Source: a virus
Virus record (IMG/VR): IMGVR_UViG_3300020131_000006
Span: 1-52,496 of that record
Length of the DNA stretch: 52,496 nt
Reading direction: 5' to 3' (one strand)
Shown here: one piece after another, positions 1 through 52,496 of the stretch
How positions within the stretch are numbered: the stretch's first letter is position 1
How the letters are laid out: every line of letters begins with the position of its first letter
The notes under the pieces: generated by a model
Seen by the model: only the letters and a program-made list of their open reading frames with translations
What the model was told of the DNA's origin: nothing
Database searches by the model: none
Made by a program: the position numbers and the translations under genes

Positions 1-1
1 G

Positions 2-148
2 GTGCTTTGGTTGGACTTTGATAAAACTGCTGAGATGATTAAGTTCCAACAGTCCTATGGTTATCTCTTTGATTCTATTGAGATTGTCTCTACGGAGAAA
101 GACCCAAAGGAATATTCCACTGAGGAAATTAAAAACCTTTTGACATAA
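2..148 (+). CDS. DNA primase, C-terminal end (partial)
   Basis: An open frame enters from the left edge and stops at 146-148, giving the last 48 residues of a protein. The visible part contains LWLDFDKTA, then a segment ending IVSTEKDPKEYS. This matches the end of TOPRIM domains of phage primases, in which a metal-binding D-x-D strand is followed by a Lys-Asp-Pro-Lys segment. The gene sits directly upstream of the replicative helicase, the usual primase-helicase order. The zinc-binding and catalytic N-terminal parts lie outside the window. The assignment is good but rests on a short fragment. Confidence 0.7.
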   Translation: MLWLDFDKTAEMIKFQQSYGYLFDSIEIVSTEKDPKEYSTEEIKNLLT

Positions 149-168
149 GGTATTTTATATGGTATAAT
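140..168 (+). promoter_or_regulatory. sigma-70 promoter upstream of the helicase gene
   Basis: A perfect -35 box TTGACA (140-145) and a perfect -10 box TATAAT (163-168) are separated by exactly 17 bases. Transcription would start near 175 and read into the helicase gene at 198. The -35 box overlaps the stop codon of the primase gene. This implies use of host RNA polymerase and separate expression of the helicase onward. Confidence 0.8.
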
Positions 169-197
169 TAATATATAATATAATAATAAATATAAAT

Positions 198-1436
198 ATG
201 AATATAGATATAATAATAATAAAAATATTATTAAATAAAGATATATTTAATAAATATTTTAATGTAATAGATTTAAATTACTATAAAAATAATAACAAAG
301 AACTTTACAAAGTCTTTGCTATCCTTCCAACACTTCACGAGAAAGCAACAGAGGATGCTTCTCTAGAAGATTTAATCTTGTTCTTCTTTACTCAATATCC
401 ACTTCTTAAACCTGAAGAGAAAGTTCTGTACGAGAACATCTTCAAGCAGGTCACAGAAGCAGAAGTAGATGCTGGTATGGCTATTGACTATCTGGAGAAA
501 CATCGGCAGCACGTCTTAGCCACTAACCTTGCTCTCAAGTGTCTGGATGTAACAAGAGGCAAGGGAAGCATTTCTGAGGTCATAGAGCTTCTAAACAACG
601 AGCGCCCTATCGAGACTATCAACGAAGAATCTTTGTTCGTCTCAGACGATTTGGATGTGCTTGCTGATACTGTTTCAACTGACTCAGGGTTGCGCTGGAG
701 ACTTCAAACCCTAAACAATATGATTGGGCCGCTAAGGAAAGGTAACTTCGGGTTCATCTTCAAAAGACCGGAGACAGGCGGAACTACTCTGCTAGCATCT
801 GAAGTTAGTTTCATGGCAGAGCAAGTAGATAATCCTATCGTATGGTTCAACAACGAAGAAGTAGGAAGCAAGGTAATGCTTCGGTGTTACCAAGCAGTAT
901 TTGGAATTACGCAACAAGAACTATTCACCAACCTTGATTACTACAAAGAAGAATACAACAGGCGCATTGCGGGACGAATTAAAATCTATGATGAAGCGTC
1001 AATCAAAAAGGCAACTGTTGAGAAAATCTGTGCAGAACTAAATCCGTCAGTTATTATCTTTGACCAAATTGACAAGATTGCTTGGTATGAATCTGAACGA
1101 TATGACTTGAAGATGAAAGCTATCTATCAGTGGGCGCGTGAGTTAGCAAAAACATACGGGCCTACTATCGGAGTATGTCAAGCTGGTGGTACAGCAGAAG
1201 GTAAGAAGTATCTGACTATGAATGATGTTGACTCTTCACATACAGCGAAGCAGGGTGAGGCAGACTTCATGTTAGGTATTGGTAAGACCAACAACGATGG
1301 TGAAGAGTTTGTACGGTATCTTAGTGCCTGTAAGAATAAGCTAGACCCTGAGATTCCAGAACTTCGTCATGGTAAAATGTCAGTAATTATTCAACCCGAT
1401 ATTGCACGATATGAAGATGCAATGAAATGGAAATAG
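198..1436 (+). CDS. DnaB-like replicative DNA helicase with altered Walker A
   Basis: 412 residues. The N-terminal ~125 residues form a helical DnaB-N-like domain and the rest a RecA-like motor. The helicase would unwind DNA at the fork with the primase encoded just upstream. The Walker A position (190-198) reads RPETGGTTL; related phage helicases have a lysine where residue 195 is glycine, so the key phosphate-binding lysine is missing. Walker B is VIIFDQID (about 286-293), and an arginine/glutamine-rich C-terminal part follows. The first ~100 bases of the gene are extremely AT-rich (Ile, Asn, Lys, Tyr codons) and no clear Shine-Dalgarno is seen, but these residues still fit the family's N-terminus, so I keep the ATG at 198. 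Confidence 0.88.
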   Translation: MNIDIIIIKILLNKDIFNKYFNVIDLNYYKNNNKELYKVFAILPTLHEKATEDASLEDLILFFFTQYPLLKPEEKVLYENIFKQVTEAEVDAGMAIDYLEKHRQHVLATNLALKCLDVTRGKGSISEVIELLNNERPIETINEESLFVSDDLDVLADTVSTDSGLRWRLQTLNNMIGPLRKGNFGFIFKRPETGGTTLLASEVSFMAEQVDNPIVWFNNEEVGSKVMLRCYQAVFGITQQELFTNLDYYKEEYNRRIAGRIKIYDEASIKKATVEKICAELNPSVIIFDQIDKIAWYESERYDLKMKAIYQWARELAKTYGPTIGVCQAGGTAEGKKYLTMNDVDSSHTAKQGEADFMLGIGKTNNDGEEFVRYLSACKNKLDPEIPELRHGKMSVIIQPDIARYEDAMKWK

Positions 1437-1445
1437 GAGAAACAA

Positions 1446-1604
1446 ATGGCTAGATATTATGTAGAGTTTACAGTAAATGGTGAAGAAGATGGATATGAAG
1501 TTGAGGCTTCTTGTGCATCTAAAGCAGAGGCAATTGTTCTATCGGAAAGCACAGTAGCCATTGTTGTTACCTCTGTTTCCGTAGTCGGAGAGTGTGGGTC
1601 ATAA
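1446..1604 (+). CDS. small protein of unknown function
   Basis: 52 residues starting MARYYVEFTVNGEEDGYEVEA, preceded by GGAGAAACAA, a good ribosome binding site. The composition is acidic, with an alternating pattern suggesting a small beta-rich fold. It lies between the helicase and a second tiny gene whose ATG overlaps its stop (TAATG), which supports translation of both. I do not recognise a family. Confidence 0.6.
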   Translation: MARYYVEFTVNGEEDGYEVEASCASKAEAIVLSESTVAIVVTSVSVVGECGS

Positions 1605-1741
1605 TGTATTACAATAGAGAGCTAAATGATTCCTTGTTTGGTTGTCTGATATTGGAATACTTTTACACCAACGAGCATACATTCCCTGAAGGATACACTC
1701 TAGGGGATTTTCATGAACGACTTATGAATTGGATTACATGA
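1604..1741 (+). CDS. small protein of unknown function
   Basis: 45 residues with aromatic and acidic character. It starts at an ATG overlapping the stop of the gene before, and its TGA overlaps the ATG of the DNA polymerase gene (ATGA at 1738-1741). The tight couplings on both sides are the main evidence that it is translated. No domain recognised. Confidence 0.5.
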   Translation: MYYNRELNDSLFGCLILEYFYTNEHTFPEGYTLGDFHERLMNWIT

Positions 1742-2919
1742 GACTTGTATTCGACTTTGAAACCACTGGCGCACAGAGGAATAAAGGTCATCCATTCGAC
1801 TATGTAAATAAAGCCTGTAACATTGGATTTAGAGATATTGACACAAAGCAAGTATGGATATTTAGCCTAGAGTACGATGATGAACCTTACGGAGAGAACC
1901 TTAAGCAGATACAAGAACTGCTGGATAAGACGACACTTCTCATAGGGTTCAACATGAAGTTCGATATTCATTGGCTCAGACGGTACAATCTAAATCTGAG
2001 TCGGCTATGTCGTATCTTTGATTGTCAAGGTGCTTTCTTTATCAAGTCAGGACAGATGGTTAGATACCCATCTCTGAATGGGGTAGCAGAACACTTTGGC
2101 GCAGAGGCTAAACTAGATGTAGTAAAGGAAGAGTATTGGGACAAGGGTTTAGACACAGACCAAGTTCCGTACAGGCTACTCTGTGAGTACTTAGAGCAAG
2201 ACTTGGTTGTAACAGAACAAGTATTCTTTGAGCTTCAGAAGTGGCTAGAGTCCAGTTCTTTTGAGACTAAGCGGGTAGTATCAGTAACAATGCAAGACCT
2301 CTTGGTGTTAGAAGATATGGAATGGAATGGCATGTTATTTAATCGAGATAAGAGTATTAGAAAAGGAGACGAACTTGAAACAACAATTGAAGGAATTGAT
2401 AACCGCCTCAGAGAAATCTTTGGGCAGCCTTGGGCAAACATTAATAGTGGAGAGCATCTTTCTGCTTGCCTTTATGGTGGGACTGTTCTATTGGACGGTT
2501 ACGAGTCTTACACTTTTGTTTACAAAGATGGACGAGAAGCAGAAAAACAAAGAAAAGTCAAAGTCCCGCACACTTGCAAACCTTTGTTTAGCCCACTGGA
2601 AGGAACTGCTCTTGCAAAAGAAGGCTTCTATTCAACAGACGTTGGTACGCTTAAAAAACTTGGTGAGAAAGCCAAGGGGGTGCAACGGGAAGTCATCGAG
2701 CTTCTAACCAATCGAAGTAAACTTGAGAAACGTAGAGGCACATACTTCCATGGTATTCCCAAGAAGGCAATTGAGTTTAATTGGGAAGATAATGTAGTAC
2801 ATGCCAATCTGAATCAATGTGTTGCCAGAACAGGCCGGCTTAGTTCCGATAAACCAAACCTGCAAAACATTGAGGAAGATGTGAAAGAAGTATTTATTAC
2901 GAGGTTCTCCTATGGGTGA
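1738..2919 (+). CDS. DNA polymerase family A, N-terminal part (exonuclease and start of palm)
   Basis: 393 residues from ATG 1738; a longer TTG-started reading from 1729 is less likely because 1738 gives an ATGA coupling. The first ~180 residues are a proofreading 3'-5' exonuclease: DFETTG (Exo I), NMKFDIHWL (Exo II) and YLEQDLVV (Exo III). The polymerase part follows, with RTGRLSSDKPNLQNI just before the end. The protein stops immediately before motif A, and that motif opens the gene at 3147. The polymerase is therefore encoded by two genes with a small unrelated gene between. The two products presumably assemble into one enzyme. From memory, LUZ24-like phages interrupt the polymerase gene as well, but by an intron. 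Confidence 0.88.
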   Translation: MRLVFDFETTGAQRNKGHPFDYVNKACNIGFRDIDTKQVWIFSLEYDDEPYGENLKQIQELLDKTTLLIGFNMKFDIHWLRRYNLNLSRLCRIFDCQGAFFIKSGQMVRYPSLNGVAEHFGAEAKLDVVKEEYWDKGLDTDQVPYRLLCEYLEQDLVVTEQVFFELQKWLESSSFETKRVVSVTMQDLLVLEDMEWNGMLFNRDKSIRKGDELETTIEGIDNRLREIFGQPWANINSGEHLSACLYGGTVLLDGYESYTFVYKDGREAEKQRKVKVPHTCKPLFSPLEGTALAKEGFYSTDVGTLKKLGEKAKGVQREVIELLTNRSKLEKRRGTYFHGIPKKAIEFNWEDNVVHANLNQCVARTGRLSSDKPNLQNIEEDVKEVFITRFSYG

Positions 2920-3157
2920 AATGGCAGAGTATTATTTGGAGCAAAGTCTATTTGGAGAAGATTGGGAATGGGCACACAACCCAATACCAAGACGAAGAAC
3001 TACATGGACAACCAGAGAAGGTAAGATACTAGAAATTTCCAAAATGGAAACTTCCCATATTAAGAACTGCATTAATTTACTTCGTAAGAAACAAATTCCA
3101 GTACCCTCTGAGTTTTACCGTGTTCTAAAAGAAAGGGGGGAAGGGAATGCTCGCTAA
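2912..3157 (+). CDS. small gene inserted between the two polymerase halves
   Basis: 81 residues. The middle resembles a widespread small phage/bacterial motif of the form W-T-x-x-[DE]-G-x-x-[IL]-x-I-x-x-M-x-x-x-H-[LI]-x-N, here WTTREGKILEISKMETSHIKN. GAGG (2901-2904) is a good ribosome binding site. It overlaps the end of the upstream polymerase half by 8 bases and the start of the downstream half by 11, so it exactly fills the gap. Its function is unknown and nothing in it suggests a polymerase domain. It is read in a third frame relative to both halves. Confidence 0.72.
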   Translation: MGEMAEYYLEQSLFGEDWEWAHNPIPRRRTTWTTREGKILEISKMETSHIKNCINLLRKKQIPVPSEFYRVLKERGEGNAR

Positions 3158-3899
3158 CTTCGACGCAGCACAACTAGAATGGAGAGCTTTTGCTCACCTT
3201 TCTGGAGATAAAACAGCTATCCGTGAGATTAACGAAGGTTTGGACTTCCACTCTGATAATCAGGAAAAGTTTAAACTTCCTTCTCGTCTGGTAGCTAAAG
3301 TCTTTCTATTTAGAAACATCTACTGTCCTTGGTGGTTGGCTGAACGGACCGCATATGCTTATTCGGTTGACAATGACTTTAAGGATGTGGGTGGTGTTAA
3401 GTTTTGGAGAGCTGCTATTGATGCTTTCTATGAAAAATACACAGGAGGTTATGAGTACCACAAGAAGCTCAAGAATGAGGCTACAACTACAGGGCAAATC
3501 ATTAGTGAAACAGGCCGCATCCATCCTATTCAGCCCGTCCTCAGACGTGGGCAAATGGAATGGCCTGATAGTGACATAGCCAACTATCCTGTTCAGGGCT
3601 TCAGCGCCGACCTAATGGCCTTGGCGCGGGTGTCTGCGTGGAATAGACTGCGGGAATATCGAGAGAGAGGCGAAGTATTATTCGTTAATTCAGTACATGA
3701 CTCGATAGTTCTTGACATAAATACAGATGAATGGTATAATATTTGTATAACTATGAAAAAGACGTTCAGAGATATTCCTGCGAACTTCGAGAAAATATAC
3801 GGGAAGAAACTTTTGGTTCCTATGGATTCAGATGCAAAGGTAGGAGTCAATTGGTTGTGGCAACATAAAATACAAATACAAGAAAAGGATTTACATTAA
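3147..3899 (+). CDS. DNA polymerase family A, C-terminal part (palm and fingers)
   Basis: 250 residues beginning at motif A, NFDAAQLEWR (residues 4-13), with the metal-binding aspartate. The motif B helix RLVAKVFLFRNIY (about 47-59) follows, and motif C is SVHDSIVLD, with the second catalytic aspartate. A strong ribosome binding site (AAGGGGGGAAGGG) precedes ATG 3147. Where family members normally continue IYG, this protein reads IYCPWWLAERTAYAYS, so the glycine is replaced and about seven residues are added. Joined to the upstream half, the sequence runs VFITRFSYG then MLANFDAAQ with no missing family residues. Confidence 0.88.
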   Translation: MLANFDAAQLEWRAFAHLSGDKTAIREINEGLDFHSDNQEKFKLPSRLVAKVFLFRNIYCPWWLAERTAYAYSVDNDFKDVGGVKFWRAAIDAFYEKYTGGYEYHKKLKNEATTTGQIISETGRIHPIQPVLRRGQMEWPDSDIANYPVQGFSADLMALARVSAWNRLREYRERGEVLFVNSVHDSIVLDINTDEWYNICITMKKTFRDIPANFEKIYGKKLLVPMDSDAKVGVNWLWQHKIQIQEKDLH

Positions 3900-4057
3900 T
3901 GGCATTAACTATTAGAAAGTTTTTAGCTTTTCCGTTTGCTTTAGTGGGGGCGTTACTTTTGGTAATCTCTCTACCCATTCGACATAGTTTAGAAGATGCA
4001 ACAAAGATTGTTGAAGGTTTTTCGGAAGTGCTTGACAAAGTAAAGGGAAGTAAATAA
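3899..4057 (+). CDS. small membrane protein
   Basis: 52 residues. Its ATG overlaps the polymerase stop (TAATG), and its stop overlaps the ATG of the next gene in the same way. Residues 8-26 (FLAFPFALVGALLLVISLP) form one hydrophobic transmembrane segment, followed by a charged helix. Function unknown. The double coupling makes it very likely to be expressed with the replication genes. Confidence 0.62.
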   Translation: MALTIRKFLAFPFALVGALLLVISLPIRHSLEDATKIVEGFSEVLDKVKGSK

Positions 4058-4644
4058 TGGCTACAGTTTTAGGTACGGTCATATCAGTTAGTCTAGAAAC
4101 AGAAGTAAAGAAGCAAGGTGGTGGTAGTTACAAAGGTTGGGAACTTGTGTATCGTAGCGACAATAATGAAGTACGCACTATCGCAAAGCCGGTACAGGGT
4201 CTTCGATTTAATGCTGCATTGAAGAATTCTTTGAGTTCTCTTAATGCTGGAGACCAGTTCACTCTGACTCAAGAGAAGAATGCACAAGGCTTCAACGATG
4301 TAAAGTCTATCACAAAGGGTTGGGATGCAGCAGCGGGAGACCCCGTAGCAACGCAAGCACCACCCACAGTGGCAGCAGCACAGAAGCAAGCAGCACCTAG
4401 CAATACGTACACTCAGCGGGATTATGAGACTAAGGAAGAACGAGAAAAGAAACAGAAGTTTATTATCCGTCAGTCCAGTATCTCTAATGCTATTGAGTTA
4501 CTTTCGGTTGGTGCGAAGGCAGCCCCAAAGAAAGAGGAAGTGCTAGAACTGGCTCAAGAGTTTGTAAACTTTGTGTATGAAGGTACACCGCAAGAAGTAG
4601 CACTACAAGCAGTAGCAGACATTGAGGACGACATTCCTTACTAA
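4057..4644 (+). CDS. single-stranded DNA-binding protein-like
   Basis: 195 residues. The N-terminal ~90 residues look like a small beta-barrel (LGTVISVSLETE at the start and FTLTQEKNAQGFNDVKSI later), consistent with an OB-type fold. A flexible Ala/Gln/Pro linker (about 92-115) follows, then a helical region and an acidic tail ending DIEDDIPY. Such acidic tails recruit partner proteins in SSBs. Its place among polymerase, helicase and exonuclease supports a role in coating single-stranded DNA at the fork. The call rests on architecture and context rather than on an invariant motif. Confidence 0.62.
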   Translation: MATVLGTVISVSLETEVKKQGGGSYKGWELVYRSDNNEVRTIAKPVQGLRFNAALKNSLSSLNAGDQFTLTQEKNAQGFNDVKSITKGWDAAAGDPVATQAPPTVAAAQKQAAPSNTYTQRDYETKEEREKKQKFIIRQSSISNAIELLSVGAKAAPKKEEVLELAQEFVNFVYEGTPQEVALQAVADIEDDIPY

Positions 4645-4660
4645 GTTACAAGCTTGTAAT
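4645..4660. repeat. 16-bp palindromic repeat, copy 1
   Basis: GTTACAAGCTTGTAAT directly touches the TAA of the SSB-like gene and lies 28 bases before the secreted-protein gene at 4689. It is one of twelve copies and the only one inside the left arm. Confidence 0.85.
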
Positions 4661-4688
4661 CCATAATAATAAGAAAAGAGAATAATAA

Positions 4689-5054
4689 ATGAAATCACTT
4701 CTAATTGCTATTTTGGCAACTCTCACATTCTCAGCGTTCGCTGCTGATAATGACATTAAACTGGCAGTACCTAACGACAACAATGGTCACATTGTCCTGA
4801 CTCTAGAACCATGTGATGTTAAGTTCCAAGGCCCTGTTCCAGACACTCTCTACCGTGCATACGCAACTCAGGATGAGAATACCCCACGTCAAGTAATCTA
4901 TGAAGGTTGCTGGTCTGCTGGTATCCCACCCGCAAATGAAGAAGCTCAAGGTGCTATTCCTATTGTGAATATCTACACTGATGATGGTCGAGTGTACTCC
5001 CAACCCCTGAAGGATTTTAAGAAGTACAAGCCAGCTAATCAAGTAGACATTTAA
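4689..5054 (+). CDS. predicted secreted (periplasmic) protein
   Basis: 121 residues. Lysine, a hydrophobic stretch (LLIAILATLTF) and a cleavage motif AFA before Ala-Asp (about residue 18/19) form a classic Sec signal peptide. The mature part is about 100 residues with two cysteines (about 42 and 74) that could form a disulfide in the periplasm. It stands between replication genes but behind its own palindromic repeat, so it may be separately regulated. No family recognised. A periplasmic product suggests a role at the host envelope, for example superinfection exclusion, but this is inference. Confidence 0.72.
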   Translation: MKSLLIAILATLTFSAFAADNDIKLAVPNDNNGHIVLTLEPCDVKFQGPVPDTLYRAYATQDENTPRQVIYEGCWSAGIPPANEEAQGAIPIVNIYTDDGRVYSQPLKDFKKYKPANQVDI

Positions 5055-5057
5055 TAG

Positions 5058-5885
5058 ATGAAAGCCCTCGTAGATGCGGATATTCTACTTTATCGGGTAG
5101 GGTATACGACTCAGGAAGAACCAGAGGGAATTGCTCAGTATAGGATGGAAGAACTTGTCAATCGGATATTGGAAAGTGTAGAGGCAACAAGCTATGCTTT
5201 CTATTTATCTGATGGGCGAACTTCCACCTTCCGAGCAAAAATAAATCCAGATTATAAGGCAAACAGAACTCAGCCTAAACCTATACACTACGACATGCTC
5301 AAGCGATATTTGATTGAGGCATGGAACGCAGAGGTACAGGTAGAACAAGAAGCTGATGATGCTCTAGGGATAGCTCAGTGGGCAGACTACTCATGGGGTT
5401 TATCTGAAGCATCAGAGTCAGACACAGACCCTGCGTGGGTTGCTGAGACTGTTATCTGCTCTATTGATAAGGATTTGTTACAGATTCCCGGACACCATTA
5501 TAACTTTGTCAAGGAAGAACATAGATACATCACCCCTGAAGAGGGACTTATCTTCTTCTACCAACAATTGCTTATAGGTGACACAGCCGATAACATTAAA
5601 GGGGTTGCCGGTATAGGCCCCAAGAAAGCAGAGAAACTTCTAAGCGGGATGGAAGGTAAGCCCGAAGAAGAAATCTTTAAAGTTGTCCAAGACGCATATC
5701 GAGATTGGTTGCAGCTAGAATGGGCTGACCAGTACGAAGAGTGGGGAGACTTTGAAGAAAAGCAAATGAATAACATCATTCTCATGAATGGTCAATGTCT
5801 AAAAATAAGAACAATAAAGGACGAAGTATGGAATTTCAAGAAAACATTCAATTTAAAACCCGAAACAATACCGACGTTAGGGTAG
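5058..5885 (+). CDS. 5'-3' exonuclease / flap endonuclease
   Basis: 275 residues, the usual size of T5 D15-type or PolI-domain flap nucleases. The active-site acidic residues appear in order: VDAD (5-8), EQEADDA (96-102), SIDKDL (135-140) and GDTADN (174-179). The helix-3-turn-helix DNA-binding loop is GVAGIGPKKA (182-191). The enzyme would remove RNA primers and flaps during replication and may degrade host DNA. The polymerase here has no such domain, so this gene complements it. The last 58 bases overlap the next gene in another frame. Confidence 0.92.
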   Translation: MKALVDADILLYRVGYTTQEEPEGIAQYRMEELVNRILESVEATSYAFYLSDGRTSTFRAKINPDYKANRTQPKPIHYDMLKRYLIEAWNAEVQVEQEADDALGIAQWADYSWGLSEASESDTDPAWVAETVICSIDKDLLQIPGHHYNFVKEEHRYITPEEGLIFFYQQLLIGDTADNIKGVAGIGPKKAEKLLSGMEGKPEEEIFKVVQDAYRDWLQLEWADQYEEWGDFEEKQMNNIILMNGQCLKIRTIKDEVWNFKKTFNLKPETIPTLG

Positions 5886-6049
5886 ACCACCTTACCACAC
5901 ACTCCATCACTGGAGCCTATCGCAACGGAGCAAACTGGATTGAGGCTGTATGGGACGAGTCCGGTAGCTTCATGTTAGACGGCTCTGACCACCCTCTAGA
6001 CATTATCTTTGATAACTCCAAGATTAAAAATGCTCTTGGCAGGGCCTAA
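5828..6049 (+). CDS. small protein of unknown function
   Basis: 73 residues. I take ATG 5828, which has AAGGACGAAGT as ribosome binding site; an in-frame ATG at 5795 lies deeper inside the exonuclease gene and has no such site. The sequence is mixed beta-like with an acidic surface. The stop overlaps the ATG of the HNH gene. No family recognised. Confidence 0.55.
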   Translation: MEFQENIQFKTRNNTDVRVDHLTTHSITGAYRNGANWIEAVWDESGSFMLDGSDHPLDIIFDNSKIKNALGRA

Positions 6050-6435
6050 TGTCTTGGACTGAAGGTCGACGCAAGGCATTTATAACATCTACCATTCGTA
6101 GCGGATTCAGAAGGTATCCAGAGAAGTTTGAAGTACTAAAGGAAGCAGCAGTCGGTAAAAAAATAAATAGCAAGTCCGGCAGAATGGCTCTCCATTATAA
6201 ATGTGCCTCATGCTCTAAGAGCTTCCCAACTAAAGAAGTACAAGTAGACCATATCAATCCAGTGGTTGACCCCATTGTAGGATTTAAAGATTGGGATACA
6301 TTCATTTCTAGGTTGTTCTGTTCTAAAGAGAACCTTCAAGTATTGTGTTTAGAATGCCATAAGAAGAAAACGAAGTCTGAAAAAGAGCAACGCGATAAGT
6401 CCTTAAAGAGCTTATCTAAAAAGGATAAAGAATGA
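6049..6435 (+). CDS. HNH endonuclease
   Basis: 128 residues. A zinc-stabilised HNH fold is visible: CASC (52-55), VDHINPV (66-72) with the catalytic His, then NLQVLC and CHKKKT (95-108) with the second Cys pair and the metal-binding His. The C-terminus is lysine-rich. It may be a freestanding homing nuclease or a replication/packaging accessory nuclease; embedding in an overlapping operon slightly favours a fixed function. It is unrelated to the second HNH gene at 28786. Confidence 0.88.
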   Translation: MSWTEGRRKAFITSTIRSGFRRYPEKFEVLKEAAVGKKINSKSGRMALHYKCASCSKSFPTKEVQVDHINPVVDPIVGFKDWDTFISRLFCSKENLQVLCLECHKKKTKSEKEQRDKSLKSLSKKDKE

Positions 6436-6662
6436 TTATAGTTCGTAATGTGCGTCAGTTAGAGGATGGAACCTACCAACTCACTTGGAATTTAGCACCT
6501 GACCAAATTGAGTTTCTATTAACTTTTGCTATCAATCATCTGTTAGCTGAAGGTTTAGTGAGTATCGAAGACCAAGCACCGGAGAGTCCTGAAGAAGCTA
6601 AGAAGCAACGAGAGCTTGACTTTCTCAATGATTTAGATGAAGAGGATTTACACCAAGCATGA
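6432..6662 (+). CDS. conserved-looking small protein
   Basis: 76 residues, overlapping the HNH gene stop by 4 bases. It has an N-terminal beta-like part (MIIVRNVRQLEDGTYQLTWN), a hydrophobic helix and an acidic tail. It resembles small phage proteins encoded in replication operons, but I cannot assign a function. Confidence 0.55.
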   Translation: MIIVRNVRQLEDGTYQLTWNLAPDQIEFLLTFAINHLLAEGLVSIEDQAPESPEEAKKQRELDFLNDLDEEDLHQA

Positions 6663-6886
6663 GTAAGAATGACGTAACTGGCGATGAAATTAAATCAAAA
6701 GTTCCTTCTAAAGAGTTCCTAGATAACTATGACCGCATCTTCCGTAATCGAATAGATACTATCGGACAGAACGGTAACGAAGGACTCCACTACGATGCTC
6801 TATGTAATATCTGCGGGAAGGAACTAGAAAAGGTCACAGAATGTGCATGGACTTCATGCCCAAAGTGGCTAAGGGAAACTAAATGA
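6659..6886 (+). CDS. small zinc-binding protein
   Basis: 75 residues. The C-terminal part has Cys residues spaced CNICGKE, then C and SCPKW, which could bind a single zinc. The N-terminus (MSKNDVTGDEIKSK) resembles a recurrent short phage protein opening. It overlaps its neighbours by 4 bases on each side. Function unknown. Confidence 0.58.
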   Translation: MSKNDVTGDEIKSKVPSKEFLDNYDRIFRNRIDTIGQNGNEGLHYDALCNICGKELEKVTECAWTSCPKWLRETK

Positions 6887-7626
6887 AAATACTTCTGCTG
6901 GACATTGAAACAGCACCAAGCCTTGCATACATTTGGGGAATCTGGCAAGAGAACATCCCACTTGAGAGGTTGTTAGAATCTGGATATATCTTGTGTTGGG
7001 CTGCTAAATGGTTAGGTGAGGATGAAATCTTTTTCGATTCCGTCCAAACAAAGAGTCAGAAGGGTATGCTGAGAACCATCTATAAACTGCTCGATGAAGC
7101 TGATGCAGTTATGCACTACAATGGGAAGAAGTTTGACATTCCTACTCTTAATAGAGAATTTGTAGAGGTTGGTTGGACTCCACCTTCTCCCTATAAACAG
7201 ATAGACTTGTTGGAAACAGTTAGAGGTAACTTTAAACTACCGTCATACAAGTTAGAGTATGTGGCTAAATTCTTCGGGATTGGTGAAAAGTTTAAGCACA
7301 GTGGTTTCTCTGTGTGGGATGGTTGCATTAGGGGTGATAAAGCATCTTGGGAAGAAATGTCAAAGTATAACAAGATTGACACTACACTTCTAGAAGCTCT
7401 TTACTTTAAACTCCAACCTTGGATTAAACGTCATCCCAACTATTCTCTGTACTCAGATGATAGGATGGTATGTCCTAACTGCGGTGGTCATCACTTGGTT
7501 AAACGTGGTACACATAAGACACTACATAGTATCTTCCAAAGATACAAATGTAAGGGTTGTGGTAAATGGTGTCACGATAACAAGCGACTCAACGCTCAAG
7601 AGTTTAAGACTGTGGGTATAGAATGA
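6883..7626 (+). CDS. DEDD-family 3'-5' exonuclease with zinc ribbon
   Basis: 247 residues. The N-terminal ~180 residues carry an RNase H-like exonuclease: LLDIETAPS (5-12, first Asp and Glu), MHYNGKKFDIPTL (77-89, second Asp) and YNKIDTTLL (162-170, final Asp). A C-terminal zinc ribbon has CPNCGG (197-202) and CKGCGK (223-228). This resembles predicted exonucleases related to PolB proofreading domains. It may act on DNA ends or RNA during replication or recombination. It is the second proofreading-type nuclease here besides that in the polymerase. Confidence 0.82.
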   Translation: MKILLLDIETAPSLAYIWGIWQENIPLERLLESGYILCWAAKWLGEDEIFFDSVQTKSQKGMLRTIYKLLDEADAVMHYNGKKFDIPTLNREFVEVGWTPPSPYKQIDLLETVRGNFKLPSYKLEYVAKFFGIGEKFKHSGFSVWDGCIRGDKASWEEMSKYNKIDTTLLEALYFKLQPWIKRHPNYSLYSDDRMVCPNCGGHHLVKRGTHKTLHSIFQRYKCKGCGKWCHDNKRLNAQEFKTVGIE

Positions 7627-7904
7627 CACAAGTAGAAAAACAACTGGCTATTACCAAGCTGGTAAAGAGAATGGTACAACTCACACAGGAACTGGAGTTA
7701 GCCTCTATGGATATGAAGGCATATGCTGTGCCTCTATCCAAGGGGCAGTTTCCTTCCTCTTGGGCAAAAGAAGTAAATAGAGCCTTCGAATCCTATGCTA
7801 CTGAAGCACGTCGGATTGCAGAAGCCTATGCTGAATTGTTCAAAGAGGATATAGAAGCTCCAGAAGAACCTAAACAAGAGATTAAGAAAAGGAAAAGGAA
7901 GTGA
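7623..7904 (+). CDS. helical protein of unknown function
   Basis: 93 residues, almost entirely helical by composition, with a very basic tail (KKRKRK). ATGA coupling to the exonuclease gene supports translation. The basic tail could bind nucleic acid. No family recognised. Confidence 0.52.
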   Translation: MTQVEKQLAITKLVKRMVQLTQELELASMDMKAYAVPLSKGQFPSSWAKEVNRAFESYATEARRIAEAYAELFKEDIEAPEEPKQEIKKRKRK

Positions 7905-7905
7905 T

Positions 7906-8289
7906 ATGGATAATAGGAATATTGGGAGTAGTGATTCTGCTGTTACTGAGCAAGCCACGGAAGAAATCAATCCTGCAAAGAAAACCCCCTTACAAATCCG
8001 GCAAGCGACGCTAGACCAAGCTAAGGAATATACTTCTAAAGACCGCAACAGTGCATATGGTGAACCAGAAGATAACTTTCGTAACATTGCTACTTTATGG
8101 GATGCTTACCTATTTGCTAAATATCCGGGGTCTAAGCGGTTTCTCTTTGCTCCAGAAGATGTAGCAATTATGAACATTCTTCTGAAGGTGGCCCGACTTT
8201 CTACTAACCCTACCCATAAGGATAGCTGGATTGACACGGCTGGTTATGCCGCCTGTGGTGCTGGCATTGCCTTAAAAGGACTAGATTAA
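7906..8289 (+). CDS. DUF6378-like phage protein
   Basis: 127 residues. The stretches SKDRNSAYGEPEDNFRNIA (about 44-62), DVAIMNILLKVARL (about 85-98) and DSWIDTAGYAACG (about 105-117) match a domain common in phages and annotated as DUF6378. Its helical, acidic-residue-rich pattern with YG-PE-NF and SWID resembles all-alpha nucleotide pyrophosphohydrolases, so nucleotide-pool cleaning is possible. Its position next to an HD phosphohydrolase fits that idea, but no activity is established. Confidence 0.72.
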   Translation: MDNRNIGSSDSAVTEQATEEINPAKKTPLQIRQATLDQAKEYTSKDRNSAYGEPEDNFRNIATLWDAYLFAKYPGSKRFLFAPEDVAIMNILLKVARLSTNPTHKDSWIDTAGYAACGAGIALKGLD

Positions 8290-8835
8290 ATGAACAATGA
8301 GCCTTGGATTCAGACGTACACAGGAAAAAAGTTTTATTTCTTAAACCCAACTCCTGACATGATTGATGTAGAAGACATTGCCCACGCTCTCTCTATGCAG
8401 GTACGGTTCGGTGGACACATTAACAAGTTCTACTCTGTGGCAGAACATTCTGTTTATGTGAGTGAGCTAGTTGGTAAATCTGATAAGATGGGAGCATTGT
8501 TTCATGACGCAAGTGAGGCGTATATCGCTGACATTGTGAGTCCTCTGAAAGAACATCTTCGGAATTATAGAGAGATTGAGGATAAGTTGATGTGGGCTAT
8601 TTCTAAGAAGTTTGGGTTTGAGTATCCTTTCCATCCAGACATTCACGATGCAGACCACGCTCAACTGAAGACTGAAGCTAAGGCTCTATTGAATCACTTT
8701 CCTACATGGTTAGCTGATTACCCAACAACCCGTGCTGGTGGAGTTCAACCTTATGGGTTGGCTCCTGAGAAAGCTAAAGCATTATTCTTAGGAACTTATA
8801 TGTTCCTTACTACTGGAGATATGAAATATGCGTGA
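8290..8835 (+). CDS. HD-domain phosphohydrolase (5'-nucleotidase YfbR-like)
   Basis: 181 residues. The HD metal site is seen as SVAEHSVYVS (His 53), LFHDASEAYIAD (His 72, Asp 73) and a following Asp-Ile-Val-Ser-Pro-Leu-Lys signature (81-87). Members of this group dephosphorylate deoxynucleoside monophosphates or act as related nucleotide hydrolases. Together with the DUF6378 protein and the ribonucleotide reductase it would adjust the dNTP pool. The gene begins immediately after the upstream stop. Confidence 0.85.
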   Translation: MNNEPWIQTYTGKKFYFLNPTPDMIDVEDIAHALSMQVRFGGHINKFYSVAEHSVYVSELVGKSDKMGALFHDASEAYIADIVSPLKEHLRNYREIEDKLMWAISKKFGFEYPFHPDIHDADHAQLKTEAKALLNHFPTWLADYPTTRAGGVQPYGLAPEKAKALFLGTYMFLTTGDMKYA

Positions 8836-9013
8836 AATGAAAATTCGTAAAACAAAAAATGAACGATATATTGTTTCTATTTTTGAAGAAAATGAATGGG
8901 AGAGTGAAGAGTATGCTTTCACAAGTATTTGGGAAGCTACTTTATTTATTCAGAATATATACGACCCTCCAGTACCACGAGCACAGGAACAGACAGATGA
9001 TAACCCTTTCTAA
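8828..9013 (+). CDS. small protein of unknown function
   Basis: 61 residues, starting 8 bases before the stop of the HD gene. Acidic and aromatic composition, ending TDDNPF. The spanin gene begins within its last 17 bases. No family recognised. Confidence 0.5.
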   Translation: MREMKIRKTKNERYIVSIFEENEWESEEYAFTSIWEATLFIQNIYDPPVPRAQEQTDDNPF

Positions 9014-9494
9014 TATAGTATTCCCTGCATGGGTTAAGTATGCAGCTATCGCCGGTTTGGTGGTAGCTGTCTGGGGACATGGCTATGTCAAGGGTCTTGA
9101 CCGATACGTTCACAAAGCGGCTATTGCTGACACTAAGATAATTGTGAAGCAAGGAAAAGTCACTGAGAAGGTAGTCTATAAGTACATCAAAGAATCTAAG
9201 AAGATTGAAGAACAAGGAAAGGCTCTCCAGAAAGAAGGACAAAGCTATGAAATTAAATTCCCTAATGACAATTATGTTTTTAACAATTACTTTACATGGT
9301 TGTACGACGGTAGTATCTCGGACTCCGTTCCCCCACTATCCAGTGGAAATGCAGCCGACCCCTCCGGCGTGGGAGTGTCTGAAGCCATCCCTGTGTTCCT
9401 AAACAATAATACAGCAGGACGTATGTGGGAACAACGAGCCAAAGCTTGTGAGGCTTGGGCAGAAGAACAAGAAAAGTTACAAAATGGAAACTAG
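8997..9494 (+). CDS. Rz: Rz-like inner-membrane spanin (i-spanin)
   Basis: 165 residues from ATG 8997, which has AGGAAC upstream; an in-frame start at 8859 would run through the previous gene. An N-terminal transmembrane segment (about 11-28, VKYAAIAGLVVAVWG) is followed by a periplasmic coiled-coil-like region rich in Lys and Glu. A complete lipoprotein gene is nested in another frame (9247-9402), the arrangement typical of Rz/Rz1. The pair would fuse inner and outer membranes in the last step of lysis. It sits far from the holin candidates, within a + strand operon. The C-terminal half keeps coding even where Rz1 overlaps. Confidence 0.82.
   Translation: MITLSNIVFPAWVKYAAIAGLVVAVWGHGYVKGLDRYVHKAAIADTKIIVKQGKVTEKVVYKYIKESKKIEEQGKALQKEGQSYEIKFPNDNYVFNNYFTWLYDGSISDSVPPLSSGNAADPSGVGVSEAIPVFLNNNTAGRMWEQRAKACEAWAEEQEKLQNGN
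9247..9402 (+). CDS. Rz1: Rz1-like outer-membrane lipoprotein spanin (o-spanin)
   Basis: 51 residues wholly inside the i-spanin gene in a different frame. ATG 9247 has GAAGGA 7 bases upstream. The signal ends with lipobox LHGC (Cys 19), and the mature peptide is short and proline-rich (RTPFPHYPVEMQPTPP), as expected of Rz1 proteins. The lipidated product would sit in the outer membrane and bind the C-terminus of the i-spanin. This is strong evidence for a Gram-negative host. Confidence 0.85.
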   Translation: MKLNSLMTIMFLTITLHGCTTVVSRTPFPHYPVEMQPTPPAWECLKPSLCS

Positions 9495-9497
9495 CAA

Positions 9498-9686
9498 ATG
9501 ACAATCACACTTGAGGAATTGAAAGAATTTATTTCTCATAACGTTGATGAAGTAGATGTACTGGAGCATCTGAATTTAACCTCAGAGGATTTGGTAAAAG
9601 CTTTTCATGATGTTATTGAGGATAAGTTCGAAAAATTGATTACCGACTTGGAACTAGAACAGGAACCTGATGACAACGCAGATTAA
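9498..9686 (+). CDS. small acidic protein
   Basis: 62 residues, strongly acidic (DEVDVLEHL, EPDDNAD), probably two or three helices. Similar small acidic phage proteins of the form EELKEFI...SEDLV..F occur next to nucleotide-metabolism genes. The last 17 bases overlap the ribonucleotide reductase gene. Function unknown. Confidence 0.55.
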   Translation: MTITLEELKEFISHNVDEVDVLEHLNLTSEDLVKAFHDVIEDKFEKLITDLELEQEPDDNAD

Positions 9687-11568
9687 TGACTATCAACGAT
9701 ATATTGCCGCCTCTCGTTATGCAAGGTGGCGAGAGGATGACAACCGACGAGAGACTTGGGAAGAAACGGTAGACCGCCTAATCAACTTCTGGAAAGGGCG
9801 GTTTCCAAACCTAGATGTATATGACGAGCTGAGGGATGCTGTAGTCAATATGGAAGTGATGCCTTCCATGCGAAGTTTGATGAGTGCTGGCCCTGCTCTA
9901 GAACGTGATGAAATTGCAGGATATAACTGTTCATTCGTTGCTGTGGATAACCCACGAGCATTCGATGAAATCATGTATATCCTAATGTGTGGAACGGGTG
10001 TAGGCTTCTCTGTAGAACGGCAAGAGATTGCACAACTACCTGTTGTAGCAGAAGAGTTCCACGATAGCGACACAGTGATTCGTGTTCGGGATAGTCGTCT
10101 TGGGTGGGCTTCTGCCTTACGTGAACTTATCTCAATGCTCTACTCAGGAAGGATACCAAAGTATGACGTTTCTGCTATACGCCCTCACGGTAGCCGGTTG
10201 CGTACTTTTGGCGGCAGGGCTTCAGGTCCGGAACCCTTGGTGGATTTGTTTAACTTTGCCATTACTGTGTTTCGTCGCGCAGCAGGGCGTAAGCTTAATT
10301 CTGTAGAAGTCCATGACATTGTTTGCAAGATTGCTGATATTGTTGTTGTTGGTGGTGTTCGCCGTAGTGCGCTCATTTCACTATCTAATCTAACAGACGA
10401 ACGGATGCGTAATGCTAAGAACGGACAATGGTGGGAAGATAACGGACAACGTGCTTTAGCTAACAACTCTGTAGCTTACACTGAGAAACCTGACATTGGT
10501 ATCTTCATGCGTGAATGGCATTCTCTGTACGAAAGCAAGAGTGGAGAACGTGGCATCTTTAATCGAGTAGCTGCTGTGAAGCAAGCTAAGAAGTTTGGAC
10601 GTAGAGATTATGAAGGATATGATTATGGAACTAATCCTTGTGGCGAGATTATATTACGCTCGATGGGGTTATGTAATTTGTCTGAAGTTGTTGTACGTAG
10701 TGACGATACTTTTGATTCACTTCGGCGCAAAGTTAGGCTTGCTACCATCCTTGGAACACTCCAAAGTACGCTCACTAATTTCCGCTACCTTCGCTCAGGA
10801 TGGAAAAAGAATGCCGAAGAAGAACGCCTGTTAGGTGTAAGTCTTACTGGTATTATGGATAACAAATTTTTAAGTCATTCTGAAGAGTTCAAAGATGGTG
10901 CTCTAAGTTTGGCAGGAGCATTGGAAATATTAAGAGATGAAGCAATTGCTGTCAACAAGGAATGGGCTGGTAGACTTGGGGTGTCTCCTTCTGTGGCTAT
11001 TACTACTGTCAAACCAAGCGGTACTGTCTCGCAGTTGGTGGATAGCTCTAGTGGGATTCATCCTAGGTATTCGCCTTATTATATACGAACGGTACGTGCC
11101 GATAACAAAGACCCATTGGCTCAATTTCTTAAAGACCAAGGTGTTCCGAATGAACCGGACGTTACCAAACCAGAACGAGTAACTGTTTTTAGTTTCCCAA
11201 TGAAAGCTCCTGAAGGTGCTGTACTTCGGAACGACATGACAGCTATTCAGCAGTTAGAGCATTATCTGATTTATCAGAAGCACTGGTGTGAACACAACCC
11301 TTCAATTACTGTATATGTGAGAGAACATGAATGGCTGGAAGTTGGCGCTTGGGTGTATAAACATTTTGATGAGTTGGGTGGTGTTTCTTTTCTACCGCAT
11401 TCCGACCATTCTTATAAGCAAGCTCCTTATCAGGAAATAGATGAGGCTACGTATAAGAAGTTATTAGCAGAAATGCCAGCAATTAAATGGGAAGAGTTTA
11501 TAGAGGTAGAGGATACGCTGGAGAATACAAAAGAACTGGCGTGTGTTGCTGGTGTGTGTGAAATCTAA
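9670..11568 (+). CDS. nrdJ: vitamin B12-dependent (class II) ribonucleotide reductase
   Basis: 632 residues. Active-site landmarks: GYNCSFVAVDN (Cys 87), then CGTGVGFSVER; IVVVGGVRRSA (about 224-234); NPCGEI (322-327) with the radical cysteine and CNLSEV; and a C-terminal redox pair CVAGVC (625-630). No NrdB partner gene or class III glycyl-radical tail is present. The pattern fits adenosylcobalamin-dependent RTPR/NrdJ enzymes, which make deoxynucleotides in the presence or absence of oxygen. The enzyme needs cobalamin from the host or medium. It is slightly shorter than typical RTPRs (about 700-750 residues). Confidence 0.9.
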   Translation: MTTQINDYQRYIAASRYARWREDDNRRETWEETVDRLINFWKGRFPNLDVYDELRDAVVNMEVMPSMRSLMSAGPALERDEIAGYNCSFVAVDNPRAFDEIMYILMCGTGVGFSVERQEIAQLPVVAEEFHDSDTVIRVRDSRLGWASALRELISMLYSGRIPKYDVSAIRPHGSRLRTFGGRASGPEPLVDLFNFAITVFRRAAGRKLNSVEVHDIVCKIADIVVVGGVRRSALISLSNLTDERMRNAKNGQWWEDNGQRALANNSVAYTEKPDIGIFMREWHSLYESKSGERGIFNRVAAVKQAKKFGRRDYEGYDYGTNPCGEIILRSMGLCNLSEVVVRSDDTFDSLRRKVRLATILGTLQSTLTNFRYLRSGWKKNAEEERLLGVSLTGIMDNKFLSHSEEFKDGALSLAGALEILRDEAIAVNKEWAGRLGVSPSVAITTVKPSGTVSQLVDSSSGIHPRYSPYYIRTVRADNKDPLAQFLKDQGVPNEPDVTKPERVTVFSFPMKAPEGAVLRNDMTAIQQLEHYLIYQKHWCEHNPSITVYVREHEWLEVGAWVYKHFDELGGVSFLPHSDHSYKQAPYQEIDEATYKKLLAEMPAIKWEEFIEVEDTLENTKELACVAGVCEI

Positions 11569-11585
11569 GAAAAGGAAAATAGAAA

Positions 11586-11819
11586 ATGTTTACGAAGTTT
11601 TTGAAGTTTGTATCCTTCTTCGACAGTGTTGATTCTGTCATTGCTGACATTGAGAAGAAGATAAAGCGGTTAGAAAATGTAGAAGAAACTCATGCCCATC
11701 AAGCACGGGTTATTCGTGAGACTATCTTTGATTTGGAAGAGGAAGAAGGTTTCCATTCTGCTGAAGCTAAGCGTGCCTCTGCTGTAGCTAAGAAGTTTAA
11801 AGCTCTGGTGAACGCATGA
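11586..11819 (+). CDS. small coiled-coil protein
   Basis: 77 residues with a heptad-like pattern (IADIEKKIKRLENVEETHAH) and a second helix. AAGGAAAATAG precedes the ATG. It is co-oriented with the reductase and coupled to the next gene by ATGA. Function unknown. Confidence 0.55.
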   Translation: MFTKFLKFVSFFDSVDSVIADIEKKIKRLENVEETHAHQARVIRETIFDLEEEEGFHSAEAKRASAVAKKFKALVNA

Positions 11820-11965
11820 GTAAAGTAGAAATCAGTCATGTGGAGAATGGATACATCATCACATACTCTAGGATGGATATGATTAATGGTAGGCTAGTTA
11901 CGGTCATCACTATTCATCCTGACCTAGATGCTGTGATAGCCTATTTGAAACAAGAACGTATCTAA
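11816..11965 (+). CDS. small protein, last gene of the left arm
   Basis: 49 residues, coupled to the upstream gene by ATGA. Beta-rich pattern (VENGYIITYS, RLVTVITI). It is the last + strand gene before the terminator. No family recognised. Confidence 0.5.
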   Translation: MSKVEISHVENGYIITYSRMDMINGRLVTVITIHPDLDAVIAYLKQERI

Positions 11966-11991
11966 AGTTTTCGTGCGGGCGCACAAATGAG

Positions 11992-12027
11992 AAAAGCCCC
12001 ATTGGATTTCGGTCCTTTGGGGCTTTC
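11992..12027. terminator. bidirectional intrinsic terminator between converging arms
   Basis: Inverted repeat AAAGCCCCA (11993-12001) and TGGGGCTTT (12018-12026), with a further GGA/TCC pair in the loop. A-rich and T-rich flanks on the two sides let it serve both the + strand operon ending at 11965 and the - strand operon ending at 12055. Confidence 0.85.
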
Positions 12028-12039
12028 TTATTTCTGCTT

Positions 12040-12055
12040 GTTACAAGCTTGTAAT
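12040..12055. repeat. 16-bp palindromic repeat, copy 2
   Basis: GTTACAAGCTTGTAAT lies between the bidirectional terminator and the stop codon of the - strand lytic-enzyme gene, which it touches. It is the only copy in a purely 3' position between converging genes. Confidence 0.82.
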
Positions 12056-12450
12056 CAACAGATTTCTATTTCAATTGTTTCACCATTCTGAGAGGCATGA
12101 ACTAGCTGAGGGTATAGTTTATTAAATGCTACCTTGCTATTCGAAATCCAATCCTTACCCTTAGCTGTACCTACCAACAGACACCCTTCGGTGTTATCTG
12201 CATGGTTCCCTGTGTGAATCCTCACACCAGAGAAGTTAGGCACATCATGTAGTAAAGGCAGATACCGCTTAAATCTCGGAGAGTATGTAATGGTAATTTT
12301 ATAAGTACCAGTAGGAATCGCAGTCCGAGCGTACACTTTAGACTCTCTAACTTTGTCCTCCAATGTATAGCACTCAAACGTTCCATTAACATACAGTTCT
12401 CCGATGGTAGAATCTTCTGTAAACTCTTTCCTAATCAGTTTTAGATTCAT
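12055..12450 (-). CDS. DUF5675-like protein, candidate cell-wall lytic enzyme
   Basis: 131 residues from ATG 12450; a start at 12489 lies deeper in the holin gene. It matches DUF5675-type phage proteins: TLEDKVRESK (29-38), TAIPTGTY (43-50), SPRFKRYLPLL (57-67), VRIHTGN (76-82) and TEGCLLVG (87-94). The His and Cys spacing recalls L,D-transpeptidase/peptidase folds that use a Cys, so peptidoglycan cleavage is plausible. It follows and overlaps a holin-like gene, which supports an endolysin role. It has no signal peptide, as expected for a holin-dependent enzyme. Activity is inferred. Confidence 0.68.
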   Translation of the reverse strand: MNLKLIRKEFTEDSTIGELYVNGTFECYTLEDKVRESKVYARTAIPTGTYKITITYSPRFKRYLPLLHDVPNFSGVRIHTGNHADNTEGCLLVGTAKGKDWISNSKVAFNKLYPQLVHASQNGETIEIEIC

Positions 12451-12604
12451 TCCTCTTTCTCTCACTCCTGTCTTTGATTTGCATTGCATACCAGACTACA
12501 GAGAACAGGGCCGCCAGTGGCGGAAGTAGTTTAGCTATCAGCGTGGCTACTAAAATACTGCCAGCGAGAACTTCCCCTACTACTTTAATAAAATCGTAAT
12601 TCAT
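12431..12604 (-). CDS. holin-like small membrane protein
   Basis: 57 residues. A short N-terminus is followed by hydrophobic stretches (about 9-25 and 28-42, AGSILVATLIAKLLPPLAAL and FSVVWYAM), then a strongly charged tail (KDRSERKRNESKTD). Size, membrane segments and charged C-terminus fit small phage holins. It overlaps the candidate lytic-enzyme gene by 20 bases, the typical holin-endolysin order. A second holin candidate lies at 14173, so one may be an antiholin. Confidence 0.65.
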   Translation of the reverse strand: MNYDFIKVVGEVLAGSILVATLIAKLLPPLAALFSVVWYAMQIKDRSERKRNESKTD

Positions 12605-12614
12605 TCAGCAACCC

Positions 12615-13805
12615 CTAGCTAATTTTCTCAACAAGCACACGAACGGAATATTGCATTGGTGTAGCACCAACAGATGCGTAGTTGCTAGTCACATAGCTAA
12701 GGCTAGAGCCTTGCTGTGCTTGAATAACAATACTTCCAGCAATATGACTGCCTAATTGGTTAGTGGTAGATGTATTAAACATTAAATCACCGACAGCAAC
12801 CCCAGTAGAAGCTTCTGTATAATTAATGGTGACAGATGGAACCACACAAGAGGTAGTAGCTGCTTGAGTTACAACAACAAACGCAGAAACACGATACAGA
12901 GCACTTGAAGTTACTTCATAAAAATTCTGTGCATTTACATTAGCTGTTTGTGCAAGCCGAGCGTCTTCTGCCACATACTTAGGAAGAAGGGCATCAACAT
13001 AATCTTTAGTAACTAGAGACTTTGCATTTGCAGGAGTATACGAAGTACCAGCCAATAGGTCAGTAGCAGAGATAGTAAAGCGAAGGTCCCCAAGGTTAAT
13101 GCCGGTATAGAACCGATGCATAGATAGGGAGTCAGCCGCGATAACTGCATTATAACCCACACCACCTGCTGCTGTACTATCCCAAGAAAGAGTTAGGTTG
13201 CCACTAGCACTCGTAGCAAAGCTCCAATCATTTGCAGAAGGGTCACCAAGAACAAGTTCACTGGTAGTCGCACCCTTAATATTTACAGGGCTGCTGGTAA
13301 ACACATGCGCACCAGACCAAGTATAAGCAGCGGCTTGGTTAATAGCTGGAGCCGCATCTGAACGCATGAATGTAGAGGCCACACCATTAATTACAGCAGG
13401 GCCGGCCAAAGCTGTTGGGTTTGCACCACCAGCCCCGAACTCACCAGTGTCATGCCAATTAGCTAGAGTAGAAGCAGGGTCAGCAGTTAAGTAAAATACA
13501 TGGGGTGGGGTGAAATCTGTACGAATACAAACAGCGGGAGCATTTACAGCAAGAGCCAACATAGCAGCTTGACTGGCAGCTTCACCAACCTCATGCTCTA
13601 ATGGCGGCAATAGGTCTGCTGGAATCTTACCAGTACCGTCAGTGACGACGACACCATCTACACCATTAATAGGATAAGTTTCTGGAGCACCAGCATCATT
13701 AGTGCCATAGATAATATCTGGAGTAGTGGAAGCAGGAACCCCATCACCACCGGCACCTGAAGTAGAAGATATACCAGCTACATCTGGATGGACATTAACT
13801 GACAT
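12615..13805 (-). CDS. tail fibre / tail appendage protein
   Basis: 396 residues, rich in Ala, Thr, Ser and Gly with beta-strand periodicity. IPADLLPPL (about 81-89) and a middle AYTWSGAHVFTSSP segment are typical of phage fibre shaft domains, which recur as LPALTGDVT-like or WSGAHTF-like repeats. It is the last large - strand gene before the lysis genes. The C-terminal ~100 residues are a candidate receptor-binding head. Exact position in the virion is not known. Confidence 0.68.
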   Translation of the reverse strand: MSVNVHPDVAGISSTSGAGGDGVPASTTPDIIYGTNDAGAPETYPINGVDGVVVTDGTGKIPADLLPPLEHEVGEAASQAAMLALAVNAPAVCIRTDFTPPHVFYLTADPASTLANWHDTGEFGAGGANPTALAGPAVINGVASTFMRSDAAPAINQAAAYTWSGAHVFTSSPVNIKGATTSELVLGDPSANDWSFATSASGNLTLSWDSTAAGGVGYNAVIAADSLSMHRFYTGINLGDLRFTISATDLLAGTSYTPANAKSLVTKDYVDALLPKYVAEDARLAQTANVNAQNFYEVTSSALYRVSAFVVVTQAATTSCVVPSVTINYTEASTGVAVGDLMFNTSTTNQLGSHIAGSIVIQAQQGSSLSYVTSNYASVGATPMQYSVRVLVEKIS

Positions 13806-13806
13806 A

Positions 13807-14163
13807 TTAAACTCCCATCGTTACAGTAACTACAGCATCAGTACCAGAGATACCAGAGACAACAGCTCGTACAAATTTCCAAGGGGCGATGGTAGTAAAA
13901 CCATCAGAAGCAGAAGTAGTACCTGTTAGAGTGATAGTTCCCATAGGAGTAGCACACCAATTAATAGGGTCGCCATTTTCATCTACTTGATTAGTAACTT
14001 CAATATCTACAGTAGCACCTACGGCACCTGTACCAGTAACTGTAGCTTGAAAAGTGGAATATGGAGAATCCTTGTAAACACCCTCACCATTCCCATTTGC
14101 AACCACGCCATCTTTACCGAGCAACTGATAGATTCTACCAGAAGCGATTCTCACATTTTGCAT
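13807..14163 (-). CDS. small virion-associated beta protein
   Basis: 118 residues, start at 14163. It has an N-terminal basic beta part (RIASGRIYQLLGKDG) and then Thr/Val/Gly-rich strands, resembling small appendage or fibre-associated phage proteins. It lies between a fibre gene and a holin-like gene. Function unknown. Confidence 0.55.
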   Translation of the reverse strand: MQNVRIASGRIYQLLGKDGVVANGNGEGVYKDSPYSTFQATVTGTGAVGATVDIEVTNQVDENGDPINWCATPMGTITLTGTTSASDGFTTIAPWKFVRAVVSGISGTDAVVTVTMGV

Positions 14164-14172
14164 TTCAATTCC

Positions 14173-14361
14173 TTATTTGGTTAAAGAAGTACTTGAGATT
14201 ACACGCAAGAAAGCATTACCTACAGCAAGTACGACTGTAAGAATACCATAAGTATTTACTGGTAACATTGGTTGCAGCATTGAGAAGGAAGCTTCTAAAG
14301 CTACTAGACCAGTTACCAAAAGATTGAACCATAAAGTTTTAGATTTATACCAAGGTTTCAT
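14173..14361 (-). CDS. holin-like protein (DUF7940 type)
   Basis: 62 residues: MKPWYKSKTLWFNLL at the start, then two hydrophobic segments (about 10-28 and 36-54, GILTVVLAVGNAFLRV). The K-P-W-[YW]-K-S-K-T-L-W-F-N opening is one I know from small phage membrane proteins often labelled holin. It is separated from the lytic-enzyme gene by two fibre genes, so its partner is unclear. Confidence 0.65.
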   Translation of the reverse strand: MKPWYKSKTLWFNLLVTGLVALEASFSMLQPMLPVNTYGILTVVLAVGNAFLRVISSTSLTK

Positions 14362-14363
14362 AA

Positions 14364-15779
14364 TTAGGTCTTAATAATTTTAAGGACGACAGCAGAAGGT
14401 TGTATATTATTATGAGCACCATTCCCACCAGTGTTCTGGTTAGTAGCTGTTGCTGCAATGTTTGTAGCTGTTGTTTCTATATTGGTTGCAGTATTGCTAT
14501 TAACGGTGGCGGCGTGTCCGGCTGCTGCGCCGCTGGTATTGCCTCTAGTGGGGTACCCACCGACGGCGGAGGTTGAGATTGTCGTAACCGTTACCGCGTG
14601 CGCATGAGCATTTTGAGTATGGTTATGACTATTTTGGATATGGTTATGACTGTTTTGAATATGGGTATGTGTAGGCATCTCAGAAATAACTAAGGTGTGT
14701 GTTTCATCACCCCCAACATTACCAACAGCATTACCTAACTCAGCAGTGCCAGTACCTCCAGAACCTACAGCAACTCTACGTCTAAAGTCAGGAACATTGA
14801 ATGTAGTAGAACCATCACCAACACCCCAAGTAGTACCAATAGCAGTGAACAAGGCAGCGTAGGTAGTTCTATCTACAGCAGAACCATCACATAATAGATA
14901 GCCAGTTGGGGCAGATGTTCCAGCAAAATCAAACATCACACCAGAGGGAACAGAACCACCTCCGCCACCATCACAGCATTCGCCTGTTGGGGTTCCAGTA
15001 CTGAACCAAGGAAGCCAACCATCAGCTCCCCCAATCTTAACCTTAATCCACTTTTGAGGACTAATTACCGCTGGAGCATTGCCTGAGGTAAAGGTAGCAG
15101 CATCGGCGCCAGTCTCATCGAGTCCATTTATCTCCAGTTCACCATTACCCCCACCTGAATATGGGTTGAAATTAAAAATCGTCGTTAAATTAGTCGAGTA
15201 ATTCATCTCGACATTACCGTGACTATTTACGAAGTATCCCTGTACGTTATGAACGTCATTGGTCGGGTCATTCTCTATTTGGAATATGAATTCAGTACGC
15301 TCACCTGTTGTTTGGTCCTGAGCGAATAAATTAATAGCTCCATAACGGCTGGTGTTACTGGCCCCGCAAAATACTTCGGCAAAGGTATTTAGATTATTCG
15401 CTCCGTAGCCCAAGAACATAGCGGAGTCAGCTCCACTACTGTAAGCAGAGGACATTAGCTGATGGTAGTGGAAAGTACTGGTTGGATTTGTTATATTGGA
15501 ACTGTAGTCAGATGTTACTGTGTCCACCCCTGTAGTACTAGACGTGAAAACTTGGGATGCTTCTAATCCAGAATCAAGGGGTGCCTTAATGGTAACAGTA
15601 ATTGGATTGTCTTCAAAGGCAACTGCCCCTGTAAATGTAGGGCTATCCGATAAGACTACGTTTTCTGTTCCGGTGGACGTGGTTGTACCAGTACCCCCAT
15701 TTAGAACAGGAACAGTATCTCCAGTGGCAAACTGTTCAACAGTTCCTGATTCTATTTTCAAAGGTTTCTTATCAGCCAT
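14364..15779 (-). CDS. tail fibre with phage tail-collar domain
   Basis: 471 residues. The N-terminal half is beta-rich fibre sequence. After a Gly-rich stretch (about 270-275) comes a phage tail-collar domain: GTSAPTGYLLCDGSAVDRTT, then FNVPDFRRRVAVG. A His-rich segment of repeats (THTHIQNSHNHIQNSHNH, about 373-390) resembles metal-binding His clusters of short tail fibres. The end reads NNIQPSAVVLKIIKT, a common collar-domain terminus. It is probably a trimeric receptor-binding fibre. Confidence 0.8.
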   Translation of the reverse strand: MADKKPLKIESGTVEQFATGDTVPVLNGGTGTTTSTGTENVVLSDSPTFTGAVAFEDNPITVTIKAPLDSGLEASQVFTSSTTGVDTVTSDYSSNITNPTSTFHYHQLMSSAYSSGADSAMFLGYGANNLNTFAEVFCGASNTSRYGAINLFAQDQTTGERTEFIFQIENDPTNDVHNVQGYFVNSHGNVEMNYSTNLTTIFNFNPYSGGGNGELEINGLDETGADAATFTSGNAPAVISPQKWIKVKIGGADGWLPWFSTGTPTGECCDGGGGGSVPSGVMFDFAGTSAPTGYLLCDGSAVDRTTYAALFTAIGTTWGVGDGSTTFNVPDFRRRVAVGSGGTGTAELGNAVGNVGGDETHTLVISEMPTHTHIQNSHNHIQNSHNHTQNAHAHAVTVTTISTSAVGGYPTRGNTSGAAAGHAATVNSNTATNIETTATNIAATATNQNTGGNGAHNNIQPSAVVLKIIKT

Positions 15780-15781
15780 TA

Positions 15782-16300
15782 TTAAGCCAAGACGATGGGT
15801 TGATTAATTTCCGCATTCACAGAGTTAGGAGAGCCGGTGGCAACACACACACCAATACGCTGAACTACATTACCAGCAGCAGATGGAGCTGTATTAGTAG
15901 CTACTCCAGCCGTAGTGGACAGAAATACAATACCACCAGTGAGAGTACCAGCAGCTTGAGTATTAGTACCTTCAAAATATATAGTGGCTAATGCTGGAGA
16001 AGTAACCCCTGCCAAAACGAAGCCGTGAGCTTCTTTGCCAGCAGTAGTGGCATCTGCCTTACGCACCTTTACAGTACCAGCATCATTCCAAATGTTTACA
16101 AAATCACCGGCAGCTAGATTCTCACTAGACGCAACCTCAGCCGTATCTGCACCAATACCTACAGGCATTACAGATTCATCTAAACGACCTGTAGAGTCCA
16201 GAGCTACAATCTCACCAGCATCACCAGCTCCAGCAGAAACTACAGTAGCTTCTTTCTCAGTCAGAGTACCGTTCAAATTACGAATAAATTTATCAGCCAT
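15782..16300 (-). CDS. tail fibre-associated protein, paralogue of 16309 gene
   Basis: 172 residues, Ala/Thr/Val-rich beta protein. Its C-terminal ~100 residues share layout with the next gene upstream: an NLA start, a GITTGAAAM/GVTSPALAT-like middle, a [IV]FL-[GS]-T strand and the identical last five residues PIVLA. Such domains cap phage fibres. The N-terminus (MADKFIRNLNGTLTEKEA) may attach to a partner. Function inferred from context. Confidence 0.6.
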   Translation of the reverse strand: MADKFIRNLNGTLTEKEATVVSAGAGDAGEIVALDSTGRLDESVMPVGIGADTAEVASSENLAAGDFVNIWNDAGTVKVRKADATTAGKEAHGFVLAGVTSPALATIYFEGTNTQAAGTLTGGIVFLSTTAGVATNTAPSAAGNVVQRIGVCVATGSPNSVNAEINQPIVLA

Positions 16301-16308
16301 TTGTTATC

Positions 16309-16884
16309 CTATGCTAAAACTATTGGGTTATTAAATCTTAAAAATATCTTTGTTGCAGTTATTGGAAAACCAATAATTAGTGAGAATGCCGGGGCACTCG
16401 GTTGTGTTTGAGTAAGCAGTCCATTTGTACCTAAGAAGATAGGTTGCCCTAACGTCCAAGTCCAAGAGGGTTCTGTGTACTCTCCCTCTGTTTGAATCTC
16501 TACATTAGCTCCCATTGCAGCAGCTCCAGTAGTGATACCAAGAACAGTATTGACAATTGCTAGATTTGTATTGTCAGCATATTGAGCAGTATTAGCATTA
16601 TCTATGTAAACTACTCTATCACCACCTAATGCCGCACCAGCAACATGAGTATATGTTCGTTGAGGAATGTCAGCACTAACTAGGTGTCTGAAACTTGCAG
16701 TACCCGGACTCCCATCAGGAGGACCGGCAAACACTTCATTAGCATCAACAGTGGGAAGAATAATTTGGTCCCAGTCCGCCGAGAATCCGGTGGCAAGGTA
16801 CTGAGCCATCTTGTATAGCCAGTCCTTGTATGCCGGACTATTTGTATCATTGGTTGGTGGCGGTGGTGGTGCATTAAACGCCAT
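16309..16884 (-). CDS. tail fibre-associated protein
   Basis: 191 residues. The N-terminus has a proline run (APPPPPTND) and an aromatic helix (YKDWLYKMAQYL). The C-terminal ~100 residues are a beta domain related to that of the 15782 gene and end in the same PIVLA. The start overlaps the end of the large ejection-protein gene. Probably part of the tail tip. Function unknown. Confidence 0.6.
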   Translation of the reverse strand: MAFNAPPPPPTNDTNSPAYKDWLYKMAQYLATGFSADWDQIILPTVDANEVFAGPPDGSPGTASFRHLVSADIPQRTYTHVAGAALGGDRVVYIDNANTAQYADNTNLAIVNTVLGITTGAAAMGANVEIQTEGEYTEPSWTWTLGQPIFLGTNGLLTQTQPSAPAFSLIIGFPITATKIFLRFNNPIVLA

Positions 16885-19800
16885 TATTCATCTCCACGGA
16901 TTTGTTTGTAGAACAACTCCCTATTATATTCCTCAGCCCCACCTAGATTCCAAGAGTAGAGCATACGACCCACAACTGGGAAGTAGTTCAGAGACTTGTA
17001 GGTAGGGTCTTCAGCAAGAGCATCTTTAAACAATTGGTCAAACATCTTATAAGGTGGTAAGGCCACATCACCAATTGCTTCTCCAATGGCTCCACGTTTT
17101 ATTTTATTTCCAGCATACTCAGACCAACCAAAGGTCTTAAGAATGTTTAGAGGAATATCATCTAACTCTGGATCAACATCCCGACCTAACAACCAGTCTT
17201 TGATATATTGTGTAGTAGCACCAGCAATACCCATAGTAGCAGCATACTTCGTGATGTTACCTAGGGCAGTACGAACATTACCCTTCTGAAGTTCATTGTA
17301 GAAATCATTACGGACAACATCCATTTGCTTCAGCATAAATGACTTTAGCATATAGACAATACGACCATTAGGCATATCCAAATACTTCTGAGGAAGCTCC
17401 AACTTAGTAATTGGCTGCATCTTAGAAAGCTTTGAGAATAACATGGTTTGTACTGTGTCAGTAAGTTCTCCCCTCTGCAAATCTTCTAACAGTTGTGGGA
17501 ATTCCTCACCAAAGCGTGGCTCCCATTCCCTACGAAGATTCTCAATACCCTTTGGTGTCTTAGCATCAGCTAGAGCACGATTTAGAGTACCATTCAAAAC
17601 AGTATTCTTACCGAGTCTGTCAATAGCAGAGAAGCCAGAGTATTTAAATACAGAGTTCAATAAACGAGAAGTGGTTGAGGTAGATACAAACTCTTCTGAG
17701 ATATGATCTAACAAACCAAAGTCTTTCATATTGACCTTGGAGATACCACCAGCCATTTGGATAGCCGCCATTAAGGTTGGACGTAAGCCATTTAGATAAA
17801 CAGACATAGCAACGTCACCTAACTGAGTTCCCGCGGAGATGAAGTTACCCAACAAACCTAAGTTAGCTACGTCCTTAACACCCTGCACAATAGAGTTAGA
17901 ACTACGATTGCCGGGACCAAAACGGGAACGCAGCATACTCTCAAGTTCAGATGCTTGATCTCCCTTAATCTTACCTCTCTTCAGTTCTTCTAAAACTACA
18001 TTACCAATAGATTGATCTATGTTAACTTTACCAGTCTCAGGGTCACGAATAGCTTCACGACCAAAGAACTTAGAGGTTTCAATTTCTTGAACAGCATTAC
18101 GTAAGTATGTATGCAAAGCCTCAGCAGGTGTAGCGTAGAACTGATGGAATTCCTCTGGCACTTCATTCAACACACGGGTCTTTGAGAAGCCCGGCTTGTA
18201 GGAAGGGTTCGCTGTATTACGAAAGTACTGATTGATTATCTTAGTTCTAGCTTCATCGGTGAATGGTTCTCCACGACCAATGAATTTCCGTTCAGCTTCT
18301 AACAAACGAGTTTCAAGAGCATTTCTACTCTCTGCACCAAGAACCTTCTTCAAACCATCAATATCAGTTACAATACGTGGAAAGTAGTCTTGACGCATAT
18401 CCCCAAGACGACCAGCCTTTTGTAACTCAACACCAGTCTCTTTTAGAACTTGACGAACTCTGTCAAAGCCAGTAATATTATATTCTTTGGCTAATGCAGT
18501 AATCGCTGGAATATCATTGTTAATCAGGGCTGTGTTAAAACGAGCTTGAGCTTCTTTGTCAAGCTTCCCGATTCCTAGAATAAAGTCATCAACTTCACCA
18601 ATCTTCTTATGGGTATTCTTTAAGATGCCTTCCTCGAACTTAATTGCTCGATGAAGGACATTTTGAGAAATGTTACCGATACGGGTAGATAGAACACCTA
18701 AGCCCTTATCTAAACCCTTAGCCAGTTTACTATTTCCAAAATCAGAAGGTTGTTTTAACTTAGATTGGAAAGTATCGTAAACTCTATCAGCTACTTCAGG
18801 ACGGTTGACATACTCTGGATACTTCTCGGCAAAAGCACCACGGAAGTCCTCTTTGGACATACTACGGATACGCTTCTCCAAGGAAGGTGGGGTTTTCTTA
18901 CCACCACCAAAACCTACAGCACCACCTTGACCAAAGCCTTTTTTACCAGTACCACCAAGAGGAGCCTTCGAACGAAGGAAATCTTGATTGATTAGATACT
19001 GACTACGATTAGTTAAAGCTGTATCATTAAAACCTGAGTTATTCTCAATGATAGTAAGCTTACCATCCTTAGAACGTTGGACGATAGCCTTACCCTTTTG
19101 TGCTCTCTTGTCAACACGATCTGCTGTCTTTAGAGGTATGAGCTGATTGGTATTTGGATCAACTTCCCACATACTGATACCAGCAGCATTCTGTTGTGCT
19201 AGACGATTGATAGCCTCAACACTGGCGGCTGATTCACCTGATGCATTATTAGTAGTTGAAGTTCCTTCATCAGTCTTATTGAAAAGCTTCATAAAAGCTT
19301 CTTCAAAGACCTTAGGATCAACTGATCCACCTTGTCCGAACTTACCTTTATTGGGACTCGTGCGGGAACGGTCATGCGGAAATAAGGACTCTTGTAGAAT
19401 CTCAGTTCCTTTGGTTTGGGTCACATCTGTTGGAATTCTTTGGACGTGTTCAATCCCCTGCTCTGGAGTAGCATGATCTTTATAGTTCACACGTTCCATA
19501 TCAGTTAATGGTAGTTCTCCTTGCTGAGTACGCAGAGTAGCAGGGTCAACAATCTCCCACTCAAGAGGGCCAGTATCCTTGACAGGCTCTGCCTTCTTAG
19601 GCATTGACTCTAATTCCATACCTTCGGTCTTAGAATGAATCTCTGCCCATTGCTGAGGATTCAAACCTTCAGCCATAGGATCAATAATCTTCACATCTCC
19701 CACAGGCGCAGAAGCTGCCGCAGGGGTATCAGCAACAGCCTCTTCCTTACGGATTTCGTGGACAAGATCATCAATAGTTTGATTGGCTTTACCATCATAC

Positions 19801-20315
19801 TTCATACCAGCCCGGATACCAGCACCCTCAATTGCCAATCCAGCAATGTCAAAGAGTTGCTTCGCCGCGGCACCAGCTTCGTCAGAACCAGTAGCAGAAG
19901 ATACAGCATTAGCACCAGACTCTACTGCCTCACCAAGCTTGCCAAACATTTCAGAGACAACACCACTCTCATGAGGTTTAAAGCCTGTAGCTGTTTCAAT
20001 AGGAGCATTGAGGAACTTACCAATTCCTTCGCTAGACCAATTCTCTGCAATCTCATTAGCTTTAGCTAGGGGATTCTCTTCATTCCTTAACAGGTTGAGT
20101 ATGGAAGACCATTGGGCGACACTAACCTTAGCTGCCTGTCCGGGCAGACTCAAGATCATATCAGCAGCTTGCATGAAGTCAGAGCCAGCAGCCTTTGCTG
20201 ACTCAGCCCAATTCCCCTTAGTCTTAGAGACAGCAGGAGTTTCTTCCTTAGCAGCGAAAGGGTCAACAATGCTAGGCGCTTCAGCTTGTTGCTTAAAAGG
20301 GTCTATGATAGCCAT
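16884..20315 (-). CDS. large internal virion / DNA ejection protein
   Basis: 1143 residues, the longest gene in the window. The N-terminus repeats an [IV]DPF motif (IIDPFKQQ, IVDPFAAK). A disordered, Pro/Thr/Gln-rich region (about 190-480) contains two FGQGG motifs and a glycine-rich patch. The C-terminal ~650 residues are mainly helical with some membrane-compatible stretches (VANLGLLGNFISAGTQLGD). Position after the tail genes and next to two further helical proteins matches ejection proteins of podoviruses that cross the envelope with the DNA. No transglycosylase motif was recognised, so any enzymatic role is open. Confidence 0.7.
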   Translation of the reverse strand: MAIIDPFKQQAEAPSIVDPFAAKEETPAVSKTKGNWAESAKAAGSDFMQAADMILSLPGQAAKVSVAQWSSILNLLRNEENPLAKANEIAENWSSEGIGKFLNAPIETATGFKPHESGVVSEMFGKLGEAVESGANAVSSATGSDEAGAAAKQLFDIAGLAIEGAGIRAGMKYDGKANQTIDDLVHEIRKEEAVADTPAAASAPVGDVKIIDPMAEGLNPQQWAEIHSKTEGMELESMPKKAEPVKDTGPLEWEIVDPATLRTQQGELPLTDMERVNYKDHATPEQGIEHVQRIPTDVTQTKGTEILQESLFPHDRSRTSPNKGKFGQGGSVDPKVFEEAFMKLFNKTDEGTSTTNNASGESAASVEAINRLAQQNAAGISMWEVDPNTNQLIPLKTADRVDKRAQKGKAIVQRSKDGKLTIIENNSGFNDTALTNRSQYLINQDFLRSKAPLGGTGKKGFGQGGAVGFGGGKKTPPSLEKRIRSMSKEDFRGAFAEKYPEYVNRPEVADRVYDTFQSKLKQPSDFGNSKLAKGLDKGLGVLSTRIGNISQNVLHRAIKFEEGILKNTHKKIGEVDDFILGIGKLDKEAQARFNTALINNDIPAITALAKEYNITGFDRVRQVLKETGVELQKAGRLGDMRQDYFPRIVTDIDGLKKVLGAESRNALETRLLEAERKFIGRGEPFTDEARTKIINQYFRNTANPSYKPGFSKTRVLNEVPEEFHQFYATPAEALHTYLRNAVQEIETSKFFGREAIRDPETGKVNIDQSIGNVVLEELKRGKIKGDQASELESMLRSRFGPGNRSSNSIVQGVKDVANLGLLGNFISAGTQLGDVAMSVYLNGLRPTLMAAIQMAGGISKVNMKDFGLLDHISEEFVSTSTTSRLLNSVFKYSGFSAIDRLGKNTVLNGTLNRALADAKTPKGIENLRREWEPRFGEEFPQLLEDLQRGELTDTVQTMLFSKLSKMQPITKLELPQKYLDMPNGRIVYMLKSFMLKQMDVVRNDFYNELQKGNVRTALGNITKYAATMGIAGATTQYIKDWLLGRDVDPELDDIPLNILKTFGWSEYAGNKIKRGAIGEAIGDVALPPYKMFDQLFKDALAEDPTYKSLNYFPVVGRMLYSWNLGGAEEYNRELFYKQIRGDE

Positions 20316-21416
20316 TTACTTCCCGTATGTTTGGGTATAATATGCAACTAGTTGTTCTTCTGGAACGCCCGGATTAGCTTTCTTTGCAGCCACTAACCAC
20401 TCATCTTGTGATGGAGCAGTTGGTGGTTTCTTACCATTAGCTCCAGAATACTTACTAGAGAAGTAACCATCCTCTTCTAAACTACCGAAGATTTCCTCAC
20501 GAGCCATTTGTAGAGCCTCTGCCTGATCAGCAGCCTCTCCAGAGGAATAGAGTTCTGCGGCTCGATAATAAACATCACGAGCTGCTTGAAGTTTTTGTCC
20601 GGGTGGTAAATCATCAAAGAGATCATTATTCGCCGCTAGAGTTTGTACTTCCATTTCAACAGATTTGGCAGTAGGTTCTTTCATCTTACGAGCGGTAGAT
20701 TCTACCTTAGCCCGTTGACGTTCTTCACGTTGTCTTGCTATTCTAAGATTCTCTTCACGAGCTTTCTGTTTAGATTCATTCTCAGTTGCCTGAAGATCAT
20801 GAGCACGTTTAGTTTCCTCAATCTGAATCTTCTTAAGATAGTTGTCAGAAGCAATTTTACGATTCTCCCACCAAGACTTAGCTTCAGGACTCCATGTACG
20901 ATACTTCTCAGGAACAGCTACACCAAGTTTAGCCAGTGCAGGAATCGCTTCCTCTAGGGATGCTTGGTCGGTAATACCAGCAGCAATATCTCCCTGCATT
21001 TCTACCTTAGCTTTTTGAATCTGCATCTTTTGAAGTTCTGTGGTAATGGCACTAGTCTTGTAGGACTGACCTTGTTTAATTAAATCTAAACCAGTCTTAG
21101 GGTCAGTTCCAATGATAGCCTTACCAGCAGCAATAGATTGTTCTGCCAGAGCTGCATCACCATCAATACTCATCTGAGTACCTTGGTTCTTAGCAAAAGC
21201 TTGTTGAAGCATGGCGGAAGTGTAGTCTTCCCTAGCCATTTTACGCAGCAGTTCCTCTCTCTGTGCTTGACGCATAAGATTCTGAGAACCTACTTCCTCT
21301 GCTTGAAGACCCAACCGTTGCTCATCATTAGCTAATTGTTGGTCGCCTTGTGCCAGCTTTCGAAGGGCTACTGTACCCTCTAAAAGACCTGAATGAAAAC
21401 CTAAACCATGGGCCAT
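20316..21416 (-). CDS. internal virion / ejection protein (helical)
   Basis: 366 residues. Strongly helical with coiled-coil character (about 190-245, rich in Lys, Glu, Arg, Gln). The N-terminus has GLGFHSGLLEGTVALRKLA, then long amphipathic helices. It lies between the P22 gp7-like protein and the 1143-residue protein, fitting the middle of a three-protein ejection set like P22 gp7/gp20/gp16. Assigned by position and composition. Confidence 0.62.
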   Translation of the reverse strand: MAHGLGFHSGLLEGTVALRKLAQGDQQLANDEQRLGLQAEEVGSQNLMRQAQREELLRKMAREDYTSAMLQQAFAKNQGTQMSIDGDAALAEQSIAAGKAIIGTDPKTGLDLIKQGQSYKTSAITTELQKMQIQKAKVEMQGDIAAGITDQASLEEAIPALAKLGVAVPEKYRTWSPEAKSWWENRKIASDNYLKKIQIEETKRAHDLQATENESKQKAREENLRIARQREERQRAKVESTARKMKEPTAKSVEMEVQTLAANNDLFDDLPPGQKLQAARDVYYRAAELYSSGEAADQAEALQMAREEIFGSLEEDGYFSSKYSGANGKKPPTAPSQDEWLVAAKKANPGVPEEQLVAYYTQTYGK

Positions 21417-21428
21417 CTAATTCTCCAA

Positions 21429-22097
21429 TTAACCGAAGCTATAACCTGCATATACATCTTTAGGTGGATTCATTGATCTAGCAATACCTGCTTGATAATT
21501 TGAATTGTCTGCAACCTCTTGGTCAGCCTTTGACTTAGCTAAACCAACACCCGCATTACCAACACCAGCTAGTTCCATCAAGCGACCCATAGAACTATTG
21601 TACTGATCTTCTACACCACCCATAGCTTTGAGCAGTCGGTCGAACTGAGCACCATATTCTGTAGAGGCCATATTCTGACCACGTTCTTGTAACTCGACAG
21701 CAGCATTACCACTATTCAGCAACCCACGCGCACCTAAGCTACGCTCAAGCATACGCTGGCCTTCGTCAAAACGCCATTGATAACTTGGGTCATCTGGGGA
21801 GAATTCTCCCATAGTCATTTGCTGTAGCCTGTCACGGTAAATATCTGATGGATCATTACCAGCCATATTAGCTAGTTTATCAGCAGCACCACCTCGATAA
21901 TAACCCCACGGGTCTATTGAACGTTGTTGTTCCATTGCACCACGCTGGTTGGCAAAGTTAGCAGCCTGACTTCCAGCCAGAGAGTTTCCATCACCCATGT
22001 ATCCGAAAGACTGACGTTGTAACTCTAGGAGTTTGTTTCTATCAGTAGTATAGTCACCAGCAGGTGTAAAATTTAATGGGGCTGTTGGTCTAGCCAT
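21429..22097 (-). CDS. DNA transfer / internal virion protein
   Basis: 222 residues, glutamine-, alanine- and glycine-rich. The stretch WRFDEGQRMLERSLGARGLL (about 107-126) followed by SGNAAVELQERGQNMAS is a signature I know from podovirus proteins placed after the tail-completion genes. Such proteins are injected or line the tail channel. Function is inferred from this and from gene order. Confidence 0.62.
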   Translation of the reverse strand: MARPTAPLNFTPAGDYTTDRNKLLELQRQSFGYMGDGNSLAGSQAANFANQRGAMEQQRSIDPWGYYRGGAADKLANMAGNDPSDIYRDRLQQMTMGEFSPDDPSYQWRFDEGQRMLERSLGARGLLNSGNAAVELQERGQNMASTEYGAQFDRLLKAMGGVEDQYNSSMGRLMELAGVGNAGVGLAKSKADQEVADNSNYQAGIARSMNPPKDVYAGYSFG

Positions 22098-23432
22098 TTA
22101 GTTTGTTCCTTCTAAGAAAGATGGTTCTAATGCCTCTAATCTAAGAGGACAAGTATCATGATGACGTATTTCATAAGCTCTACGTCTTGCTCGTCCCATA
22201 CGAGACAACATACTCTTATCTCTATTCAAATCAACAGCGCGGTACTTAGACCAATTCTGGTAGTCGTCGTCGGTGTATCTTAAGTAAGCGAAAGACTCTA
22301 CCTTATCTCCAACAATTTCAATCTGAGAAGTGAATTTCTCTTTGGTACTTCCTGCATCAAACTTAAATGTTCGAATTAGAACATCAATGGGATTGCCATT
22401 ATCCGCGTACGTACCATTATCAATCATAAAGATGTAACCTGTGGTGCTGTCTTGAACGAAGTCAATGTTGTCACCAGAGGTATAGGAAGCTATAGCGAAA
22501 GGCTCTTTATCATAGCCAAACAGAGTACCAAGAACAGTTGCAGTACCGGGATTATCTAGCAAAGCATAGCTAAAGGTATTAGCATCAATGTACGAAATGG
22601 TATGAGAACCATTATATTGTTGTGGAGTACAGCCAGTAATAACTACTCTATCACCATCAGCAAAACCATGATTGGTAAGAGTTACAGTTACAGAACGATT
22701 ACTCCAAACAAGACCGCCAATGTTCTGAGAGTCTTGTGGGATGCAAACAGACCACGTGGCAAATTGCTGTGTGGTTACATCGTAGACTAGAGTAATACCT
22801 ACTGTACCTAAGTAAAGAACATAGAACACATGACCAGAAATACGAATACAGAAGGCAGTAACATTCTGCATATCATCTTTATTCAGTATACGATCAATGA
22901 ATGGGTTAGACAGATACTCAGGATTAGTCCCCACAAACCTATAAATACCACGACCCTTCTGTTTAGTAACACCAACAAAGAACATAGAGTTATCTGTTTG
23001 TGCTACTGTTCCTGCTGCCGCACAACCAACCTCAACTAGGGCACTGTCGTAAGGAAGCAAAGGACTTCCTGCTGCTGGAGGATTTGGATTGGAGTAGAAG
23101 AACTCAGTTGCGTAAGCCCCCATGGAAACCAAGAGGTTCAACTGACGGCCTAAATAAACACCATCATCAGGTTCCGCATGAGACTGAATTACATTAAGAG
23201 CTGACCAAGTAAGAGGGTCATTAATCTCAGAACCGAAGACAGTACCATTAGAGTTCATAACATAGTAGGTACCATCCATATACTGTATGCCCGGAACTGT
23301 GTTCGCAGGATAGTCTGGGTCAGTAATTTGTGTTACAGTAGTTCCATCGAAGTAGTACGCAGCAGTCTCAGACTTATAAACAAAGCCAACACCAGATACT
23401 GGAGATTCTTGTATGAATTCGAATGTAGCCAT
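22098..23432 (-). CDS. P22 gp10-like tail protein, main C-terminal part of a split gene
   Basis: 444 residues. Family landmarks: TQITDPDYPANTVPG (about 34-48), DGTYYVM (53-59), NDPLTWSALN (71-80), EPDDGVYLGRQLN (about 87-99), ATEFFYS (108-114) and a C-terminal LRLEALEPS strand. The family normally starts about 100 residues earlier, with an N-terminal arm containing a KRPG motif. That arm is encoded separately at 25140-25445. Three genes lie between. A beta insert (about 239-303, VTLTNHGFADGDRVVITG) is a known add-on of phage tail proteins. The product should close the tail and hold the DNA. Confidence 0.82.
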   Translation of the reverse strand: MATFEFIQESPVSGVGFVYKSETAAYYFDGTTVTQITDPDYPANTVPGIQYMDGTYYVMNSNGTVFGSEINDPLTWSALNVIQSHAEPDDGVYLGRQLNLLVSMGAYATEFFYSNPNPPAAGSPLLPYDSALVEVGCAAAGTVAQTDNSMFFVGVTKQKGRGIYRFVGTNPEYLSNPFIDRILNKDDMQNVTAFCIRISGHVFYVLYLGTVGITLVYDVTTQQFATWSVCIPQDSQNIGGLVWSNRSVTVTLTNHGFADGDRVVITGCTPQQYNGSHTISYIDANTFSYALLDNPGTATVLGTLFGYDKEPFAIASYTSGDNIDFVQDSTTGYIFMIDNGTYADNGNPIDVLIRTFKFDAGSTKEKFTSQIEIVGDKVESFAYLRYTDDDYQNWSKYRAVDLNRDKSMLSRMGRARRRAYEIRHHDTCPLRLEALEPSFLEGTN

Positions 23433-23435
23433 TAG

Positions 23436-24374
23436 TTATCCAATTACCCCGCTGAGAGAGCCTATGTTAGTTAAATCTCCGAAAGCATTTGTTTGCTCAT
23501 CATGAAACTCTAAAATATTTAGAGGGGATTTGTATGAGAAAAGACCGAGGAAAGTAGTCCCTTTCATAAGTTTAATTCTACTAAATGTTTCGGTGTTTAG
23601 GTATCCGGCTGTATATGTATCATTTATTTGATTAGAGTAAATATCACTTAAAACAATGAAGCCACCTTCTCTATCACCCGGTTGCCCAGTTCCAAATCCA
23701 AAGTCAGCATTAGGAAAGATAAAACCACTTTGATCTACTCCTCTAGCTACTATGGTGGCATTAGCTCCATCTACCCCATACTCAGAGTCTGGGTAGAATG
23801 CGTAAAAGACTCTGCTGCCCGGGCTTCCGGATTGGACAGGAACAGGAACAGAGTACCCACTGATAGTGCCTGTGAAGAATACTTCTGGCTCCTCTGGTAG
23901 AATCTCTGTACTGAAAACAACATTTGCCATTTCTCCGTTAACGGCTTGTCTATAAAATTCTAAACTTTCAAAATTATCTAAGGTGATAACAGAGGGATTA
24001 GCTAAAATTAAGTCACCATTTAAATAACTGTTATTCTGTAGTGGGGTTACTGACAGTTTAAAGTGAATGTTATAGTTAGATACAGGAACTTCAACAGTGT
24101 ACCCAGTGGAAATTCCGATACCAAGTGAAACTATTCCATTTCCTATAGAAAGAGTAAAGTTTTGAGTTCTAGAAGTAATATAAAGAAACTGCTCCTCATG
24201 CTCTGGAACAAACCCAACTATATCGAATTCAAAAATAAGTTCTTCTGAGGTCACAGCCTCAACTACTCCAGACACTTCAGCCGTACCCATAGTCTCTCCA
24301 GCCATATCAGCGTAAAGCTGGTAGGTGAATTGGTCAGAGTCTATTACATTAACAATATCGTATTTTTTAGCCAT
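23436..24374 (-). CDS. tail-region protein with shared KKYDIV module, copy C
   Basis: 312 residues. Residues 1-40 are the shared module: KKYDIVNVIDSD, FTYQLY (16-21), then GTAEVSGVVE. The remaining ~270 residues are beta-rich with a jelly-roll-like flavour (VFFTGTISGYSVPVPVQSG, FGFGTGQPGDREG) and no family I recognise. It lies inside the split tail gene, between the two parts of the gp10-like protein. The shared start suggests docking to a common virion site with a variable outer domain. Role is inference. Confidence 0.62.
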   Translation of the reverse strand: MAKKYDIVNVIDSDQFTYQLYADMAGETMGTAEVSGVVEAVTSEELIFEFDIVGFVPEHEEQFLYITSRTQNFTLSIGNGIVSLGIGISTGYTVEVPVSNYNIHFKLSVTPLQNNSYLNGDLILANPSVITLDNFESLEFYRQAVNGEMANVVFSTEILPEEPEVFFTGTISGYSVPVPVQSGSPGSRVFYAFYPDSEYGVDGANATIVARGVDQSGFIFPNADFGFGTGQPGDREGGFIVLSDIYSNQINDTYTAGYLNTETFSRIKLMKGTTFLGLFSYKSPLNILEFHDEQTNAFGDLTNIGSLSGVIG

Positions 24375-24724
24375 TAAGAGAACTTAATTGTCTGTCCGGG
24401 TTTTAGTGGAAGAAGACCTTCTTGAAAGTCAGTGTAAAATATAATGTTACGATATGTAAAAGCTTCAGTAGAAGGTAGGGAAAGTGTTACTACATTACCC
24501 ACGACATTCGTTACACTAGTTCCAGAACGAAGACCATTAGCGTAGACATATAAACCAATCGAAATTCCAGAGCCAGAATTTACTGTTAGGGAAGTGGAAG
24601 CGTCAGCTATGGTTCCAATCCTAGAGATTGCTGGTGGTGGTATAATCTCAAACTGAGTATATTGTTCCCTATTAAAGATGTTATCTGAAATAGTAACTAA
24701 TTGTAGTTCTTCATCTGTAGGCAT
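24374..24724 (-). CDS. beta-rich virion protein inserted in split tail gene
   Basis: 116 residues, start at 24724. The middle (SLTVNSGSGISIGLYVYANG and SVTNVVGNVVTLSL) looks like an immunoglobulin-like or beta-sandwich repeat common in phage structural proteins. The start overlaps the stop of the 24724-25140 gene and the stop overlaps the next start. Function unknown. Confidence 0.58.
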   Translation of the reverse strand: MPTDEELQLVTISDNIFNREQYTQFEIIPPPAISRIGTIADASTSLTVNSGSGISIGLYVYANGLRSGTSVTNVVGNVVTLSLPSTEAFTYRNIIFYTDFQEGLLPLKPGQTIKFS

Positions 24725-25140
24725 TATTCCTCCAGTACTTCAAGAGAACTCACTGGGATGCGTGGGATTAGGGAAATGTCAATCTCTACAGGACCATCAG
24801 TAATCTCAGCGAAATATAGAAGAGTGCCTGCACCAGTAGCGGCTGTACCTATACCAAAATAGGTTACTTCAACTGCTGGTTCTGCTTCACATTGTGGGAA
24901 CTCAATCTCCGCGGTATTGCTAATGGAGTTAGCATTGACAGTGAAGCCACCACTATTTCTAGTAACAGCTACGCGCTCATATCCTTCGTAATCCACTTCA
25001 TTAGTGGTTTGATCTCCAGCCACAGTTGGAGTATCTGTATGCAAAGAGATATATAGATTGGTATTAGCATTCCAAGGAAGTGCTGTCCCATTAAAAAGAA
25101 GGGTAACTAACTGCGTCCCAAACACTACGGTTTTTGGCAT
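24724..25140 (-). CDS. phage structural protein, common tail-associated family
   Basis: 138 residues. LYISLHTDTPT (about 28-38), TTNEVDYEGYERVAVTR (about 43-60), IEFPQC and TYFGIGTAATGAGTLLY are the landmarks of a family recurring next to tail-fibre genes of many phages. Here it lies between the two parts of the gp10-like tail gene. Coupled to both neighbours by single-base overlaps. Role in the virion is not established. Confidence 0.62.
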   Translation of the reverse strand: MPKTVVFGTQLVTLLFNGTALPWNANTNLYISLHTDTPTVAGDQTTNEVDYEGYERVAVTRNSGGFTVNANSISNTAEIEFPQCEAEPAVEVTYFGIGTAATGAGTLLYFAEITDGPVEIDISLIPRIPVSSLEVLEE

Positions 25141-25445
25141 TATATATAATCCTCATTACTGATAACTACACTCTGAGCACCAAACATATTTCCGCTAGGG
25201 ATGAAGCCACCTAAGATGCCGGGGTTAGTTGTGACGTACCAGACGGTACCATTGTGATAAAAGATACCTCGATTGAGTCCTGTGGTAACACCATCAGAAC
25301 CCATTACAAAGCCGGGCCTCTTAACTGCAAAAATAGCCCCATAGGGATTCTTCTCAACAAAGGCATTCTGTAACAAAGCATCTTTGTCTAGGTTAGCATC
25401 ACGAGGCTCTGTTGGGACACCAAGCTCTAAACGTTTTCTTTCCAA
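25140..25445 (-). CDS. P22 gp10-like tail protein, N-terminal part of a split gene
   Basis: 101 residues: MERKRLELGVPTEPRDANL, then NAFVEKNPYGAIF and VKRPGF (41-46). In the phage proteins I recall, this region is joined directly to the segment starting at 23432 (FEFIQESPVSGVGF). Here it stops after SVVISNEDYI and three genes intervene before the rest. It either assembles with the larger part or the original gene was interrupted and then refitted. Frame and reading are clean, with no sign of decay. Confidence 0.75.
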   Translation of the reverse strand: MERKRLELGVPTEPRDANLDKDALLQNAFVEKNPYGAIFAVKRPGFVMGSDGVTTGLNRGIFYHNGTVWYVTTNPGILGGFIPSGNMFGAQSVVISNEDYI

Positions 25446-26438
25446 TTAAGTATCCCTCTTTTTATACACAGATATTAAAGTCTCTTCTCCAGAAGGAAGA
25501 CCGAGAACATAAATGCTTCCATTGATGTACCCCATCACTCCAGAAGTTATCAGTGGCATTTCTTCAGGGGTCAGGATATGTTCTATAGGAGCTGAAGCAC
25601 CATCTGGAATTTCCAGTAAAACATTGGTATTGTTAGTTCTTCCAAAAATGTAATTAGTTGTGCCTATTTTAGTTTTGAATTGTCCAAAGACAGAACCACC
25701 AGAGCTAGTCCAATAGAGACTCCAGTTAGTCCCATCAGAAGTCTTCCAAATGTCACCACCATTTGCTCCGAAAACTCTCATAACATATAAGTTATTAGTA
25801 TCCTCGAACCAAATACCGGAATTACCTACTGTCGGCAGCCCTACAGTTTCGTGCCAATCCCCACTCTTAGTTGTCCAGTCCATTCTCCACATGTCATTAG
25901 TAAATGAATCATTTGGAAGTGTGTACATGTAATTATTAAAAACTACATGTTCTCTAGAATCAAACCAGTCAGGAGCATTTCCAGATACACGACTCCAAGT
26001 AGTATAGGGAGTACTAGTTTGACACCACTCGAAGTCACCAATATCTAAACTTGTAAAAGCATATAGGACAGACTCGTACTCATATGGAAATATCCCATAA
26101 TAAAGATAAGCAGTAGCGGGATAAGAGCCTGCTTCCCCCGCATTAATAGGAGTACCATTATCTAAATCAGACAAAGACCAAAGAGTAACAGTTCCATTGG
26201 GGTCTGTATCTATAAAGGTACCAATATATGCCGTATCTTCTGTATAATAATAGATTCCTATAAGATTTTCAGCCCCCAAATCAAACTGGTTAACTAGGTC
26301 AAAGATATTGGGGTCTTCGGCTTCTACAGTTCCACTAACCTCTACTGTACCTGTAGTAGTACCAGCCATATCCACATACAACTGATACGTAAACTGGTTA
26401 GGTTCTAGGAAGTTAACAATGTCATACTTTTTTACCAT
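25446..26438 (-). CDS. tail-region protein with shared KKYDIV module, copy B
   Basis: 330 residues. Residues 1-41 are the shared module (KKYDIVNFLEPNQ, FTYQLY 16-21, GTTTGTVEVSGTVE). The rest is aromatic-rich with repeated W, Y and NN turns, for example VVFNNYMYTLPNDSF and WFEDTNNLYVM, suggesting a beta-propeller or kelch-like fold that could bind surfaces. It lies between the gp4-like and the gp10-like N-terminal genes and overlaps the gp4-like stop by a few bases. A host-recognition or decoration role is plausible. Confidence 0.62.
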   Translation of the reverse strand: MVKKYDIVNFLEPNQFTYQLYVDMAGTTTGTVEVSGTVEAEDPNIFDLVNQFDLGAENLIGIYYYTEDTAYIGTFIDTDPNGTVTLWSLSDLDNGTPINAGEAGSYPATAYLYYGIFPYEYESVLYAFTSLDIGDFEWCQTSTPYTTWSRVSGNAPDWFDSREHVVFNNYMYTLPNDSFTNDMWRMDWTTKSGDWHETVGLPTVGNSGIWFEDTNNLYVMRVFGANGGDIWKTSDGTNWSLYWTSSGGSVFGQFKTKIGTTNYIFGRTNNTNVLLEIPDGASAPIEHILTPEEMPLITSGVMGYINGSIYVLGLPSGEETLISVYKKRDT

Positions 26439-27376
26439 TGGGTACGAATAGTTCCACGGTGATCTGGAGTAAAGAATACACCAGCTTCTTCTTGAGAGAA
26501 GTCCATGCAGTCATTCAGATACATTTCTGCTCTAGCTTGAATACGCATAATTTTATTCTCAGCAACTTCATACTCTTCACTCAACTCATTAGCCAAGTTC
26601 CACTTGAGAGCTTGGAACCATTCTTGGGGGAAGTCGAAGTTCTGAGTGCCTTCAGACATATCTTGGAACTGACGTTGTACGGTAATGTAGATAACAGAAC
26701 CATCTGCTGCCGGTACGTTATAGACATACATTAAACCATTGATTAACTGAGTGTCGTAGTAGTATTGAGTAGGGACACCAGCAGAGGATTTATTACCAAG
26801 GATGTTGTATTCTTGTTGGGATATAGCAAACAGAGTAGTGTCAAAGTTCTCTGTGTTTCTGATGTAACCATCAATGATACGTAGAGGTCTGGACATAGTA
26901 AGTCCTGCCACTATAGCAGTACCAGCAGCATTGGTACCCCCACCACTGAATGTTACAGTAGGTGCTGAGGTATATGAGTTACCACCATTTGTAATAGTTA
27001 CAGATTGGATAACACCACCAGATGCTGTATATGTACCAGTAGCACCAAGACCACCACCAGTAAAGGTAACAGTGCCGGAATTTGGATAGCCAGTTCCGCC
27101 ATTGGTAATATCTACTCGATAAATGTAACCAGCAGTAGGACCTATAGGATAGACACCTAAACCACTAAGCATAGGAACAGCAATACGTTCATATACCCAT
27201 AGAGGGAAACCCTTCTTAACCCAACTCTTAAGCATGATATTTAGAGCTTCAGAGCAATTAGCATAATCCTCTGTCTCTGCGGTTTGACCTGAGCCGATAA
27301 CAGTCAAGAGTCTTAAGGCAGCATCAATAATCTCATCGCGTGTTACGGTAAATGAATATGTTCCTGAAGTTGCCAT
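26432..27376 (-). CDS. P22 gp4-like head-tail completion protein with beta insert
   Basis: 314 residues. The N-terminus (SGTYSFTVTRDEIIDAALRL, about 4-23), NIMLKSWVKKGFPLW (46-60) and the later PTQYYYD and FPQEWFQALKWNLANELS match the gp4-like adaptor that closes the portal. Between about 86 and 160 is an insert of two similar beta repeats (ITNGGTGYPNSGTVTFTGGG, then ITNGGNSYTSAPTVTFSGGG) often added to phage tail proteins. The gene lies upstream of the gp10-like parts in transcription, the usual order. Confidence 0.75.
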   Translation of the reverse strand: MATSGTYSFTVTRDEIIDAALRLLTVIGSGQTAETEDYANCSEALNIMLKSWVKKGFPLWVYERIAVPMLSGLGVYPIGPTAGYIYRVDITNGGTGYPNSGTVTFTGGGLGATGTYTASGGVIQSVTITNGGNSYTSAPTVTFSGGGTNAAGTAIVAGLTMSRPLRIIDGYIRNTENFDTTLFAISQQEYNILGNKSSAGVPTQYYYDTQLINGLMYVYNVPAADGSVIYITVQRQFQDMSEGTQNFDFPQEWFQALKWNLANELSEEYEVAENKIMRIQARAEMYLNDCMDFSQEEAGVFFTPDHRGTIRTQW

Positions 27377-27377
27377 A

Positions 27378-28235
27378 TTAGCCTATTGTAATATTTGTAA
27401 GTGTGTTTGGTGCAGATGGGCTACTTAAAAGTAAAGTAAGTGTGCCGGAAAGAACATTAGCTGTATTAGCTATCTCAACTCCATTCCTAAAGAAATAGAT
27501 AGTTGTTCCATTCTGACTTGCTTGGAACTCACCTTCTGGACTTAATGTTTGGGTTAGATCATAAGCTATGGCACCAGCTAAAACTAAGGCTGTTCTTACT
27601 GCTGTGGTCGTGAGTATGAAAGCTACGTAATTTGAGAAGTTTGGACCTATGTATATTGCAGTAGTTGCTGTTGGAAGTCCTGTGGATGTAAATGTTGCAA
27701 TATTGTCAAGTTCTGGAACAGGAGCTTCTGCTACAATATAATTGGTTTTAGTTTCAGTATCAGAACCACCGGGACCTGTTACAGTTAGAGAGACTGTATA
27801 CTCACCAGCTTCTATGTATTCGTGAGTAGGATTCTCTAAGGTGCTTTCTGACTCATCACCAAAGTTCCACAAATAACTTGAGATTGACCCGGTACTTTCG
27901 TTGGTGAAAGTTACTGTAAATGGAACTGTATCTCCCAAAGGATTTCCAGAGAAAGCCGCTACTGGAGGTTCTCCTACTGGTGCTGTAGGGTCCCAAGGTT
28001 CTAGAGACTGAGCCCCCGAAGTAAACTCATCAGGAGCTTCTGGTCTTGATAGAACTGGTCTGGAATCATCTAGAACTCCACGAACAAAGTCCTGCGGTTG
28101 TCTAGGTTCCCAACATCTTTTGCATGTCCAAATACCGTCCCACTGTTTTGCTAACTGATGGGCCTTATACTTTTTGCCACACATATCACAGATGACATTA
28201 TTGGACCCATCTAAATAATAATCTGCTCTGCCCAT
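27378..28235 (-). CDS. zinc-finger protein with PKD domain
   Basis: 285 residues. The N-terminal ~52 residues are a zinc motif (CDMC 16-19, CKRC 38-41) followed by EPRQPQDFVRG, which I know from proteins encoded among head/tail genes of phages. Residues about 90-169 form a PKD domain (PVAAFSGNP, WNFGDE 123-128, THEYIEAGEYTVSLTV). A further beta region ends the protein. PKD domains bind carbohydrates or proteins on surfaces, so a virion-surface role is likely. Confidence 0.75.
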   Translation of the reverse strand: MGRADYYLDGSNNVICDMCGKKYKAHQLAKQWDGIWTCKRCWEPRQPQDFVRGVLDDSRPVLSRPEAPDEFTSGAQSLEPWDPTAPVGEPPVAAFSGNPLGDTVPFTVTFTNESTGSISSYLWNFGDESESTLENPTHEYIEAGEYTVSLTVTGPGGSDTETKTNYIVAEAPVPELDNIATFTSTGLPTATTAIYIGPNFSNYVAFILTTTAVRTALVLAGAIAYDLTQTLSPEGEFQASQNGTTIYFFRNGVEIANTANVLSGTLTLLLSSPSAPNTLTNITIG

Positions 28236-28243
28236 TTAAGTTC

Positions 28244-28786
28244 CTAAGACGTATATTGAAGATTTGTAACAAATACTTGTTCAGGATTAGATTCAAAAGC
28301 ATCCAAGGGTGATACTGGCACAGTAACTGTGTTATTAGAGCTTGTTATTGAACAAACGACAACACCATCTTGTGATAGAGTGTAGGTATTTCCTATCTTT
28401 TCAACTAAGATATTTCTAGTCCCATATGCCGAAACACCAGTATCTATAATGAAAGAATCCTCATCTTCAATAATACCATTAATAAATCTGCGAAGTCTTA
28501 ATTGGCTATTTACCGTTGCTCCTCTAGTAGTCTGAAAGTAGGCTTCTAAGTAATTAGAAGAAGCATAACCATCATAATACTCCCTAATCCAAGCAGCTCT
28601 AACAGAACCTCCTGCGGTAACATTTGAGGTAATTGTATATGAGAAATTTCTAAACTCCAATGGAGGGGAATCAACTACTCCAGTGACTTCGGATGTTCCA
28701 GTGGTAGTTCCTGACATATCGGTATAGAGTTGGTACGTAAAAGCATCAGAATCTATCACACTGACTATGTCATATTTCTTAGCCAC
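28244..28786 (-). CDS. tail-region protein with shared KKYDIV module, copy A
   Basis: 180 residues. Residues 1-40 carry the module (KKYDIVSVIDSD, FTYQLY 16-21, GTTTGTSEVTGVVD). The remaining ~140 residues resemble a concanavalin/laminin-G-like sandwich (RNFSYTITSNVTAGGSVRAA, then TYTLSQDGVVVCSITSS). Its start overlaps the HNH stop by one base. It is the smallest of the three module proteins. Function unknown; carbohydrate binding is a guess from the fold pattern. Confidence 0.62.
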   Translation of the reverse strand: MAKKYDIVSVIDSDAFTYQLYTDMSGTTTGTSEVTGVVDSPPLEFRNFSYTITSNVTAGGSVRAAWIREYYDGYASSNYLEAYFQTTRGATVNSQLRLRRFINGIIEDEDSFIIDTGVSAYGTRNILVEKIGNTYTLSQDGVVVCSITSSNNTVTVPVSPLDAFESNPEQVFVTNLQYTS

Positions 28787-29043
28787 TATTTCATCTTTCC
28801 GGTTTTGGTCCTTGCATAACTACGATTTTTACTTGCAGCCATAACTCGCAAGTTACTCCGAGAATTTGAGCCGCCCTTAGAGAGCGCCTTCTTATGGTCT
28901 ACATCTTTCCCGTCACCTTTCCGGACGAGTCCCTCGCGCATAAGAGTACGCCTCGCAGCGTTACGTTTGGCCCTCCGTTTCTTAACTTCAGGCTTAGAAT
29001 CATATTTTTGTTCAGCTTTATAATCCCGTACTTTGCGAGGCAT
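28786..29043 (-). CDS. HNH endonuclease, small basic type
   Basis: 85 residues, very basic. DVDHKKALSKGGSN (47-60) and NLRVMAASKNRSYA (64-77) are the HNH landmarks (Asp-His, Asn, and the N-terminal His replaced by the shorter form). It lies in the head-tail region, where HNH proteins frequently act with terminase or as homing nucleases. Distinct in type from the gene at 6049. Confidence 0.82.
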   Translation of the reverse strand: MPRKVRDYKAEQKYDSKPEVKKRRAKRNAARRTLMREGLVRKGDGKDVDHKKALSKGGSNSRSNLRVMAASKNRSYARTKTGKMK

Positions 29044-29060
29044 ATCTTATATCCATTTAA

Positions 29061-29270
29061 TTAAGCAGCGGCAATGGTTGCCAGAGTGTCACAACGTAAC
29101 CAATTAGTACCATTAGAAAAAGCTAAAACCGGCTGACCGGCTGCTCCATTTGATACATAAATAACGCCGCCTACATATGTGGCAGCGGCTGGTACAGTTG
29201 CTACGGTGTAAGTACCCGTTTGAAACACATCAGTTTTTAGTGCACCCTTGAAATATGTTGGGTTAGCCAT
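29061..29270 (-). CDS. small beta-rich virion protein
   Basis: 69 residues. The segment GGVIYVSNGAAGQPVLAFSN (33-52) followed by GTNWLRCD resembles fibre or decoration domains found after capsid genes. AGAGGTCGAA precedes the ATG, which lies inside the tiny basic gene upstream. Function unknown. Confidence 0.62.
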   Translation of the reverse strand: MANPTYFKGALKTDVFQTGTYTVATVPAAATYVGGVIYVSNGAAGQPVLAFSNGTNWLRCDTLATIAAA

Positions 29271-29328
29271 TTCGACCTCTCTTCTTCTTCCGAGCCGGTA
29301 AAGGCTGTGGTGGAATCTTGAACGACAT
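29263..29328 (-). CDS. tiny basic peptide
   Basis: 21 residues: MSFKIPPQPLPARKKKRGRNG in two halves, the first proline-rich and the second strongly basic. Evidence for translation is a strong ribosome binding site (GAGGAGATTAT) and an 8-base overlap with the next gene. It follows the capsid gene. It could bind DNA or the capsid, but length prevents a family call. Confidence 0.5.
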   Translation of the reverse strand: MSFKIPPQPLPARKKKRGRNG

Positions 29329-29346
29329 ATAATCTCCTCAATAAGA

Positions 29347-29368
29347 GGGAGCCGCCTAAGCGACCCCC
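29347..29368 (-). terminator. hairpin after the capsid gene, probable weak terminator
   Basis: On the - strand GGGGGTCGC and GCGGCTCCC pair over 9 bases (two wobble pairs) around the loop TTAG, just past the capsid stop at 29377. It is followed by TCTTATT rather than a long U-run. It would reduce read-through and favour capsid mRNA over downstream genes. Confidence 0.6.
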
Positions 29369-29376
29369 AATCTTAT

Positions 29377-30288
29377 TTAAACAGTGCTACCGAACAGAGC
29401 CAGAGGATCAGTCCAACCGAAGGAATAACGCTCGAAACCCTTAGCTTTCGCATTCATGGTGTCGAAATCGTTATCTTGGTCAAACGTGATAGCCTCACGC
29501 TCGTAGTACTTAAGACCATTCGATACGTTAGTACGAACGAACCAAGCACTTGGATCGGAGAAGTAGTGATTCAGCTTGATGCCTTTCGGGAAGACATTCA
29601 GAGCTTTAACTACGTTGATATCGTTGTTAGCGTTTCCGGTTTGGAATACAGAACCAAAGATGCGATGGGCTTCCCACCAGTTAGCCGGAGCTACGTGGAG
29701 AGATTGACCCATAAGGTTGATCAACAGACCACGATCATCCTTTGCTTCCATGATTTGAGTTGCCAAATCTTCAATTGCTTGTTCAGACAAATCCGCAGCA
29801 ACGGACAGAACGTTAGAGAACGTACCGCCAGAAACATTTGGGTGAGCTGCATTAAGCAACGACACACCATCACCACCGACATAGTTTGCATCAAACGCGT
29901 TGTTGTAGATGCCTGCGGCAACACGTTCCTTCGTTTGACGGAAACCACGTGCCAGAGACGAGGCGCGGGTATTGGATACTTCGGAGTACAGATTGTCCTT
30001 CAGTTCTTCATGAGTCACGATATAACCCATTGCGTAAGCAACGTGGGTATAGCGAGTGATGAAGCCTTGAACTTCAGAATCGTACGTTACAGCAGCACCC
30101 TGAGGTTTTTGTGGAACCAGACCAAAGCCAACCAACTTAACATCTTCTTCATACGCCTTCTCGGACGTGAAGCTGTCAAACAGATCGGTATACTCGGTTT
30201 GGTGATCGTCGTACTCTTTACCCCACCACGCCTTGACACCGGGCCAAAGGGCTTTTGGGTGTAAACTAGTATTAATTACGCCAGCCAT
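29377..30288 (-). CDS. major capsid protein
   Basis: 303 residues. MAGVINTSLHPKALWPGVKA at the start, EVQGFITRYTHVAYAMGYIV (about 89-108), NAAHPNVSGGTF and ALNVFPKGIKLNHYFSD near the end are typical of a Mu-gpT-like/HK97-fold capsid family I recognise from podoviruses. A good ribosome binding site (TAGGAGAATAAAAA) precedes it. It is followed by a hairpin and lies downstream of scaffold and decoration candidates, the expected head-gene order. Confidence 0.85.
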   Translation of the reverse strand: MAGVINTSLHPKALWPGVKAWWGKEYDDHQTEYTDLFDSFTSEKAYEEDVKLVGFGLVPQKPQGAAVTYDSEVQGFITRYTHVAYAMGYIVTHEELKDNLYSEVSNTRASSLARGFRQTKERVAAGIYNNAFDANYVGGDGVSLLNAAHPNVSGGTFSNVLSVAADLSEQAIEDLATQIMEAKDDRGLLINLMGQSLHVAPANWWEAHRIFGSVFQTGNANNDINVVKALNVFPKGIKLNHYFSDPSAWFVRTNVSNGLKYYEREAITFDQDNDFDTMNAKAKGFERYSFGWTDPLALFGSTV

Positions 30289-30304
30289 TTTTTATTCTCC
30301 TAAA

Positions 30305-30943
30305 TTAAACACCAACGGTATTGTTAGCCAGTTCATGTTGATTAATCTTAACATAAACACGGGCATTCGTACCGGGCGTAGCAGTATCATTGTCAGGACG
30401 TGCTGGAGAACCTACGATCTTCAGGGGAAGAGCTTGAGTTACTGCGGCGGCGGAACCTTGGACATACGATGCAGATTGATTAACAGGTGCAGTAGGTGCA
30501 TTGGCTACAAACAACGGAGCATTCTTGTTGTATGCAGTCGAAGCAAACGTATCTGCCTGTGCTTCATAAATTACAGTAGGGTCATCGCAAACCCAAACAT
30601 AATAGTCCTTAGTCTTGGTAGCCGGAATATATACAATATTCAGGTTATCAGGGTCAAAAGCTTGTGGGGAACTACCACCGGGAGTCGAAACAGAACTACC
30701 TACACCGACTAGAACACCACGAAGGTTCCCAGTAGTGAGAGCAGCGTTACGAGTACCAGCAAGAGTTACGGCGGGAACACCAGCAGTAAGACTACCACCC
30801 GCAGCAGACTTAACAGCATCACCGAGGTAATATGCGTTAGTGTCAGCTTGGGGGATAAGATACATGTTCATTGCACCGTTCCAAGACGAGCCGTCAACAT
30901 GCTTTACTGGCTTTAACCCGAAAGGGGCGCTTGCATTAGCCAT
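30305..30943 (-). CDS. head decoration / virion structural protein candidate
   Basis: 212 residues. ANASAPFGLKPVKHVDGSSW at the start and NIVYIPATKTKDYYVWVCDD (about 100-119) are features of a protein often found next to the capsid gene in podoviruses. It is Ala/Thr/Pro-rich and neutral. I infer a capsid-associated role from position, just upstream of the major capsid gene on the - strand. Confidence 0.65.
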   Translation of the reverse strand: MANASAPFGLKPVKHVDGSSWNGAMNMYLIPQADTNAYYLGDAVKSAAGGSLTAGVPAVTLAGTRNAALTTGNLRGVLVGVGSSVSTPGGSSPQAFDPDNLNIVYIPATKTKDYYVWVCDDPTVIYEAQADTFASTAYNKNAPLFVANAPTAPVNQSASYVQGSAAAVTQALPLKIVGSPARPDNDTATPGTNARVYVKINQHELANNTVGV

Positions 30944-30954
30944 TATTTATTCCT

Positions 30955-31362
30955 TTATTTTCGTTGAATTTTGATTCCTCCCGGTGGCACATAACTATTA
31001 GAAACTCCAATATTGCCGCCCTTAATGGCACGTTCAATATTCTCGTTATGTTCACGCTTGATAGCGTCATCTTCTAGTTTCCATTCCGTCGGGATTTTCA
31101 TTAGATAAGCATACATTGCAGAGCCGTCTTTGTGATCCCCAACCAGTACCTTCACTTTGTCGTCGTCAGTTGCTCGTTCTCCCACTTCTTCGGGAGCGAC
31201 AAAACTATAGCCTCGATCTTCATATTCCTTGATACGACCACCAACATCATTGATGTAAGCAAGTTCGTGTCCGGGAATAGTATTCTTAACTACTAGTTTT
31301 TGTGCTTTAGAGCCATACTTAATACGTTGGCGTTCTAGGGTTGGTTTCTTGTTCTCTGCCAT
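30955..31362 (-). CDS. capsid-region protein of unknown function
   Basis: 135 residues from ATG 31362, with GGAG 8-9 bases upstream; in-frame ATGs at 31377 and 31404 are overlapped by the scaffold gene. Charged, helical and mixed; the C-terminus ends VSNSYVPPGGIKIQRK. It lies between scaffold and decoration genes. Possibly a head assembly factor. No family recognised. Confidence 0.55.
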   Translation of the reverse strand: MAENKKPTLERQRIKYGSKAQKLVVKNTIPGHELAYINDVGGRIKEYEDRGYSFVAPEEVGERATDDDKVKVLVGDHKDGSAMYAYLMKIPTEWKLEDDAIKREHNENIERAIKGGNIGVSNSYVPPGGIKIQRK

Positions 31363-31366
31363 TTTC

Positions 31367-32161
31367 TTATTCTCCATCAAAGTAATCTGCGACATATTGT
31401 TCACGTGTCAGAAGCTTCTGCTTCACGTACCTGTCACAGGCGATCTTGGCGTCAGCCGGAAGATCATTATATGTTTTCTTCTTGTTTTGGGATGGGCGGG
31501 ATTCACCAGAACCTGCAACTGCTGAGGCTGCGGCACGAGCATCTTGGAAAGCATCTGGACGGGCTTTCTTAACCTTCTTGACAACTTCCTCAAGAAACTC
31601 AAGACCAACCAAGTCAGGATTCTTTGCCTTAATTGCTTCACCGAAATCACCAGCTAGTTCCGTTAGTTCAGCATCAGAACCATACCAATCATTTTCTTTT
31701 GTCCAGTTCTGCCACTCGGCCTGAGTGAGAGCTGGCTTTTCTTCTTTAGGCTTGACTTCAGGGACTGTAGGAGTCTTTTGAGCTTCTTTCAGACTTTCGA
31801 TCTGCTCTTCAATCTCAACCACCCTGTCACCATCACTCTGTTCAATAGCTACTTTCTTTGCATCCTTTAGCTCTGCGAGTGCTCGTTCATAAGCCCTCTT
31901 TTCTGTTTCTTGGTGATACTTAGCAAACTCTGCAACAGTTGCTCGAATCTCTGCGATCTCTGCATCCTTTTGCTGTAGCTTGGTAAGAATCTTCTCATTC
32001 TCTTTTCGAAGGAAACCATTGATCTCCTTACCGCGACGCATGAATGTTTCTGCGTCCTTCCAATCATCTGGATTACCATTGAAGTCATCCTTAGGAACCC
32101 ATCCAAGTTCTTTGGCTTCAAGTTCTACTGGAGTAAACTCAACTGTGTTATCTTCACTCAT
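31367..32161 (-). CDS. scaffolding protein candidate
   Basis: 264 residues, acidic N-terminus (SEDNTVEFTPVELEAKELGW) and a long Lys/Glu-rich coiled-coil (about 40-145), then a short basic C-terminus with TYNDLPADAKIACDRYVKQK. Length, coiled-coil and placement between portal/GroES-like and capsid genes are typical of podovirus scaffolds. It would guide capsid assembly and leave before DNA packaging. The assignment rests on architecture and order. Confidence 0.68.
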   Translation of the reverse strand: MSEDNTVEFTPVELEAKELGWVPKDDFNGNPDDWKDAETFMRRGKEINGFLRKENEKILTKLQQKDAEIAEIRATVAEFAKYHQETEKRAYERALAELKDAKKVAIEQSDGDRVVEIEEQIESLKEAQKTPTVPEVKPKEEKPALTQAEWQNWTKENDWYGSDAELTELAGDFGEAIKAKNPDLVGLEFLEEVVKKVKKARPDAFQDARAAASAVAGSGESRPSQNKKKTYNDLPADAKIACDRYVKQKLLTREQYVADYFDGE

Positions 32162-32474
32162 TATTATCTTTCTCTAAAATGGCAAGTACATCTACATCAC
32201 GAATCAGACGGTAGTTTTTTCCGTCCTTCCCTATCCGAATCATACCGGCATACTTAGCCATAACAACTCGGTCCCCGACTTCACAACGAGCCTTATTTTC
32301 ATCACCCCAAGCCATATCACTAATCTCTATTACGATAGCATCTGTTTGGGCTAATTCATGACGCTCATGTTCACCATCGGTATACAGTACAATTCCAGAC
32401 TCTGTTTCCTTTGCTACTTGTTCTGGAAGAACTAAGATTGAAACTCCTACTGGTTTGATTCCTGAATTATTCAC
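32154..32474 (-). CDS. GroES-like co-chaperonin
   Basis: 106 residues, the usual size of Cpn10. IKPVGVSILVLPEQ (6-19), a mobile-loop region, then CEVGDRVVMAKYAGM (about 65-79), and a final beta part with LIRDVDVLAIL. T4 gp31-type co-chaperonins help the host GroEL fold capsid proteins; position between portal and capsid genes fits this. Starts 8 bases before its neighbour's stop. Confidence 0.75.
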   Translation of the reverse strand: MNNSGIKPVGVSILVLPEQVAKETESGIVLYTDGEHERHELAQTDAIVIEISDMAWGDENKARCEVGDRVVMAKYAGMIRIGKDGKNYRLIRDVDVLAILEKDNNE

Positions 32475-32715
32475 TCATAAACTCCATTATCTTTTCGTAA
32501 GAACATTGCTCACTATCTAGTAAATACTTTAGGACTTCTGCCTTACCTATTGCTGATGCATTCTTTTGTAGAGAAGCATCACCATCATATGCGGTATAGG
32601 CACCGTCAGACCATTGTTCCTTTATATCTTCCAACATCTTTCGTAGAAAAGCTTGGTAAAACTGGAACTCCTCACTCTTTACTAGGCTTTGAAAGCTTTG
32701 CTTGTCTATCAACAT
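32467..32715 (-). CDS. small head-region protein
   Basis: 82 residues, start overlapping the end of the portal gene by 44 bases in another frame. Helical, with SQ and QW clusters and an acidic tail (SEQCSYEKIMEFMSE). AAGGA is found before the ATG. It lies between portal and GroES-like genes. Function unknown. Confidence 0.55.
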   Translation of the reverse strand: MLIDKQSFQSLVKSEEFQFYQAFLRKMLEDIKEQWSDGAYTAYDGDASLQKNASAIGKAEVLKYLLDSEQCSYEKIMEFMSE

Positions 32716-34735
32716 CTATTTTTTCCTTCTCTAGGTTCATTTTCTGGAAGTCTTTCATATGGTCCATGACCATCTTAATACCATCTTGCTTCTGCTTCAT
32801 CAAAGACACAGCCTGTTGCAATGCAGCAATCTGTTGTCCTGATTCAATGCTCTCTGCCTCTGCCAAGAGTTTAGCTGATTCAGCTTCTTTCTTAGCAATT
32901 TCAGCAGCGATATACTGAACTTCTTGTTGCAACTCAAACATCTTAAGTTGCATATTGGCTTGGAATTCCTTGTCTTTCTGTTGTATCTTAGCGAATTCAA
33001 CAGCAATCTTAGGCTCTGGGCCTTGCTCTGGTAGAGCATTTGGTCCTTTAGGATCAGGGAAGAAGCTCTCTACGTCCGGAACCTTCATAGCTTCTAGGAA
33101 GTTACGTTCCACGTTGTAGGTGTTATATCCCGGAGTAGTTGCAGCAGCTTCCTTAATCAACATTGCAGTTTGAATCTTCTGTTCATCGGTAATGAGGTTA
33201 GGATCAGCAGCAGGAACTACATCACGACCATCTCCACTAAAGTCAGAGGCGAATACAACATTTGCTCCATCATTAATCAGAGAGTAGAACTCTTGTTCAT
33301 CCTGTACGAAAATAGAATTCAGCTTATATAGCTTACGGAATTCTTCCTTAAGGGCACGGTAGGTCCGCTTAAATACAGCGTTGAATATACGTTGCCCTTC
33401 CGCAATCATGTTACGAGAGGTTTCTGCCGGTGTATTCTGCCCCGGATTAACCCCTACTAGCGGGTCTACAGCCATACCAATTCTCTCACCATAGTCAATG
33501 AGAAGACTTAAGGTTTGGTAGAGAACCATACTAGGTTCGCGTACAGGGAGTGGGAACACACCCTTATGTAAATCTTCACCAGTCGAATCTACTCTTTTCC
33601 ATTCGAACGGACGGAAAGAGTTATCACCAGACCTAAACTTAACGCCACGCCCAAGGAAACCACCTGCGGTATTACTAAGGGTTCCTGCATCAACCAACTG
33701 ATTAAGAATTGAATTGATAGACTCGTTAATAGGCCCAAGGAGAACGCCGAACCCAAGGTCATAGATGCCTCCATCTGGGGAAGGAATGAATGGGAATTTA
33801 GTATAGAAGTGGTTTGCAGCAATGTAAGAGACTTCGCCCTTAGCGTTTTTCTCTACGCCAGACTTATTAAAGCGAGCTACAATACGCAAGACTTGTTCAT
33901 TATCACGCAAAACAGTGACAATGTAGGGCTCATCAAAGCCGTCGCCGTCCAAATCAAGCCAACGATGCTGTTCCAGCACGTCATACGGTTTATCAGACTC
34001 ATTAGCAGGGTCTACAAGACCTTGAGCCTCATCACGAGCGGCATCAATAGGAGAATCATTATTCATCTGGTTGGATACATGACAATCTGCCTCTAAATAG
34101 ATGCCTTTACGGTACTTCTGGACGAGTTCATTCTTCCGCATATACAGATGTTGCGTAATGCGGCTTGCTTTTTCAAGACTGGGAGCGAAATACGGGATGT
34201 AGAGGTCCTTAGGAAGGACCAATTCAGAGACATTATGACGCAAAGAAGGGTCATAATAGGTCTTTTTGAAGGCGCAGCCAAGGATAGCTTGTACGATAAG
34301 TACTTTATCCATGTTTTCTTCCCAACACTCGTCCTGTTCAAGCACTTGATAGGACATATATTGAGAGATACGGCTGGCACGAGCAGCTTTTTCACCAGTT
34401 GGGTCAGTGCCGATTACTCGGGCTTTGACTACTGAAGTGCTTGGAATGAGTGCTGGATAGGCACGAGATTGGTATTGTAGGGCCGCAATGGTGAGCAATG
34501 GGAACTTAACGTTACTAGCACCCTCCCAAGGGAAGGTTTTCTCGTCCATGACTTGCAGAGCCAACTTATAGGCTTCCGCTGTGCGGTCATCCCATTCAGA
34601 ACGGCTCTGTTTGTCCACTTCCCAATCGGCTACAACACACTGTCCGATTTTACGTAAGTCTTCCTCCGTCATTTTCTCGGCTAGATTAGGAGACTTAACA
34701 ATCTCAGAAATAGTAAATTTGGTTTCTAATTCCAT
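32672..34735 (-). CDS. portal protein (P22 gp1-like)
   Basis: 687 residues, close to P22 portal length. Landmarks include DKQSRSEWDDRTAEAYKLA (about 38-56), ASNVKFPLLTIAALQYQSRA (about 75-94), the core FIPSPDGGIYDLGFGVLLGP, and a long helical C-terminus (from about 570) with many Gln, Glu and Lys. It forms the ring for DNA entry and exit. The gene directly follows terL, as in most tailed phages. Confidence 0.88.
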   Translation of the reverse strand: MELETKFTISEIVKSPNLAEKMTEEDLRKIGQCVVADWEVDKQSRSEWDDRTAEAYKLALQVMDEKTFPWEGASNVKFPLLTIAALQYQSRAYPALIPSTSVVKARVIGTDPTGEKAARASRISQYMSYQVLEQDECWEENMDKVLIVQAILGCAFKKTYYDPSLRHNVSELVLPKDLYIPYFAPSLEKASRITQHLYMRKNELVQKYRKGIYLEADCHVSNQMNNDSPIDAARDEAQGLVDPANESDKPYDVLEQHRWLDLDGDGFDEPYIVTVLRDNEQVLRIVARFNKSGVEKNAKGEVSYIAANHFYTKFPFIPSPDGGIYDLGFGVLLGPINESINSILNQLVDAGTLSNTAGGFLGRGVKFRSGDNSFRPFEWKRVDSTGEDLHKGVFPLPVREPSMVLYQTLSLLIDYGERIGMAVDPLVGVNPGQNTPAETSRNMIAEGQRIFNAVFKRTYRALKEEFRKLYKLNSIFVQDEQEFYSLINDGANVVFASDFSGDGRDVVPAADPNLITDEQKIQTAMLIKEAAATTPGYNTYNVERNFLEAMKVPDVESFFPDPKGPNALPEQGPEPKIAVEFAKIQQKDKEFQANMQLKMFELQQEVQYIAAEIAKKEAESAKLLAEAESIESGQQIAALQQAVSLMKQKQDGIKMVMDHMKDFQKMNLEKEKIDVDRQAKLSKPSKE

Positions 34736-36225
34736 TAATATCCTGTAAACCTAGAACGACCTTGCATTTCGAAGGATTGACTGAGCATGTCTTGATATTC
34801 TTCTTCGGCTTCGTCTTGTGCAGACGGAGCTTCTATAATCTTATCAAGAACTAACCCAATCCACGCTAGTGCATCTACTTGGTCATCATGTCTATCTCTA
34901 GGGAAACGAGCCATTTCATCCTCTAGAGTTGGATACCAAGTTCTATCTTTATCGAACCGAATACCACCAGCTCTCATACGAGCTTGTAAGCTTCGTGCTC
35001 TACTTTGTTTATCTTTAGTTGGGGTAACTGGATACAGGTTGATGTAGGTTCCTCTTTGGTTCATTTCCTTATTCAAGAAAGGACCAAGGGACTTCTGAAT
35101 TGCACCAGTTTCTACGATGAATAGTTCAGGTTTGTAACGATGGTGTACTGAGAACATTTCTTCAACAATCTCAGCAGCATCCCAACGACCACGCCTAATG
35201 TTGACTACCAGTAAATCTCCCTCAGAGTTGACCCCCACTGTAGCAATAACTGTGTAATCGGAACGCTCGTTAGTGCTAATAGCAAAGTCAACAGCAGAGT
35301 AATATTCAACTTTAGCTTCTCTATCGTCTTGCGTTAAAGGGAGAAAGTCATCACGCTTGAAATATGCGATAGACTCATCAATTGGATAGTTTAGGAACTC
35401 ACGACTGTATACATCAGACAAACCTTGTTCAAGAAACGCTTGGCGTTCTTTTTGCAAAGCACTCTTAGGCCATTGCTCAGGCCATAGAATTTTACTAAAG
35501 TCTTCATTGTGCGCCCTATACTTAATTGCAGTCCAGATAGCTCGATGGTCTGTAGAGTAACTCTTTAAGTCTTCTTCTACAAAGAATTGACGTTTGGCTG
35601 GAGTCATGATACGTTCTAGCAGACTATCCATGTGCAGGATTGTACCTACAATGATAATCTTACCACCTGTACCACGGGCCGGCATTAACGCACCATAGAA
35701 CCAACGACGGAATTTCTCACGACGGTCCCCGTTCATAACAGCTTCGTCGTTTTCCATATCATCGCAGATAATTAGGTCTGGACGGCGGTTATCCCACTTA
35801 AGACCGCGGAGCTTTTGTTCTGCTCCCTTTGCCATGATACGGAAGGTGTGTCCATCTTCCAACTCTACAATAATATCTGTCTCTGACAGCTTATTGAATT
35901 TCTTTACACCAAACAACTTTATAAGGTCTTCGTTCTCAATCAGCTCTTGCTTAATATCACCTAGAAATAGAGAGGACTGAGTTTCGGTATCTGAGCAGAT
36001 GATAACAAATCTATGCTCACGAAAGAGGACGGCAGCCAGAACATAGGAAAATGTAATCGCTGTAGACTTAGCATGTCTACGTGGTGCTGCAATAGCAATT
36101 TGCTTTTTGTCACTGCAACAGAGGTTCCACCATTCAAGATGACATGCTGGAGTGGCTTTAGGCTTATCGAACTTTCTTTGGAGACATGCCTGTACGAAAC
36201 CATGTATTGTTTGTGCATCAAGCAT
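34735..36225 (-). CDS. terL: terminase large subunit
   Basis: 496 residues from ATG 36225 (a TTG-started reading begins 4 codons earlier). ATPase: Walker A AAPRRHAKST (46-55), Walker B LIICDDME (151-158), coupling motif IIIVGTI (about 196-202). Nuclease: YYSAVDFAIS (about 308-317) and a final DDQVDALAW with acidic residues. The enzyme cuts and packages DNA into the prohead. Starts 8 bases before the terS stop. Confidence 0.9.
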   Translation of the reverse strand: MLDAQTIHGFVQACLQRKFDKPKATPACHLEWWNLCCSDKKQIAIAAPRRHAKSTAITFSYVLAAVLFREHRFVIICSDTETQSSLFLGDIKQELIENEDLIKLFGVKKFNKLSETDIIVELEDGHTFRIMAKGAEQKLRGLKWDNRRPDLIICDDMENDEAVMNGDRREKFRRWFYGALMPARGTGGKIIIVGTILHMDSLLERIMTPAKRQFFVEEDLKSYSTDHRAIWTAIKYRAHNEDFSKILWPEQWPKSALQKERQAFLEQGLSDVYSREFLNYPIDESIAYFKRDDFLPLTQDDREAKVEYYSAVDFAISTNERSDYTVIATVGVNSEGDLLVVNIRRGRWDAAEIVEEMFSVHHRYKPELFIVETGAIQKSLGPFLNKEMNQRGTYINLYPVTPTKDKQSRARSLQARMRAGGIRFDKDRTWYPTLEDEMARFPRDRHDDQVDALAWIGLVLDKIIEAPSAQDEAEEEYQDMLSQSFEMQGRSRFTGY

Positions 36226-36970
36226 CCGGATTTCCAAATAAATCGTTTACTGTTTCCCCGAAACCCTCTTCGTCTTCCTCTTCAACTTCACTAAGATACT
36301 GGTCCTCGTAGGCATCTGCGGTTTCTTCTTGGGTCCGAATTTCATCTAATCTTACCTGTTCTACCTCTTGGGCTAATGAGAATCTACGGAAGTCGTCTCG
36401 GAGTTTTGAGAGGTGCTCGTCTGTGGAGACTTTTTCGACTCTAGATGTAGGTTTACCTCGTAATAGTTCTCGTTTGTCAATCGCAATTGCCGTAACCACT
36501 GTGAGGTCTTTTGCTTTAACTGGTACACGTACCAACTGACCTCGCTTGAGATCGTATAGATAATCCCCATGATCAATTCTATCATTTACGGCCTCGACTG
36601 CTTTATCAACAAGGTTGGTGAGTTTACTGTTTAATTCCTCGTCTTGTTCGTCATGAACACGAGACATAATCTCATTCCACCATTGGGTTTGTTTCCAACC
36701 ACGAATGGTAGCTTCTGGAATAGAAGTGAGTTCAGCAGTACGACGAGCATTACCAGAGACAGCGTAGACGCACACAGCGTTTAGCTTTTCTTCATCAGTG
36801 AAGTGATTCCTACGTCCCTTGACCTTACCACGAACGGGTTCAGACTTACGACGTTTAGCGACAGTGGACTTTTGACCACCCTTCTTCTTGAGAATGGATG
36901 AATCTACTTTGATTTCGTCAGGGAGGGAATCTATAAATTCTGGAGATGGTGCTGTTTGTTTAGCTGGCAT
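36218..36970 (-). CDS. terS: terminase small subunit
   Basis: 250 residues. A basic N-terminal region (PVRGKVKGRRNHF) and a helix-turn-helix segment (FTDEEKLNAVCVYAVSGNAR, then TSIPEATIRGWKQTQWW) would recognise the packaging site. A helical oligomerisation core and a very acidic tail (EEEDEEGFGETVNDLFGN) follow. Its position immediately upstream of terL confirms it. It is the first protein gene after the tRNAs in the leftward transcript. Confidence 0.75.
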   Translation of the reverse strand: MPAKQTAPSPEFIDSLPDEIKVDSSILKKKGGQKSTVAKRRKSEPVRGKVKGRRNHFTDEEKLNAVCVYAVSGNARRTAELTSIPEATIRGWKQTQWWNEIMSRVHDEQDEELNSKLTNLVDKAVEAVNDRIDHGDYLYDLKRGQLVRVPVKAKDLTVVTAIAIDKRELLRGKPTSRVEKVSTDEHLSKLRDDFRRFSLAQEVEQVRLDEIRTQEETADAYEDQYLSEVEEEDEEGFGETVNDLFGNPDA

Positions 36971-36999
36971 TTTCTTATTATTCTTTTCTAGAAATGGAC

Positions 37000-37046
37000 C
37001 CCGGTGTTGTTTATCTTGTCGTCATCACAAGGTGGCTGAATCCGGG
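37000..37046 (-). other. possible stem-loop between tRNAs and terS
   Basis: On the - strand CCCGG (37042-37046) pairs with CCGGG (37000-37004), enclosing CTTGT (37027-37031) with ACAAG (37015-37019). The 86-base gap between tRNA-Tyr and terS contains no gene. The structure could be a processing or regulatory element. It is not a tRNA. Confidence 0.4.
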
Positions 37047-37057
37047 AACAGCGCATT

Positions 37058-37143
37058 TGGTGGAAGCTGATGGAGTCGAACCACCTAGGAACTAGCCTGC
37101 TTGTGGGTTACAGCCACACCCCTTACCGTTCGGGCAAGCTTCC
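37058..37143 (-). tRNA. tRNA-Tyr(GUA)
   Basis: Read on the - strand. Acceptor GGAAGCT pairs perfectly with AGCTTCC. The anticodon loop CTGTAAC gives GUA, and a long variable arm is present, as expected for class II tRNA-Tyr. The T-loop is TTCGACT, and a 3' CCA is encoded. 86 bases. Confidence 0.92.
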
Positions 37144-37148
37144 TTAAT

Positions 37149-37222
37149 TGGCGATGTGTAAGGGAATTGAACCCTTGCGACCTCTTAGACAGAGAGGGAT
37201 GCTACCTCTACATCAACACATC
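37149..37222 (-). tRNA. tRNA-Asp(GUC)
   Basis: Acceptor GATGTGT pairs perfectly with ACACATC. The loop CTGTCTA gives anticodon GUC. The T-loop is TTCAATT, the discriminator base is G as usual for Asp, and CCA is encoded. 74 bases, 5 bases from tRNA-Tyr. Confidence 0.92.
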
Positions 37223-37226
37223 AGAA

Positions 37227-37303
37227 TGGTCCCCATCGGTAGATTCGAACTACCACTGTACGGTTTCTAAGACCGCTATCTCTGCCAATTGGATTACATG
37301 GGG
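37227..37303 (-). tRNA. tRNA with anticodon UAG (Leu-type), short variable loop
   Basis: Acceptor CCCCATG pairs with GATGGGG for six of seven bases, with a G-G mismatch at 7:66. The stem GCGGT/ACCGT holds loop CTTAGAA, so the anticodon is UAG and would read CUA (Leu). The variable loop is only ACAGT (5 bases), whereas bacterial tRNA-Leu has a long variable arm. T-loop TTCGAAT; CCA encoded. Identity by charging is therefore uncertain. Confidence 0.8.
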
Positions 37304-37305
37304 AA

Positions 37306-37382
37306 TGGTCTAGAAGGTAGGACTTGAACCTACGACCCCGAGCTTCCAAAGCTCTCACTCTACCAAACTGAGCTACTCCTAG
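37306..37382 (-). tRNA. tRNA-Pro(UGG)
   Basis: Acceptor CTAGGAG pairs with CTTCTAG (one G-U). The loop TTTGGAA gives UGG. The D-arm (GCTC with GAGT) and T-loop TTCAAGT are normal, and CCA is encoded. It is the first gene of the leftward transcript, just behind the promoter. Confidence 0.92.
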
Positions 37383-37410
37383 ATAAGTTATTTCTACAGC
37401 TTATATAAAT

Positions 37411-37439
37411 ATTATACCACAAATAAGGAAAAAAGTCAA
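37411..37439 (-). promoter_or_regulatory. strong leftward sigma-70 promoter
   Basis: On the - strand TTGACT (37434-37439) and TATAAT (37411-37416) are 17 bases apart. Transcription would start near 37404, 22 bases before tRNA-Pro, and could continue through the tRNAs and head genes. Confidence 0.8.
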
Positions 37440-37544
37440 GAGATATAAGAAAATATTCTACTAAAAGACAGTAGAACATTAGAAAATATTAAGAAGGTAA
37501 AATATTTTAAAATAAGACATGAACTATTTAAGGTTTTTGTTGTC

Positions 37545-37648
37545 TAATATTTAATATATATATATATAATATATATAATATATATTAATATATAATATTA
37601 TAATAATATAATATTTATATAATAATAATATATAAATAATATAATATA
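37545..37648. other. 104-bp tract of only A and T
   Basis: No G or C occurs from 37545 to 37648; it consists mostly of alternating TA and ATA runs. Such easily melted DNA between divergent transcription units is a candidate replication origin or DNA-bending element. No clear iterons were found beside it apart from four scattered CCCCTT motifs between about 37700 and 37910. Confidence 0.75.
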
Positions 37649-37665
37649 CTTTCTTATATTTAATT

Positions 37666-37681
37666 ATTACAAGCTTGTAAT
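37666..37681. repeat. 16-bp palindromic repeat, copy 3
   Basis: ATTACAAGCTTGTAAT, a perfect palindrome directly after the AT tract and not next to any gene. This copy differs from the others by A in the first position. Confidence 0.8.
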
Positions 37682-38229
37682 ATTCTTATTTATACTAATA
37701 TCCCCTTATCTTCTTAGAAGTAAGTACCTCCATTCTGTCGGTAAGCGAGGTGTCTAACCAAGGACCTATTCTAAGGGCCTACACCGAGCTTAAATATGGT
37801 TCCCTATACATACCCCTTAATAAATTAAAATAATGCGTTTAAGACCCCTTAAAATGAGTTTTAGCCCTATTTTTATATTTATATCTGTACCCAAAAACAT
37901 TCCCCTTGTAAAATTATAAAATTATAGCATTGAGCTATACCCAAATTTTTTAGTTCTGCTTTTTGCCCCCCCCCCTGCCTGTGCTGCTCGCTCGCATGGC
38001 GCTCGTTCCATATGCCTTATATGTGCTCATCATGGGCTGATTCTTATTGTGTCTAGCCTATTGATGGTGAAGTATTACACGCTCTCATATATATCAATAG
38101 CTTACATACATACTACATATTGTGGTTGATACACAACAACAACACTACATATGGTATGCGCTACCAGGTAACACATGCTGGTTACAAGGTTGTAACAGTG
38201 GAGTGTATGAATAGAGGATGAGATAATAG
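37682..38229. other. non-coding divergent region, upstream part
   Basis: About 550 bases without a convincing gene on either strand. It holds four CCCCTT motifs, a run of ten C (37966-37975) followed by a GC-rich stretch (CTGTGCTGCTCGCTCGCATG), several short TATATA and ACATA stretches, and one palindromic repeat (38181). It separates the leftward tRNA/late promoter from the rightward early genes. Confidence 0.6.
38181..38196. repeat. 16-bp palindromic repeat, copy 4
   Basis: GTTACAAGGTTGTAAC, 33 bases before the -35 element of the candidate rightward promoter at 38230. Position upstream of a promoter favours an operator role. Confidence 0.85.
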
Positions 38230-38260
38230 TTGACACACACTTATATATGTATGCTAGAGT
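38230..38260 (+). promoter_or_regulatory. candidate rightward promoter
   Basis: A perfect TTGACA (38230-38235) is followed by an AT-rich spacer and TGCTAGAGT (38252-38260), which may act as an extended -10 (TG-n-TAGAGT) at a long 19-base spacing. No consensus -10 is found at 17 bases. It lies 67 bases before the first right-arm gene. Confidence 0.45.
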
Positions 38261-38326
38261 GTGGTTGCGTTGATGTTGGAATGTAAATGAAACATCTACT
38301 AACAACACTAGATAGAAAGGTTAATC

Positions 38327-38524
38327 ATGGCTAAGTACTACACTCTATTAACGAAGGATGCTAAAGGCGATGACTGGTCTATCCAGTTCGGAGACTATGA
38401 CCGCGAAGTGGTTGAAGATGAAAAGGTTGATAGCTATTCGGATTGCTATACTAAGATCATATGCACTCATGCTGACCAACAATCTATTAATGATGCAGTA
38501 GCAAATCTCAACAAGAAAGGATAA
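38327..38524 (+). CDS. small protein of unknown function, first right-arm gene
   Basis: 65 residues, preceded by GAAAGG. Mixed charged protein (KYYTLLTKDAKGDDWSIQFG). Its place right after the divergent region suggests immediate-early expression. No family recognised. Confidence 0.6.
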   Translation: MAKYYTLLTKDAKGDDWSIQFGDYDREVVEDEKVDSYSDCYTKIICTHADQQSINDAVANLNKKG

Positions 38525-38528
38525 GACA

Positions 38529-38669
38529 ATGAACGCATTACTCTATGCTGTTGTTCTGTTCGTTATGTTCTATGCAGCTCTATGTTCTGCATACACTAAT
38601 GATATATTAGCTACTCTAGTATGTATCAGTGGTATGGCTATTATGTCTTTCTGTTGGTGGCTTGAATAA
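38529..38669 (+). CDS. small membrane protein
   Basis: 46 residues, nearly all hydrophobic, with two membrane segments (about 4-20 and 25-43). It starts 4 bases after the upstream stop, and the intrinsic terminator lies directly behind it. Such peptides often modify the host envelope early in infection. No family recognised. Confidence 0.55.
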   Translation: MNALLYAVVLFVMFYAALCSAYTNDILATLVCISGMAIMSFCWWLE

Positions 38670-38673
38670 GCTA

Positions 38674-38700
38674 AAGGGCCGGATAATTACCGGCTCTTAT
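38674..38700 (+). terminator. intrinsic terminator
   Basis: AAGGGCCGG (38674-38682) and CCGGCTCTT (38690-38698) pair around ATAATTA. The T-run after the stem is short. It ends the two-gene unit 38327-38669. Confidence 0.65.
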
Positions 38701-38726
38701 ATCAGTGCCTTGTCCATTACAGGGTA

Positions 38727-38754
38727 TTGATATAAGGATTGACTGTGTTATACT
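38727..38754 (+). promoter_or_regulatory. candidate promoter for the leader of gene 39017
   Basis: TTGATA (38727-38732) and TATACT (38749-38754), 16 bases apart. Transcription would start near 38761 and begin with the structured leader. Confidence 0.6.
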
Positions 38755-38760
38755 CATGAT

Positions 38761-39003
38761 GTGGGCGTGCGTGTTTTTAAAGGTATGCCCCATTTGTTGT
38801 GTAAATACAACACATTACAAGGTTGTAACAGGTAGCTGAAAAAAAGCTTGTATTGTTCGGAACTATCCTGTAATGTGTCAGTCATAGCAGTACAACCTCT
38901 GAATATGCGGGGCGCATGTTCCAACCGAAAGGTTGATTAACAAACTGATGATATATGTGTTTATGTAGGGTGCCTACATTCAATCGTTTTTTATTTATTG
39001 AAT
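38761..39003 (+). ncRNA. structured 5' leader RNA, chain of hairpins
   Basis: Seven possible hairpins in 243 bases: 38763-38790 (GGGCGTGC with GTATGCCC), 38795-38812 (TGTTGT with ACAACA), palindrome 38814-38829, 38902-38920 (AATATGCG with CGCATGTT), 38922-38935 (CAACC-GAAA-GGTTG, a GNRA tetraloop), 38963-38979 (ATGTAGG with CCTACAT), 38978-39003 (ATTCAAT with ATTGAAT). No gene is apparent. Could be a regulatory leader or a small RNA ended by the last stems. The fold is read by eye. Confidence 0.5.
38814..38829. repeat. 16-bp palindromic repeat, copy 5
   Basis: ATTACAAGGTTGTAAC inside the structured leader, about 55 bases after the predicted transcription start and 187 bases before gene 39017. 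Confidence 0.85.
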
Positions 39004-39016
39004 GGAGATTAACATC

Positions 39017-39772
39017 ATGGCAAGAAACCAAACACAACCTAAAGGCATGACTAAGGCTGAACTGGAAAAACTCGGCGCATCAATAGCCCACGATTTTATT
39101 AAGGCTATCGTAACGGCTGAAGCTACTCAAAAGGATATTATCCTTAAGGCAGCAGAAGCACACGCCAAGAATCCAGAGCATGTAGTAGCGATTCTCACAG
39201 GCTATGAAAATGGTCTAAAGAGTGAGGGCGTTAGCGATTCTATTGTCCGTGTCCGTAAGGCTGAATTTAAAGCCGTATTCGATGCTGTAGCGAAAACCGA
39301 AGCTTCTGAATTCAATCTCAAGACACTGCGCAATGTGAAGGGCTATCATAACCTTATCGCTAAGGCTAGAGAATTACGTGGTAACAAGACACGTGCTAGC
39401 TCTGAAAAGCCTCGCAAGGCCGCAGAAAAGTTAACAGATAAACAGTACGAGAAGCTTGAGGAAACAGTTTCAAAGGCTTCAGTTTCTCAGTTGATGGATT
39501 TTGCGGATACTGCCATTAATAAGGTACATAAGGACGCACCAGCGGAACTAGCTGGCTATCAATCACTGTTACTGATACAAATGGCAGCCGGGCAAGTCTT
39601 GAAGAATGAGAAGGTAGAAGATTTTTTCAAGAAAACCGCCGAAGCCGTTCTAAAGATTGTCGAGCCTGCAATTTCACAAGCTCAAGAGGCAATGAAGAAA
39701 ACGGCGGAAATGAAAGAGCAAAGCAAAAATTCGTCCCAAGTAGTAACGCACGAAAAGGAAAAGGTAGCGTAA
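39017..39772 (+). CDS. helical basic protein, possible nucleic-acid binding
   Basis: 251 residues from ATG 39017, with GGAG 9 bases upstream (an in-frame ATG at 39002 lies inside the leader hairpin). Almost all helix, rich in Ala, Lys and Glu. The middle part SIVRVRKAEFKAVFDAVAK resembles a segment I know from phage proteins of unknown function, followed by GYHNLIAKARELRG. It is flanked on both sides by ATGTAGG/CCTACAT inverted repeats, has its own promoter and a structured leader, and so is likely tightly regulated. It could be an abundant DNA-binding or regulatory protein, but this is inference. Confidence 0.7.
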   Translation: MARNQTQPKGMTKAELEKLGASIAHDFIKAIVTAEATQKDIILKAAEAHAKNPEHVVAILTGYENGLKSEGVSDSIVRVRKAEFKAVFDAVAKTEASEFNLKTLRNVKGYHNLIAKARELRGNKTRASSEKPRKAAEKLTDKQYEKLEETVSKASVSQLMDFADTAINKVHKDAPAELAGYQSLLLIQMAAGQVLKNEKVEDFFKKTAEAVLKIVEPAISQAQEAMKKTAEMKEQSKNSSQVVTHEKEKVA

Positions 39773-39780
39773 TAATTACC

Positions 39781-39802
39781 TGCCTACATAAACATGTAGG
39801 CA
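39781..39802 (+). other. 9-bp hairpin downstream of gene 39017
   Basis: TGCCTACAT and ATGTAGGCA pair perfectly around AAAC. No T-run follows, so it is not a standard terminator. The same CCTACAT/ATGTAGG sequence occurs as an inverted repeat just before the gene (38963-38979) and as a half-site at about 39894. Confidence 0.7.
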
Positions 39803-39850
39803 TCCTAAATAAGCGCATATATCATCTGAACTCTAACCAAAGGGGCTATT

Positions 39851-40003
39851 ATGTCTTTACTTTCGCAAAGGTTAATAAGTAATAAAAATGCGTTATGTAG
39901 GCTTAGAACAAGTTCATATGCGACACGGCTCGGACTTAGTTATTACGAGACAAAATGTCGTGTCATCGCTACTTTTTTGATATGGGGCAAATATCACGCA
40001 TAG
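39851..40003 (+). CDS. small basic protein
   Basis: 50 residues, basic, with AAAGGGG 5 bases before the ATG, the same unusual leader found before several genes here. No domain recognised. Followed by about 240 bases without a gene, which hold two copies of an AGGGAACT motif and a terminator. Low to moderate certainty that it is translated. Confidence 0.42.
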   Translation: MSLLSQRLISNKNALCRLRTSSYATRLGLSYYETKCRVIATFLIWGKYHA

Positions 40004-40147
40004 GCCCATATAAGGGAACTTATGCTCATATTAGGGAACTAAGGTATTCATTCACAAAATTTCATCAATAAGGGGCCAATTATGAAGCGTTAATTATCTT
40101 TTTAACTATATAAGAATCACAGAAGCTTTTTAACTGGTGTATGATCG

Positions 40148-40179
40148 GAAAGGCCGGATTAATTTTCGGCCTTTCTTTA
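40148..40179 (+). terminator. strong intrinsic terminator
   Basis: GAAAGGCCG (40148-40156) and CGGCCTTTC (40067+100, i.e. 40167-40175) pair perfectly around a 10-base loop, followed by TTTAT. It separates the 39017-40003 unit from the small-protein series starting at 40246. Confidence 0.8.
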
Positions 40180-40213
40180 TATAAGAGCATTGTCAAGTGT
40201 TTTTATATAAAGA

Positions 40214-40229
40214 GTTACAAGGTTGTAAC
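40214..40229. repeat. 16-bp palindromic repeat, copy 6
   Basis: GTTACAAGGTTGTAAC, 16 bases before ATG 40246 and after the terminator. A ribosome binding site (AAGGGAG) lies between repeat and start. Confidence 0.85.
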
Positions 40230-40245
40230 CTAAGGGAGAAAAAGA

Positions 40246-40437
40246 ATGCTATATATTACTGTGTTGTTTAATTTTCCGCATGAGGCACAAGAGCATATCT
40301 ATGCGAAAGAAGATTCTGCCTTAGTTATAGACTTCATGCGCGAGATAGCCGAAGATAAACTCGCTTTGGGTGCTTCTGGCGTATCTTTTCAGGATATGTC
40401 TACAGAGAGGCCGGAGAATTATGGCAACGGCTTCTAA
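40246..40437 (+). CDS. small protein of unknown function
   Basis: 63 residues with AAGGGAGAAAAAGA upstream. N-terminal beta pattern (LYITVLFNFPHEA) and a helical part (FMREIAEDKLAL). First gene behind palindrome copy 6. Overlaps the next gene by 17 bases. No family recognised. Confidence 0.55.
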   Translation: MLYITVLFNFPHEAQEHIYAKEDSALVIDFMREIAEDKLALGASGVSFQDMSTERPENYGNGF

Positions 40438-40606
40438 CCCTAAATTGTCAAGACAAGAATTTACATTAGGTTTTATATTCTATTGTTTAGAACATAAAGT
40501 CTTTTTTGATGAATGGAGTATTACAGTTGCATGGGTTGATTATGATAAATATCCCGAAAGATATAATCATATAATTCCCCATGTGCCAGTTTGGGCAAAT
40601 CCATAA
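40421..40606 (+). CDS. small protein of unknown function
   Basis: 61 residues from ATG 40421 with GGAG nearby; a longer in-frame reading from 40370 lacks such a site. Aromatic-rich (FIFYCLEHKVFFDEWSITVA). Lies in the series of short genes. No family recognised. Confidence 0.5.
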   Translation: MATASNPKLSRQEFTLGFIFYCLEHKVFFDEWSITVAWVDYDKYPERYNHIIPHVPVWANP

Positions 40607-40687
40607 CTCATTGAAATATAAGGGAACTTTCTCTCATATATGTGTTCTAATGTATATGACGGACAGATTCGGGCAATAAATTGTAAA

Positions 40688-40703
40688 GTTACAAGGTTGT
40701 AAC
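40688..40703. repeat. 16-bp palindromic repeat, copy 7
   Basis: GTTACAAGGTTGTAAC, 20 bases before ATG 40724. The ribosome binding site GAGAGGGGC lies between. Confidence 0.85.
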
Positions 40704-40723
40704 ATTAACTGAGAGGGGCAGTA

Positions 40724-40834
40724 ATGAAACTATCAAGTAATAACGACGGTGTTTTGATTGTGCTTTTAGTTACAGTAGTTGAGAAAACAATAGTCTGGAT
40801 AATTGTCCTACACTTTGCTGCTAAGTATTGGTAA
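40724..40834 (+). CDS. very small membrane peptide
   Basis: 36 residues, with GAGAGGGGCAGTA upstream. Hydrophobic core (VLIVLLVTVVEKTIVWIIVL) likely spans the membrane. It stands between palindrome copy 7 and another small membrane protein with the same type of leader. Function unknown. Confidence 0.5.
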   Translation: MKLSSNNDGVLIVLLVTVVEKTIVWIIVLHFAAKYW

Positions 40835-40844
40835 AGGGGCAATC

Positions 40845-41066
40845 ATGAACATAAGATTAATAATAATTCGTGTTTTAATTGTTCTTGTGTCTGTCCTATT
40901 AGTAGTATTCTGCGTATTCCTGTATGAGTACGGAATACAAAAGGAAAATGCACGATGGGTTAAGAATTGCACATATGGACAACGCATGGTGAATTATGAA
41001 CAAGGCTTTGCTAATGTATACAATTGTAAACTTATCGCCATTGACGAACTGAAGGTGATTGAATGA
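40845..41066 (+). CDS. small single-pass membrane protein
   Basis: 73 residues from ATG 40845 with AAAGGGGCAATC upstream. Residues 4-27 (RLIIIRVLIVLVSVLLVVFC) form one membrane span, followed by a polar domain with two cysteines. Probably membrane-anchored with the rest outside or inside the membrane. The stop overlaps the next start. No family recognised. Confidence 0.6.
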   Translation: MNIRLIIIRVLIVLVSVLLVVFCVFLYEYGIQKENARWVKNCTYGQRMVNYEQGFANVYNCKLIAIDELKVIE

Positions 41067-41248
41067 TTCCTATAGATAAGCCCTATGAGGAACAAACCTT
41101 AATAGAGCGATTGCGGAATCGTGCTTTAATTCGTCGTAATGTTCGGGCAAAAGATGATAGAATTGCTGAACTTCTAGAAGAGGCCGCAAGAGTTATTGAA
41201 GCTCAAGAAAATGAACTTATGGAATTAAAAAGAATCCTTGCAAGGTAG
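41063..41248 (+). CDS. small coiled-coil protein
   Basis: 61 residues, coupled to the upstream gene by ATGA. Long charged helix (LLEEAARVIEAQENELMELK) with coiled-coil periodicity. Partner of the membrane protein is possible from co-translation. No family recognised. Confidence 0.58.
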   Translation: MIPIDKPYEEQTLIERLRNRALIRRNVRAKDDRIAELLEEAARVIEAQENELMELKRILAR

Positions 41249-41278
41249 TTAGATGCTTTCCCCTTAGTATCTAGCCTG

Positions 41279-41402
41279 TAGCCCGCCAGTAGTTGCAGAA
41301 ATAGAGCAACGAATTGTGTGGGCTATGGAGTAGATATTTGATGATGCAATAAAAAAAGTAGTTGGATAGTATCCGAGCAAACATTCATTCGAATGAACTC
41401 GG
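41279..41402 (+). other. structured non-coding stretch
   Basis: Nested inverted repeats TAGCCC/GGGCTA (41279-41284 and 41320-41325) around GTTGC/GCAAC (41292-41296, 41306-41310), then CCGAG/CTCGG (41373-41377, 41398-41402) around the perfect palindrome TTCATTCGAATGAA (41384-41397). Part of a 358-base stretch (41249-41606) with no certain gene. May be a small RNA or protein-binding site. Confidence 0.42.
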
Positions 41403-41432
41403 CGTGTTGTTTACTATTAGGGGCAATAAAAA

Positions 41433-41507
41433 ATGAATCAAAAATCACAATCAAAAACTAGCGGCACCCAAACTCTCCACAGCCATTTCTGGCGTTCTTC
41501 CTCGTAA
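41433..41507 (+). CDS. possible 24-residue peptide
   Basis: 24 residues, very polar (Ser, Gln, Thr, His). The upstream AGGGGCAATAAAAA matches the leader type of neighbouring small genes. No other support. Confidence 0.25.
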   Translation: MNQKSQSKTSGTQTLHSHFWRSSS

Positions 41508-41606
41508 GTACTCACAAGTAAATCCAAAGTAACAAACCCAAACTCGCTTTATTTTGTCCTTTTATTTGGGCAGAAATAAGCAACTAAAATAAGAAGGGGA
41601 TTTATT

Positions 41607-41789
41607 GTGATTAAATACGCTTGCCTTTTCATTGTAGTATTTTGTGCCGTTAGCACGATGCTACTATCCAATGCCGCATTATTCATGCGCGTTCATCAAC
41701 CACCGAAACCGCAACTAAGTTACAAGGTTGTAACATTAGATTGTTTTGACCATTACCACAAACAGAAAGTGAAATTACGCTGCATCTAA
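41607..41789 (+). CDS. small secreted or membrane-anchored protein
   Basis: 60 residues starting with GTG; AGAAGGGGATTTATT is the ribosome binding site. The N-terminal hydrophobic segment (YACLFIVVFCAVSTMLL) is a signal anchor. Oddly the palindromic repeat (41719-41734) lies within the coding sequence and encodes SYKVVT, and the stop codon is inside the terminator stem. Function unknown. Confidence 0.5.
   Translation: MIKYACLFIVVFCAVSTMLLSNAALFMRVHQPPKPQLSYKVVTLDCFDHYHKQKVKLRCI
41719..41734. repeat. 16-bp palindromic repeat, copy 8
   Basis: GTTACAAGGTTGTAAC inside the gene 41607-41789, the only copy within a predicted reading frame, and 103 bases before ATG 41838. Confidence 0.85.
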
Positions 41790-41811
41790 ACTAAGATGCC
41801 AGCGTTTTTTT
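41777..41811 (+). terminator. intrinsic terminator
   Basis: ACGCTG-CATC and GATG-CAGCGT pair (one bulged C) around TAAACTAA and are followed by seven T. The stop codon of gene 41607 is in the loop. Confidence 0.82.
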
Positions 41812-41837
41812 ACGTCCATATAATGTAGGAGAATATA

Positions 41838-41999
41838 ATGCCAAAAACCCCAAACAAATACCGCGCTGTTGTAGTTCATCCAAACGGCAAATCTAGTATG
41901 AGTAGTTGGTTTAAGTATGATTTAGATTTAAGCACGATGATGTACGAGTGCCTTGTTTCTATGGGCTGTTACGAAGAAGTAAGAATGGAGTTTGAATAA
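41838..41999 (+). CDS. small protein of unknown function
   Basis: 53 residues with TAGGAGAATATA upstream. KYRAVVVHPNGKSSMSSWFK suggests a small beta domain. A TATAAT stands at 41819-41824 but lacks a matching -35. No family recognised. Confidence 0.58.
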   Translation: MPKTPNKYRAVVVHPNGKSSMSSWFKYDLDLSTMMYECLVSMGCYEEVRMEFE

Positions 42000-42002
42000 T
42001 AG

Positions 42003-42018
42003 GTTACAAGCTTGTAAC
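42003..42018. repeat. 16-bp palindromic repeat, copy 9
   Basis: GTTACAAGCTTGTAAC, 3 bases after the stop of gene 41838 and 22 bases before ATG 42041, with AGGAG between. Confidence 0.88.
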
Positions 42019-42040
42019 ATTTTTTTATAGGAGAAATAAA

Positions 42041-42511
42041 ATGAAAATGACTAAATGCTTTATCGGTGTAGCTTTGATGTTAACATCACTTTCAGTATGG
42101 GCTGTATCAAGTGAGCCTCCTCCTGAACAAACTGCATTACAACAAGTTGGAGTAAATGATGCAATCCAAACACAACTTGCTGAGTTAATTAAGAAGTCTA
42201 TTAATGCAGCAGAAAAAACAGGTGAGTTCTTACAGAAGGAACTTCCGGATGTTATCAAGCAATTTCTACTATGGAAATTTTGGGAGGCTCTAGCCATTGG
42301 AGTATTCGGCCTACTAGTATTTCTTCCAATTTCTCTATGGGTGATATATAAGGATTACCGTTCTTGGGATGTTGGTGCTGGAATTGCTTTTGGCAGTATC
42401 TCCGCTGTAACAGCTCTCTTGGTCGGGTTTTGTGCATTGTTGGAAGCCCTTAAAATCCATATTGCACCTAAAGTATATCTGCTCGAATGGGCAGCAACTC
42501 AAGTGAGGTAA
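42041..42511 (+). CDS. exported membrane protein with signal peptide
   Basis: 156 residues. Signal peptide (FIGVALMLTSLSVWA, cleavage after about residue 21), a helical stretch with Gln and Glu, then two membrane segments (about 82-101 and 112-135, ALAIGVFGLLVFLPISLWVI and AGIAFGSISAVTALLVGF). Palindrome copy 9 and AGGAG lie just upstream. It resembles no family I know; an envelope role such as exclusion of other phages is possible. Confidence 0.62.
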   Translation: MKMTKCFIGVALMLTSLSVWAVSSEPPPEQTALQQVGVNDAIQTQLAELIKKSINAAEKTGEFLQKELPDVIKQFLLWKFWEALAIGVFGLLVFLPISLWVIYKDYRSWDVGAGIAFGSISAVTALLVGFCALLEALKIHIAPKVYLLEWAATQVR

Positions 42512-42513
42512 GT

Positions 42514-42723
42514 ATGACTTTATTCTTATTTGTTCTTTGTTCATTTCTTTTCTTGATGTTGTGTTCTGTCTCTTTGTATTTCTATGCACGTGGGTTCTGT
42601 GATGGGACTTTGTGTAGGGACAGGGCGCGTTGCGCTCTTACGGCTGGCTTGTGCGGAACCATCCTTGCTTTGTTGTGGGGTTGTCTTGCCGTTGACCAAT
42701 ATCTAATCCTTTTGAAAGGCTGA
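42514..42723 (+). CDS. small cysteine-rich membrane protein
   Basis: 69 residues from ATG 42514 with GAGGTAAGT upstream. Two membrane segments (about 2-25 and 45-63) separated by a short basic loop containing CRDRAR; seven cysteines. Placed immediately after the exported membrane protein. No family recognised. Confidence 0.55.
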   Translation: MTLFLFVLCSFLFLMLCSVSLYFYARGFCDGTLCRDRARCALTAGLCGTILALLWGCLAVDQYLILLKG

Positions 42724-42724
42724 T

Positions 42725-43126
42725 ATGAGTATCAAACTAGATGGTAAAGAAGTAAAGGTTGGGGATAGGCTGTTTAGCCTTAATCATGGATGGGGAAGAG
42801 TATCTTCGACGAGTTATTCAAGGGTTTATCCAATCTTGTTTGTCCCTGATTTTGGAGCACCAGTAGCATGTACTTTGGAAGGAAAGATTAATAAAGTACA
42901 CACCAAACGCGCTTTGTTTTGGGATGAGATTGCTATTACTCCACCAGCACCACCCAAAAAGAAAGTGAAGAAGTATAAGGTATTGGTACAGACTGACAGG
43001 GGTGGGTTCTGCGTTTCCGTAGATTATTATAAAACTATGGAAGACTATGACTTACAATTCTCAATGGCTGGACTCAAGGCTATCTACCTTATCCCCGAAT
43101 CTATGAAAGAAGTGGAGGAAGTATAA
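42725..43126 (+). CDS. conserved phage protein, beta-rich
   Basis: 133 residues. KLDGKEVKVGDRLFSLNHGW (4-23), VYPILFVPDF and ALFWDEIAITPPAPPKK are landmarks of a small family encoded in early regions of many phages. The C-terminal third is a separate alpha/beta segment. Coupled to the next gene by TAATG. Function not established. Confidence 0.62.
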   Translation: MSIKLDGKEVKVGDRLFSLNHGWGRVSSTSYSRVYPILFVPDFGAPVACTLEGKINKVHTKRALFWDEIAITPPAPPKKKVKKYKVLVQTDRGGFCVSVDYYKTMEDYDLQFSMAGLKAIYLIPESMKEVEEV

Positions 43127-43449
43127 TGCCTACACCACGGAAACATGCAAAAGAAATTAAAGCTTGGGCTGATGGTACTAAGATTCAATTTAGAATTCCA
43201 AAAGCAGGAAGATTGGACAATCAGTGGGAAGATATTCCAGAAGGTGAGAATCCTTTGTGGTGTGATTCCTTGGAGTATCGAGTCAAGCCTGAGCCGAAAC
43301 CTGACATTATAATAGAGGAACATGTATTGCTACACGGGGGAGTTGGATGTTGGGGAAGTAAAACCCATTATCCAGCTAATGCCCGTTTCATCTTTGATGG
43401 TGAGACTAACCAACTAAAGGATGTTCAACTAATCAAGGAGAAATCATGA
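43126..43449 (+). CDS. conserved phage protein
   Basis: 107 residues. RKHAKEIKAWADGTKIQFR (5-23) then WCDSLEYRVKPEPKPD (45-60) is a domain I know from many phages, of unknown function. It overlaps both neighbours by a few bases. A small beta domain with a C-terminal tail. Confidence 0.65.
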   Translation: MPTPRKHAKEIKAWADGTKIQFRIPKAGRLDNQWEDIPEGENPLWCDSLEYRVKPEPKPDIIIEEHVLLHGGVGCWGSKTHYPANARFIFDGETNQLKDVQLIKEKS

Positions 43450-43691
43450 AAATTAAAGGTGTTGTGCCAGCAAGTAAGAACGGTGATGAACTTTCCTTTG
43501 AAGAGATTCAAGAAGAAGAGGGAGTTTATTCTGTAGTAGGGTATGAGACAATACGGATGGTAGTTATCAAACATGATATTTATATCTGTGTATTGTATGT
43601 CAATCAGTTCACATTGGCCCCTGCCGACAGAGCATGGATGGGTAAGAAATTCCTCAAAACTGCTGAGAAAGTAGAACTCACCATAACCTAA
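43446..43691 (+). CDS. small protein of unknown function
   Basis: 81 residues. MKIKGVVPASKNGDELSFEE start, then beta-like strands (VVGYETIRMVVIKHDIYICV). Overlaps the upstream gene by 4 bases; palindrome copy 10 follows its stop. No family recognised. Confidence 0.55.
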   Translation: MKIKGVVPASKNGDELSFEEIQEEEGVYSVVGYETIRMVVIKHDIYICVLYVNQFTLAPADRAWMGKKFLKTAEKVELTIT

Positions 43692-43692
43692 C

Positions 43693-43708
43693 GTTACAAG
43701 GTTGTAAC
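43693..43708. repeat. 16-bp palindromic repeat, copy 10
   Basis: GTTACAAGGTTGTAAC begins one base after a stop codon and ends one base before ATG 43710, so it fills the place where the ribosome binding site would be. Confidence 0.88.
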
Positions 43709-43709
43709 A

Positions 43710-44027
43710 ATGACAAACCAAATAGCTGCATTATTAACAGATGCGTTGGAGAAGAAAATGGCTGCGGAAGCTAAGCTGTTTGAAGATAAGGCGATGGAAG
43801 CCTTCTCAATTTTAGGGGAAACGCCAGAGTGGGAAGAGTGGATTTATAAATGGCGTAACCAACTTCAGGGTAAGATAAATTCCCTGCGTTGGATTCCAAG
43901 TAAAGAGGGAACAACAGAAGTATTTGATGTAAAGTTTCCAGATAACACAGCTATCAGAGTTTCCCGTTTTATTAGGAAAACAGATAAGACTGTCCATACG
44001 AAAATAGCTAGAGTGAAAGGGGAATAA
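43710..44027 (+). CDS. small protein, start abutting palindromic repeat
   Basis: 105 residues. Helical N-terminus (LLTDALEKKMAAEAKLFEDK), then a beta part. No ribosome binding site precedes the ATG because the palindrome lies there; an in-frame ATG at 43758 is preceded by GAGAAGAAA and is an alternative start. It stands just before the amidotransferase gene. No family recognised. Confidence 0.55.
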   Translation: MTNQIAALLTDALEKKMAAEAKLFEDKAMEAFSILGETPEWEEWIYKWRNQLQGKINSLRWIPSKEGTTEVFDVKFPDNTAIRVSRFIRKTDKTVHTKIARVKGE

Positions 44028-44029
44028 GT

Positions 44030-45469
44030 ATGTGTGGCCTACTCGCATTCCACACAGCGGATAAGATAGGGTTTCAATCAGCGGATAGGGATAGCTTTCG
44101 ACAGATGCTGATTCTTACCTCATTACGTGGGAACCATTCAACAGGTGTGGCTGGTATCTCAAAGAATGTAGATAAGAATGATGTAAGTATTGTGAAAACT
44201 ACAGGCAGTCCCTATGCTTTGTTTGCATATACCAAGACAGATGAGTTCCTGACTCGCATGTTTAATGAGTTCGGTACGGTCATCGGGCATTGCCGCTATG
44301 CCACGCGCGGTGAGATTACAGCAGTAAACGCGCATCCTTTTGAAGAGGAACATATCACACTGGCACATAACGGAGTGATTAATAACTATCACCAACTGCG
44401 GGATTACAAGCGACATTCTGACATTACTGTGGACTCTCACTTAATTGCTCGTATGTTTGCTGAGGAACATCCACTTGACATTCTGCCAAAGGTAGAAGGT
44501 GCTTATGTCTTTATGTGGATTAATTCTGAAGAGGGTAGCTTTAACATTGCTCGTAACTTAGAACGTCCATTGTTCGTATCTCAGAAGGAGCATCAAGCTA
44601 CACTTGCCTTTGCATCGGAAGCACAAACCCTGTCATGGAACTCTTCCCGTAATAATATGAAATGTTCTGAGCCGACAGAGATTAAACCTTTCCATATCTA
44701 TACATACCCACGTGGTTCCATTGAGCCAGTGATTACGGAGTACAAGCCAGAACCAAAAAAAGTTATTATCTACCCGAATCAAGGTGGGCATGAAAGACAA
44801 CACCATAAAAATAATGATAACTTCTCTAAGGTAACACCCATAGATAAAAAGGTTCAGAAGAAGGGAAGTCCTCACGAAGCAGACGAGACTGACATTCTTA
44901 CCTTGAACACGGCATTGGATGTGACTCTGGAAGTAAATCAAGTTGTCAATATTTGGGTAGATGATTATGAGGACATGGATGGTTACACCGTCATCCGTTG
45001 TTATAGTGATGAATACCCGAATGTGGAGTTCTATATCAATACAACTCCAGAAAAAGCAATAGAAATTCTAGATGCTGATTCTCTCCGCGGTAATGTGAAT
45101 GGTATCCACCTAGTACCATCTGAGAAAACAGATAAGGGACTTCGTTGGAGAGCATATGTATCTAACTTTGTGTTTGTCTATGAGCCTAGTGAGCAAAAGA
45201 CAGAGTTTGGGCCAGTAGAGGAACCTAAGAAAACCAAAGTAACTTACAAGTACTCTCGTCGTAAGATGGGAGATATGCTTAAGATAGTTGAGTATCCTTC
45301 TGGAGAACTTATTAAAGTATCCAGACGTACATTCTTGACTTGGTGTGAGAAAGGTTGCTCTTGGTGTCAATCAGAGATAACCCAAGCTGAAGCTGATAAT
45401 TATCAGAAGCTCTTTCTTATGGATGATGAGGTTATTTGTCGTAGTTGTTCTGATACTGTTCGTAATTAA
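44030..45469 (+). CDS. class II glutamine amidotransferase
   Basis: 479 residues. The N-terminal ~230 residues are an Ntn-type glutaminase: catalytic Cys 2 (MCGLLAF), LRGNHSTG (32-39), GHCRYATRGE (86-95), AHPF (101-104) and LAHNGVINN (111-119). It would release ammonia from glutamine for transfer to a partner. The middle (about 240-380) is of unknown type and the C-terminus has four cysteines (CEKGCSWC and CRSC) that may bind zinc. No synthetase domain is fused. With the amidoligases and ATP-grasp enzyme downstream it probably forms one pathway. Confidence 0.85.
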   Translation: MCGLLAFHTADKIGFQSADRDSFRQMLILTSLRGNHSTGVAGISKNVDKNDVSIVKTTGSPYALFAYTKTDEFLTRMFNEFGTVIGHCRYATRGEITAVNAHPFEEEHITLAHNGVINNYHQLRDYKRHSDITVDSHLIARMFAEEHPLDILPKVEGAYVFMWINSEEGSFNIARNLERPLFVSQKEHQATLAFASEAQTLSWNSSRNNMKCSEPTEIKPFHIYTYPRGSIEPVITEYKPEPKKVIIYPNQGGHERQHHKNNDNFSKVTPIDKKVQKKGSPHEADETDILTLNTALDVTLEVNQVVNIWVDDYEDMDGYTVIRCYSDEYPNVEFYINTTPEKAIEILDADSLRGNVNGIHLVPSEKTDKGLRWRAYVSNFVFVYEPSEQKTEFGPVEEPKKTKVTYKYSRRKMGDMLKIVEYPSGELIKVSRRTFLTWCEKGCSWCQSEITQAEADNYQKLFLMDDEVICRSCSDTVRN

Positions 45470-45480
45470 TGGAGGACTAA

Positions 45481-45714
45481 ATGCAAAGAGGGGGTAATTC
45501 AGTATGTGATGATTGTATTAATGATATGGGAACACACTGTCGCCTACATCATGCACATCATCCAAAAATATTGGGATGCTATGACCATAAGGCAGCTCTT
45601 CCAGCTCCTGTAATCCAGCATCCACCTATTAACCAACAAAGCAAGAAACAGATTGAGTTTATTGTTACTGACCCAGAGACTAAGAAGGTAATTAAATATG
45701 CCAAACTTCCATGA
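45481..45714 (+). CDS. small Cys/His-rich protein
   Basis: 77 residues with CDDC (9-12), HCRLHHAHH and CYDH in the first 40, likely to hold one or two zinc ions, then a proline-rich linker and IEFIVTDPETKKVIKYAKL. Starts 11 bases after the amidotransferase. Possibly a protein-binding partner in the pathway. No family recognised. Confidence 0.6.
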   Translation: MQRGGNSVCDDCINDMGTHCRLHHAHHPKILGCYDHKAALPAPVIQHPPINQQSKKQIEFIVTDPETKKVIKYAKLP

Positions 45715-46537
45715 GACACCTCCAACTATTCCAGTCTTTCAAAACCGGGATAGAGTTATTTATCAAGGTCTATCCTCTACTGAGGAAATAGTGTACTCCA
45801 CTACTCATATTTGTTTTGGGTTGTTTGGCTCACACCATTTCAGAAAGGAGTTCTTAGAAGTTCCAGACCTTACTTATTTTCAAACATGGTTTGGTGACTC
45901 TTTATCTCTTGTTCTCAAAGAAGAGGGATGGGCTGAGAAATTCATAGATGCCTTGAAAACAACAGGACTTCTTGAAAATGTAGACCTAAAAGTACTTGAC
46001 AAAAAAGATATTACTAAGAAGGAATCTGAAGCTTTTTCGTATGTTGCTTCTGCTGATAAAGCATTACGCATGGTTCGATTGAGGTTCGACCTTAATAAAG
46101 TATCTTCTCCGGAAATGTTTCTGATTATCTGTACCATTAGAACTCTTGCTATAAATCCGGGGGTAATTTATGACAGCCTTCTGTTGTGGGAGAAACATCC
46201 AGATGTATCTTATTGGAATTGTCTTATAGCAGCCCATGGTATAAATATGGGGACATATCGCTCACACCATCCGCTCCACGGCCTATGCTCAAGTAAAGTT
46301 GGGTATGTTTTAAGCACAGTTGAGGAAATTCTAGAAGTACTAAAGCGTGAGCGAAAAGTACTAGCAATCAAAGATATGCAATATACCCGTGTTATATGGG
46401 ATACTGTAATTCATGCGGATTTTAGGTATGGCCCTATACCGGCTTACTCTGAAGAACTATTTAATTCTTATATGGGGGAAAAACAATTCAAAGAATATGT
46501 AAAAGCTCATCCAAAAACAAACAGACCAGCATGGTAA
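45698..46537 (+). CDS. unknown protein in the amidoligase cluster
   Basis: 279 residues, mixed alpha/beta with histidine pairs (SHHFRKE, SHHPLHGLC) and no recognised motif. It overlaps the preceding gene by 17 bases and is followed, after AAGGAG, by the class I amidotransferase-like gene. Co-transcription with pathway enzymes suggests a role as substrate-binding or modifying protein, but nothing in the sequence proves it. Confidence 0.58.
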   Translation: MPNFHETPPTIPVFQNRDRVIYQGLSSTEEIVYSTTHICFGLFGSHHFRKEFLEVPDLTYFQTWFGDSLSLVLKEEGWAEKFIDALKTTGLLENVDLKVLDKKDITKKESEAFSYVASADKALRMVRLRFDLNKVSSPEMFLIICTIRTLAINPGVIYDSLLLWEKHPDVSYWNCLIAAHGINMGTYRSHHPLHGLCSSKVGYVLSTVEEILEVLKRERKVLAIKDMQYTRVIWDTVIHADFRYGPIPAYSEELFNSYMGEKQFKEYVKAHPKTNRPAW

Positions 46538-46552
46538 TTTAAGGAGAAACAA

Positions 46553-47206
46553 ATGGCACGTTTAGTAGCAATCGGTAATTTCTTTGGGGCACATGCTCCG
46601 TTTCAAGACTTATTCAAAGAGGTAGTTGTCATGTCGTTGGGTAAGTATGCAACCTTTGAATTGAAAGATGATGATGTTGTATTGTTTGGCGGTGGTGCTG
46701 ACATTAGCCCATCAATCTATAACCAAGTTCCAAGCAGACATACAGGCGCACGTGCCGAGCTGTCTGATAGGGATGAAGTAGAAGTGTATATGTTTAATGC
46801 AGCTAAGAAGAAGAACCTTCCGATGCTTGGTATCTGTCGTGGTGCACAATTAGTATGTGCTTTATCCGGTGGTTCCTTGATTCAGCATGTGTCTAATCAT
46901 GCAGGGCCGAATCATAAGATTGCTACCAATGAGGGTACGGTCATTGATGTGTGTTCTGTGCATCATCAAATGATGAACCCATTCTCAACTAAGCATGAGC
47001 TTATTGCGTGGGCGCATCGACGGCTATCCCCACATTACATTGTTGCAAATGAACTTGAAGTTGAAATGAAGGTAGAACCTGAAGTAGTTTATTTTCCTGA
47101 GACGAAAGCTTTGGGTATCCAATACCATCCTGAGTTTATGCACCCTGACGACCAAGGCGTTATCTACGCTCGTGAGTTGGTTGCTAAATATCTTCTGAAG
47201 GAGTAA
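46553..47206 (+). CDS. class I glutamine amidotransferase-like (gamma-glutamyl hydrolase type)
   Basis: 217 residues, the size of a single GATase-1 or peptidase C26 domain. Nucleophile elbow LGICRGAQ (92-99, Cys 95) and IQYHPEF (189-195, His 192, Glu 194) form the triad, with FGGGADISPS (45-54) typical of gamma-glutamyl-GABA hydrolase-like members. It may cleave a gamma-glutamyl bond made by the ligases or provide ammonia. AAGGAGAAACAA precedes the start. Confidence 0.85.
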   Translation: MARLVAIGNFFGAHAPFQDLFKEVVVMSLGKYATFELKDDDVVLFGGGADISPSIYNQVPSRHTGARAELSDRDEVEVYMFNAAKKKNLPMLGICRGAQLVCALSGGSLIQHVSNHAGPNHKIATNEGTVIDVCSVHHQMMNPFSTKHELIAWAHRRLSPHYIVANELEVEMKVEPEVVYFPETKALGIQYHPEFMHPDDQGVIYARELVAKYLLKE

Positions 47207-47210
47207 GACC

Positions 47211-47657
47211 ATGTTTTTTGATGATATGACTACAGCACGCTATAAGAAACTTATAGCTAATCTGTCTAAAGAAATTAAAAAAGAGGTTAAGGTATATTTT
47301 CCTCTAATGGATGGTGATGGTTATGATGAGAATGATTCGGCACTAGTTCAGATTTCTGTTGAGGGACAAGCACGAAAATTTAGTGCTTATTTTGACGGGT
47401 ATCCAAGTAATTGCGGCATAGCTATTCTTAATAATATGGCACTGACTTCTGATAAAGCTCAGAACAAAGCTTTTCTAAAATTCCTTCTTGACTTGGCTGA
47501 GTCTGCTAATTATACGCAAGTTCATTATACAGCAACAGACCATCAAATTGGGATTCGTGATTTACTCGACGAGTGTGGCTTTGTAGAGATAGAGGCTCTC
47601 CGTTTTGAAAATAAACGAACTGGCAGTCTGCTGTTCTATTACTCAATGGAGATATAG
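47211..47657 (+). CDS. GNAT-like protein, first of two
   Basis: 148 residues. Shared with the 47695 gene: PSNCGIAILNNMA, a helix, YTQVHYTA, LLDECGFVEIEAL and FENKRTGS. The order resembles the C-terminal half of GNAT acetyltransferases (beta4, helix, beta5, Leu-Leu-x-x-x-GF). The pyrophosphate-binding loop is poorly conserved. In amidoligase neighbourhoods, GNAT-fold enzymes can transfer amino acids or acyl groups to a peptide. Fold call is moderate. Confidence 0.58.
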   Translation: MFFDDMTTARYKKLIANLSKEIKKEVKVYFPLMDGDGYDENDSALVQISVEGQARKFSAYFDGYPSNCGIAILNNMALTSDKAQNKAFLKFLLDLAESANYTQVHYTATDHQIGIRDLLDECGFVEIEALRFENKRTGSLLFYYSMEI

Positions 47658-47673
47658 GTTACAACCTTGTAAC
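47658..47673. repeat. 16-bp palindromic repeat, copy 11
   Basis: GTTACAACCTTGTAAC touches the stop of the first GNAT-like gene and lies 21 bases before the second. It is the only copy with CC in the centre, i.e. the reverse orientation of the GG copies. Confidence 0.88.
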
Positions 47674-47694
47674 AATCTAATATAGGAGAGTGTT

Positions 47695-48144
47695 ATGTGG
47701 CTGAGGATATTTAAAGAGCATATCAAGAAGGATATCGAAAAAGAATTACCTGATAAGTTCTCGGTGGAGTATGGTGTTTTATCAGCGGATTACAAAAGTA
47801 TACATCGTCTTCGGTTTACGACGCAAGAAGACACATATACTAGGACACTGTTTTCAGTTAGGTTAACACAGTTTCCAGAAAATTGCGGTATTGTTTTGGT
47901 AGCTGGTTTAATCTCTGACACAGATGAACTCAGAAGCATTGGTCTAAGGGCCATTAAGTCACAGTGTTATGATGCTGGATATACTCAGTTATTATACACT
48001 GTGAATGAGAAGCAAGAGGCATTAAAAGAGGCTCTTTTAGAGTTTGGTTTTGTTGAGCATCCATCTCTAAGTTTTCTGAATCATCGCTCAGGTAAACAAA
48101 TTACGTATCTTTCTTATGACTTAAGGAGCAAGAACAATGTATAA
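47695..48144 (+). CDS. GNAT-like protein, second of two
   Basis: 149 residues, paralogue of the 47211 gene: PENCGIVLVAGLI, YTQLLYTV, LLEFGFVEHPSL and LNHRSGK align in order. Probably arose by duplication, with palindrome copy 11 between. It starts with AGGAGAGTGTT upstream and overlaps the amidoligase gene by 8 bases. Catalytic residues of classical GNATs are not clear. Confidence 0.58.
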   Translation: MWLRIFKEHIKKDIEKELPDKFSVEYGVLSADYKSIHRLRFTTQEDTYTRTLFSVRLTQFPENCGIVLVAGLISDTDELRSIGLRAIKSQCYDAGYTQLLYTVNEKQEALKEALLEFGFVEHPSLSFLNHRSGKQITYLSYDLRSKNNV

Positions 48145-48910
48145 TAATCTGCAACGCGGGGCTGACCCTGAACTCTTCTTACGGGATAAGCATAACTTTC
48201 CCGTAACAGCGATTGGTCTGATTGGGGGTAGTAAGAATGTGCCAAGGCAAATCGGTAATGGGTTTGCTTTGCAAGAGGATAATGTAGCTGTGGAGTTCAA
48301 CATTCCACCAGCTTCCTCTAAGGAACAGTTTGTTTCGTCCATTCACTTTGTACTTGACTTCTTACGTCAAGAACTAGCACCCAAGGAATTACACCTTGAC
48401 ATTTCTCCAACTATGGAATTTACAGAGGAGCAACTTGACCATCCACAGGCTCGTCAGTTTGGATGTGAGCCGGACTTCAATGCGTGGACTCTGGACATTA
48501 ACCCACGACCCAAAGCACCAGCAAACTTCCGTAGTAGTGGTGGTCACTTACATCTAGGTTGGGATGATCCAACTGAGGAAGAACAGGTTCGATTGATTAA
48601 GGCCCATGACTTATTCTGTGGTGTGCCTTCATTGATATACGACCCTGACGTTAAGCGTCGTGAAGTATATGGCAAGGCAGGGGCATGTCGTTTCAAAGAT
48701 TATGGTGTGGAGTATCGCACTCTATCGAACTTCTGGCTGAAGAGTGAAGAGTTGACAGCTTGGCTTTTCGAACAGTCGGAGAAAGCAGTTAAGTTTGTGA
48801 AAGACCAGAATAAATTATCTGAAGAAGATTGTGCTAAGATAGTTCATTGTATCAATGCATCTGATCATCAGCTTCTTGCAGAGTTGAATGAGAAGTTTGC
48901 AATTCTATAG
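48137..48910 (+). CDS. amidoligase, phiEco32-like COOH.NH2 ligase type 2
   Basis: 257 residues. Glutamine-synthetase-like landmarks: RGADPELFL (7-15), QEDNVAVEFNIPP (46-58), FRSSGGHLHLGW (131-142) and YGKAGACRFKDYGVEYRT (178-195). The repeated acidic and histidine residues would hold metal-ATP for joining a carboxylate to an amine. This family is known from phage phiEco32 and its relatives; its substrate has not been shown to my knowledge. AAGGAGCAAGAACA precedes the start. Confidence 0.85.
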   Translation: MYNNLQRGADPELFLRDKHNFPVTAIGLIGGSKNVPRQIGNGFALQEDNVAVEFNIPPASSKEQFVSSIHFVLDFLRQELAPKELHLDISPTMEFTEEQLDHPQARQFGCEPDFNAWTLDINPRPKAPANFRSSGGHLHLGWDDPTEEEQVRLIKAHDLFCGVPSLIYDPDVKRREVYGKAGACRFKDYGVEYRTLSNFWLKSEELTAWLFEQSEKAVKFVKDQNKLSEEDCAKIVHCINASDHQLLAELNEKFAIL

Positions 48911-48919
48911 GATTCTAAT

Positions 48920-49639
48920 ATGGATAATTTCAATGCAAAGGAATTACAGCGGCGGTATGGGGGAACGTATGTAAGTATCTTCCGCAAAGATACTAAGGAG
49001 ATTGTCGGAGCCTATGTAGATAGGATACATGCGGATGAGAACTTAACAGCAATACCCTCCGCTGTTCTCTATGTACTTCCCAAAGAGAAATCTGAGGAAT
49101 ATGTAATTAAAGGGTCTAAGGGGGACATGGGAAAAGCTGTTCTCCCACTTAGTCACTTTACCATTCTACCAATGCCACCGGCACGTGTCTTTGATGTTAA
49201 TGGGGTTACTATAGTATTCCGACGTGATCCTGCTAGACAGTGGCAGCGAGGACTTACTGGACAGAACGGAACGTTCCATAATCCACTGTACACATTCCTA
49301 ACTTCGGTAAAGAACTTCAAAGTTAAACGTGAACAGTTCAGATTATCTTTACAAGAGATTAATAATCTTTTGATTGGGGAGAGTGCTGGTAGTTTTAACA
49401 AAGCTCTGAATGATATTGAGGACTACAAGCTGTTGTCTAGAACTATCAACGATAAGTACTTTATCTCGTTGTATCCAGACAAGCAGCATGAGTATCTGCT
49501 ATTCCGAATGGAAGAGCCTCTGGCTTATTACAGTAGGGTTACAGATACCTTTACTGTTGTGAATCCTTTATTCGAGCAAGAGGTAAGTGATTTTATTCGT
49601 CGCAATAACTTGCGTTCATTTGTGAAGAGGGCCAATTAA
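48920..49639 (+). CDS. unknown protein between the two amidoligases
   Basis: 239 residues, basic alpha/beta protein (FRRDPARQWQRGLTGQNG, about 101-118; ending RNNLRSFVKRAN). It has no motif I recognise. Position between two amidoligase genes with no gap implies it takes part in the same pathway, perhaps as carrier or acceptor recognition protein. Inference only. Confidence 0.6.
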   Translation: MDNFNAKELQRRYGGTYVSIFRKDTKEIVGAYVDRIHADENLTAIPSAVLYVLPKEKSEEYVIKGSKGDMGKAVLPLSHFTILPMPPARVFDVNGVTIVFRRDPARQWQRGLTGQNGTFHNPLYTFLTSVKNFKVKREQFRLSLQEINNLLIGESAGSFNKALNDIEDYKLLSRTINDKYFISLYPDKQHEYLLFRMEEPLAYYSRVTDTFTVVNPLFEQEVSDFIRRNNLRSFVKRAN

Positions 49640-51133
49640 ATGAGAGTCAGAGATATGTTTCATGCGCCGGACTTCCTAGATGAAACAGAAATCTTATTGA
49701 AGATAGCACAAGATAAGAAGTATGTTTCTCCTGTTAAGATGGCAGTTGATGATGTTTTTGTGGGCATTGAGGTAGAGGTTGAACGAGTGTTCCGAACCAA
49801 TGGTATTCTCCCTCTGCCTTCGTCCGGTAACTTCCTATGGAAGAATGTAGAGGATGGAAGCCTACGTAACAATGGTCGAGAGTTTGTTTCTATTCCCATT
49901 CGTGGGGATACAATTCCATTCGCTCTTGAGGTATTGAATCGTACTCTCAATAAAGAGAAACTCTGCATTGGTCATGAGTTCTCTGAGAGAACCTCTGTGC
50001 ATGTTCATGTTGATGTTCGGGCAATGACTACTGAGCAGCTACAGAGCTTTATCCTGACGTACATTCTGTTAGAACCCCTGTTCTATAACTACACAGGAGA
50101 CACACGGTATAACAATATCTTCTGTGTACCTTTGAACTATTCAAATCTCAACAAGGTACTTAAGAGACTCTTTGATGATTTGCAAAAGGGAATTGCTCAT
50201 AAAGCTATGGGCGGTATTAATACATGGCCTAAGTACACAGGGTTTAACCTTAAACCAGTTACAACGTATGGTACTGTTGAGTTTCGGCATATGGGTGGAA
50301 CTTGTGATGTTGCTGAGTTGTCCAACTGGATCAATTTAATCTTACGGTTGCATCGGTACGCTGAGGGACAATCGTTTGAGAAGTTGAAGAGCCGCATCCT
50401 TAATATGAATACAACGTCAGAGTATATGCAAATTGTCTCTGAGATATTCGGCAATGACTTGTACTTGATTCGTGAGGATAAGTTGGTGCAGCATATGGAA
50501 GATATGGTTGTCTTTATTAAGGATATTTTCTCAAACGTATCTGTTAGCACACTCTTTTCCGCGGAACTAAAATCAAATTTCCCTGAAGAGTTATTAGATT
50601 GTAAGTTTGTCAAACATGCCACAGATGCAGGATGGTGGGTTAAGGTTAGGCTGCCATTTACTCGTGATGAATATCATACTTTCTTGGCAACAAGTGGACA
50701 TAATACGGAATATATTTCTTGGTTGTTTGAGTTCCACAAACGACACGCTATCAAGGTTCGGGATGACGACGAATTGCTTCTTCTATCTCACGAGCATATG
50801 AGATATTACTTGGACGAAGTACAGAAAAAGGAAAAGAAGGAAGTGGTGAAGAAGCGTGCCACACCACGGGAGCCTAGAGTGGAAGCTGTTGGTGGATGGG
50901 GGGGTGTTAACCCCAATCGAGATGATGCTATAGCGGCAATGGCCGCCGCCGCCCGTCGTGGTCTTGACCCTGATGTTGCAGCAGCAGCTCTTCGTGTGGA
51001 TGCGGTACCACCACTAAGGCCATTCGGCGAACAGCCGCAAGCAGAACCAGCCCCACGTCGTAGAGGACAGGTAGCAGAAATAGTTCAAGATGAAAATGGA
51101 AATGCAAATCTTATTTGGAGGGACATAGAATGA
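49640..51133 (+). CDS. amidoligase (Amidoligase_2-like)
   Basis: 497 residues. Landmarks: VGIEVEVERV (41-50), EDGSLRNNGREFVSIP (71-86), TSVHVHVDVRAM (118-129) and VEFRHMGGT (213-221). These acidic and histidine clusters match the GS-like amidoligase fold, different in detail from the 48137 gene. The C-terminal ~80 residues (from about 416) are a disordered Ala/Arg/Pro-rich tail, which could tether a partner or be a substrate itself. Starts directly after the previous stop. Confidence 0.82.
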   Translation: MRVRDMFHAPDFLDETEILLKIAQDKKYVSPVKMAVDDVFVGIEVEVERVFRTNGILPLPSSGNFLWKNVEDGSLRNNGREFVSIPIRGDTIPFALEVLNRTLNKEKLCIGHEFSERTSVHVHVDVRAMTTEQLQSFILTYILLEPLFYNYTGDTRYNNIFCVPLNYSNLNKVLKRLFDDLQKGIAHKAMGGINTWPKYTGFNLKPVTTYGTVEFRHMGGTCDVAELSNWINLILRLHRYAEGQSFEKLKSRILNMNTTSEYMQIVSEIFGNDLYLIREDKLVQHMEDMVVFIKDIFSNVSVSTLFSAELKSNFPEELLDCKFVKHATDAGWWVKVRLPFTRDEYHTFLATSGHNTEYISWLFEFHKRHAIKVRDDDELLLLSHEHMRYYLDEVQKKEKKEVVKKRATPREPRVEAVGGWGGVNPNRDDAIAAMAAAARRGLDPDVAAAALRVDAVPPLRPFGEQPQAEPAPRRRGQVAEIVQDENGNANLIWRDIE

Positions 51134-51918
51134 ACTTAGTAATATATCCATACAACTTAGGTAGTGCTTCTGCTCGTGCTTTAAAAGAAGCACTTACGGA
51201 TAGGTTACAAGCACGGGTGTTGCGGGTACGGTCATCTGCTCGTTTGCGGCAGCGTCCTCGTATCGTGTTGAATCTTGGGAATGCTAGACCACCTGAGTTC
51301 TTCCATACTCGTATGATTAATCAACCAGCCGCTGTTAATGTGGCAGGTAACAAGCTTCTGTCTTTCCAAGCTTTGAGGGATGCCAACATTCCAATTCCTG
51401 AGTTCACTACTGATATTGCTCAGGCAAGCAATTGGTTACAGGAAGGTATTTCTGTACTTTCCAGAGAAGCACTTCGTGGGCATAGTGGGGAAGGTATTGT
51501 GATAAATAATCCCAACCCAACTAATGCTGTGGCATTGGCTCCACTGTATGTCAAGTACAAAAAGAAGAAACATGAGTTCCGTGTCCATGTGTTTAATGGT
51601 CAGGTGATTGACTTGCAGCAGAAGAAGAAGATACGTGACTTCGAGCATACTGATGAACAGAAGAAAGTTCGTAGTCATCATAATGGTTGGGTATTCTGTC
51701 GAGAGGACTTAAATTTAAATGAAGAAAATCTGGTTCGAATTAAAGCTATCGCTGTATCTGCTGTTAATGTTTTGGGTTTGGATTTTGGTGCTGTTGACAT
51801 TATTTTTAATGAAAGAGAGAACGCTTTCTACGTCTTGGAAGTTAACACCGCTCCGGGCTTGGAAGGGCAGACGTTAGAATCTTATGTTGAAGCTATTGCT
51901 AATTTTGTGGGGGTATAA
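51130..51918 (+). CDS. ATP-grasp ligase
   Basis: 262 residues from ATG 51130, overlapping the amidoligase stop (ATGA). ATP-grasp signs: glycine loop SREALRGHSGEGI (111-123), KYKKKKHEFRVHVF (142-155), DFGAVDIIF (218-226) and LEVNTAPGLEG (236-246) with metal-binding Glu and Asn. Such enzymes form amide bonds through an acyl phosphate, as in D-Ala-D-Ala or RimK ligases. It is the third peptide-bond-forming enzyme in the run. Confidence 0.88.
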   Translation: MNLVIYPYNLGSASARALKEALTDRLQARVLRVRSSARLRQRPRIVLNLGNARPPEFFHTRMINQPAAVNVAGNKLLSFQALRDANIPIPEFTTDIAQASNWLQEGISVLSREALRGHSGEGIVINNPNPTNAVALAPLYVKYKKKKHEFRVHVFNGQVIDLQQKKKIRDFEHTDEQKKVRSHHNGWVFCREDLNLNEENLVRIKAIAVSAVNVLGLDFGAVDIIFNERENAFYVLEVNTAPGLEGQTLESYVEAIANFVGV

Positions 51919-51922
51919 TAAA

Positions 51923-52078
51923 ATGAGAATTAAATGTACGTGTCATCATGAGTATCAGGATAACCGTTATGGTAAGGGGGTTAGAGTAGCAACTCCTAAG
52001 AAACTTTCCCAAGGAAAACCAACAGAAGTTAAGTGCACTGTTTGTGGAACAGTTACTAAGAACTTCACAGAAAAATAA
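51923..52078 (+). CDS. small zinc-ribbon protein
   Basis: 51 residues from ATG 51923. CTCHHEYQD (6-14) and CTVCGTV (38-44) make one zinc ribbon in a basic protein. Last gene of the cluster, followed at once by palindrome copy 12. Could be an acceptor or regulator. No family recognised. Confidence 0.6.
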   Translation: MRIKCTCHHEYQDNRYGKGVRVATPKKLSQGKPTEVKCTVCGTVTKNFTEK

Positions 52079-52094
52079 GTTACAAGCTTGTAAC
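52079..52094. repeat. 16-bp palindromic repeat, copy 12
   Basis: GTTACAAGCTTGTAAC touches the stop of the zinc-ribbon gene and ends 31 bases before ATG 52126. It marks the end of the amidoligase cluster. Confidence 0.88.
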
Positions 52095-52125
52095 ATCCAC
52101 CTATAATAATTATAAAGGAATTGAA

Positions 52126-52329
52126 ATGCATTGCCGTGCTTGTGATTGTGAATTAACTGATGAAGAAGCTGTTCGTAAATATGACAATTGGAAAGAGATT
52201 GAAAATCCAGAAGAGCGATATATTGATTTGTGCAACAGATGTATTGGTAAGTCAGACCTAGCGGTTTATGATAGTGACATGCTAGATACAACAAGTATAC
52301 CTGAAGAGGATTATCATGGAGAAGAGTAA
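52126..52329 (+). CDS. small zinc-binding protein
   Basis: 67 residues. CRACDCEL (3-10) and CNRCIG (36-41) form a zinc site of a type (C-R-A-C-x-x-x-L-T/S-x-x-E) common in small phage proteins. AAAGGAATTGAA precedes the ATG. Acidic C-terminus. Function unknown. Confidence 0.62.
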   Translation: MHCRACDCELTDEEAVRKYDNWKEIENPEERYIDLCNRCIGKSDLAVYDSDMLDTTSIPEEDYHGEE

Positions 52330-52496
52330 AGTAGTGCCAGTAGAGCCAACAGAGGAAATGATTGAGGCAGGAATACTCAACGCGCACGGACACAAAGCGG
52401 AGTGGGAGATACGCCTGTTTTACAAGCTGTTCTACGAGGGAGCGATAGCAGCCGCCCCACAGCAGCAGGGCGAGCCGGTGGCATGGTTGATTCCAC
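52316..52496 (+). CDS. partial gene at the right edge
   Basis: At least 60 residues, cut by the window end. The start overlaps the upstream gene by 14 bases. VEPTEEMIEAGILNA and QGEPVAWLIP are features of a protein type common in phages of enteric and pseudomonad hosts; function unknown. The last ~120 bases are clearly richer in G and C than the genes before, a possible sign of recent transfer. Confidence 0.6.
   Translation, partial: MEKSKVVPVEPTEEMIEAGILNAHGHKAEWEIRLFYKLFYEGAIAAAPQQQGEPVAWLIP

Follow-up and report, generated by a model that had tools for sequence, protein, structure and literature searches.

How does a phage come by a working DNA polymerase when the gene is broken directly in front of the catalytic core? 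In the stretch of viral DNA analyzed here (52,496 bases, herein the window), the family A polymerase is encoded by two open reading frames (ORFs), an exonuclease/thumb chain (N half) and a fingers/palm chain (C half), that lie 227 bases apart with a small ORF between them in a third frame (Table 1). The question is whether the enzyme is made of two polypeptides or whether splicing or frameshifting yields a single chain. The small ORF overlaps the N half by 8 bases (2912-2919) and the C half by 11 bases (3147-3157); a GAGG lies 7 bases upstream of its ATG, a G-rich stretch (AAAGGGGGGAAGGGA) lies upstream of the ATG of the C half, and GGGTGA and GGGGGG runs are present at the junctions. An earlier note on this DNA had described a polymerase gene split before motif A by an 81-residue gene, together with its frame, overlaps, distance, and G runs; all of these are confirmed, and the position of the split is correct to the base, with PF00476 found in both halves.

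The ATG of the N half overlaps the stop codon of an ORF at 1592-1741. An HNH endonuclease gene (6049-6435) lies about 2 kb downstream of the polymerase. Elsewhere in the window, genes at 44030-51918 form a cluster that may encode a peptide-ligation pathway (Table 1).

Table 1. Features of the window, and loci of relatives grouped by junction gene or by the form of motif A
Feature	Position in window or loci	Strand	Description
DnaB-like helicase	198-1436	+	Upstream of the first polymerase ORF
PolA chain 1 (N half)	1738-2919	+	393 aa from ATG 1738; DEDDy 3'-5' exonuclease, thumb, and first part of palm
Junction ORF	2912-3157	+	81 aa, third frame; optional, overlaps both chains
PolA chain 2 (C half)	3147-3899	+	250 aa; motif A strand, fingers (motif B), catalytic palm with motif C
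6-residue in-frame insertion	3324-3350	+	Just after the motif B helix; IYCPWWLAERTAYAY, IY-CPWWLAERT-AYAY vs. IY-GGS-AYSY (IYGGSAYSY)
Glutamine amidotransferase-like gene	44030-45469		In cluster 44030-51918
COOH.NH2 ligase gene	48137-48910		In cluster 44030-51918
Amidoligase gene	49640-51133		In cluster 44030-51918
S6 glutaminyl transferase-like gene	51115-51918		In cluster 44030-51918
Acidic junction family	L008, L013, L015, L017, L020, L030, L039, L120, L130, and others		Small protein between the halves
Junction endonuclease family	L028, L058, L101, L107, L113, L115, L163, L181, L183, L188		Directly upstream of the C half
Motif A, one base missing (-1)	L107, L183, L188		GCAAAGC; endonuclease loci
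Motif A, +4 bases	L028, L113, L115, L181		CTT T CTT; endonuclease loci
Motif A, +6 bases	L058, L101, L163		Leu-stop-Leu; endonuclease loci

The N half matches the PF01612 3'-5' exonuclease domain (Pfam, E = 1.4e-6) and covers positions 53 through 133 of PF00476, the first third of the profile; the C half covers positions 154 through 379 (E = 1.1e-19), from motif A onward. In a profile alignment, the first residue of the C half corresponds to about residue 700 of Escherichia coli Pol I, just before D705 in the numbering of the Klenow entry. The N half ends in VFITRFSYG, and the window sequence across the break (TRF-SYG / M-LANFDAAQLE) has the same spacing as fused HMO-2011-type enzymes (SRF-ENG-Q-ILEADFAQLE). 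Because the start Met replaces one loop residue of the fused enzymes, no polymerase residue is lost, precisely as had been claimed. Motifs A, B, and C of a Pol I-type family A enzyme are all present, with the catalytic Asp, the O-helix R/K, and HD; the motif A Asp (D6 of the C half), R47/K51/F55 of motif B, and H184-D185 of motif C are invariant in the family. The N half contains a DEDDy 3'-5' exonuclease domain, in which D6, E8, D76, Y151, and D155 (aligned numbering) are invariant in nine aligned N halves in addition to the PF01612 match. Searching the 52,496-base record, which is possibly incomplete, with PF00476 for a second, intact polymerase, which the earlier note had named as a refutation of its reading, gave none; a separate exonuclease gene (6883-7626) is the only other partial match in the record.

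The six extra residues that follow the motif B helix are unique to the window among the approximately 40 C halves compared. AlphaFold2 models this insertion as an extension of the helix with confidence >90; it could in principle impair activity. It lies near the site, immediately ahead of the motif B sequence LIYGG, at which some relatives (L056, L057, L059, L062, and L166) carry intron-like insertions that contain an HNH gene.

Loci were gathered from public phages and viral contigs by searches with the C half and by profile alignments of both halves, and each polymerase locus was classed as split or fused by open frame. The halves lie in different ORFs in 99 distinct loci (the window and the ICP2-like phages included), and about two dozen loci, mostly of the HMO-2011 type, are fused; a scan of genome_contigs (contigs filed under MAGs/single-cell genomes) gave one split locus (L192) and a distant fused one (L202). 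Of the intact, intron-bearing, and split forms for which the earlier note had proposed to survey related phages, the split and intact ones are both found; the intron-like insertions sit within motif B, and an intron at the junction is unlikely. The window has no close relative, its best match being about 48% in the C half. Window-type loci share the profile positions of both edges of the cut, which falls directly before the motif A strand, and they form a single clade. As this cut point recurs throughout the clade, the split in the window is not due to chance.

The sequence between the halves shows no such constancy. The gap ranges from -17 (an overlap) to +3598 bases; for the 88 loci with an intact C-half start it is ≤0 in 16, 1 to 100 in 19, 101 to 400 in 38, and larger in 15, and the relative frame of the halves is 0, 1, or 2 in 26, 25, and 37 of them, respectively. 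In most loci the C half opens with a start codon of its own, placed precisely at the cut. Loci with no gene between the halves have gaps of -17, -14, -1, and 0: in L003 and L018 the C-half ATG directly follows the stop codon (TAA-ATG in L018), and in Alcaligenes phage QDWS535, where two polymerase genes are annotated, stop and start overlap by one base (TAATG). At the other end of the range, the halves of L007 are separated by 3.6 kb and eight ORFs, a C5-methyltransferase gene among them. The split arrangement is viable, since MEP401 and MEP402, which have it, are isolated, growing phages.

A tree of 67 representatives, made by a quick method and with some long branches among the fused rows, places the 39 window-type split enzymes on one side of a branch (SH-aLRT 100) and the ICP2-type split enzymes in a separate group; two state changes suffice. 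On this tree, the same loop region before motif A was cut twice, independently, once in each type. The window pairs with L018 (support 96), its nearest row; because the halves of L018 abut, the split is older than the insert of the window.

The ORFs found at junctions across the clade are unrelated to one another, range from 30 to 390 codons, and can amount to several genes at one junction; they include a membrane-anchored small protein and HNH endonucleases, and some junctions hold nothing. Many loci have a small acidic protein of about 50 to 100 residues (E-E-A-H/Y...F..I...G) between the halves, and ORF14 of MEP401 belongs to this family. Its profile has no match outside the junction in the surveyed loci, and the protein is possibly a polymerase partner or third subunit. 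Against PHROG, the 81-residue ORF of the window gives weak hits to families of unknown function (phrog_16964 at best, E = 0.0028), and against Pfam it gives none; no relatives were found in phages (tblastn), in viral_contigs, or in the rest of the record, and a regular expression for its W-T-T-x-x-G...H-I-x-N motif matched only the ORF itself among 179 loci. Two identities were rejected for it: a homing endonuclease, given the lack of a Pfam match, and a divergent member of the acidic family, whose profile has no match in the window at E = 1. The free-standing homing endonuclease that is typical of genes in pieces is absent from the junction of the window, though some relatives do have one. 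We treat the 81-residue ORF as a putative optional passenger, since halves without an intervening gene are common in the clade, L018 included. The same loci, and the filling of the slot by unrelated genes, speak against the earlier proposal that insertion of the small gene caused the split.

Taken together, we consider it very probable that the polymerase consists of two polypeptides that stem from one ancestral fission in the clade, with the junction serving as a slot for passenger genes. Chain 1 would bring the proofreading exonuclease, the thumb, and the first elements of the palm; chain 2, beginning with the β-strand of motif A, would bring the fingers, the catalytic palm, and motif C. Both would be translated from overlapping genes on one strand, possibly with translational coupling, and would associate noncovalently into a normal Pol I-like fold with polymerase activity, the break lying in a surface loop that precedes the motif A strand. 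Fission happened once, in the ancestor of the window-type clade, after which unrelated genes would have come and gone at the junction, the 81-residue gene of the window being one such passenger. Several relatives carry a homing endonuclease gene at the junction, so that the fission may plausibly have arisen when such a gene invaded.

Structure prediction, with alignments made without rows from annotated phage records, is consistent with such an assembly. The C half of the window alone is predicted by AlphaFold2 with a pLDDT of 95.2 and a pTM of 0.90, and it resembles the palm/fingers of Pol I and Pol theta (Foldseek). The halves of L018, modeled as a single chain with the stop codon read as Gly, give a pLDDT of 95.0 and a pTM of 0.91, a read-through design that favors assembly by construction. 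This model matches E. coli, Bacillus, and Taq Pol I full-length (E. coli, Foldseek E = 1.3e-26; Bacillus, Z = 34.3 over 541 residues in VIA-align), and its junction, residue 385, sits in the loop that leads into the motif A strand. Together, the two halves are predicted to fold as Pol I, and the earlier view that a functional polymerase would have to assemble from two chains is supported.

Could the junction instead be a self-splicing intron, removed to leave a single-chain polymerase, as was raised for MEP401 (PMC10580990)? The clade does contain group I-like insertions that carry HNH genes, but these interrupt motif B within the C half (L056, L057, L059, and L062). Rfam has no match on the window or ICP2, nor on the intron-like insertions of relatives (L057 and L059), and its gathering thresholds flag none of the four motif B insertions scanned, so that its silence is weak evidence. 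What makes an intron very unlikely is that sister loci with overlapping or abutting halves leave nothing to splice, that most C halves have a start codon of their own at the cut, and that the junctions hold ORFs unrelated to one another. A second route to one long chain, programmed +1 frameshifting at both junctions with the 81-residue segment included, had been left open by the earlier note on account of the G runs; G-rich runs and short overlaps do lie at both junctions of the window. It would require two consecutive shifts, and the resulting chain would carry about 80 foreign residues alongside the motif A strand; all three relative frames occur in the clade, and relatives lack the 81-residue segment. 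We regard it as extremely unlikely. Halves that abut or overlap, frames that change, and junction genes that are unrelated argue against either mechanism as a general explanation.

It is likewise extremely improbable that the split gene is a decaying pseudogene and that the phage uses the host polymerase. The unusual insertion beside motif B in the window would fit decay; all catalytic residues are nevertheless retained, and genes for a helicase, a 5'-3' exonuclease, and a ribonucleotide reductase accompany the polymerase. Simple Nei-Gojobori counts on 305 nonindependent pairs of split loci, which measure the clade and not the window itself, give a median dN/dS of 0.18 in the N half and 0.12 in the C half. 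Values so far below 1 indicate purifying selection on each half across the clade. Joining by a split intein was rejected: the end of one chain and the start of the other fall at homologous positions of the polymerase, which leaves no space for intein domains.

The two-chain reading has precedents. The split of MEP401-type phages is already published, with an intron left open as an explanation; in these OM43 phages of the Zobellviridae, the DNA polymerase is ORF13 plus ORF15, with the small ORF14 between them (PMC10580990). The window shares with them the clade, the cut point, a small junction ORF, and neighboring helicase and exonuclease genes, but its junction ORF is unrelated to ORF14 and its polymerase is only about 42 to 43% identical to MEP401-type enzymes. 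The Vibrio phages ICP2, ICP2_2013_A_Haiti, Saratov-12, and VP41s3 (Zobellviridae) also divide a family A polymerase between two ORFs, and the junction holds an HNH gene in ICP2, an 86-residue ORF in VP41s3, and nothing in Haiti and Saratov-12; unlike in the window, the cut lies about 14 residues upstream (NLQNISN / MSDIKRC...) and is a separate event on the tree. The HNH endonuclease of ICP2 is ORF51 (L010, 7212-7661), and the ICP2 record annotates the polymerase as joined.

Among other enzymes in pieces, gp43 of Aeromonas phages 25 and 44RR is likewise a two-chain replicative polymerase, with a homing endonuclease or an untranslated segment at the junction; in phage 25, 43A co-purifies with 43B, and the two are active as a polymerase (PMC2988022). 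NrdA of phage Aeh1 (mobE insertion) and T4 gene 39/60 (mobA) also yield two polypeptides next to free-standing homing endonucleases, and the split NrdA is fully active (PMC2988022). By analogy, the co-purification and activity of split gp43 and the full activity of split NrdA support two chains here. The differences are that gp43 belongs to family B, an unrelated polymerase family, that NrdA and gene 39/60 are different enzymes, and that the junction of the window has no endonuclease; unlike that of gp43, the split described here marks a broad clade, with junctions that usually hold small nonendonuclease genes or none. A review of phage DNA polymerase swapping does not mention splits (PMC11348598).

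Some relatives combine a junction endonuclease with an interrupted motif A. Ten loci have one endonuclease family directly upstream of the C half (phrog_3322 in three members scanned, E = 1e-27 to 1e-32; L163 and L188 were placed in the family by eye or partial match), and motif A is interrupted in all 10, between D-x-K-x and L-E, by -1, +4, or +6 bases (Table 1). The +6 form reads CTT TAG CTA, CTG TAA CTG, and similar. Leu-stop-Leu also occurs without the endonuclease in L165 and L166, and L009 has one extra base in motif A. Among 95 loci not picked for an interrupted motif A, interruption was found in 6/6 with the endonuclease vs. 1/89 (Fisher P = 8e-9), several of the six being close relatives. 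Past the interruption, synonymous changes dominate (eight synonymous and no nonsynonymous in L113 vs. the intact L111), and in each form the exact wild-type motif A would be restored if the ribosome slipped or hopped to an identical or synonymous codon. The window has neither the endonuclease nor the interruption.

We tentatively suggest, giving the idea appreciable but not preponderant weight, that the junction is a homing site and that recoding allows resistant alleles in these relatives to be expressed. A known parallel is T4 gene 60 and the homing endonuclease next to it. Stop-hops with matched codons flanking the stop are known from synthetic constructs, and a 2016 review knew of no natural case of in-frame stop-hopping (PMC5009743). 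The Leu-stop-Leu loci are candidates for natural ribosomal stop-hopping tied to homing-endonuclease immunity; if this is true, they would supply the natural in-frame case absent from that review.

For the MEP401-type marine phages, the choice between an intron and two chains would now be settled as far as sequence can settle it, and the junction stands out as a place where small genes and homing endonucleases settle. For the engineering of Pol I enzymes in two parts, the cut sites may serve as natural split points. A split before the strand that bears the catalytic Asp, kept across a broad phage clade, implies that the Pol I core can be obligately heterodimeric.

Follow-up and report, generated by a model that had tools for sequence, protein, structure and literature searches.

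The nozzle is a DNA-gating part of the phage virion and is expected to be made as one chain. This is the case for P22 gp10 and for the nozzles of Sf6, Pam1, and Pan3 (Hc3, phrog_578), whose genes are placed after that of the adaptor and whose chains carry no insert at the joint that concerns us here. The nozzle of SU10 (Kuravirus) is also one chain, of about 1000 residues, whose propeller takes up Ig-like nozzle domains between blades 2 and 3; nozzle domain 4 lies at about residues 303-308 (PMC9509320). T7 gp12 has a comparable propeller opening for its nozzle tip (PMC6702177), and in both the T7 and SU10 nozzles the N-terminal strands help to build the platform that meets the adaptor (PMC6702177, PMC9509320). 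Phage core proteins made from two genes, with both parts intact, are known among enzymes. The nrdA gene of Aeh1, split by a homing endonuclease gene, and gene 43 of Aeromonas phages 25 and 44RR are such genes-in-pieces (PMC2988022), their parts being separated by endonuclease genes or by an untranslated stretch. Searches of the open literature turned up no report of a gp10-type nozzle in two pieces, and one may exist elsewhere.

The window, by which we mean the whole stretch of 52,496 bases analyzed here, is a complete IMG/VR record and a single metagenomic contig. Its gene content is that of a short-tailed phage, with a family A DNA polymerase, terminase, capsid, and tail genes. As in P22, Sf6, Pam1, and Pan3, the nozzle follows the adaptor in the gene order, but in the window it is divided over two genes, an arm and a main part, with 1,707 nt holding three intact, coupled genes between them. 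The features of the locus, in their order along the minus strand, are as follows.

28244..28786, minus strand: 180-aa KKYDIV-module protein, the third paralogue (paralogue comparison)
26432..27376, minus strand: adaptor of the P22 gp4 / SU10 adaptor type (PF24175, E 5e-6)
25446..26438, minus strand: 330-aa KKYDIV-module protein, adjacent to the arm on its upstream side (module common to 23436-24374 and 28244-28786)
25140..25445, minus strand: nozzle arm, 101 aa, with a TTG start and a KRPG motif (about residues 1-91 of P22 gp10)
24724..25140, minus strand: 138-aa fibre protein by sequence match, Pfam Gp80 (podophage GP4 fibre I; PF23140, PDB 8jou chain a, phrog_240)
24374..24724, minus strand: 116-aa protein (open frame overlapping each neighbour by one base)
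23436..24374, minus strand: 312-aa protein with an N-terminal KKYDIV module and its own C-terminal part (paralogue comparison)
22098..23432, minus strand: nozzle main part, 444 aa (phrog_578; P22 gp10 residues 92-472)
22536..22730, minus strand: in-chain insert of the main part, residues 235-299 (phrog_9998; alignments with and without the stretch)
21429..22097, minus strand: 222-aa protein after the nozzle gene, of DNA-ejection type (phrog_598, E 1.4e-7)

The five open reading frames from arm to main part, called intact in the first-pass annotation, were all confirmed on the minus strand at these coordinates. The single-base overlaps also described there (TAATG) were found between the arm and Gp80-type genes, the Gp80-type and 116-aa genes, and the 116-aa and 312-aa genes, but not at the last junction, where the 312-aa gene stops three bases before the main part starts (TAA-CTA-ATG). 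The TTG start of the arm was placed directly after the stop of the preceding gene, and the GC content is even across the region. The arrangement is intact, in keeping with the earlier view that it is stable and not decaying.

The arm and the main part are homologous to the two portions of a gp10-type nozzle, as had been proposed, with the N-terminal arm as a gene of its own. Profiles for each part, both built without the window sequences, were searched against the 479 ORFs of the window; the arm profile matched solely 25140-25445 (E 2.5e-13) and the main-part profile solely 22098-23432 (E 4.3e-156). The main part was also assigned by PHROGs to head closure Hc3 (phrog_578, E 4e-33). The KRPG motif is invariant in the aligned arms of fused and split relatives, and the window arm retains the R, K, N, and KRPG conserved in the arms of fused chains. 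When modelled with AlphaFold (pLDDT 88.5), the main part matched P22 gp10 (8eap_D) with Z 26.1 and an rmsd of 2.4 over 353 aligned residues. Residue 1 of this model aligned at residue 92 of both P22 gp10 and Sf6 (Z 24-26), 91 of Pan3, and 73 of Pam1, while the alignment began at residue 111 of T7 gp12 and at residue 533 of 1004 of the SU10 nozzle (Z 17.4), which has the same fold. A fused relative, L110, modelled over both parts gave a weaker model (pLDDT 71) that nonetheless aligned with residues 2-472 of P22 gp10 (Z 27.7), extending the fold match over the arm. From these two sets of alignments, the arm represents about residues 1-91, and both genes together the whole protein. Relatives of the arm were reached by profiles only, as single-sequence searches with the 101-aa arm, the 312-aa gene, and the DNA region retrieved no relatives among viral contigs or phage records. 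The arm profile had no match among PDB sequences, the arms being too divergent.

Among 105 loci with a main part, the arm is in-chain in 63 and a separate gene in 29 (window included); no arm was seen in the other 13, several of which lie where the contig ends. Clustered at 90% identity (n=59), 31 are fused, 22 are split (window included), and six are without a visible arm. All five relatives in bacterial genome contigs encode one chain. Set against the first-pass condition for refutation, homologues in which the N-terminal part is always separate, the outcome lies halfway: it is a separate gene in many of them, although not in all. On a tree of the main part, quickly made and with SH-aLRT support only, the fused or split state changes at least eight times (shuffled mean, 17), and supported (starred) branches require five of these changes. 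The count takes fissions and fusions together and should be read as approximate, as the tree has long branches and its sampling favors relatives of the window. The split is thus not peculiar to this genome, and it is recurrent and common among its relatives. HMO-2011 and MEP401, relatives by DNA polymerase, had no match to the arm or main-part profiles, and the MEP401 head closure protein retrieved another set of relatives.

Sequenced records with the split are EBPR podovirus 1 (gp31-gp30-gp29) and MW202796 (UOF82055-UOF82056-UOF81988), both divided at the same joint as the window and both with arm genes annotated as hypothetical proteins. In each, an arm gene carries an extra domain, whereas the window arm is bare. 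EBPR podovirus 1 has two arm genes and no gene between arm and main part, and its gp29 also contains the in-chain insert found at residues 235-299 of the window main part; MW202796 has a 146-nt gap with one 53-aa gene, compared to the 1,707 nt and three genes of the window.

The place of the cut, like its recurrence, is established. Every cut lies at one joint, the arm ending and the main part beginning around the same hairpin in split relatives, although the exact residue is uncertain by about 10-15 residues because the arm end and the main-part start have similar-looking strands. Fused relatives carry inserts of 0 to >500 residues at this joint, and in the L110 model the joint loop (residues 105-120) has a pLDDT below 50. 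The domains found there in relatives, whether within a single chain or attached to an arm encoded separately, include SPRY (six members), DUF6242/Vps10-type BNR, FCCH, Gly-rich, and LVIVD domains, which by their names would be of surface or binding kinds. According to the models, the joint appears to be a flexible beta-propeller loop that would correspond to the opening of the SU10 propeller with its nozzle domains; these precede the aligned part, since domain 4 is around 303-308 and the alignment starts at 533. The T7 gp12 alignment starts somewhat before the nozzle-tip opening of that protein. SU10 accommodates its domains within one chain, whereas the window has an open joint occupied by separate genes.

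What is unusual in the window is a bare arm together with three whole genes, one of fibre type, where relatives have a domain. The product of 24724-25140 was identified by sequence comparison as a Gp80-type fibre protein, matching PF23140 over residues 9-133 (E 1.4e-19; 71.2 bits against a Pfam cut-off of 27) and the GP4 structure in PDB 8jou chain a (E 1.9e-5); in PHROGs it falls in phrog_240, head protein. Gp80 relatives were seen in three other records, in none of them between arm and main part. The 116-aa protein had no match in Pfam or PHROGs. The 312-aa protein shares an N-terminal KKYDIV module of 40-54 aa with the products of 25446-26438 and 28244-28786 (59-72% protein identity, over the module only), and the C-terminal parts of the three differ. 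With their common N-terminus and differing remainder, these proteins resemble anchor-plus-variable-domain proteins; a search with one of them retrieved no relatives. Their position suggests that the KKYDIV proteins are part of the virion, and the three gap-gene products may all be tail or virion surface proteins. By eye only, the C-terminal part of the 330-aa protein looks Asp-box/kelch-like.

The two nearest relatives of the window are the loci L035 and L036, with which it forms a supported clade (99*) that is entirely split. The window arm is closest by identity to their arms (36 and 35%), its adaptor shares 48-50% identity with its L036 and L035 counterparts, and the 222-aa protein, at 58-62% identity, fixes the synteny. 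L035 has the full order portal-GroES-scaffold-MCP-adaptor-arm-main part-222-aa protein, and L036 has the part of it that starts at GroES. In neither do genes intervene at the joint, and one arm-plus-domain gene abuts the main part. These relatives bear on the first-pass proposal that the three inserted genes split the gene, that is, that in this lineage an uninterrupted gp10 coding sequence received a block of three genes and its parts still assemble. Three intact genes do lie exactly between both parts, and fused relatives such as L038 are close on the tree. The proposal has to contend, however, with 21 other clusters that are split, mostly with no intervening gene and with arm and main genes abutting (-4 to +12 nt) in 20 of them, and with L035 and L036, the nearest of all. 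The block also holds neither endonuclease nor intron, as the three genes had no Pfam nuclease and an Rfam scan found no intron family. We consider such an origin of the split unlikely. Because L035 and L036 are also split, the three genes would have entered between genes and not into coding sequence. Judging from these three sequences, the gene was probably already split, and the three genes then entered between the two genes or replaced a domain; the L035/L036 line may instead have lost genes that once lay at the joint.

The reading we favor, and hold to be probable, is that of a functional two-chain nozzle, in which one subunit comes from two genes at a hotspot for surface modules. Both genes would encode one nozzle subunit as two chains, most likely translated from one operon, with the 444-aa chain providing the remaining propeller and the C-terminal platform. 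Below the adaptor, the two chains would assemble non-covalently into a hexameric tail nozzle, with the cut in a flexible loop at which the chain was cut or rejoined several times among relatives. In the window, a bare arm and three separate genes at the joint would take the place of the extra surface-type domain. Both chains are presumed to be present in the virion and to assemble there. To our knowledge, no protein or structure is known for this phage or for any split relative.

Were the two parts no longer one protein, the main part would work without the arm, which would be a leftover or serve another purpose. The additional bare arm genes of many relatives indicate that an arm can occur on its own, off the main chain. 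The window arm, however, keeps the conserved residues of fused-chain arms, and the N-terminal strands are used in the adaptor-contacting platform of the T7 and SU10 nozzles (PMC6702177, PMC9509320), so that we regard this alternative as very improbable. Least credible is an assembly artefact joining unrelated contigs. The arrangement is present in one contig only, with the KKYDIV module present three times, but the module copies are just 59-72% identical in protein, the genes overlap by one base, GC is even, and the flanks are ordered as in L035 and L036.

Two arm genes are present in 17 of the 22 split clusters, one bare (82-126 aa) and one with an extra domain, and these are 28-53% identical. 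Examples of two arm genes upstream of the main part are loci L027, L041, L046, L050, L055, L072, and others. As a hexameric nozzle meets a dodecameric adaptor, we speculate that a second arm could fill the remaining adaptor sites.

A gp10-type nozzle and genes-in-pieces are both known; three whole genes in the gap of a recurrent cut were seen here alone. Compared to nrdA and gene 43, the protein is structural, no endonuclease is involved, and the cut recurs at one joint. Fission and fusion have recurred at a single loop where variable surface-type domains also dock, so that the relatives form a natural set of split beta-propellers, and the joint indicates where phages can alter outward-facing parts with the core unharmed. 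The split would account for the missing N-terminus of some annotated 'stabilization proteins' of environmental podoviruses, and whether a phage nozzle can work as two chains becomes a testable question. With the two-chain nozzle, the open joint may possibly act as a socket, with separately encoded surface proteins (the Gp80 fibre and the KKYDIV proteins) binding where relatives have covalent domains, a suggestion we offer tentatively and hold to be rather doubtful. If true, receptor-binding modules would be exchangeable as whole genes, with the nozzle core untouched.

The nozzle had been described as the second core gene broken in this genome, with the suggestion that new genes are tolerated inside coding sequences. 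The other one, in all likelihood, is the family A DNA polymerase, which is split into 1729-2919 (396 aa) and 3147-3899 (250 aa); an 81-aa ORF (2912-3157) bridges the two, overlapping each at one end. A polymerase split with a small ORF, as at 1729-3899 in the window, has been published for the Methylophilales phages MEP401/MEP402 (PMC10580990), the gene being other than the nozzle. Given that precedent, two genes in pieces do not imply a peculiar tolerance of this phage.

Several other features of the genome were observed. A conserved 82-aa protein is extended by a PKD domain at 27378-28235, and its L035 and L036 homologues are without this domain. The adaptor (26432-27376) contains an in-chain GGTGY-repeat insert that is absent from the shorter L035 homologue. 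A GroES-like gene (32154-32474) lies between portal and scaffold; it is kept in L035-L037 and is annotated in Alcaligenes phage QDWS535. Four tRNA genes (Tyr, Asp, Leu, Pro) stand in a row at 37058-37382 on the minus strand.

Follow-up and report, generated by a model that had tools for sequence, protein, structure and literature searches.

Analysis of the window, the whole 52,496-nucleotide stretch IMGVR_UViG_3300020131_000006 of an uncultured short-tailed phage, showed that three proteins encoded among its tail genes begin with the same module of about 40 residues. The module is conserved at the protein level under purifying selection and is probably (roughly 60%) a docking segment specific to this lineage, carried by three proteins of the tail neck of a P22/GP4-type podophage. 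The three genes are referred to as MOD1, MOD2 and MOD3, and their positions, given in the numbering of the whole stretch, are listed in Table 1 together with those of the neighbouring genes. MOD1-3 would be surface proteins of the tail neck, and the first ~40 residues would plug each of them into the same repeated neck site, most likely in the ring that encircles the head-tail adaptor or the gp10 nozzle. The C-terminal parts, unrelated to each other and 139, 289 and 271 residues long, would point outward, with host-surface glycans as their probable ligands.

Table 1 Module-bearing genes and neighbouring genes in the window
Feature	Position	Strand	Length	Description and basis
MOD1 gene	28244..28786	-	180 aa	GTG start; module + ~139 aa beta-rich part, possibly concanavalin/lectin-like
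MOD1 module, copy 1 (residues 1-41)	28664..28786	-		Sequence comparison, module HMM, codon-position identities
Zn-ribbon neck-region protein	27378..28235	-	285 aa	Fused PKD domain + C-terminal extension
SU10-type head-tail adaptor	26432..27376	-		PF24175, just at cut-off; insert around residues 81-160
MOD2 gene	25446..26438	-	330 aa	Module + ~289 aa that look kelch/propeller-like, judged by eye
MOD2 module, copy 2 (residues 1-41)	26316..26438	-		Sequence comparison, module HMM, codon-position identities
gp10-N	25140..25445	-	101 aa	TTG start; N-terminal piece of P22 gp10-like nozzle/stabilisation protein
GP4 gp80-like fibre I subunit	24724..25140	-	138 aa	PF23140, E 1.4e-19; PDB 8jou chain a, E 1.9e-5
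ORF between gp80-like gene and MOD3	24374..24724	-	116 aa	Weak partial matches only, to virion structural proteins
MOD3 gene	23436..24374	-	312 aa	Module + ~271 aa, no assigned fold
MOD3 module, copy 3 (residues 1-41)	24252..24374	-		Sequence comparison, module HMM, codon-position identities
gp10-C	22098..23432	-	444 aa	Rest of gp10-like protein; phrog_578 head closure Hc3, E 4e-33

The three ORFs and their common start, first reported in a first-pass annotation of the sequence, were confirmed. Residues 1-40 were common to MOD1-3, with copies 71-73% identical to the third copy and 23 of the 41 alignment columns invariant, and N-terminal BLASTP among the related loci gave E-values of 5e-18, 1e-17 and 3e-14 for the three module pairs. 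The motifs KKYDIV (K3-V8) and FTYQLY (F16-Y21) were invariant in all copies, as the annotation had stated. Its third motif, GT..GT.EV.G.V, stood in its pattern of G, T, EV, G and V, while the GT..GT portion was not strict (copy 3 reads GETMGT); the strict form is G26-x-T28-x-G30-T31-x-E33-V34-x-G36-x-V38. Beyond residue ~40 the three proteins showed no recognisable similarity to each other, and the reported unrelated continuations were thereby upheld. A module HMM found exactly three copies in the whole record, and a low-confidence prediction gave the module three beta-strands.

The DNA repeats described earlier at the three gene starts do exist, as 118-nt direct repeats with 67-71% identity. 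Identity across the module copies was 68-80% at first, 80-88% at second and 37% at third codon positions, and it fell to background immediately before the start codon and past about codon 40. With third positions at 37% against 80-88% at second positions, the repeats reflect a conserved protein that is old and under purifying selection, and a function at the DNA level was rejected on this pattern. Since synonymous sites between the copies are saturated, the repeats are not recent recombination tracts, and recent exchange at the recombination boundaries suspected there was not supported.

Set against about 210 related loci, the region proved to be a podophage neck region of the GP4/P22 type. 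The MOD ORFs each share a few bases with the gene before them. The Zn-ribbon gene follows MOD1 after 9 nt, and its product in relatives is a stand-alone protein of mostly 73-138 aa; MOD2 has the head-tail adaptor on one side and gp10-N on the other; and MOD3 lies downstream of the gp80-like gene and 3 nt before gp10-C. Three genes lie between gp10-N and gp10-C, which agrees with the earlier placement of the MOD genes among tail genes and of one of them inside a split gp10. A split gp10 gene is common in relatives, being present in 20 of the 118 loci scored for this feature, the window counted, and only in the window did the split hold whole genes (gap of 1708 bp versus at most 147 bp in the other loci). 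Separate tail-fibre genes are present further downstream, such as the one at 15779-14364 with a Collar domain, so that receptor binding may depend chiefly on proteins other than MOD1-3; this was counted against the docking reading.

Searches with the module alone produced nothing convincing in Pfam, PHROGs or PDB, the weak match of copy 1 to phrog_33965 (E 0.04) included, and the module was not found in phage records. Neither the module nor any whole MOD protein had a relative among IMG/VR and GTDB genomes. The module has no relative of known function, and this was counted against docking. A degenerate DNA pattern for the module's second half matched one locus (L212); the match, lying antisense to a Zn-ribbon-like ORF, was dismissed as chance. 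Other C-terminal partners were found neither in the related loci nor in IMG/VR and GTDB; with no second module-bearing phage found, there was no pair of phages in which an exchange would show. Of the docking tag with exchangeable domains that had been proposed, the conserved segment on three different tail-neck proteins is supported, with other N-terminal anchors of relatives in the same slots; recent exchange at the DNA repeats is not supported.

The C-terminal parts had been labelled as sandwich-like, propeller-like and jelly-roll-like, and these labels were not established. AlphaFold models from 3-row alignments reached a pLDDT of 48 for MOD1 and 37 for MOD2, and the sandwich and propeller names were therefore not adopted; Foldseek with the MOD1 model returned weak concanavalin-like matches only (best E 0.018). 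Both models were too poor to reveal a separate module domain, which was likewise counted against docking. MOD1-3 had no convincing relative among PDB sequences, and MOD2 and MOD3 had no sequence relatives in IMG/VR, GTDB or PDB searches. Homology of the MOD2 C-terminal part to the gp10-N-linked domains of two relatives (L006 and L007) was tested and was unsupported.

With the same N-terminal segment, different C-terminal parts and a location in a tail gene cluster, MOD1-3 show the features of proteins that share a modular anchor. Such proteins also occur in relatives. A second gp10-N-anchored protein, usually with an extra domain, lies directly before gp10-C in 12 of them, in the slot that MOD3 has in the window. 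These proteins (EBPR podovirus 1 gp30/gp31, L010, L015, L132 and others) likewise join a common N-terminal segment to differing additional domains, but their anchor is the gp10 N-terminal piece with its KRPG motif, and no similarity to KKYDIV was found. The N-terminal domain of GP4 fibre III (PDB 8jov chain 1) is also common to fibres that differ C-terminally: it was detected (8jov, E 1.7e-20) on two fibres in 5 IMG/VR loci and on three consecutive fibres (gp60-62) of Burkholderia phage BcepMigl. It differs from the module in sequence and in length (~102 residues), whereas the ~40-residue KKYDIV segment is dispersed among neck genes, and no member was found in the window with the 'LFxNNAxTxL' profile (8jov residues 1-102, iterated on the loci).

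Comparable arrangements are described in more distant phages. In the schitovirus DEV, residues 1-91 of gp53 make up an N-terminal barrel, 15 copies of which build a collar "like in the podophage GP4" (PMC10925440). There, too, a surface protein is held at a podophage tail neck by a short N-terminal module, but one that is a 91-residue barrel on a single long fibre in a 15-copy ring. A paper on modular Klebsiella phage receptor-binding proteins describes an N-terminal anchor and a C-terminal specificity module (PMC8262889). In these proteins N-terminal attachment is likewise conserved and C-terminal function varies, although these are depolymerase receptor-binding proteins of other phages and are likened here by architecture.

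The slots of MOD1 and MOD3 are filled in relatives by genes for gp77-like proteins, which matched the Pfam Gp77 'fiber-tail adaptor' above cut-off. The gp77-like gene lies directly upstream of the Zn-ribbon gene, as MOD1 does, in 59 of the 61 relatives that carry gp77, and gp77 lies downstream of gp80 in BcepMigl, Mae-JY04 and L140, where MOD3 is placed in the window; gp77 of GP4 itself (PF23148, PDB 8jou chain D) resembles the MOD genes in these slots. In the GP4 tail study, gp77 reportedly forms a 15-copy ring around the adaptor. The docking segment would have taken over roles held in relatives by the gp77-like adaptor and by the gp10-N-anchored proteins, and it is possibly derived from the gp77 adaptor, as judged from its start-anchored similarity.

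An alternative, regarded as unlikely, is that the module is a diverged N-terminal half of the gp77-like Ig domain that was triplicated and had its C-terminal halves replaced, MOD1-3 building the adaptor ring themselves. In its favour are the slots and a window with no recognised gp77 although gp80 is present; against it, the nearest relatives (L006, L007 and L132) likewise show no gp77. Start-anchored scoring of 6573 N-termini with the gp77-like family ranked MOD3 1st, MOD1 8th and MOD2 44th, scores matched by 0.005%, 0.5% and 0.5% of shuffles, respectively, and the module HMM placed gp77-like members 1st, 2nd, 4th, 10th and 11th of 4876 N-termini. The module may also share the start-anchored pattern M...[YF]...QFT[YF]....GET of gp77 and its ~103-aa relatives. 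Profile membership failed, in that PF23148, phrog_4137 and a gp77 alignment (A5) had no match in the window at E<=10, hhalign gave ~2% probability for the module against the gp77-like family, and with profiles that included canonical gp77 sequences the module gained no preference, at ranks 236-395 of 6573 N-termini. The failed gp77 profiles and the low hhalign probability were counted against the docking reading as well. In addition, the correspondence is limited to the first ~40 of ~100 residues: gp77 is a complete stand-alone Ig-like protein of ~93-103 aa, while MOD1-3 share their first ~40 residues only and the module has no counterpart of the second half.

That the neck collar is a mixed ring of three gp77-derived paralogues, with surface-binding domains fused to ring-forming strands, is a long shot, and so is the accompanying idea that this ring replaces a uniform adaptor ring and separately attached fibres. 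If true, the podophage would display three different heads around its neck from one ring.

Docking of MOD1-3 on the capsid surface as head decoration, instead of on the tail neck, is improbable. MOD1 does have the capsid gene on one side and the tail genes on the other, and at this place some relatives (L132 and L110) encode proteins of 247-263 aa that look lectin-like by eye, but these have no detectable module, and MOD2 and MOD3 are embedded among the adaptor, gp10 and gp80 genes. Known capsid-targeting sequences are short, N-terminal, conserved and context-independent, and the module shares these properties; its removal from the mature virion as a targeting sequence or cleaved propeptide is nevertheless very improbable, as no prohead protease was identified and the alternating beta-like pattern better suits a folded interface. 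A recently repeated DNA element (a recombination or regulatory tag) translated by chance, to which the direct repeats might point, is scarcely credible given the codon-position pattern with its saturated third positions and an identity that starts at the start codon and stops at about codon 40.

The plug sequence is new, and the sharing of N-terminal anchors among tail proteins is already known in this phage group. A module that docks MOD1-3 on the tail neck suggests that GP4/P22-type necks use a few plugs that can stand in for one another, namely gp10-N, the fibre-III N-terminus and the 40-residue segment. Through these plugs one virion could carry several different surface domains, even ones encoded within a split nozzle gene. 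Should docking be demonstrated, the module would count as unusually short among such anchors, and ideas on how the neck collar evolved could be tested through its slot equivalence with gp77.

The window is an entire virus record from IMG/VR, 52,496 bases long. Its structural genes lie on the minus strand, and the table gives the order of the neck gene cluster. Residues 1-40 were common to the three proteins MOD1, MOD2 and MOD3, with KKYDIV (3-8) and FTYQLY (16-21) invariant and followed by GxTxGTxEVxGxV. N-terminal pairwise matches reached E values of 5e-18 to 3e-14 and exactly three copies were present in the whole record, so the shared module reported in the first-pass annotation is real and was well described.

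Gene order of the neck cluster and flanking structural genes
Feature	Coordinates	Strand	Position
Portal		-	first in the listed order, before capsid
Capsid	30288-29377	-	after portal
ORFs of 69 aa and 85 aa		-	between capsid and MOD1
MOD1	28786-28244	-	after 85-aa ORF
Zn-ribbon protein with fused PKD domain	27378-28235	-	between MOD1 and adaptor
SU10-type head-tail adaptor	26432-27376	-	before MOD2
MOD2	26438-25446	-	between adaptor and gp10-N
gp10-N (N-terminal piece of P22 gp10-like nozzle protein)	25445-25140	-	between MOD2 and gp80-like gene
gp80-like protein, 138 aa (homologue of GP4 fibre I gp80)		-	between gp10-N and 116-aa ORF
116-aa ORF		-	between gp80-like gene and MOD3
MOD3	24374-23436	-	between 116-aa ORF and gp10-C
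gp10-C (remainder of nozzle protein)	23432-22098	-	after MOD3

When the copies were compared in pairs across codons 1-41, first codon positions were 68-80% identical, second positions 80-88% and third positions 37%. The synonymous distance was saturated, and identity was at background level directly upstream of the start codon and beyond about codon 40. This pattern indicates that the copies are old and that the protein segment, not the DNA, is constrained. The 118-nt repeats are therefore no mark of recent recombination. The docking-tag proposal is supported in part, by the conserved segment, the neck context and anchor precedents.

No relative of the module was found in Pfam, PHROGs, PDB or annotated phage records (queried with the module or whole proteins), nor in IMG/VR or GTDB representative genomes, where short-peptide searches reach close relatives only. 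Nor was it detected in 208 other loci (209 with the window) and 46 whole records; the sole pattern match, in L212, was a chance antisense hit. AlphaFold on three-row alignments gave poor models (pLDDT 48 for MOD1, 37 for MOD2), in both of which strands span residues 4-12, 15-21/24 and 27-38. For MOD1, a Foldseek search gave only weak matches to concanavalin-like folds (glucanases, CBM66 and galectins), with E 0.018 at best. The putative MOD2 propeller comes from kelch-like motifs read by eye, and no sequence support was found for a MOD3 jelly roll.

Gene order was conserved among the 206 related loci that gp10, adaptor and capsid queries brought up, the nearest being L007 and L132 (capsids 73-74% identical). 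The gp10 parts formed separate ORFs in 20 loci, window included, against 98 loci with a fused gene; whole genes lay between the parts in the window alone (1708 bp vs at most 147 bp elsewhere). Splitting of the nozzle gene after its N-terminal ~100 codons is frequent in this podophage clade, and split or duplicated gp10-N was seen in the window, L001, L002, L006, L010-L012, L015, L016, L028, L029, L046-L049, L132 and L140. Twelve loci each encoded a pair of proteins with gp10-N. As a rule one of the pair was short, and the other carried an additional domain and immediately preceded gp10-C (order reversed in L140); MOD3 occupies this place before gp10-C. The Zn-ribbon neck protein is conserved and stand-alone in relatives (mostly 73-138 aa); that of the window is extended at its C-terminus and also carries a PKD domain (PF18911, E 1e-19). 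Residues ~81-160 of the adaptor are an inserted glycine-rich repeat segment, present in L007 and absent from L006, that matches portions of many virion structural and baseplate proteins.

In 61 loci the cluster contained a family of ~103-aa proteins, whose gene immediately preceded the Zn-ribbon gene in 59 of them. The two members tested scored 30.7 and 31.2 bits against Pfam Gp77 ('Podophage GP4 fiber-tail adaptor'), above its cut-off of 27. MOD1 stands in this slot, 9 nt upstream of the Zn-ribbon gene. In BcepMigl, Mae-JY04 and L140, gp77 (the GP4 fibre-tail adaptor) follows the gp80-like gene within a few genes, where the window has the 116-aa ORF and MOD3; two gp80-carrying records (L218, L219) had no downstream gp77, so gp77 does not always take this position. 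In start-anchored comparison with the gp77-like family of relatives, MOD3 ranked 1st, MOD1 8th and MOD2 44th of 6573 N-termini, with scores reached by 0.005%, 0.5% and 0.5% of shuffles, respectively; the module HMM also placed this family first, its members being related and the counts not independent. Because hhalign of module against family gave ~2%, gp77 family profiles found no match in the window, and profiles including canonical gp77 sequences did not favour the module, we do not assign the module to gp77, although it may have a gp77-like role or descend from gp77.

Elsewhere, a second tail-fibre-like gene set lies at 12615-16884; its gene at 15779-14364 matched PF07484 (Phage Tail Collar) with E 2e-21. 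The set is downstream of a 1143-aa gene (16884-20315) whose product had no PHROG match and is perhaps, from its position, an ejection protein. Four tRNA genes (Tyr, Asp, Leu, Pro) cluster at 37058-37382, upstream of terminase-region genes.

Shared N-terminal anchors have precedents. One such domain matched the N-terminal ~102 residues of GP4 fibre III, present as 18 chains in 8jov under the name 'putative tail fiber protein' (E 1.7e-20). This domain (residues 1-102) occurred on two different fibres in L150, L154, L167, L205 and L210 and on three consecutive fibres, gp60-62, of Burkholderia phage BcepMigl (L217 6274-9506), the fibres differing in their C-terminal parts. In phage DEV, the adaptor is surrounded by a collar built from 15 copies of the first 91 residues of a fibre, 'like in the podophage GP4' (PMC10925440), and modular N-terminal anchors are generally accepted for receptor-binding proteins (PMC8262889). 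The shared-anchor principle of the first-pass annotation is thus already known, while the module and its arrangement are new. The shared segment, its constraint and boundaries, the neck gene context and the equivalent gene slots that anchored proteins occupy in relatives suggest that the module is most likely a short beta-rich plug by which MOD1-3 would be incorporated into the virion at one repeated neck site, their C-terminal parts most likely projecting outward as host-surface binders that would engage ligands.

Follow-up and report, generated by a model that had tools for sequence, protein, structure and literature searches.

A phiEco32-type amide-ligation module in a metagenomic phage and three further protein families that appear to belong to it

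Introduction

What is made by a run of eleven phage genes in which an amidotransferase, a gamma-glutamyl-type hydrolase, two GS-fold amidoligases, and an ATP-grasp ligase stand together, and do the genes placed among them belong to the same system? We ask this of positions 44030 to 52078 of a viral sequence of 52,496 nucleotides, IMG/VR record IMGVR_UViG_3300020131_000006, the whole of which we call the window. A phiEco32-type amidoligase module was predicted by Iyer et al. 2009, as cited in later papers. This enzyme module is found in hundreds of phages, including some therapy-relevant Pseudomonas and Escherichia phages; the literature searched gives no demonstrated product or ATP-dependent amide ligation for such modules. 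An earlier note, made from the letters of the window, had called the region a peptide-ligation cluster and pointed to related ligases in phiEco32-like phages. The gene content agrees, with PF14395, Amidoligase_2, a class II glutamine amidotransferase (GATII) having an N-terminal Cys, and a RimK-like ATP-grasp all present, and by that content the region counts as a complete amide-ligation module of the phiEco32 type.

Results

Core enzymes

Genes are named here by their start positions. Each of the eleven ORFs is open on the + strand from the stated start, with neighbors that overlap or are separated by short gaps, so that the co-oriented eleven-gene cluster described in the earlier note stands. 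The ATG of 51130 overlaps the 49640 stop, and this gene could instead begin with a TTG at 51115. A near-identity search returned no phage matching over the region.

By sequence, five of the eleven are known enzymes with their catalytic residues kept, and each of the five enzyme assignments already proposed is matched by Pfam and PHROGs. The GATII, 44030 (44030 to 45469), has 479 aa and matches GATase_6 PF13522 at 3.7e-19 and phrog_4736 at 2.5e-56; its N-terminal domain is GlmS/PurF-like, C2, R89, N114-G115, and D135 are kept and nearly invariant among 80 family members, and its C-terminal region is Cys-rich and zinc-ribbon-like. The class I GATase-like protein 46553 (46553 to 47206) is a Peptidase C26 of the gamma-glutamyl hydrolase type, matching Peptidase_C26 PF07722 at 1.3e-21 and phrog_7218 at 3.9e-36. 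Its Cys-His-Glu triad is C95, H192, and E194, invariant in the family as is H137-H138-Q139, and the nearest solved structures, Lin1909 and PuuD, are of the same hydrolase type.

The two GS-fold ligases are of different type. The COOH-NH2 ligase (CNL) of phiEco32 type 2, 48137 (48137 to 48910), matches COOH-NH2_lig PF14395 at 2.1e-9 and phrog_3815 at 2.6e-79, with D10, E12, Q46, D48, E53, R132, H137, H139, D169, R174, R185, E192, and R194 kept; a CNL profile found no solved structure. The second, 49640 (49640 to 51133), matches Amidoligase_2 PF12224 at 1.1e-8 and phrog_7469 at 3.5e-41, keeps E44, E46, E81, H121, H123, R156, E214, and R216, and ends in a low-complexity tail specific to the window. 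That disordered tail had been suggested as a ligation target, for which it is a weak candidate, since all family columns conserved at 75% or more lie in residues 42-230, the initiator Met excepted. The ATP-grasp ligase, 51130 (51130 to 51918), is RimK/D-Ala-D-Ala-ligase-like, with matches to RimK at 8e-6 in Pfam and phrog_2599 at 1.7e-80 in PHROGs and with Ddl, RimK, and LysX-type ligases as its phmmer relatives. Its conserved ATP-grasp residues are K80, E154, R156, K170, D228, E242, and N244 when numbered with 51115 as the start; with 51130 as the start, each number is lower by 5. Family alignments of up to 80 homologs per family show the catalytic residues nearly invariant, with none lost in any of the five.

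Distribution and co-occurrence

CNL is found in 316 of 50,697 phage records and on at least 579 viral contigs. Among 84 non-redundant CNL loci, where incomplete contigs lower the counts, GATII is encoded in 83, the ATP-grasp in 80, Amidoligase_2 in 78, and C26 in 72. The co-occurrence in related phages on which the original reading hinged is thus strong, as a quantity conditional on CNL, since the loci were gathered mainly via CNL. A gamma-glutamyl cyclotransferase (GGCT), confirmed in the relatives as PF06094 at 1e-16, is an optional part present in 38/84 loci, and the GGCT HMM has no match in the window. The module is also found in phiEco32, LUZ24-like, PA11-like, and crAss-like phages, and in other phages it lies early, beside primase, helicase, and polymerase.

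The core keeps its synteny in roughly a hundred loci from a diverse set of phages, which puts the cluster far beyond chance, and a decayed or accidental assembly is rejected on this conserved synteny together with the intact catalytic residues. Among 84,980 prokaryote species genomes, the module occurs in 16, all on metagenome-assembled contigs, many of them short and phage-like; the module is near-exclusive to phages. One related phage is missing the entire module and encodes the anti-restriction protein ArdC in the corresponding interval.

Partner proteins

The product of 48920 (48920 to 49639) belongs to the phiEco32 gp85 family, a conserved partner that does not look catalytic. The family is present with 63 members in 63/103 loci, including those of phiEco32 and of LUZ24-like and PA11-like phages, and in 51 of the 84 non-redundant CNL loci; in 50 of these 51 it sits between CNL and Amidoligase_2, which is the order in the window. 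Other members match phrog_11055 or phrog_4877 (function unknown). The predicted model (pLDDT 84) has an N-terminal SH3/Sm-like barrel and a C-terminal alpha/beta domain. Foldseek gives no PDB match with E <0.001; the matches from VIA are barrels of the Sm, Tudor, or SH3-like kind, with Z no higher than 5.0 and over residues 1-114 only, and significant BFVD matches are to unannotated phage proteins only. From its predicted fold, 48920 probably serves the two GS-fold ligases as an adaptor with no catalysis of its own.

Proteins 47211 (47211 to 47657) and 47695 (47695 to 48144) are two copies of one family, with invariant Cys68 and Cys64, respectively. Neither has sequence matches to GNATs, and the GNAT-like reading given to them earlier gains support from the AlphaFold2 model of 47695 (pLDDT 86, pTM 0.80), which aligns to GNATs with Z up to 13.5 and rmsd 2.3 over 121 residues; 765 chains have Z of at least 8 among the best 1000 Foldseek matches, and the best ones listed are GNATs. 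The CoA pyrophosphate-binding loop [QR]xxGx[GA] after beta-4 is absent from both copies, and only 1 of 50 family members has it at the expected place (L007:1588, RKLGLG). The family occurs in 23/84 non-redundant CNL loci, often duplicated and always with the Cys. From the predicted fold and the invariant residue, the pair would be a non-CoA transferase or an acyl (thioester) acceptor.

An extension of that idea is an assembly line for peptides, of a kind new to phages and working through carriers or thioesters. In it the invariant Cys would hold the growing acyl group in thioester linkage, and the carrier in some relatives would be a GcvH/lipoyl-type domain that has lost its lysine. We think this improbable. 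Such a domain is indeed encoded beside the ATP-grasp ligase in some relatives, and the GcvH-like family is absent from the window. Asp as the acceptor was considered and dropped, the Lys to Asp change being found in most but not all members.

The 279-aa protein 45698 (45698 to 46537) carries a Cys-Phe-Gly motif at residues 39-41; tblastn, a scan with a pattern, HMM searches, and hhalign found no homolog. A C[FYH][GA] motif, picked after seeing the sequences, is found in 17 of 65 ORFs in the upstream slot against 1.6 expected from shuffling. A profile made from 19 CFG proteins encoded upstream fails to pick up 45698, and in leave-one-out it misses most of its own members; a first CFG profile had been discarded as contaminated by primases bearing a CFGC zinc motif. 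On the motif enrichment, 45698 probably belongs to a divergent class of Cys-Phe-Gly proteins that other phages encode upstream of the C26/CNL core.

Two small proteins had been called zinc-binding. The call holds for 51884 (51884 to 52078), of a zinc-binding type by its motifs, whose CxC and CTxC Cys are kept in 9/9 family members, all near the same type of cluster. It is only possible for 45481 (45481 to 45714), a Cys/His-rich protein of 77 aa with no Pfam or PHROG match and no HMM relative among the fetched loci.

The proposal that 45698, 48920, and the GNAT-like pair may define a new variant is not supported, as all resemble recurrent partners elsewhere: the 48920 family as counted above, the GNAT-fold family widespread and often duplicated, and the 45698 motif typical upstream of the core. 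The core is not unique to the window, and by sequence comparison three further families, 48920/gp85, the GNAT-fold Cys proteins, and probably the upstream CFG class, appear to belong to the module. With these additions the list of genes is defined, and the module-less related phage offers a natural comparison in the hunt for the product.

Discussion

Proposed mechanism and alternatives

From gene content, catalytic residues, neighborhood, near-exclusive phage occurrence, and predicted folds, we infer reactions, product, and target as follows. It seems rather likely that, early in infection, the module makes amide bonds of the gamma-glutamyl type on a target of host or phage origin and uses C26 to edit them. 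The enzyme 44030 would release ammonia from glutamine, or may be an Ntn-type amidase; 48137, 49640, and 51130 would activate carboxylates as acyl phosphates at the expense of ATP and couple these with ammonia, with amino acids, or with some other amine. Protein 48920 would be an adaptor for 48137 and 49640, and the GNAT-fold pair may act in non-CoA transfer or accept a thioester through its invariant Cys. The C26 enzyme 46553 would hydrolyze gamma-glutamyl amides and in this way edit or deprotect what has been made, like PuuD acting after PuuA. That gamma-glutamyl bonds are the currency is suggested by the many relatives that add GGCT; the logic is borrowed from the pathways of Puu and butirosin, and the window itself is without GGCT. 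The site would be the cytoplasm, with peptidoglycan precursors and proteins as the main candidate targets.

If the target is peptidoglycan precursors, whose stem peptides have gamma-D-Glu bonds, the wall would be altered, for example so that superinfecting phages are excluded. Stem peptides fit the chemistry of a gamma-glutamyl hydrolase with a Ddl-like ATP-grasp, but Pfam and PHROGs recognize no wall-binding or membrane domain in the module proteins, and we hold the idea as possible but doubtful; it was put forward for phiEco32 by Iyer et al. 2009, as cited in later papers, and is repeated for other phages. A tentative alternative is that amino acids or a peptide tag are attached, RimK-style, to a protein of the host or of the phage, in aid of counter-defense or of taking over the host early. 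Literature proteomics of phage SU10 detected the ATP-grasp and GATII, the ATP-grasp 51130 is RimK-like, and the related phage without the module has ArdC in the matching interval, although that comparison is with one phage only; nine proteins have no PADLOC match, in a library of defense rather than counter-defense proteins.

A role as an auxiliary metabolic gene set in host nitrogen or glutamate metabolism is unlikely. For such a role, two GS-fold ligases of different type would be superfluous, as would the conserved partner families. Close relatives in cells are usual for metabolic genes, whereas cellular genomes almost entirely lack the core (16/84,980 species). The case for it comes from Phage-ZRK32, whose partial genome carries CNL; for this phage, GGCT, amidoligase, and amidotransferase genes and growth promotion upon its addition with nitrate or ammonium were reported and a metabolic role was proposed, but no mutation links the growth effect to these genes. 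Synthesis of a hypermodified DNA base would account for the position near replication genes in several phages; we rate it as very improbable, the enzymes being amide ligases rather than nucleotide-modifying, and a scan of ten early and packaging genes of the window having found no base-modification family.

Comparison with known systems

In putrescine breakdown, PuuA gamma-glutamylates and PuuD then hydrolyzes the gamma-glutamyl bond. The window shares with this pathway a GS-fold ligase and a C26 hydrolase, but it is without putrescine genes and the ligase families differ; the likeness is one of mechanism only. For Sinorhizobium phage phiM6, the literature describes a 7-ORF peptide-bond segment. 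The phiEco32 module (gp77-gp88) is likewise a single early cluster with CNL, the 48920/gp85 family, Amidoligase_2, a class II amidotransferase, ATP-grasp, and additional small genes, whereas the window has its amidotransferase upstream of the core, a C26 enzyme, a GNAT-fold pair, and no GGCT. PA11/TC6-like phages (Zobellviridae) have, as does the window, C26 upstream and GATII before CNL, followed by CNL, the 48920 family, Amidoligase_2, and ATP-grasp, although no GNAT-fold pair was detected between C26 and CNL of TC6. Alcaligenes phage vB_Af_QDWS535 places GATII and ATP-grasp after Amidoligase_2 and adds a GcvH-like protein, unlike the window, but its terminase is related to that of the window (48%), and it has the same succession of C26, two GNAT-fold copies, CNL, the 48920 family, and Amidoligase_2.

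Conserved enzymes and gene order

The eleven ORFs at 44030-52078 of this 52,496-base virus record, all on the + strand and separated by short gaps or overlapping, form a putative amide-ligation module of an already known kind, which Iyer et al. predicted in 2009 and which is annotated in many phages. What we add is evidence that the genes without a name in it represent conserved partner families, together with a definition of those families. Five genes, named here by start position, have confident family assignments: a class II glutamine amidotransferase (GATII, 44030), a protein of the Peptidase C26/class I GATase-like type (C26, 46553) closest to Lin1909/PuuD-type hydrolases, a phiEco32-like COOH-NH2 ligase (CNL, 48137), an Amidoligase_2 (49640), and a RimK/Ddl-like ATP-grasp ligase (51130). 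When each family was aligned (at most 80 sequences), the catalytic positions proved nearly invariant, and all are present here: C2, R89, N114-G115, and D135 in 44030; C95, H192, E194, and the HHQ motif in 46553; the acidic, His, and Arg set in both GS-fold ligases; and, in 51130, the Lys, Glu, Asp, and Asn residues typical of ATP-grasp. The enzymes that the earlier note had read as a peptide-ligation cluster are thus intact in all five cases, which rules out a chance or decayed cluster. One of the note's candidate targets, the low-complexity tail of 49640, is unlikely as a general target because the tail falls outside the conserved part of the family alignment.

Searches for CNL homologues gave hits in 316 phage records, in at least 579 viral contigs, and in only 16 of 84,980 prokaryote species genomes. 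The last 16 all lie on MAG contigs, many of which are short or bear this same phage-type cluster, so the gene appears close to phage-exclusive at the search sensitivity used. Gene order was surveyed with iterated HMMs across 103 CNL loci, collapsed at 70% CNL identity to 84, among which, with many contigs truncated, GATII is found in 83, ATP-grasp in 80, Amidoligase_2 in 78, C26 in 72, gamma-glutamyl cyclotransferase (GGCT) in 38, and all five core enzymes together in 65. Type A order is C26 - [GNAT-fold] - CNL - 48920 family - Amidoligase_2 - GATII - ATP-grasp; in type B, which includes crAss-like phages, ATP-grasp and C26 precede CNL and GATII precedes Amidoligase_2. The window follows the type A order except that its amidotransferase gene has moved upstream, an arrangement shared with PA11/TC6-like phages and locus L033. 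Phage-ZRK32 (L151; OP650935, an unverified and partial record), which is reported to be chronic and to promote the growth of a Planctomycete, encodes a CNL with 42% identity to the window's.

Several clusters, the window not among them, have a GcvH/lipoyl-domain-like protein directly after the ATP-grasp gene (L002:12722-13231, L011:12810, L022:12850, L100:12086, L104:9868, L034:11345, L135:9035, and about 10 other loci). The family matches GcvH structures by profile (E = 2.7e-7), without the lipoyl lysine, which is Asp in most members; it is a possible carrier protein.

Partner families

The 48920 family (n = 63) has members in phiEco32 (gp85) and in LUZ24-like, PA11-like, and Alcaligenes phages. 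Of the 51 non-redundant loci with a member, 50 encode it between CNL and Amidoligase_2; the remaining one is a truncated contig. Other members fall in phrog_11055 and phrog_4877, both of unknown function; the window protein itself has no PHROG match. In its predicted model (pLDDT 84), the N-terminal part forms a barrel that weakly matches Sm, Tudor, and SH3-like barrels (best Z = 5.0, spanning 58 residues), and the C-terminal part is alpha/beta and was barely covered by structure comparison. Since no catalytic residue set is obvious, a scaffold or adaptor role would be the simplest inference.

The family of 47211 and 47695 counts about 50 proteins in 23 of the 84 loci, 8 of which have more than one copy. 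Its signature is P-x-C/N-C-G ahead of beta-4, the second Cys being invariant in the alignment, and N-x-N-S-G-N between the last strands. The GNAT fold that the earlier note had proposed is borne out by the model of 47695 (Z = 13.5 and rmsd 2.3 across 121 residues), but these proteins are unlikely to transfer acetyl groups from CoA. Both window copies lack the CoA-binding loop. Because that loop is gone in 49 of 50 members and kept in one, L007:1588-2046, with RKLGLG at exactly that site, these proteins are probably former acetyltransferases.

For 45698, no homologue is detectable by sequence. Close to its N-terminus is a Cys-Phe-Gly motif of a type found in 17 of 65 proteins directly upstream of C26/CNL in other phages, versus 1.6 expected, including phiEco32 gp87 and gp88, tf gp17 and gp18, and cr108_1 gp29 and gp30; elsewhere in the same loci it shows no excess (2 of 93 ORFs). 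We consider membership of 45698 in this group only probable, because the pattern was picked by eye and profile tests of membership failed. The small zinc-type protein 51884 has homologues near eight other such clusters, and 45481 is an orphan.

An exchangeable block

The nearest annotated relatives by terminase are Alcaligenes phage vB_Af_QDWS535 and Manatee Spring phage MW202796; no near-identical match to the region was found in 50,697 phage records. MW202796 has replication genes in common with the window, and likewise the ribonucleotide reductase (67%), capsid (63%), terminase (56%), and portal (51%), yet none of 10 module or accessory HMMs matches it (41.5 of 43.8 kb covered). In the window, 36218 and 52126 are separated by about 15 kb, the module included; their MW202796 homologues are about 4 kb apart. 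Because this module-less phage shares those genes and its matching interval is shorter, the module behaves in this lineage as an accessory block that can be exchanged. The MW202796 interval carries an ArdC anti-restriction gene, which weakly suggests an early host-interaction role for the module.

Adjoining the module, 52126-52329 encodes a small CxxC protein for which no Pfam family was found; similar proteins occur in L135 (judged by eye) and in MW202796 (blastp 3e-7). The DNA polymerase is in two ORFs (1729-2919 and 3147-3899), separate in MW202796 too. A four-tRNA array (Pro, Leu, Asp, Tyr; 37058-37382, - strand) separates the packaging genes from the early region. Three structural-region proteins on the - strand (23436-24374, 25446-26438, 28244-28786) begin with nearly the same N-terminal segment, M(A/V)KKYDIVNVIDSDQFTYQLY..., which may be a tail attachment module common to all three.

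Predicted chemistry and target

With three ATP-dependent ligases, a glutamine-hydrolysing amidotransferase, and a C26 enzyme, the module would carry out amide ligation by gamma-glutamyl-type chemistry; many relatives also have GGCT (PF06094). As to what is modified, peptidoglycan is the published guess, given in papers that cite Iyer et al. 2009, and another guess, nitrogen metabolism, is put forward in literature on Phage-ZRK32. Protein modification is a third candidate. By analogy, gamma-glutamyl-type amide ligation is the best reading of the module, its enzyme combination being similar both to the PuuA/PuuD pathway and to the butirosin gamma-glutamyl protection scheme.
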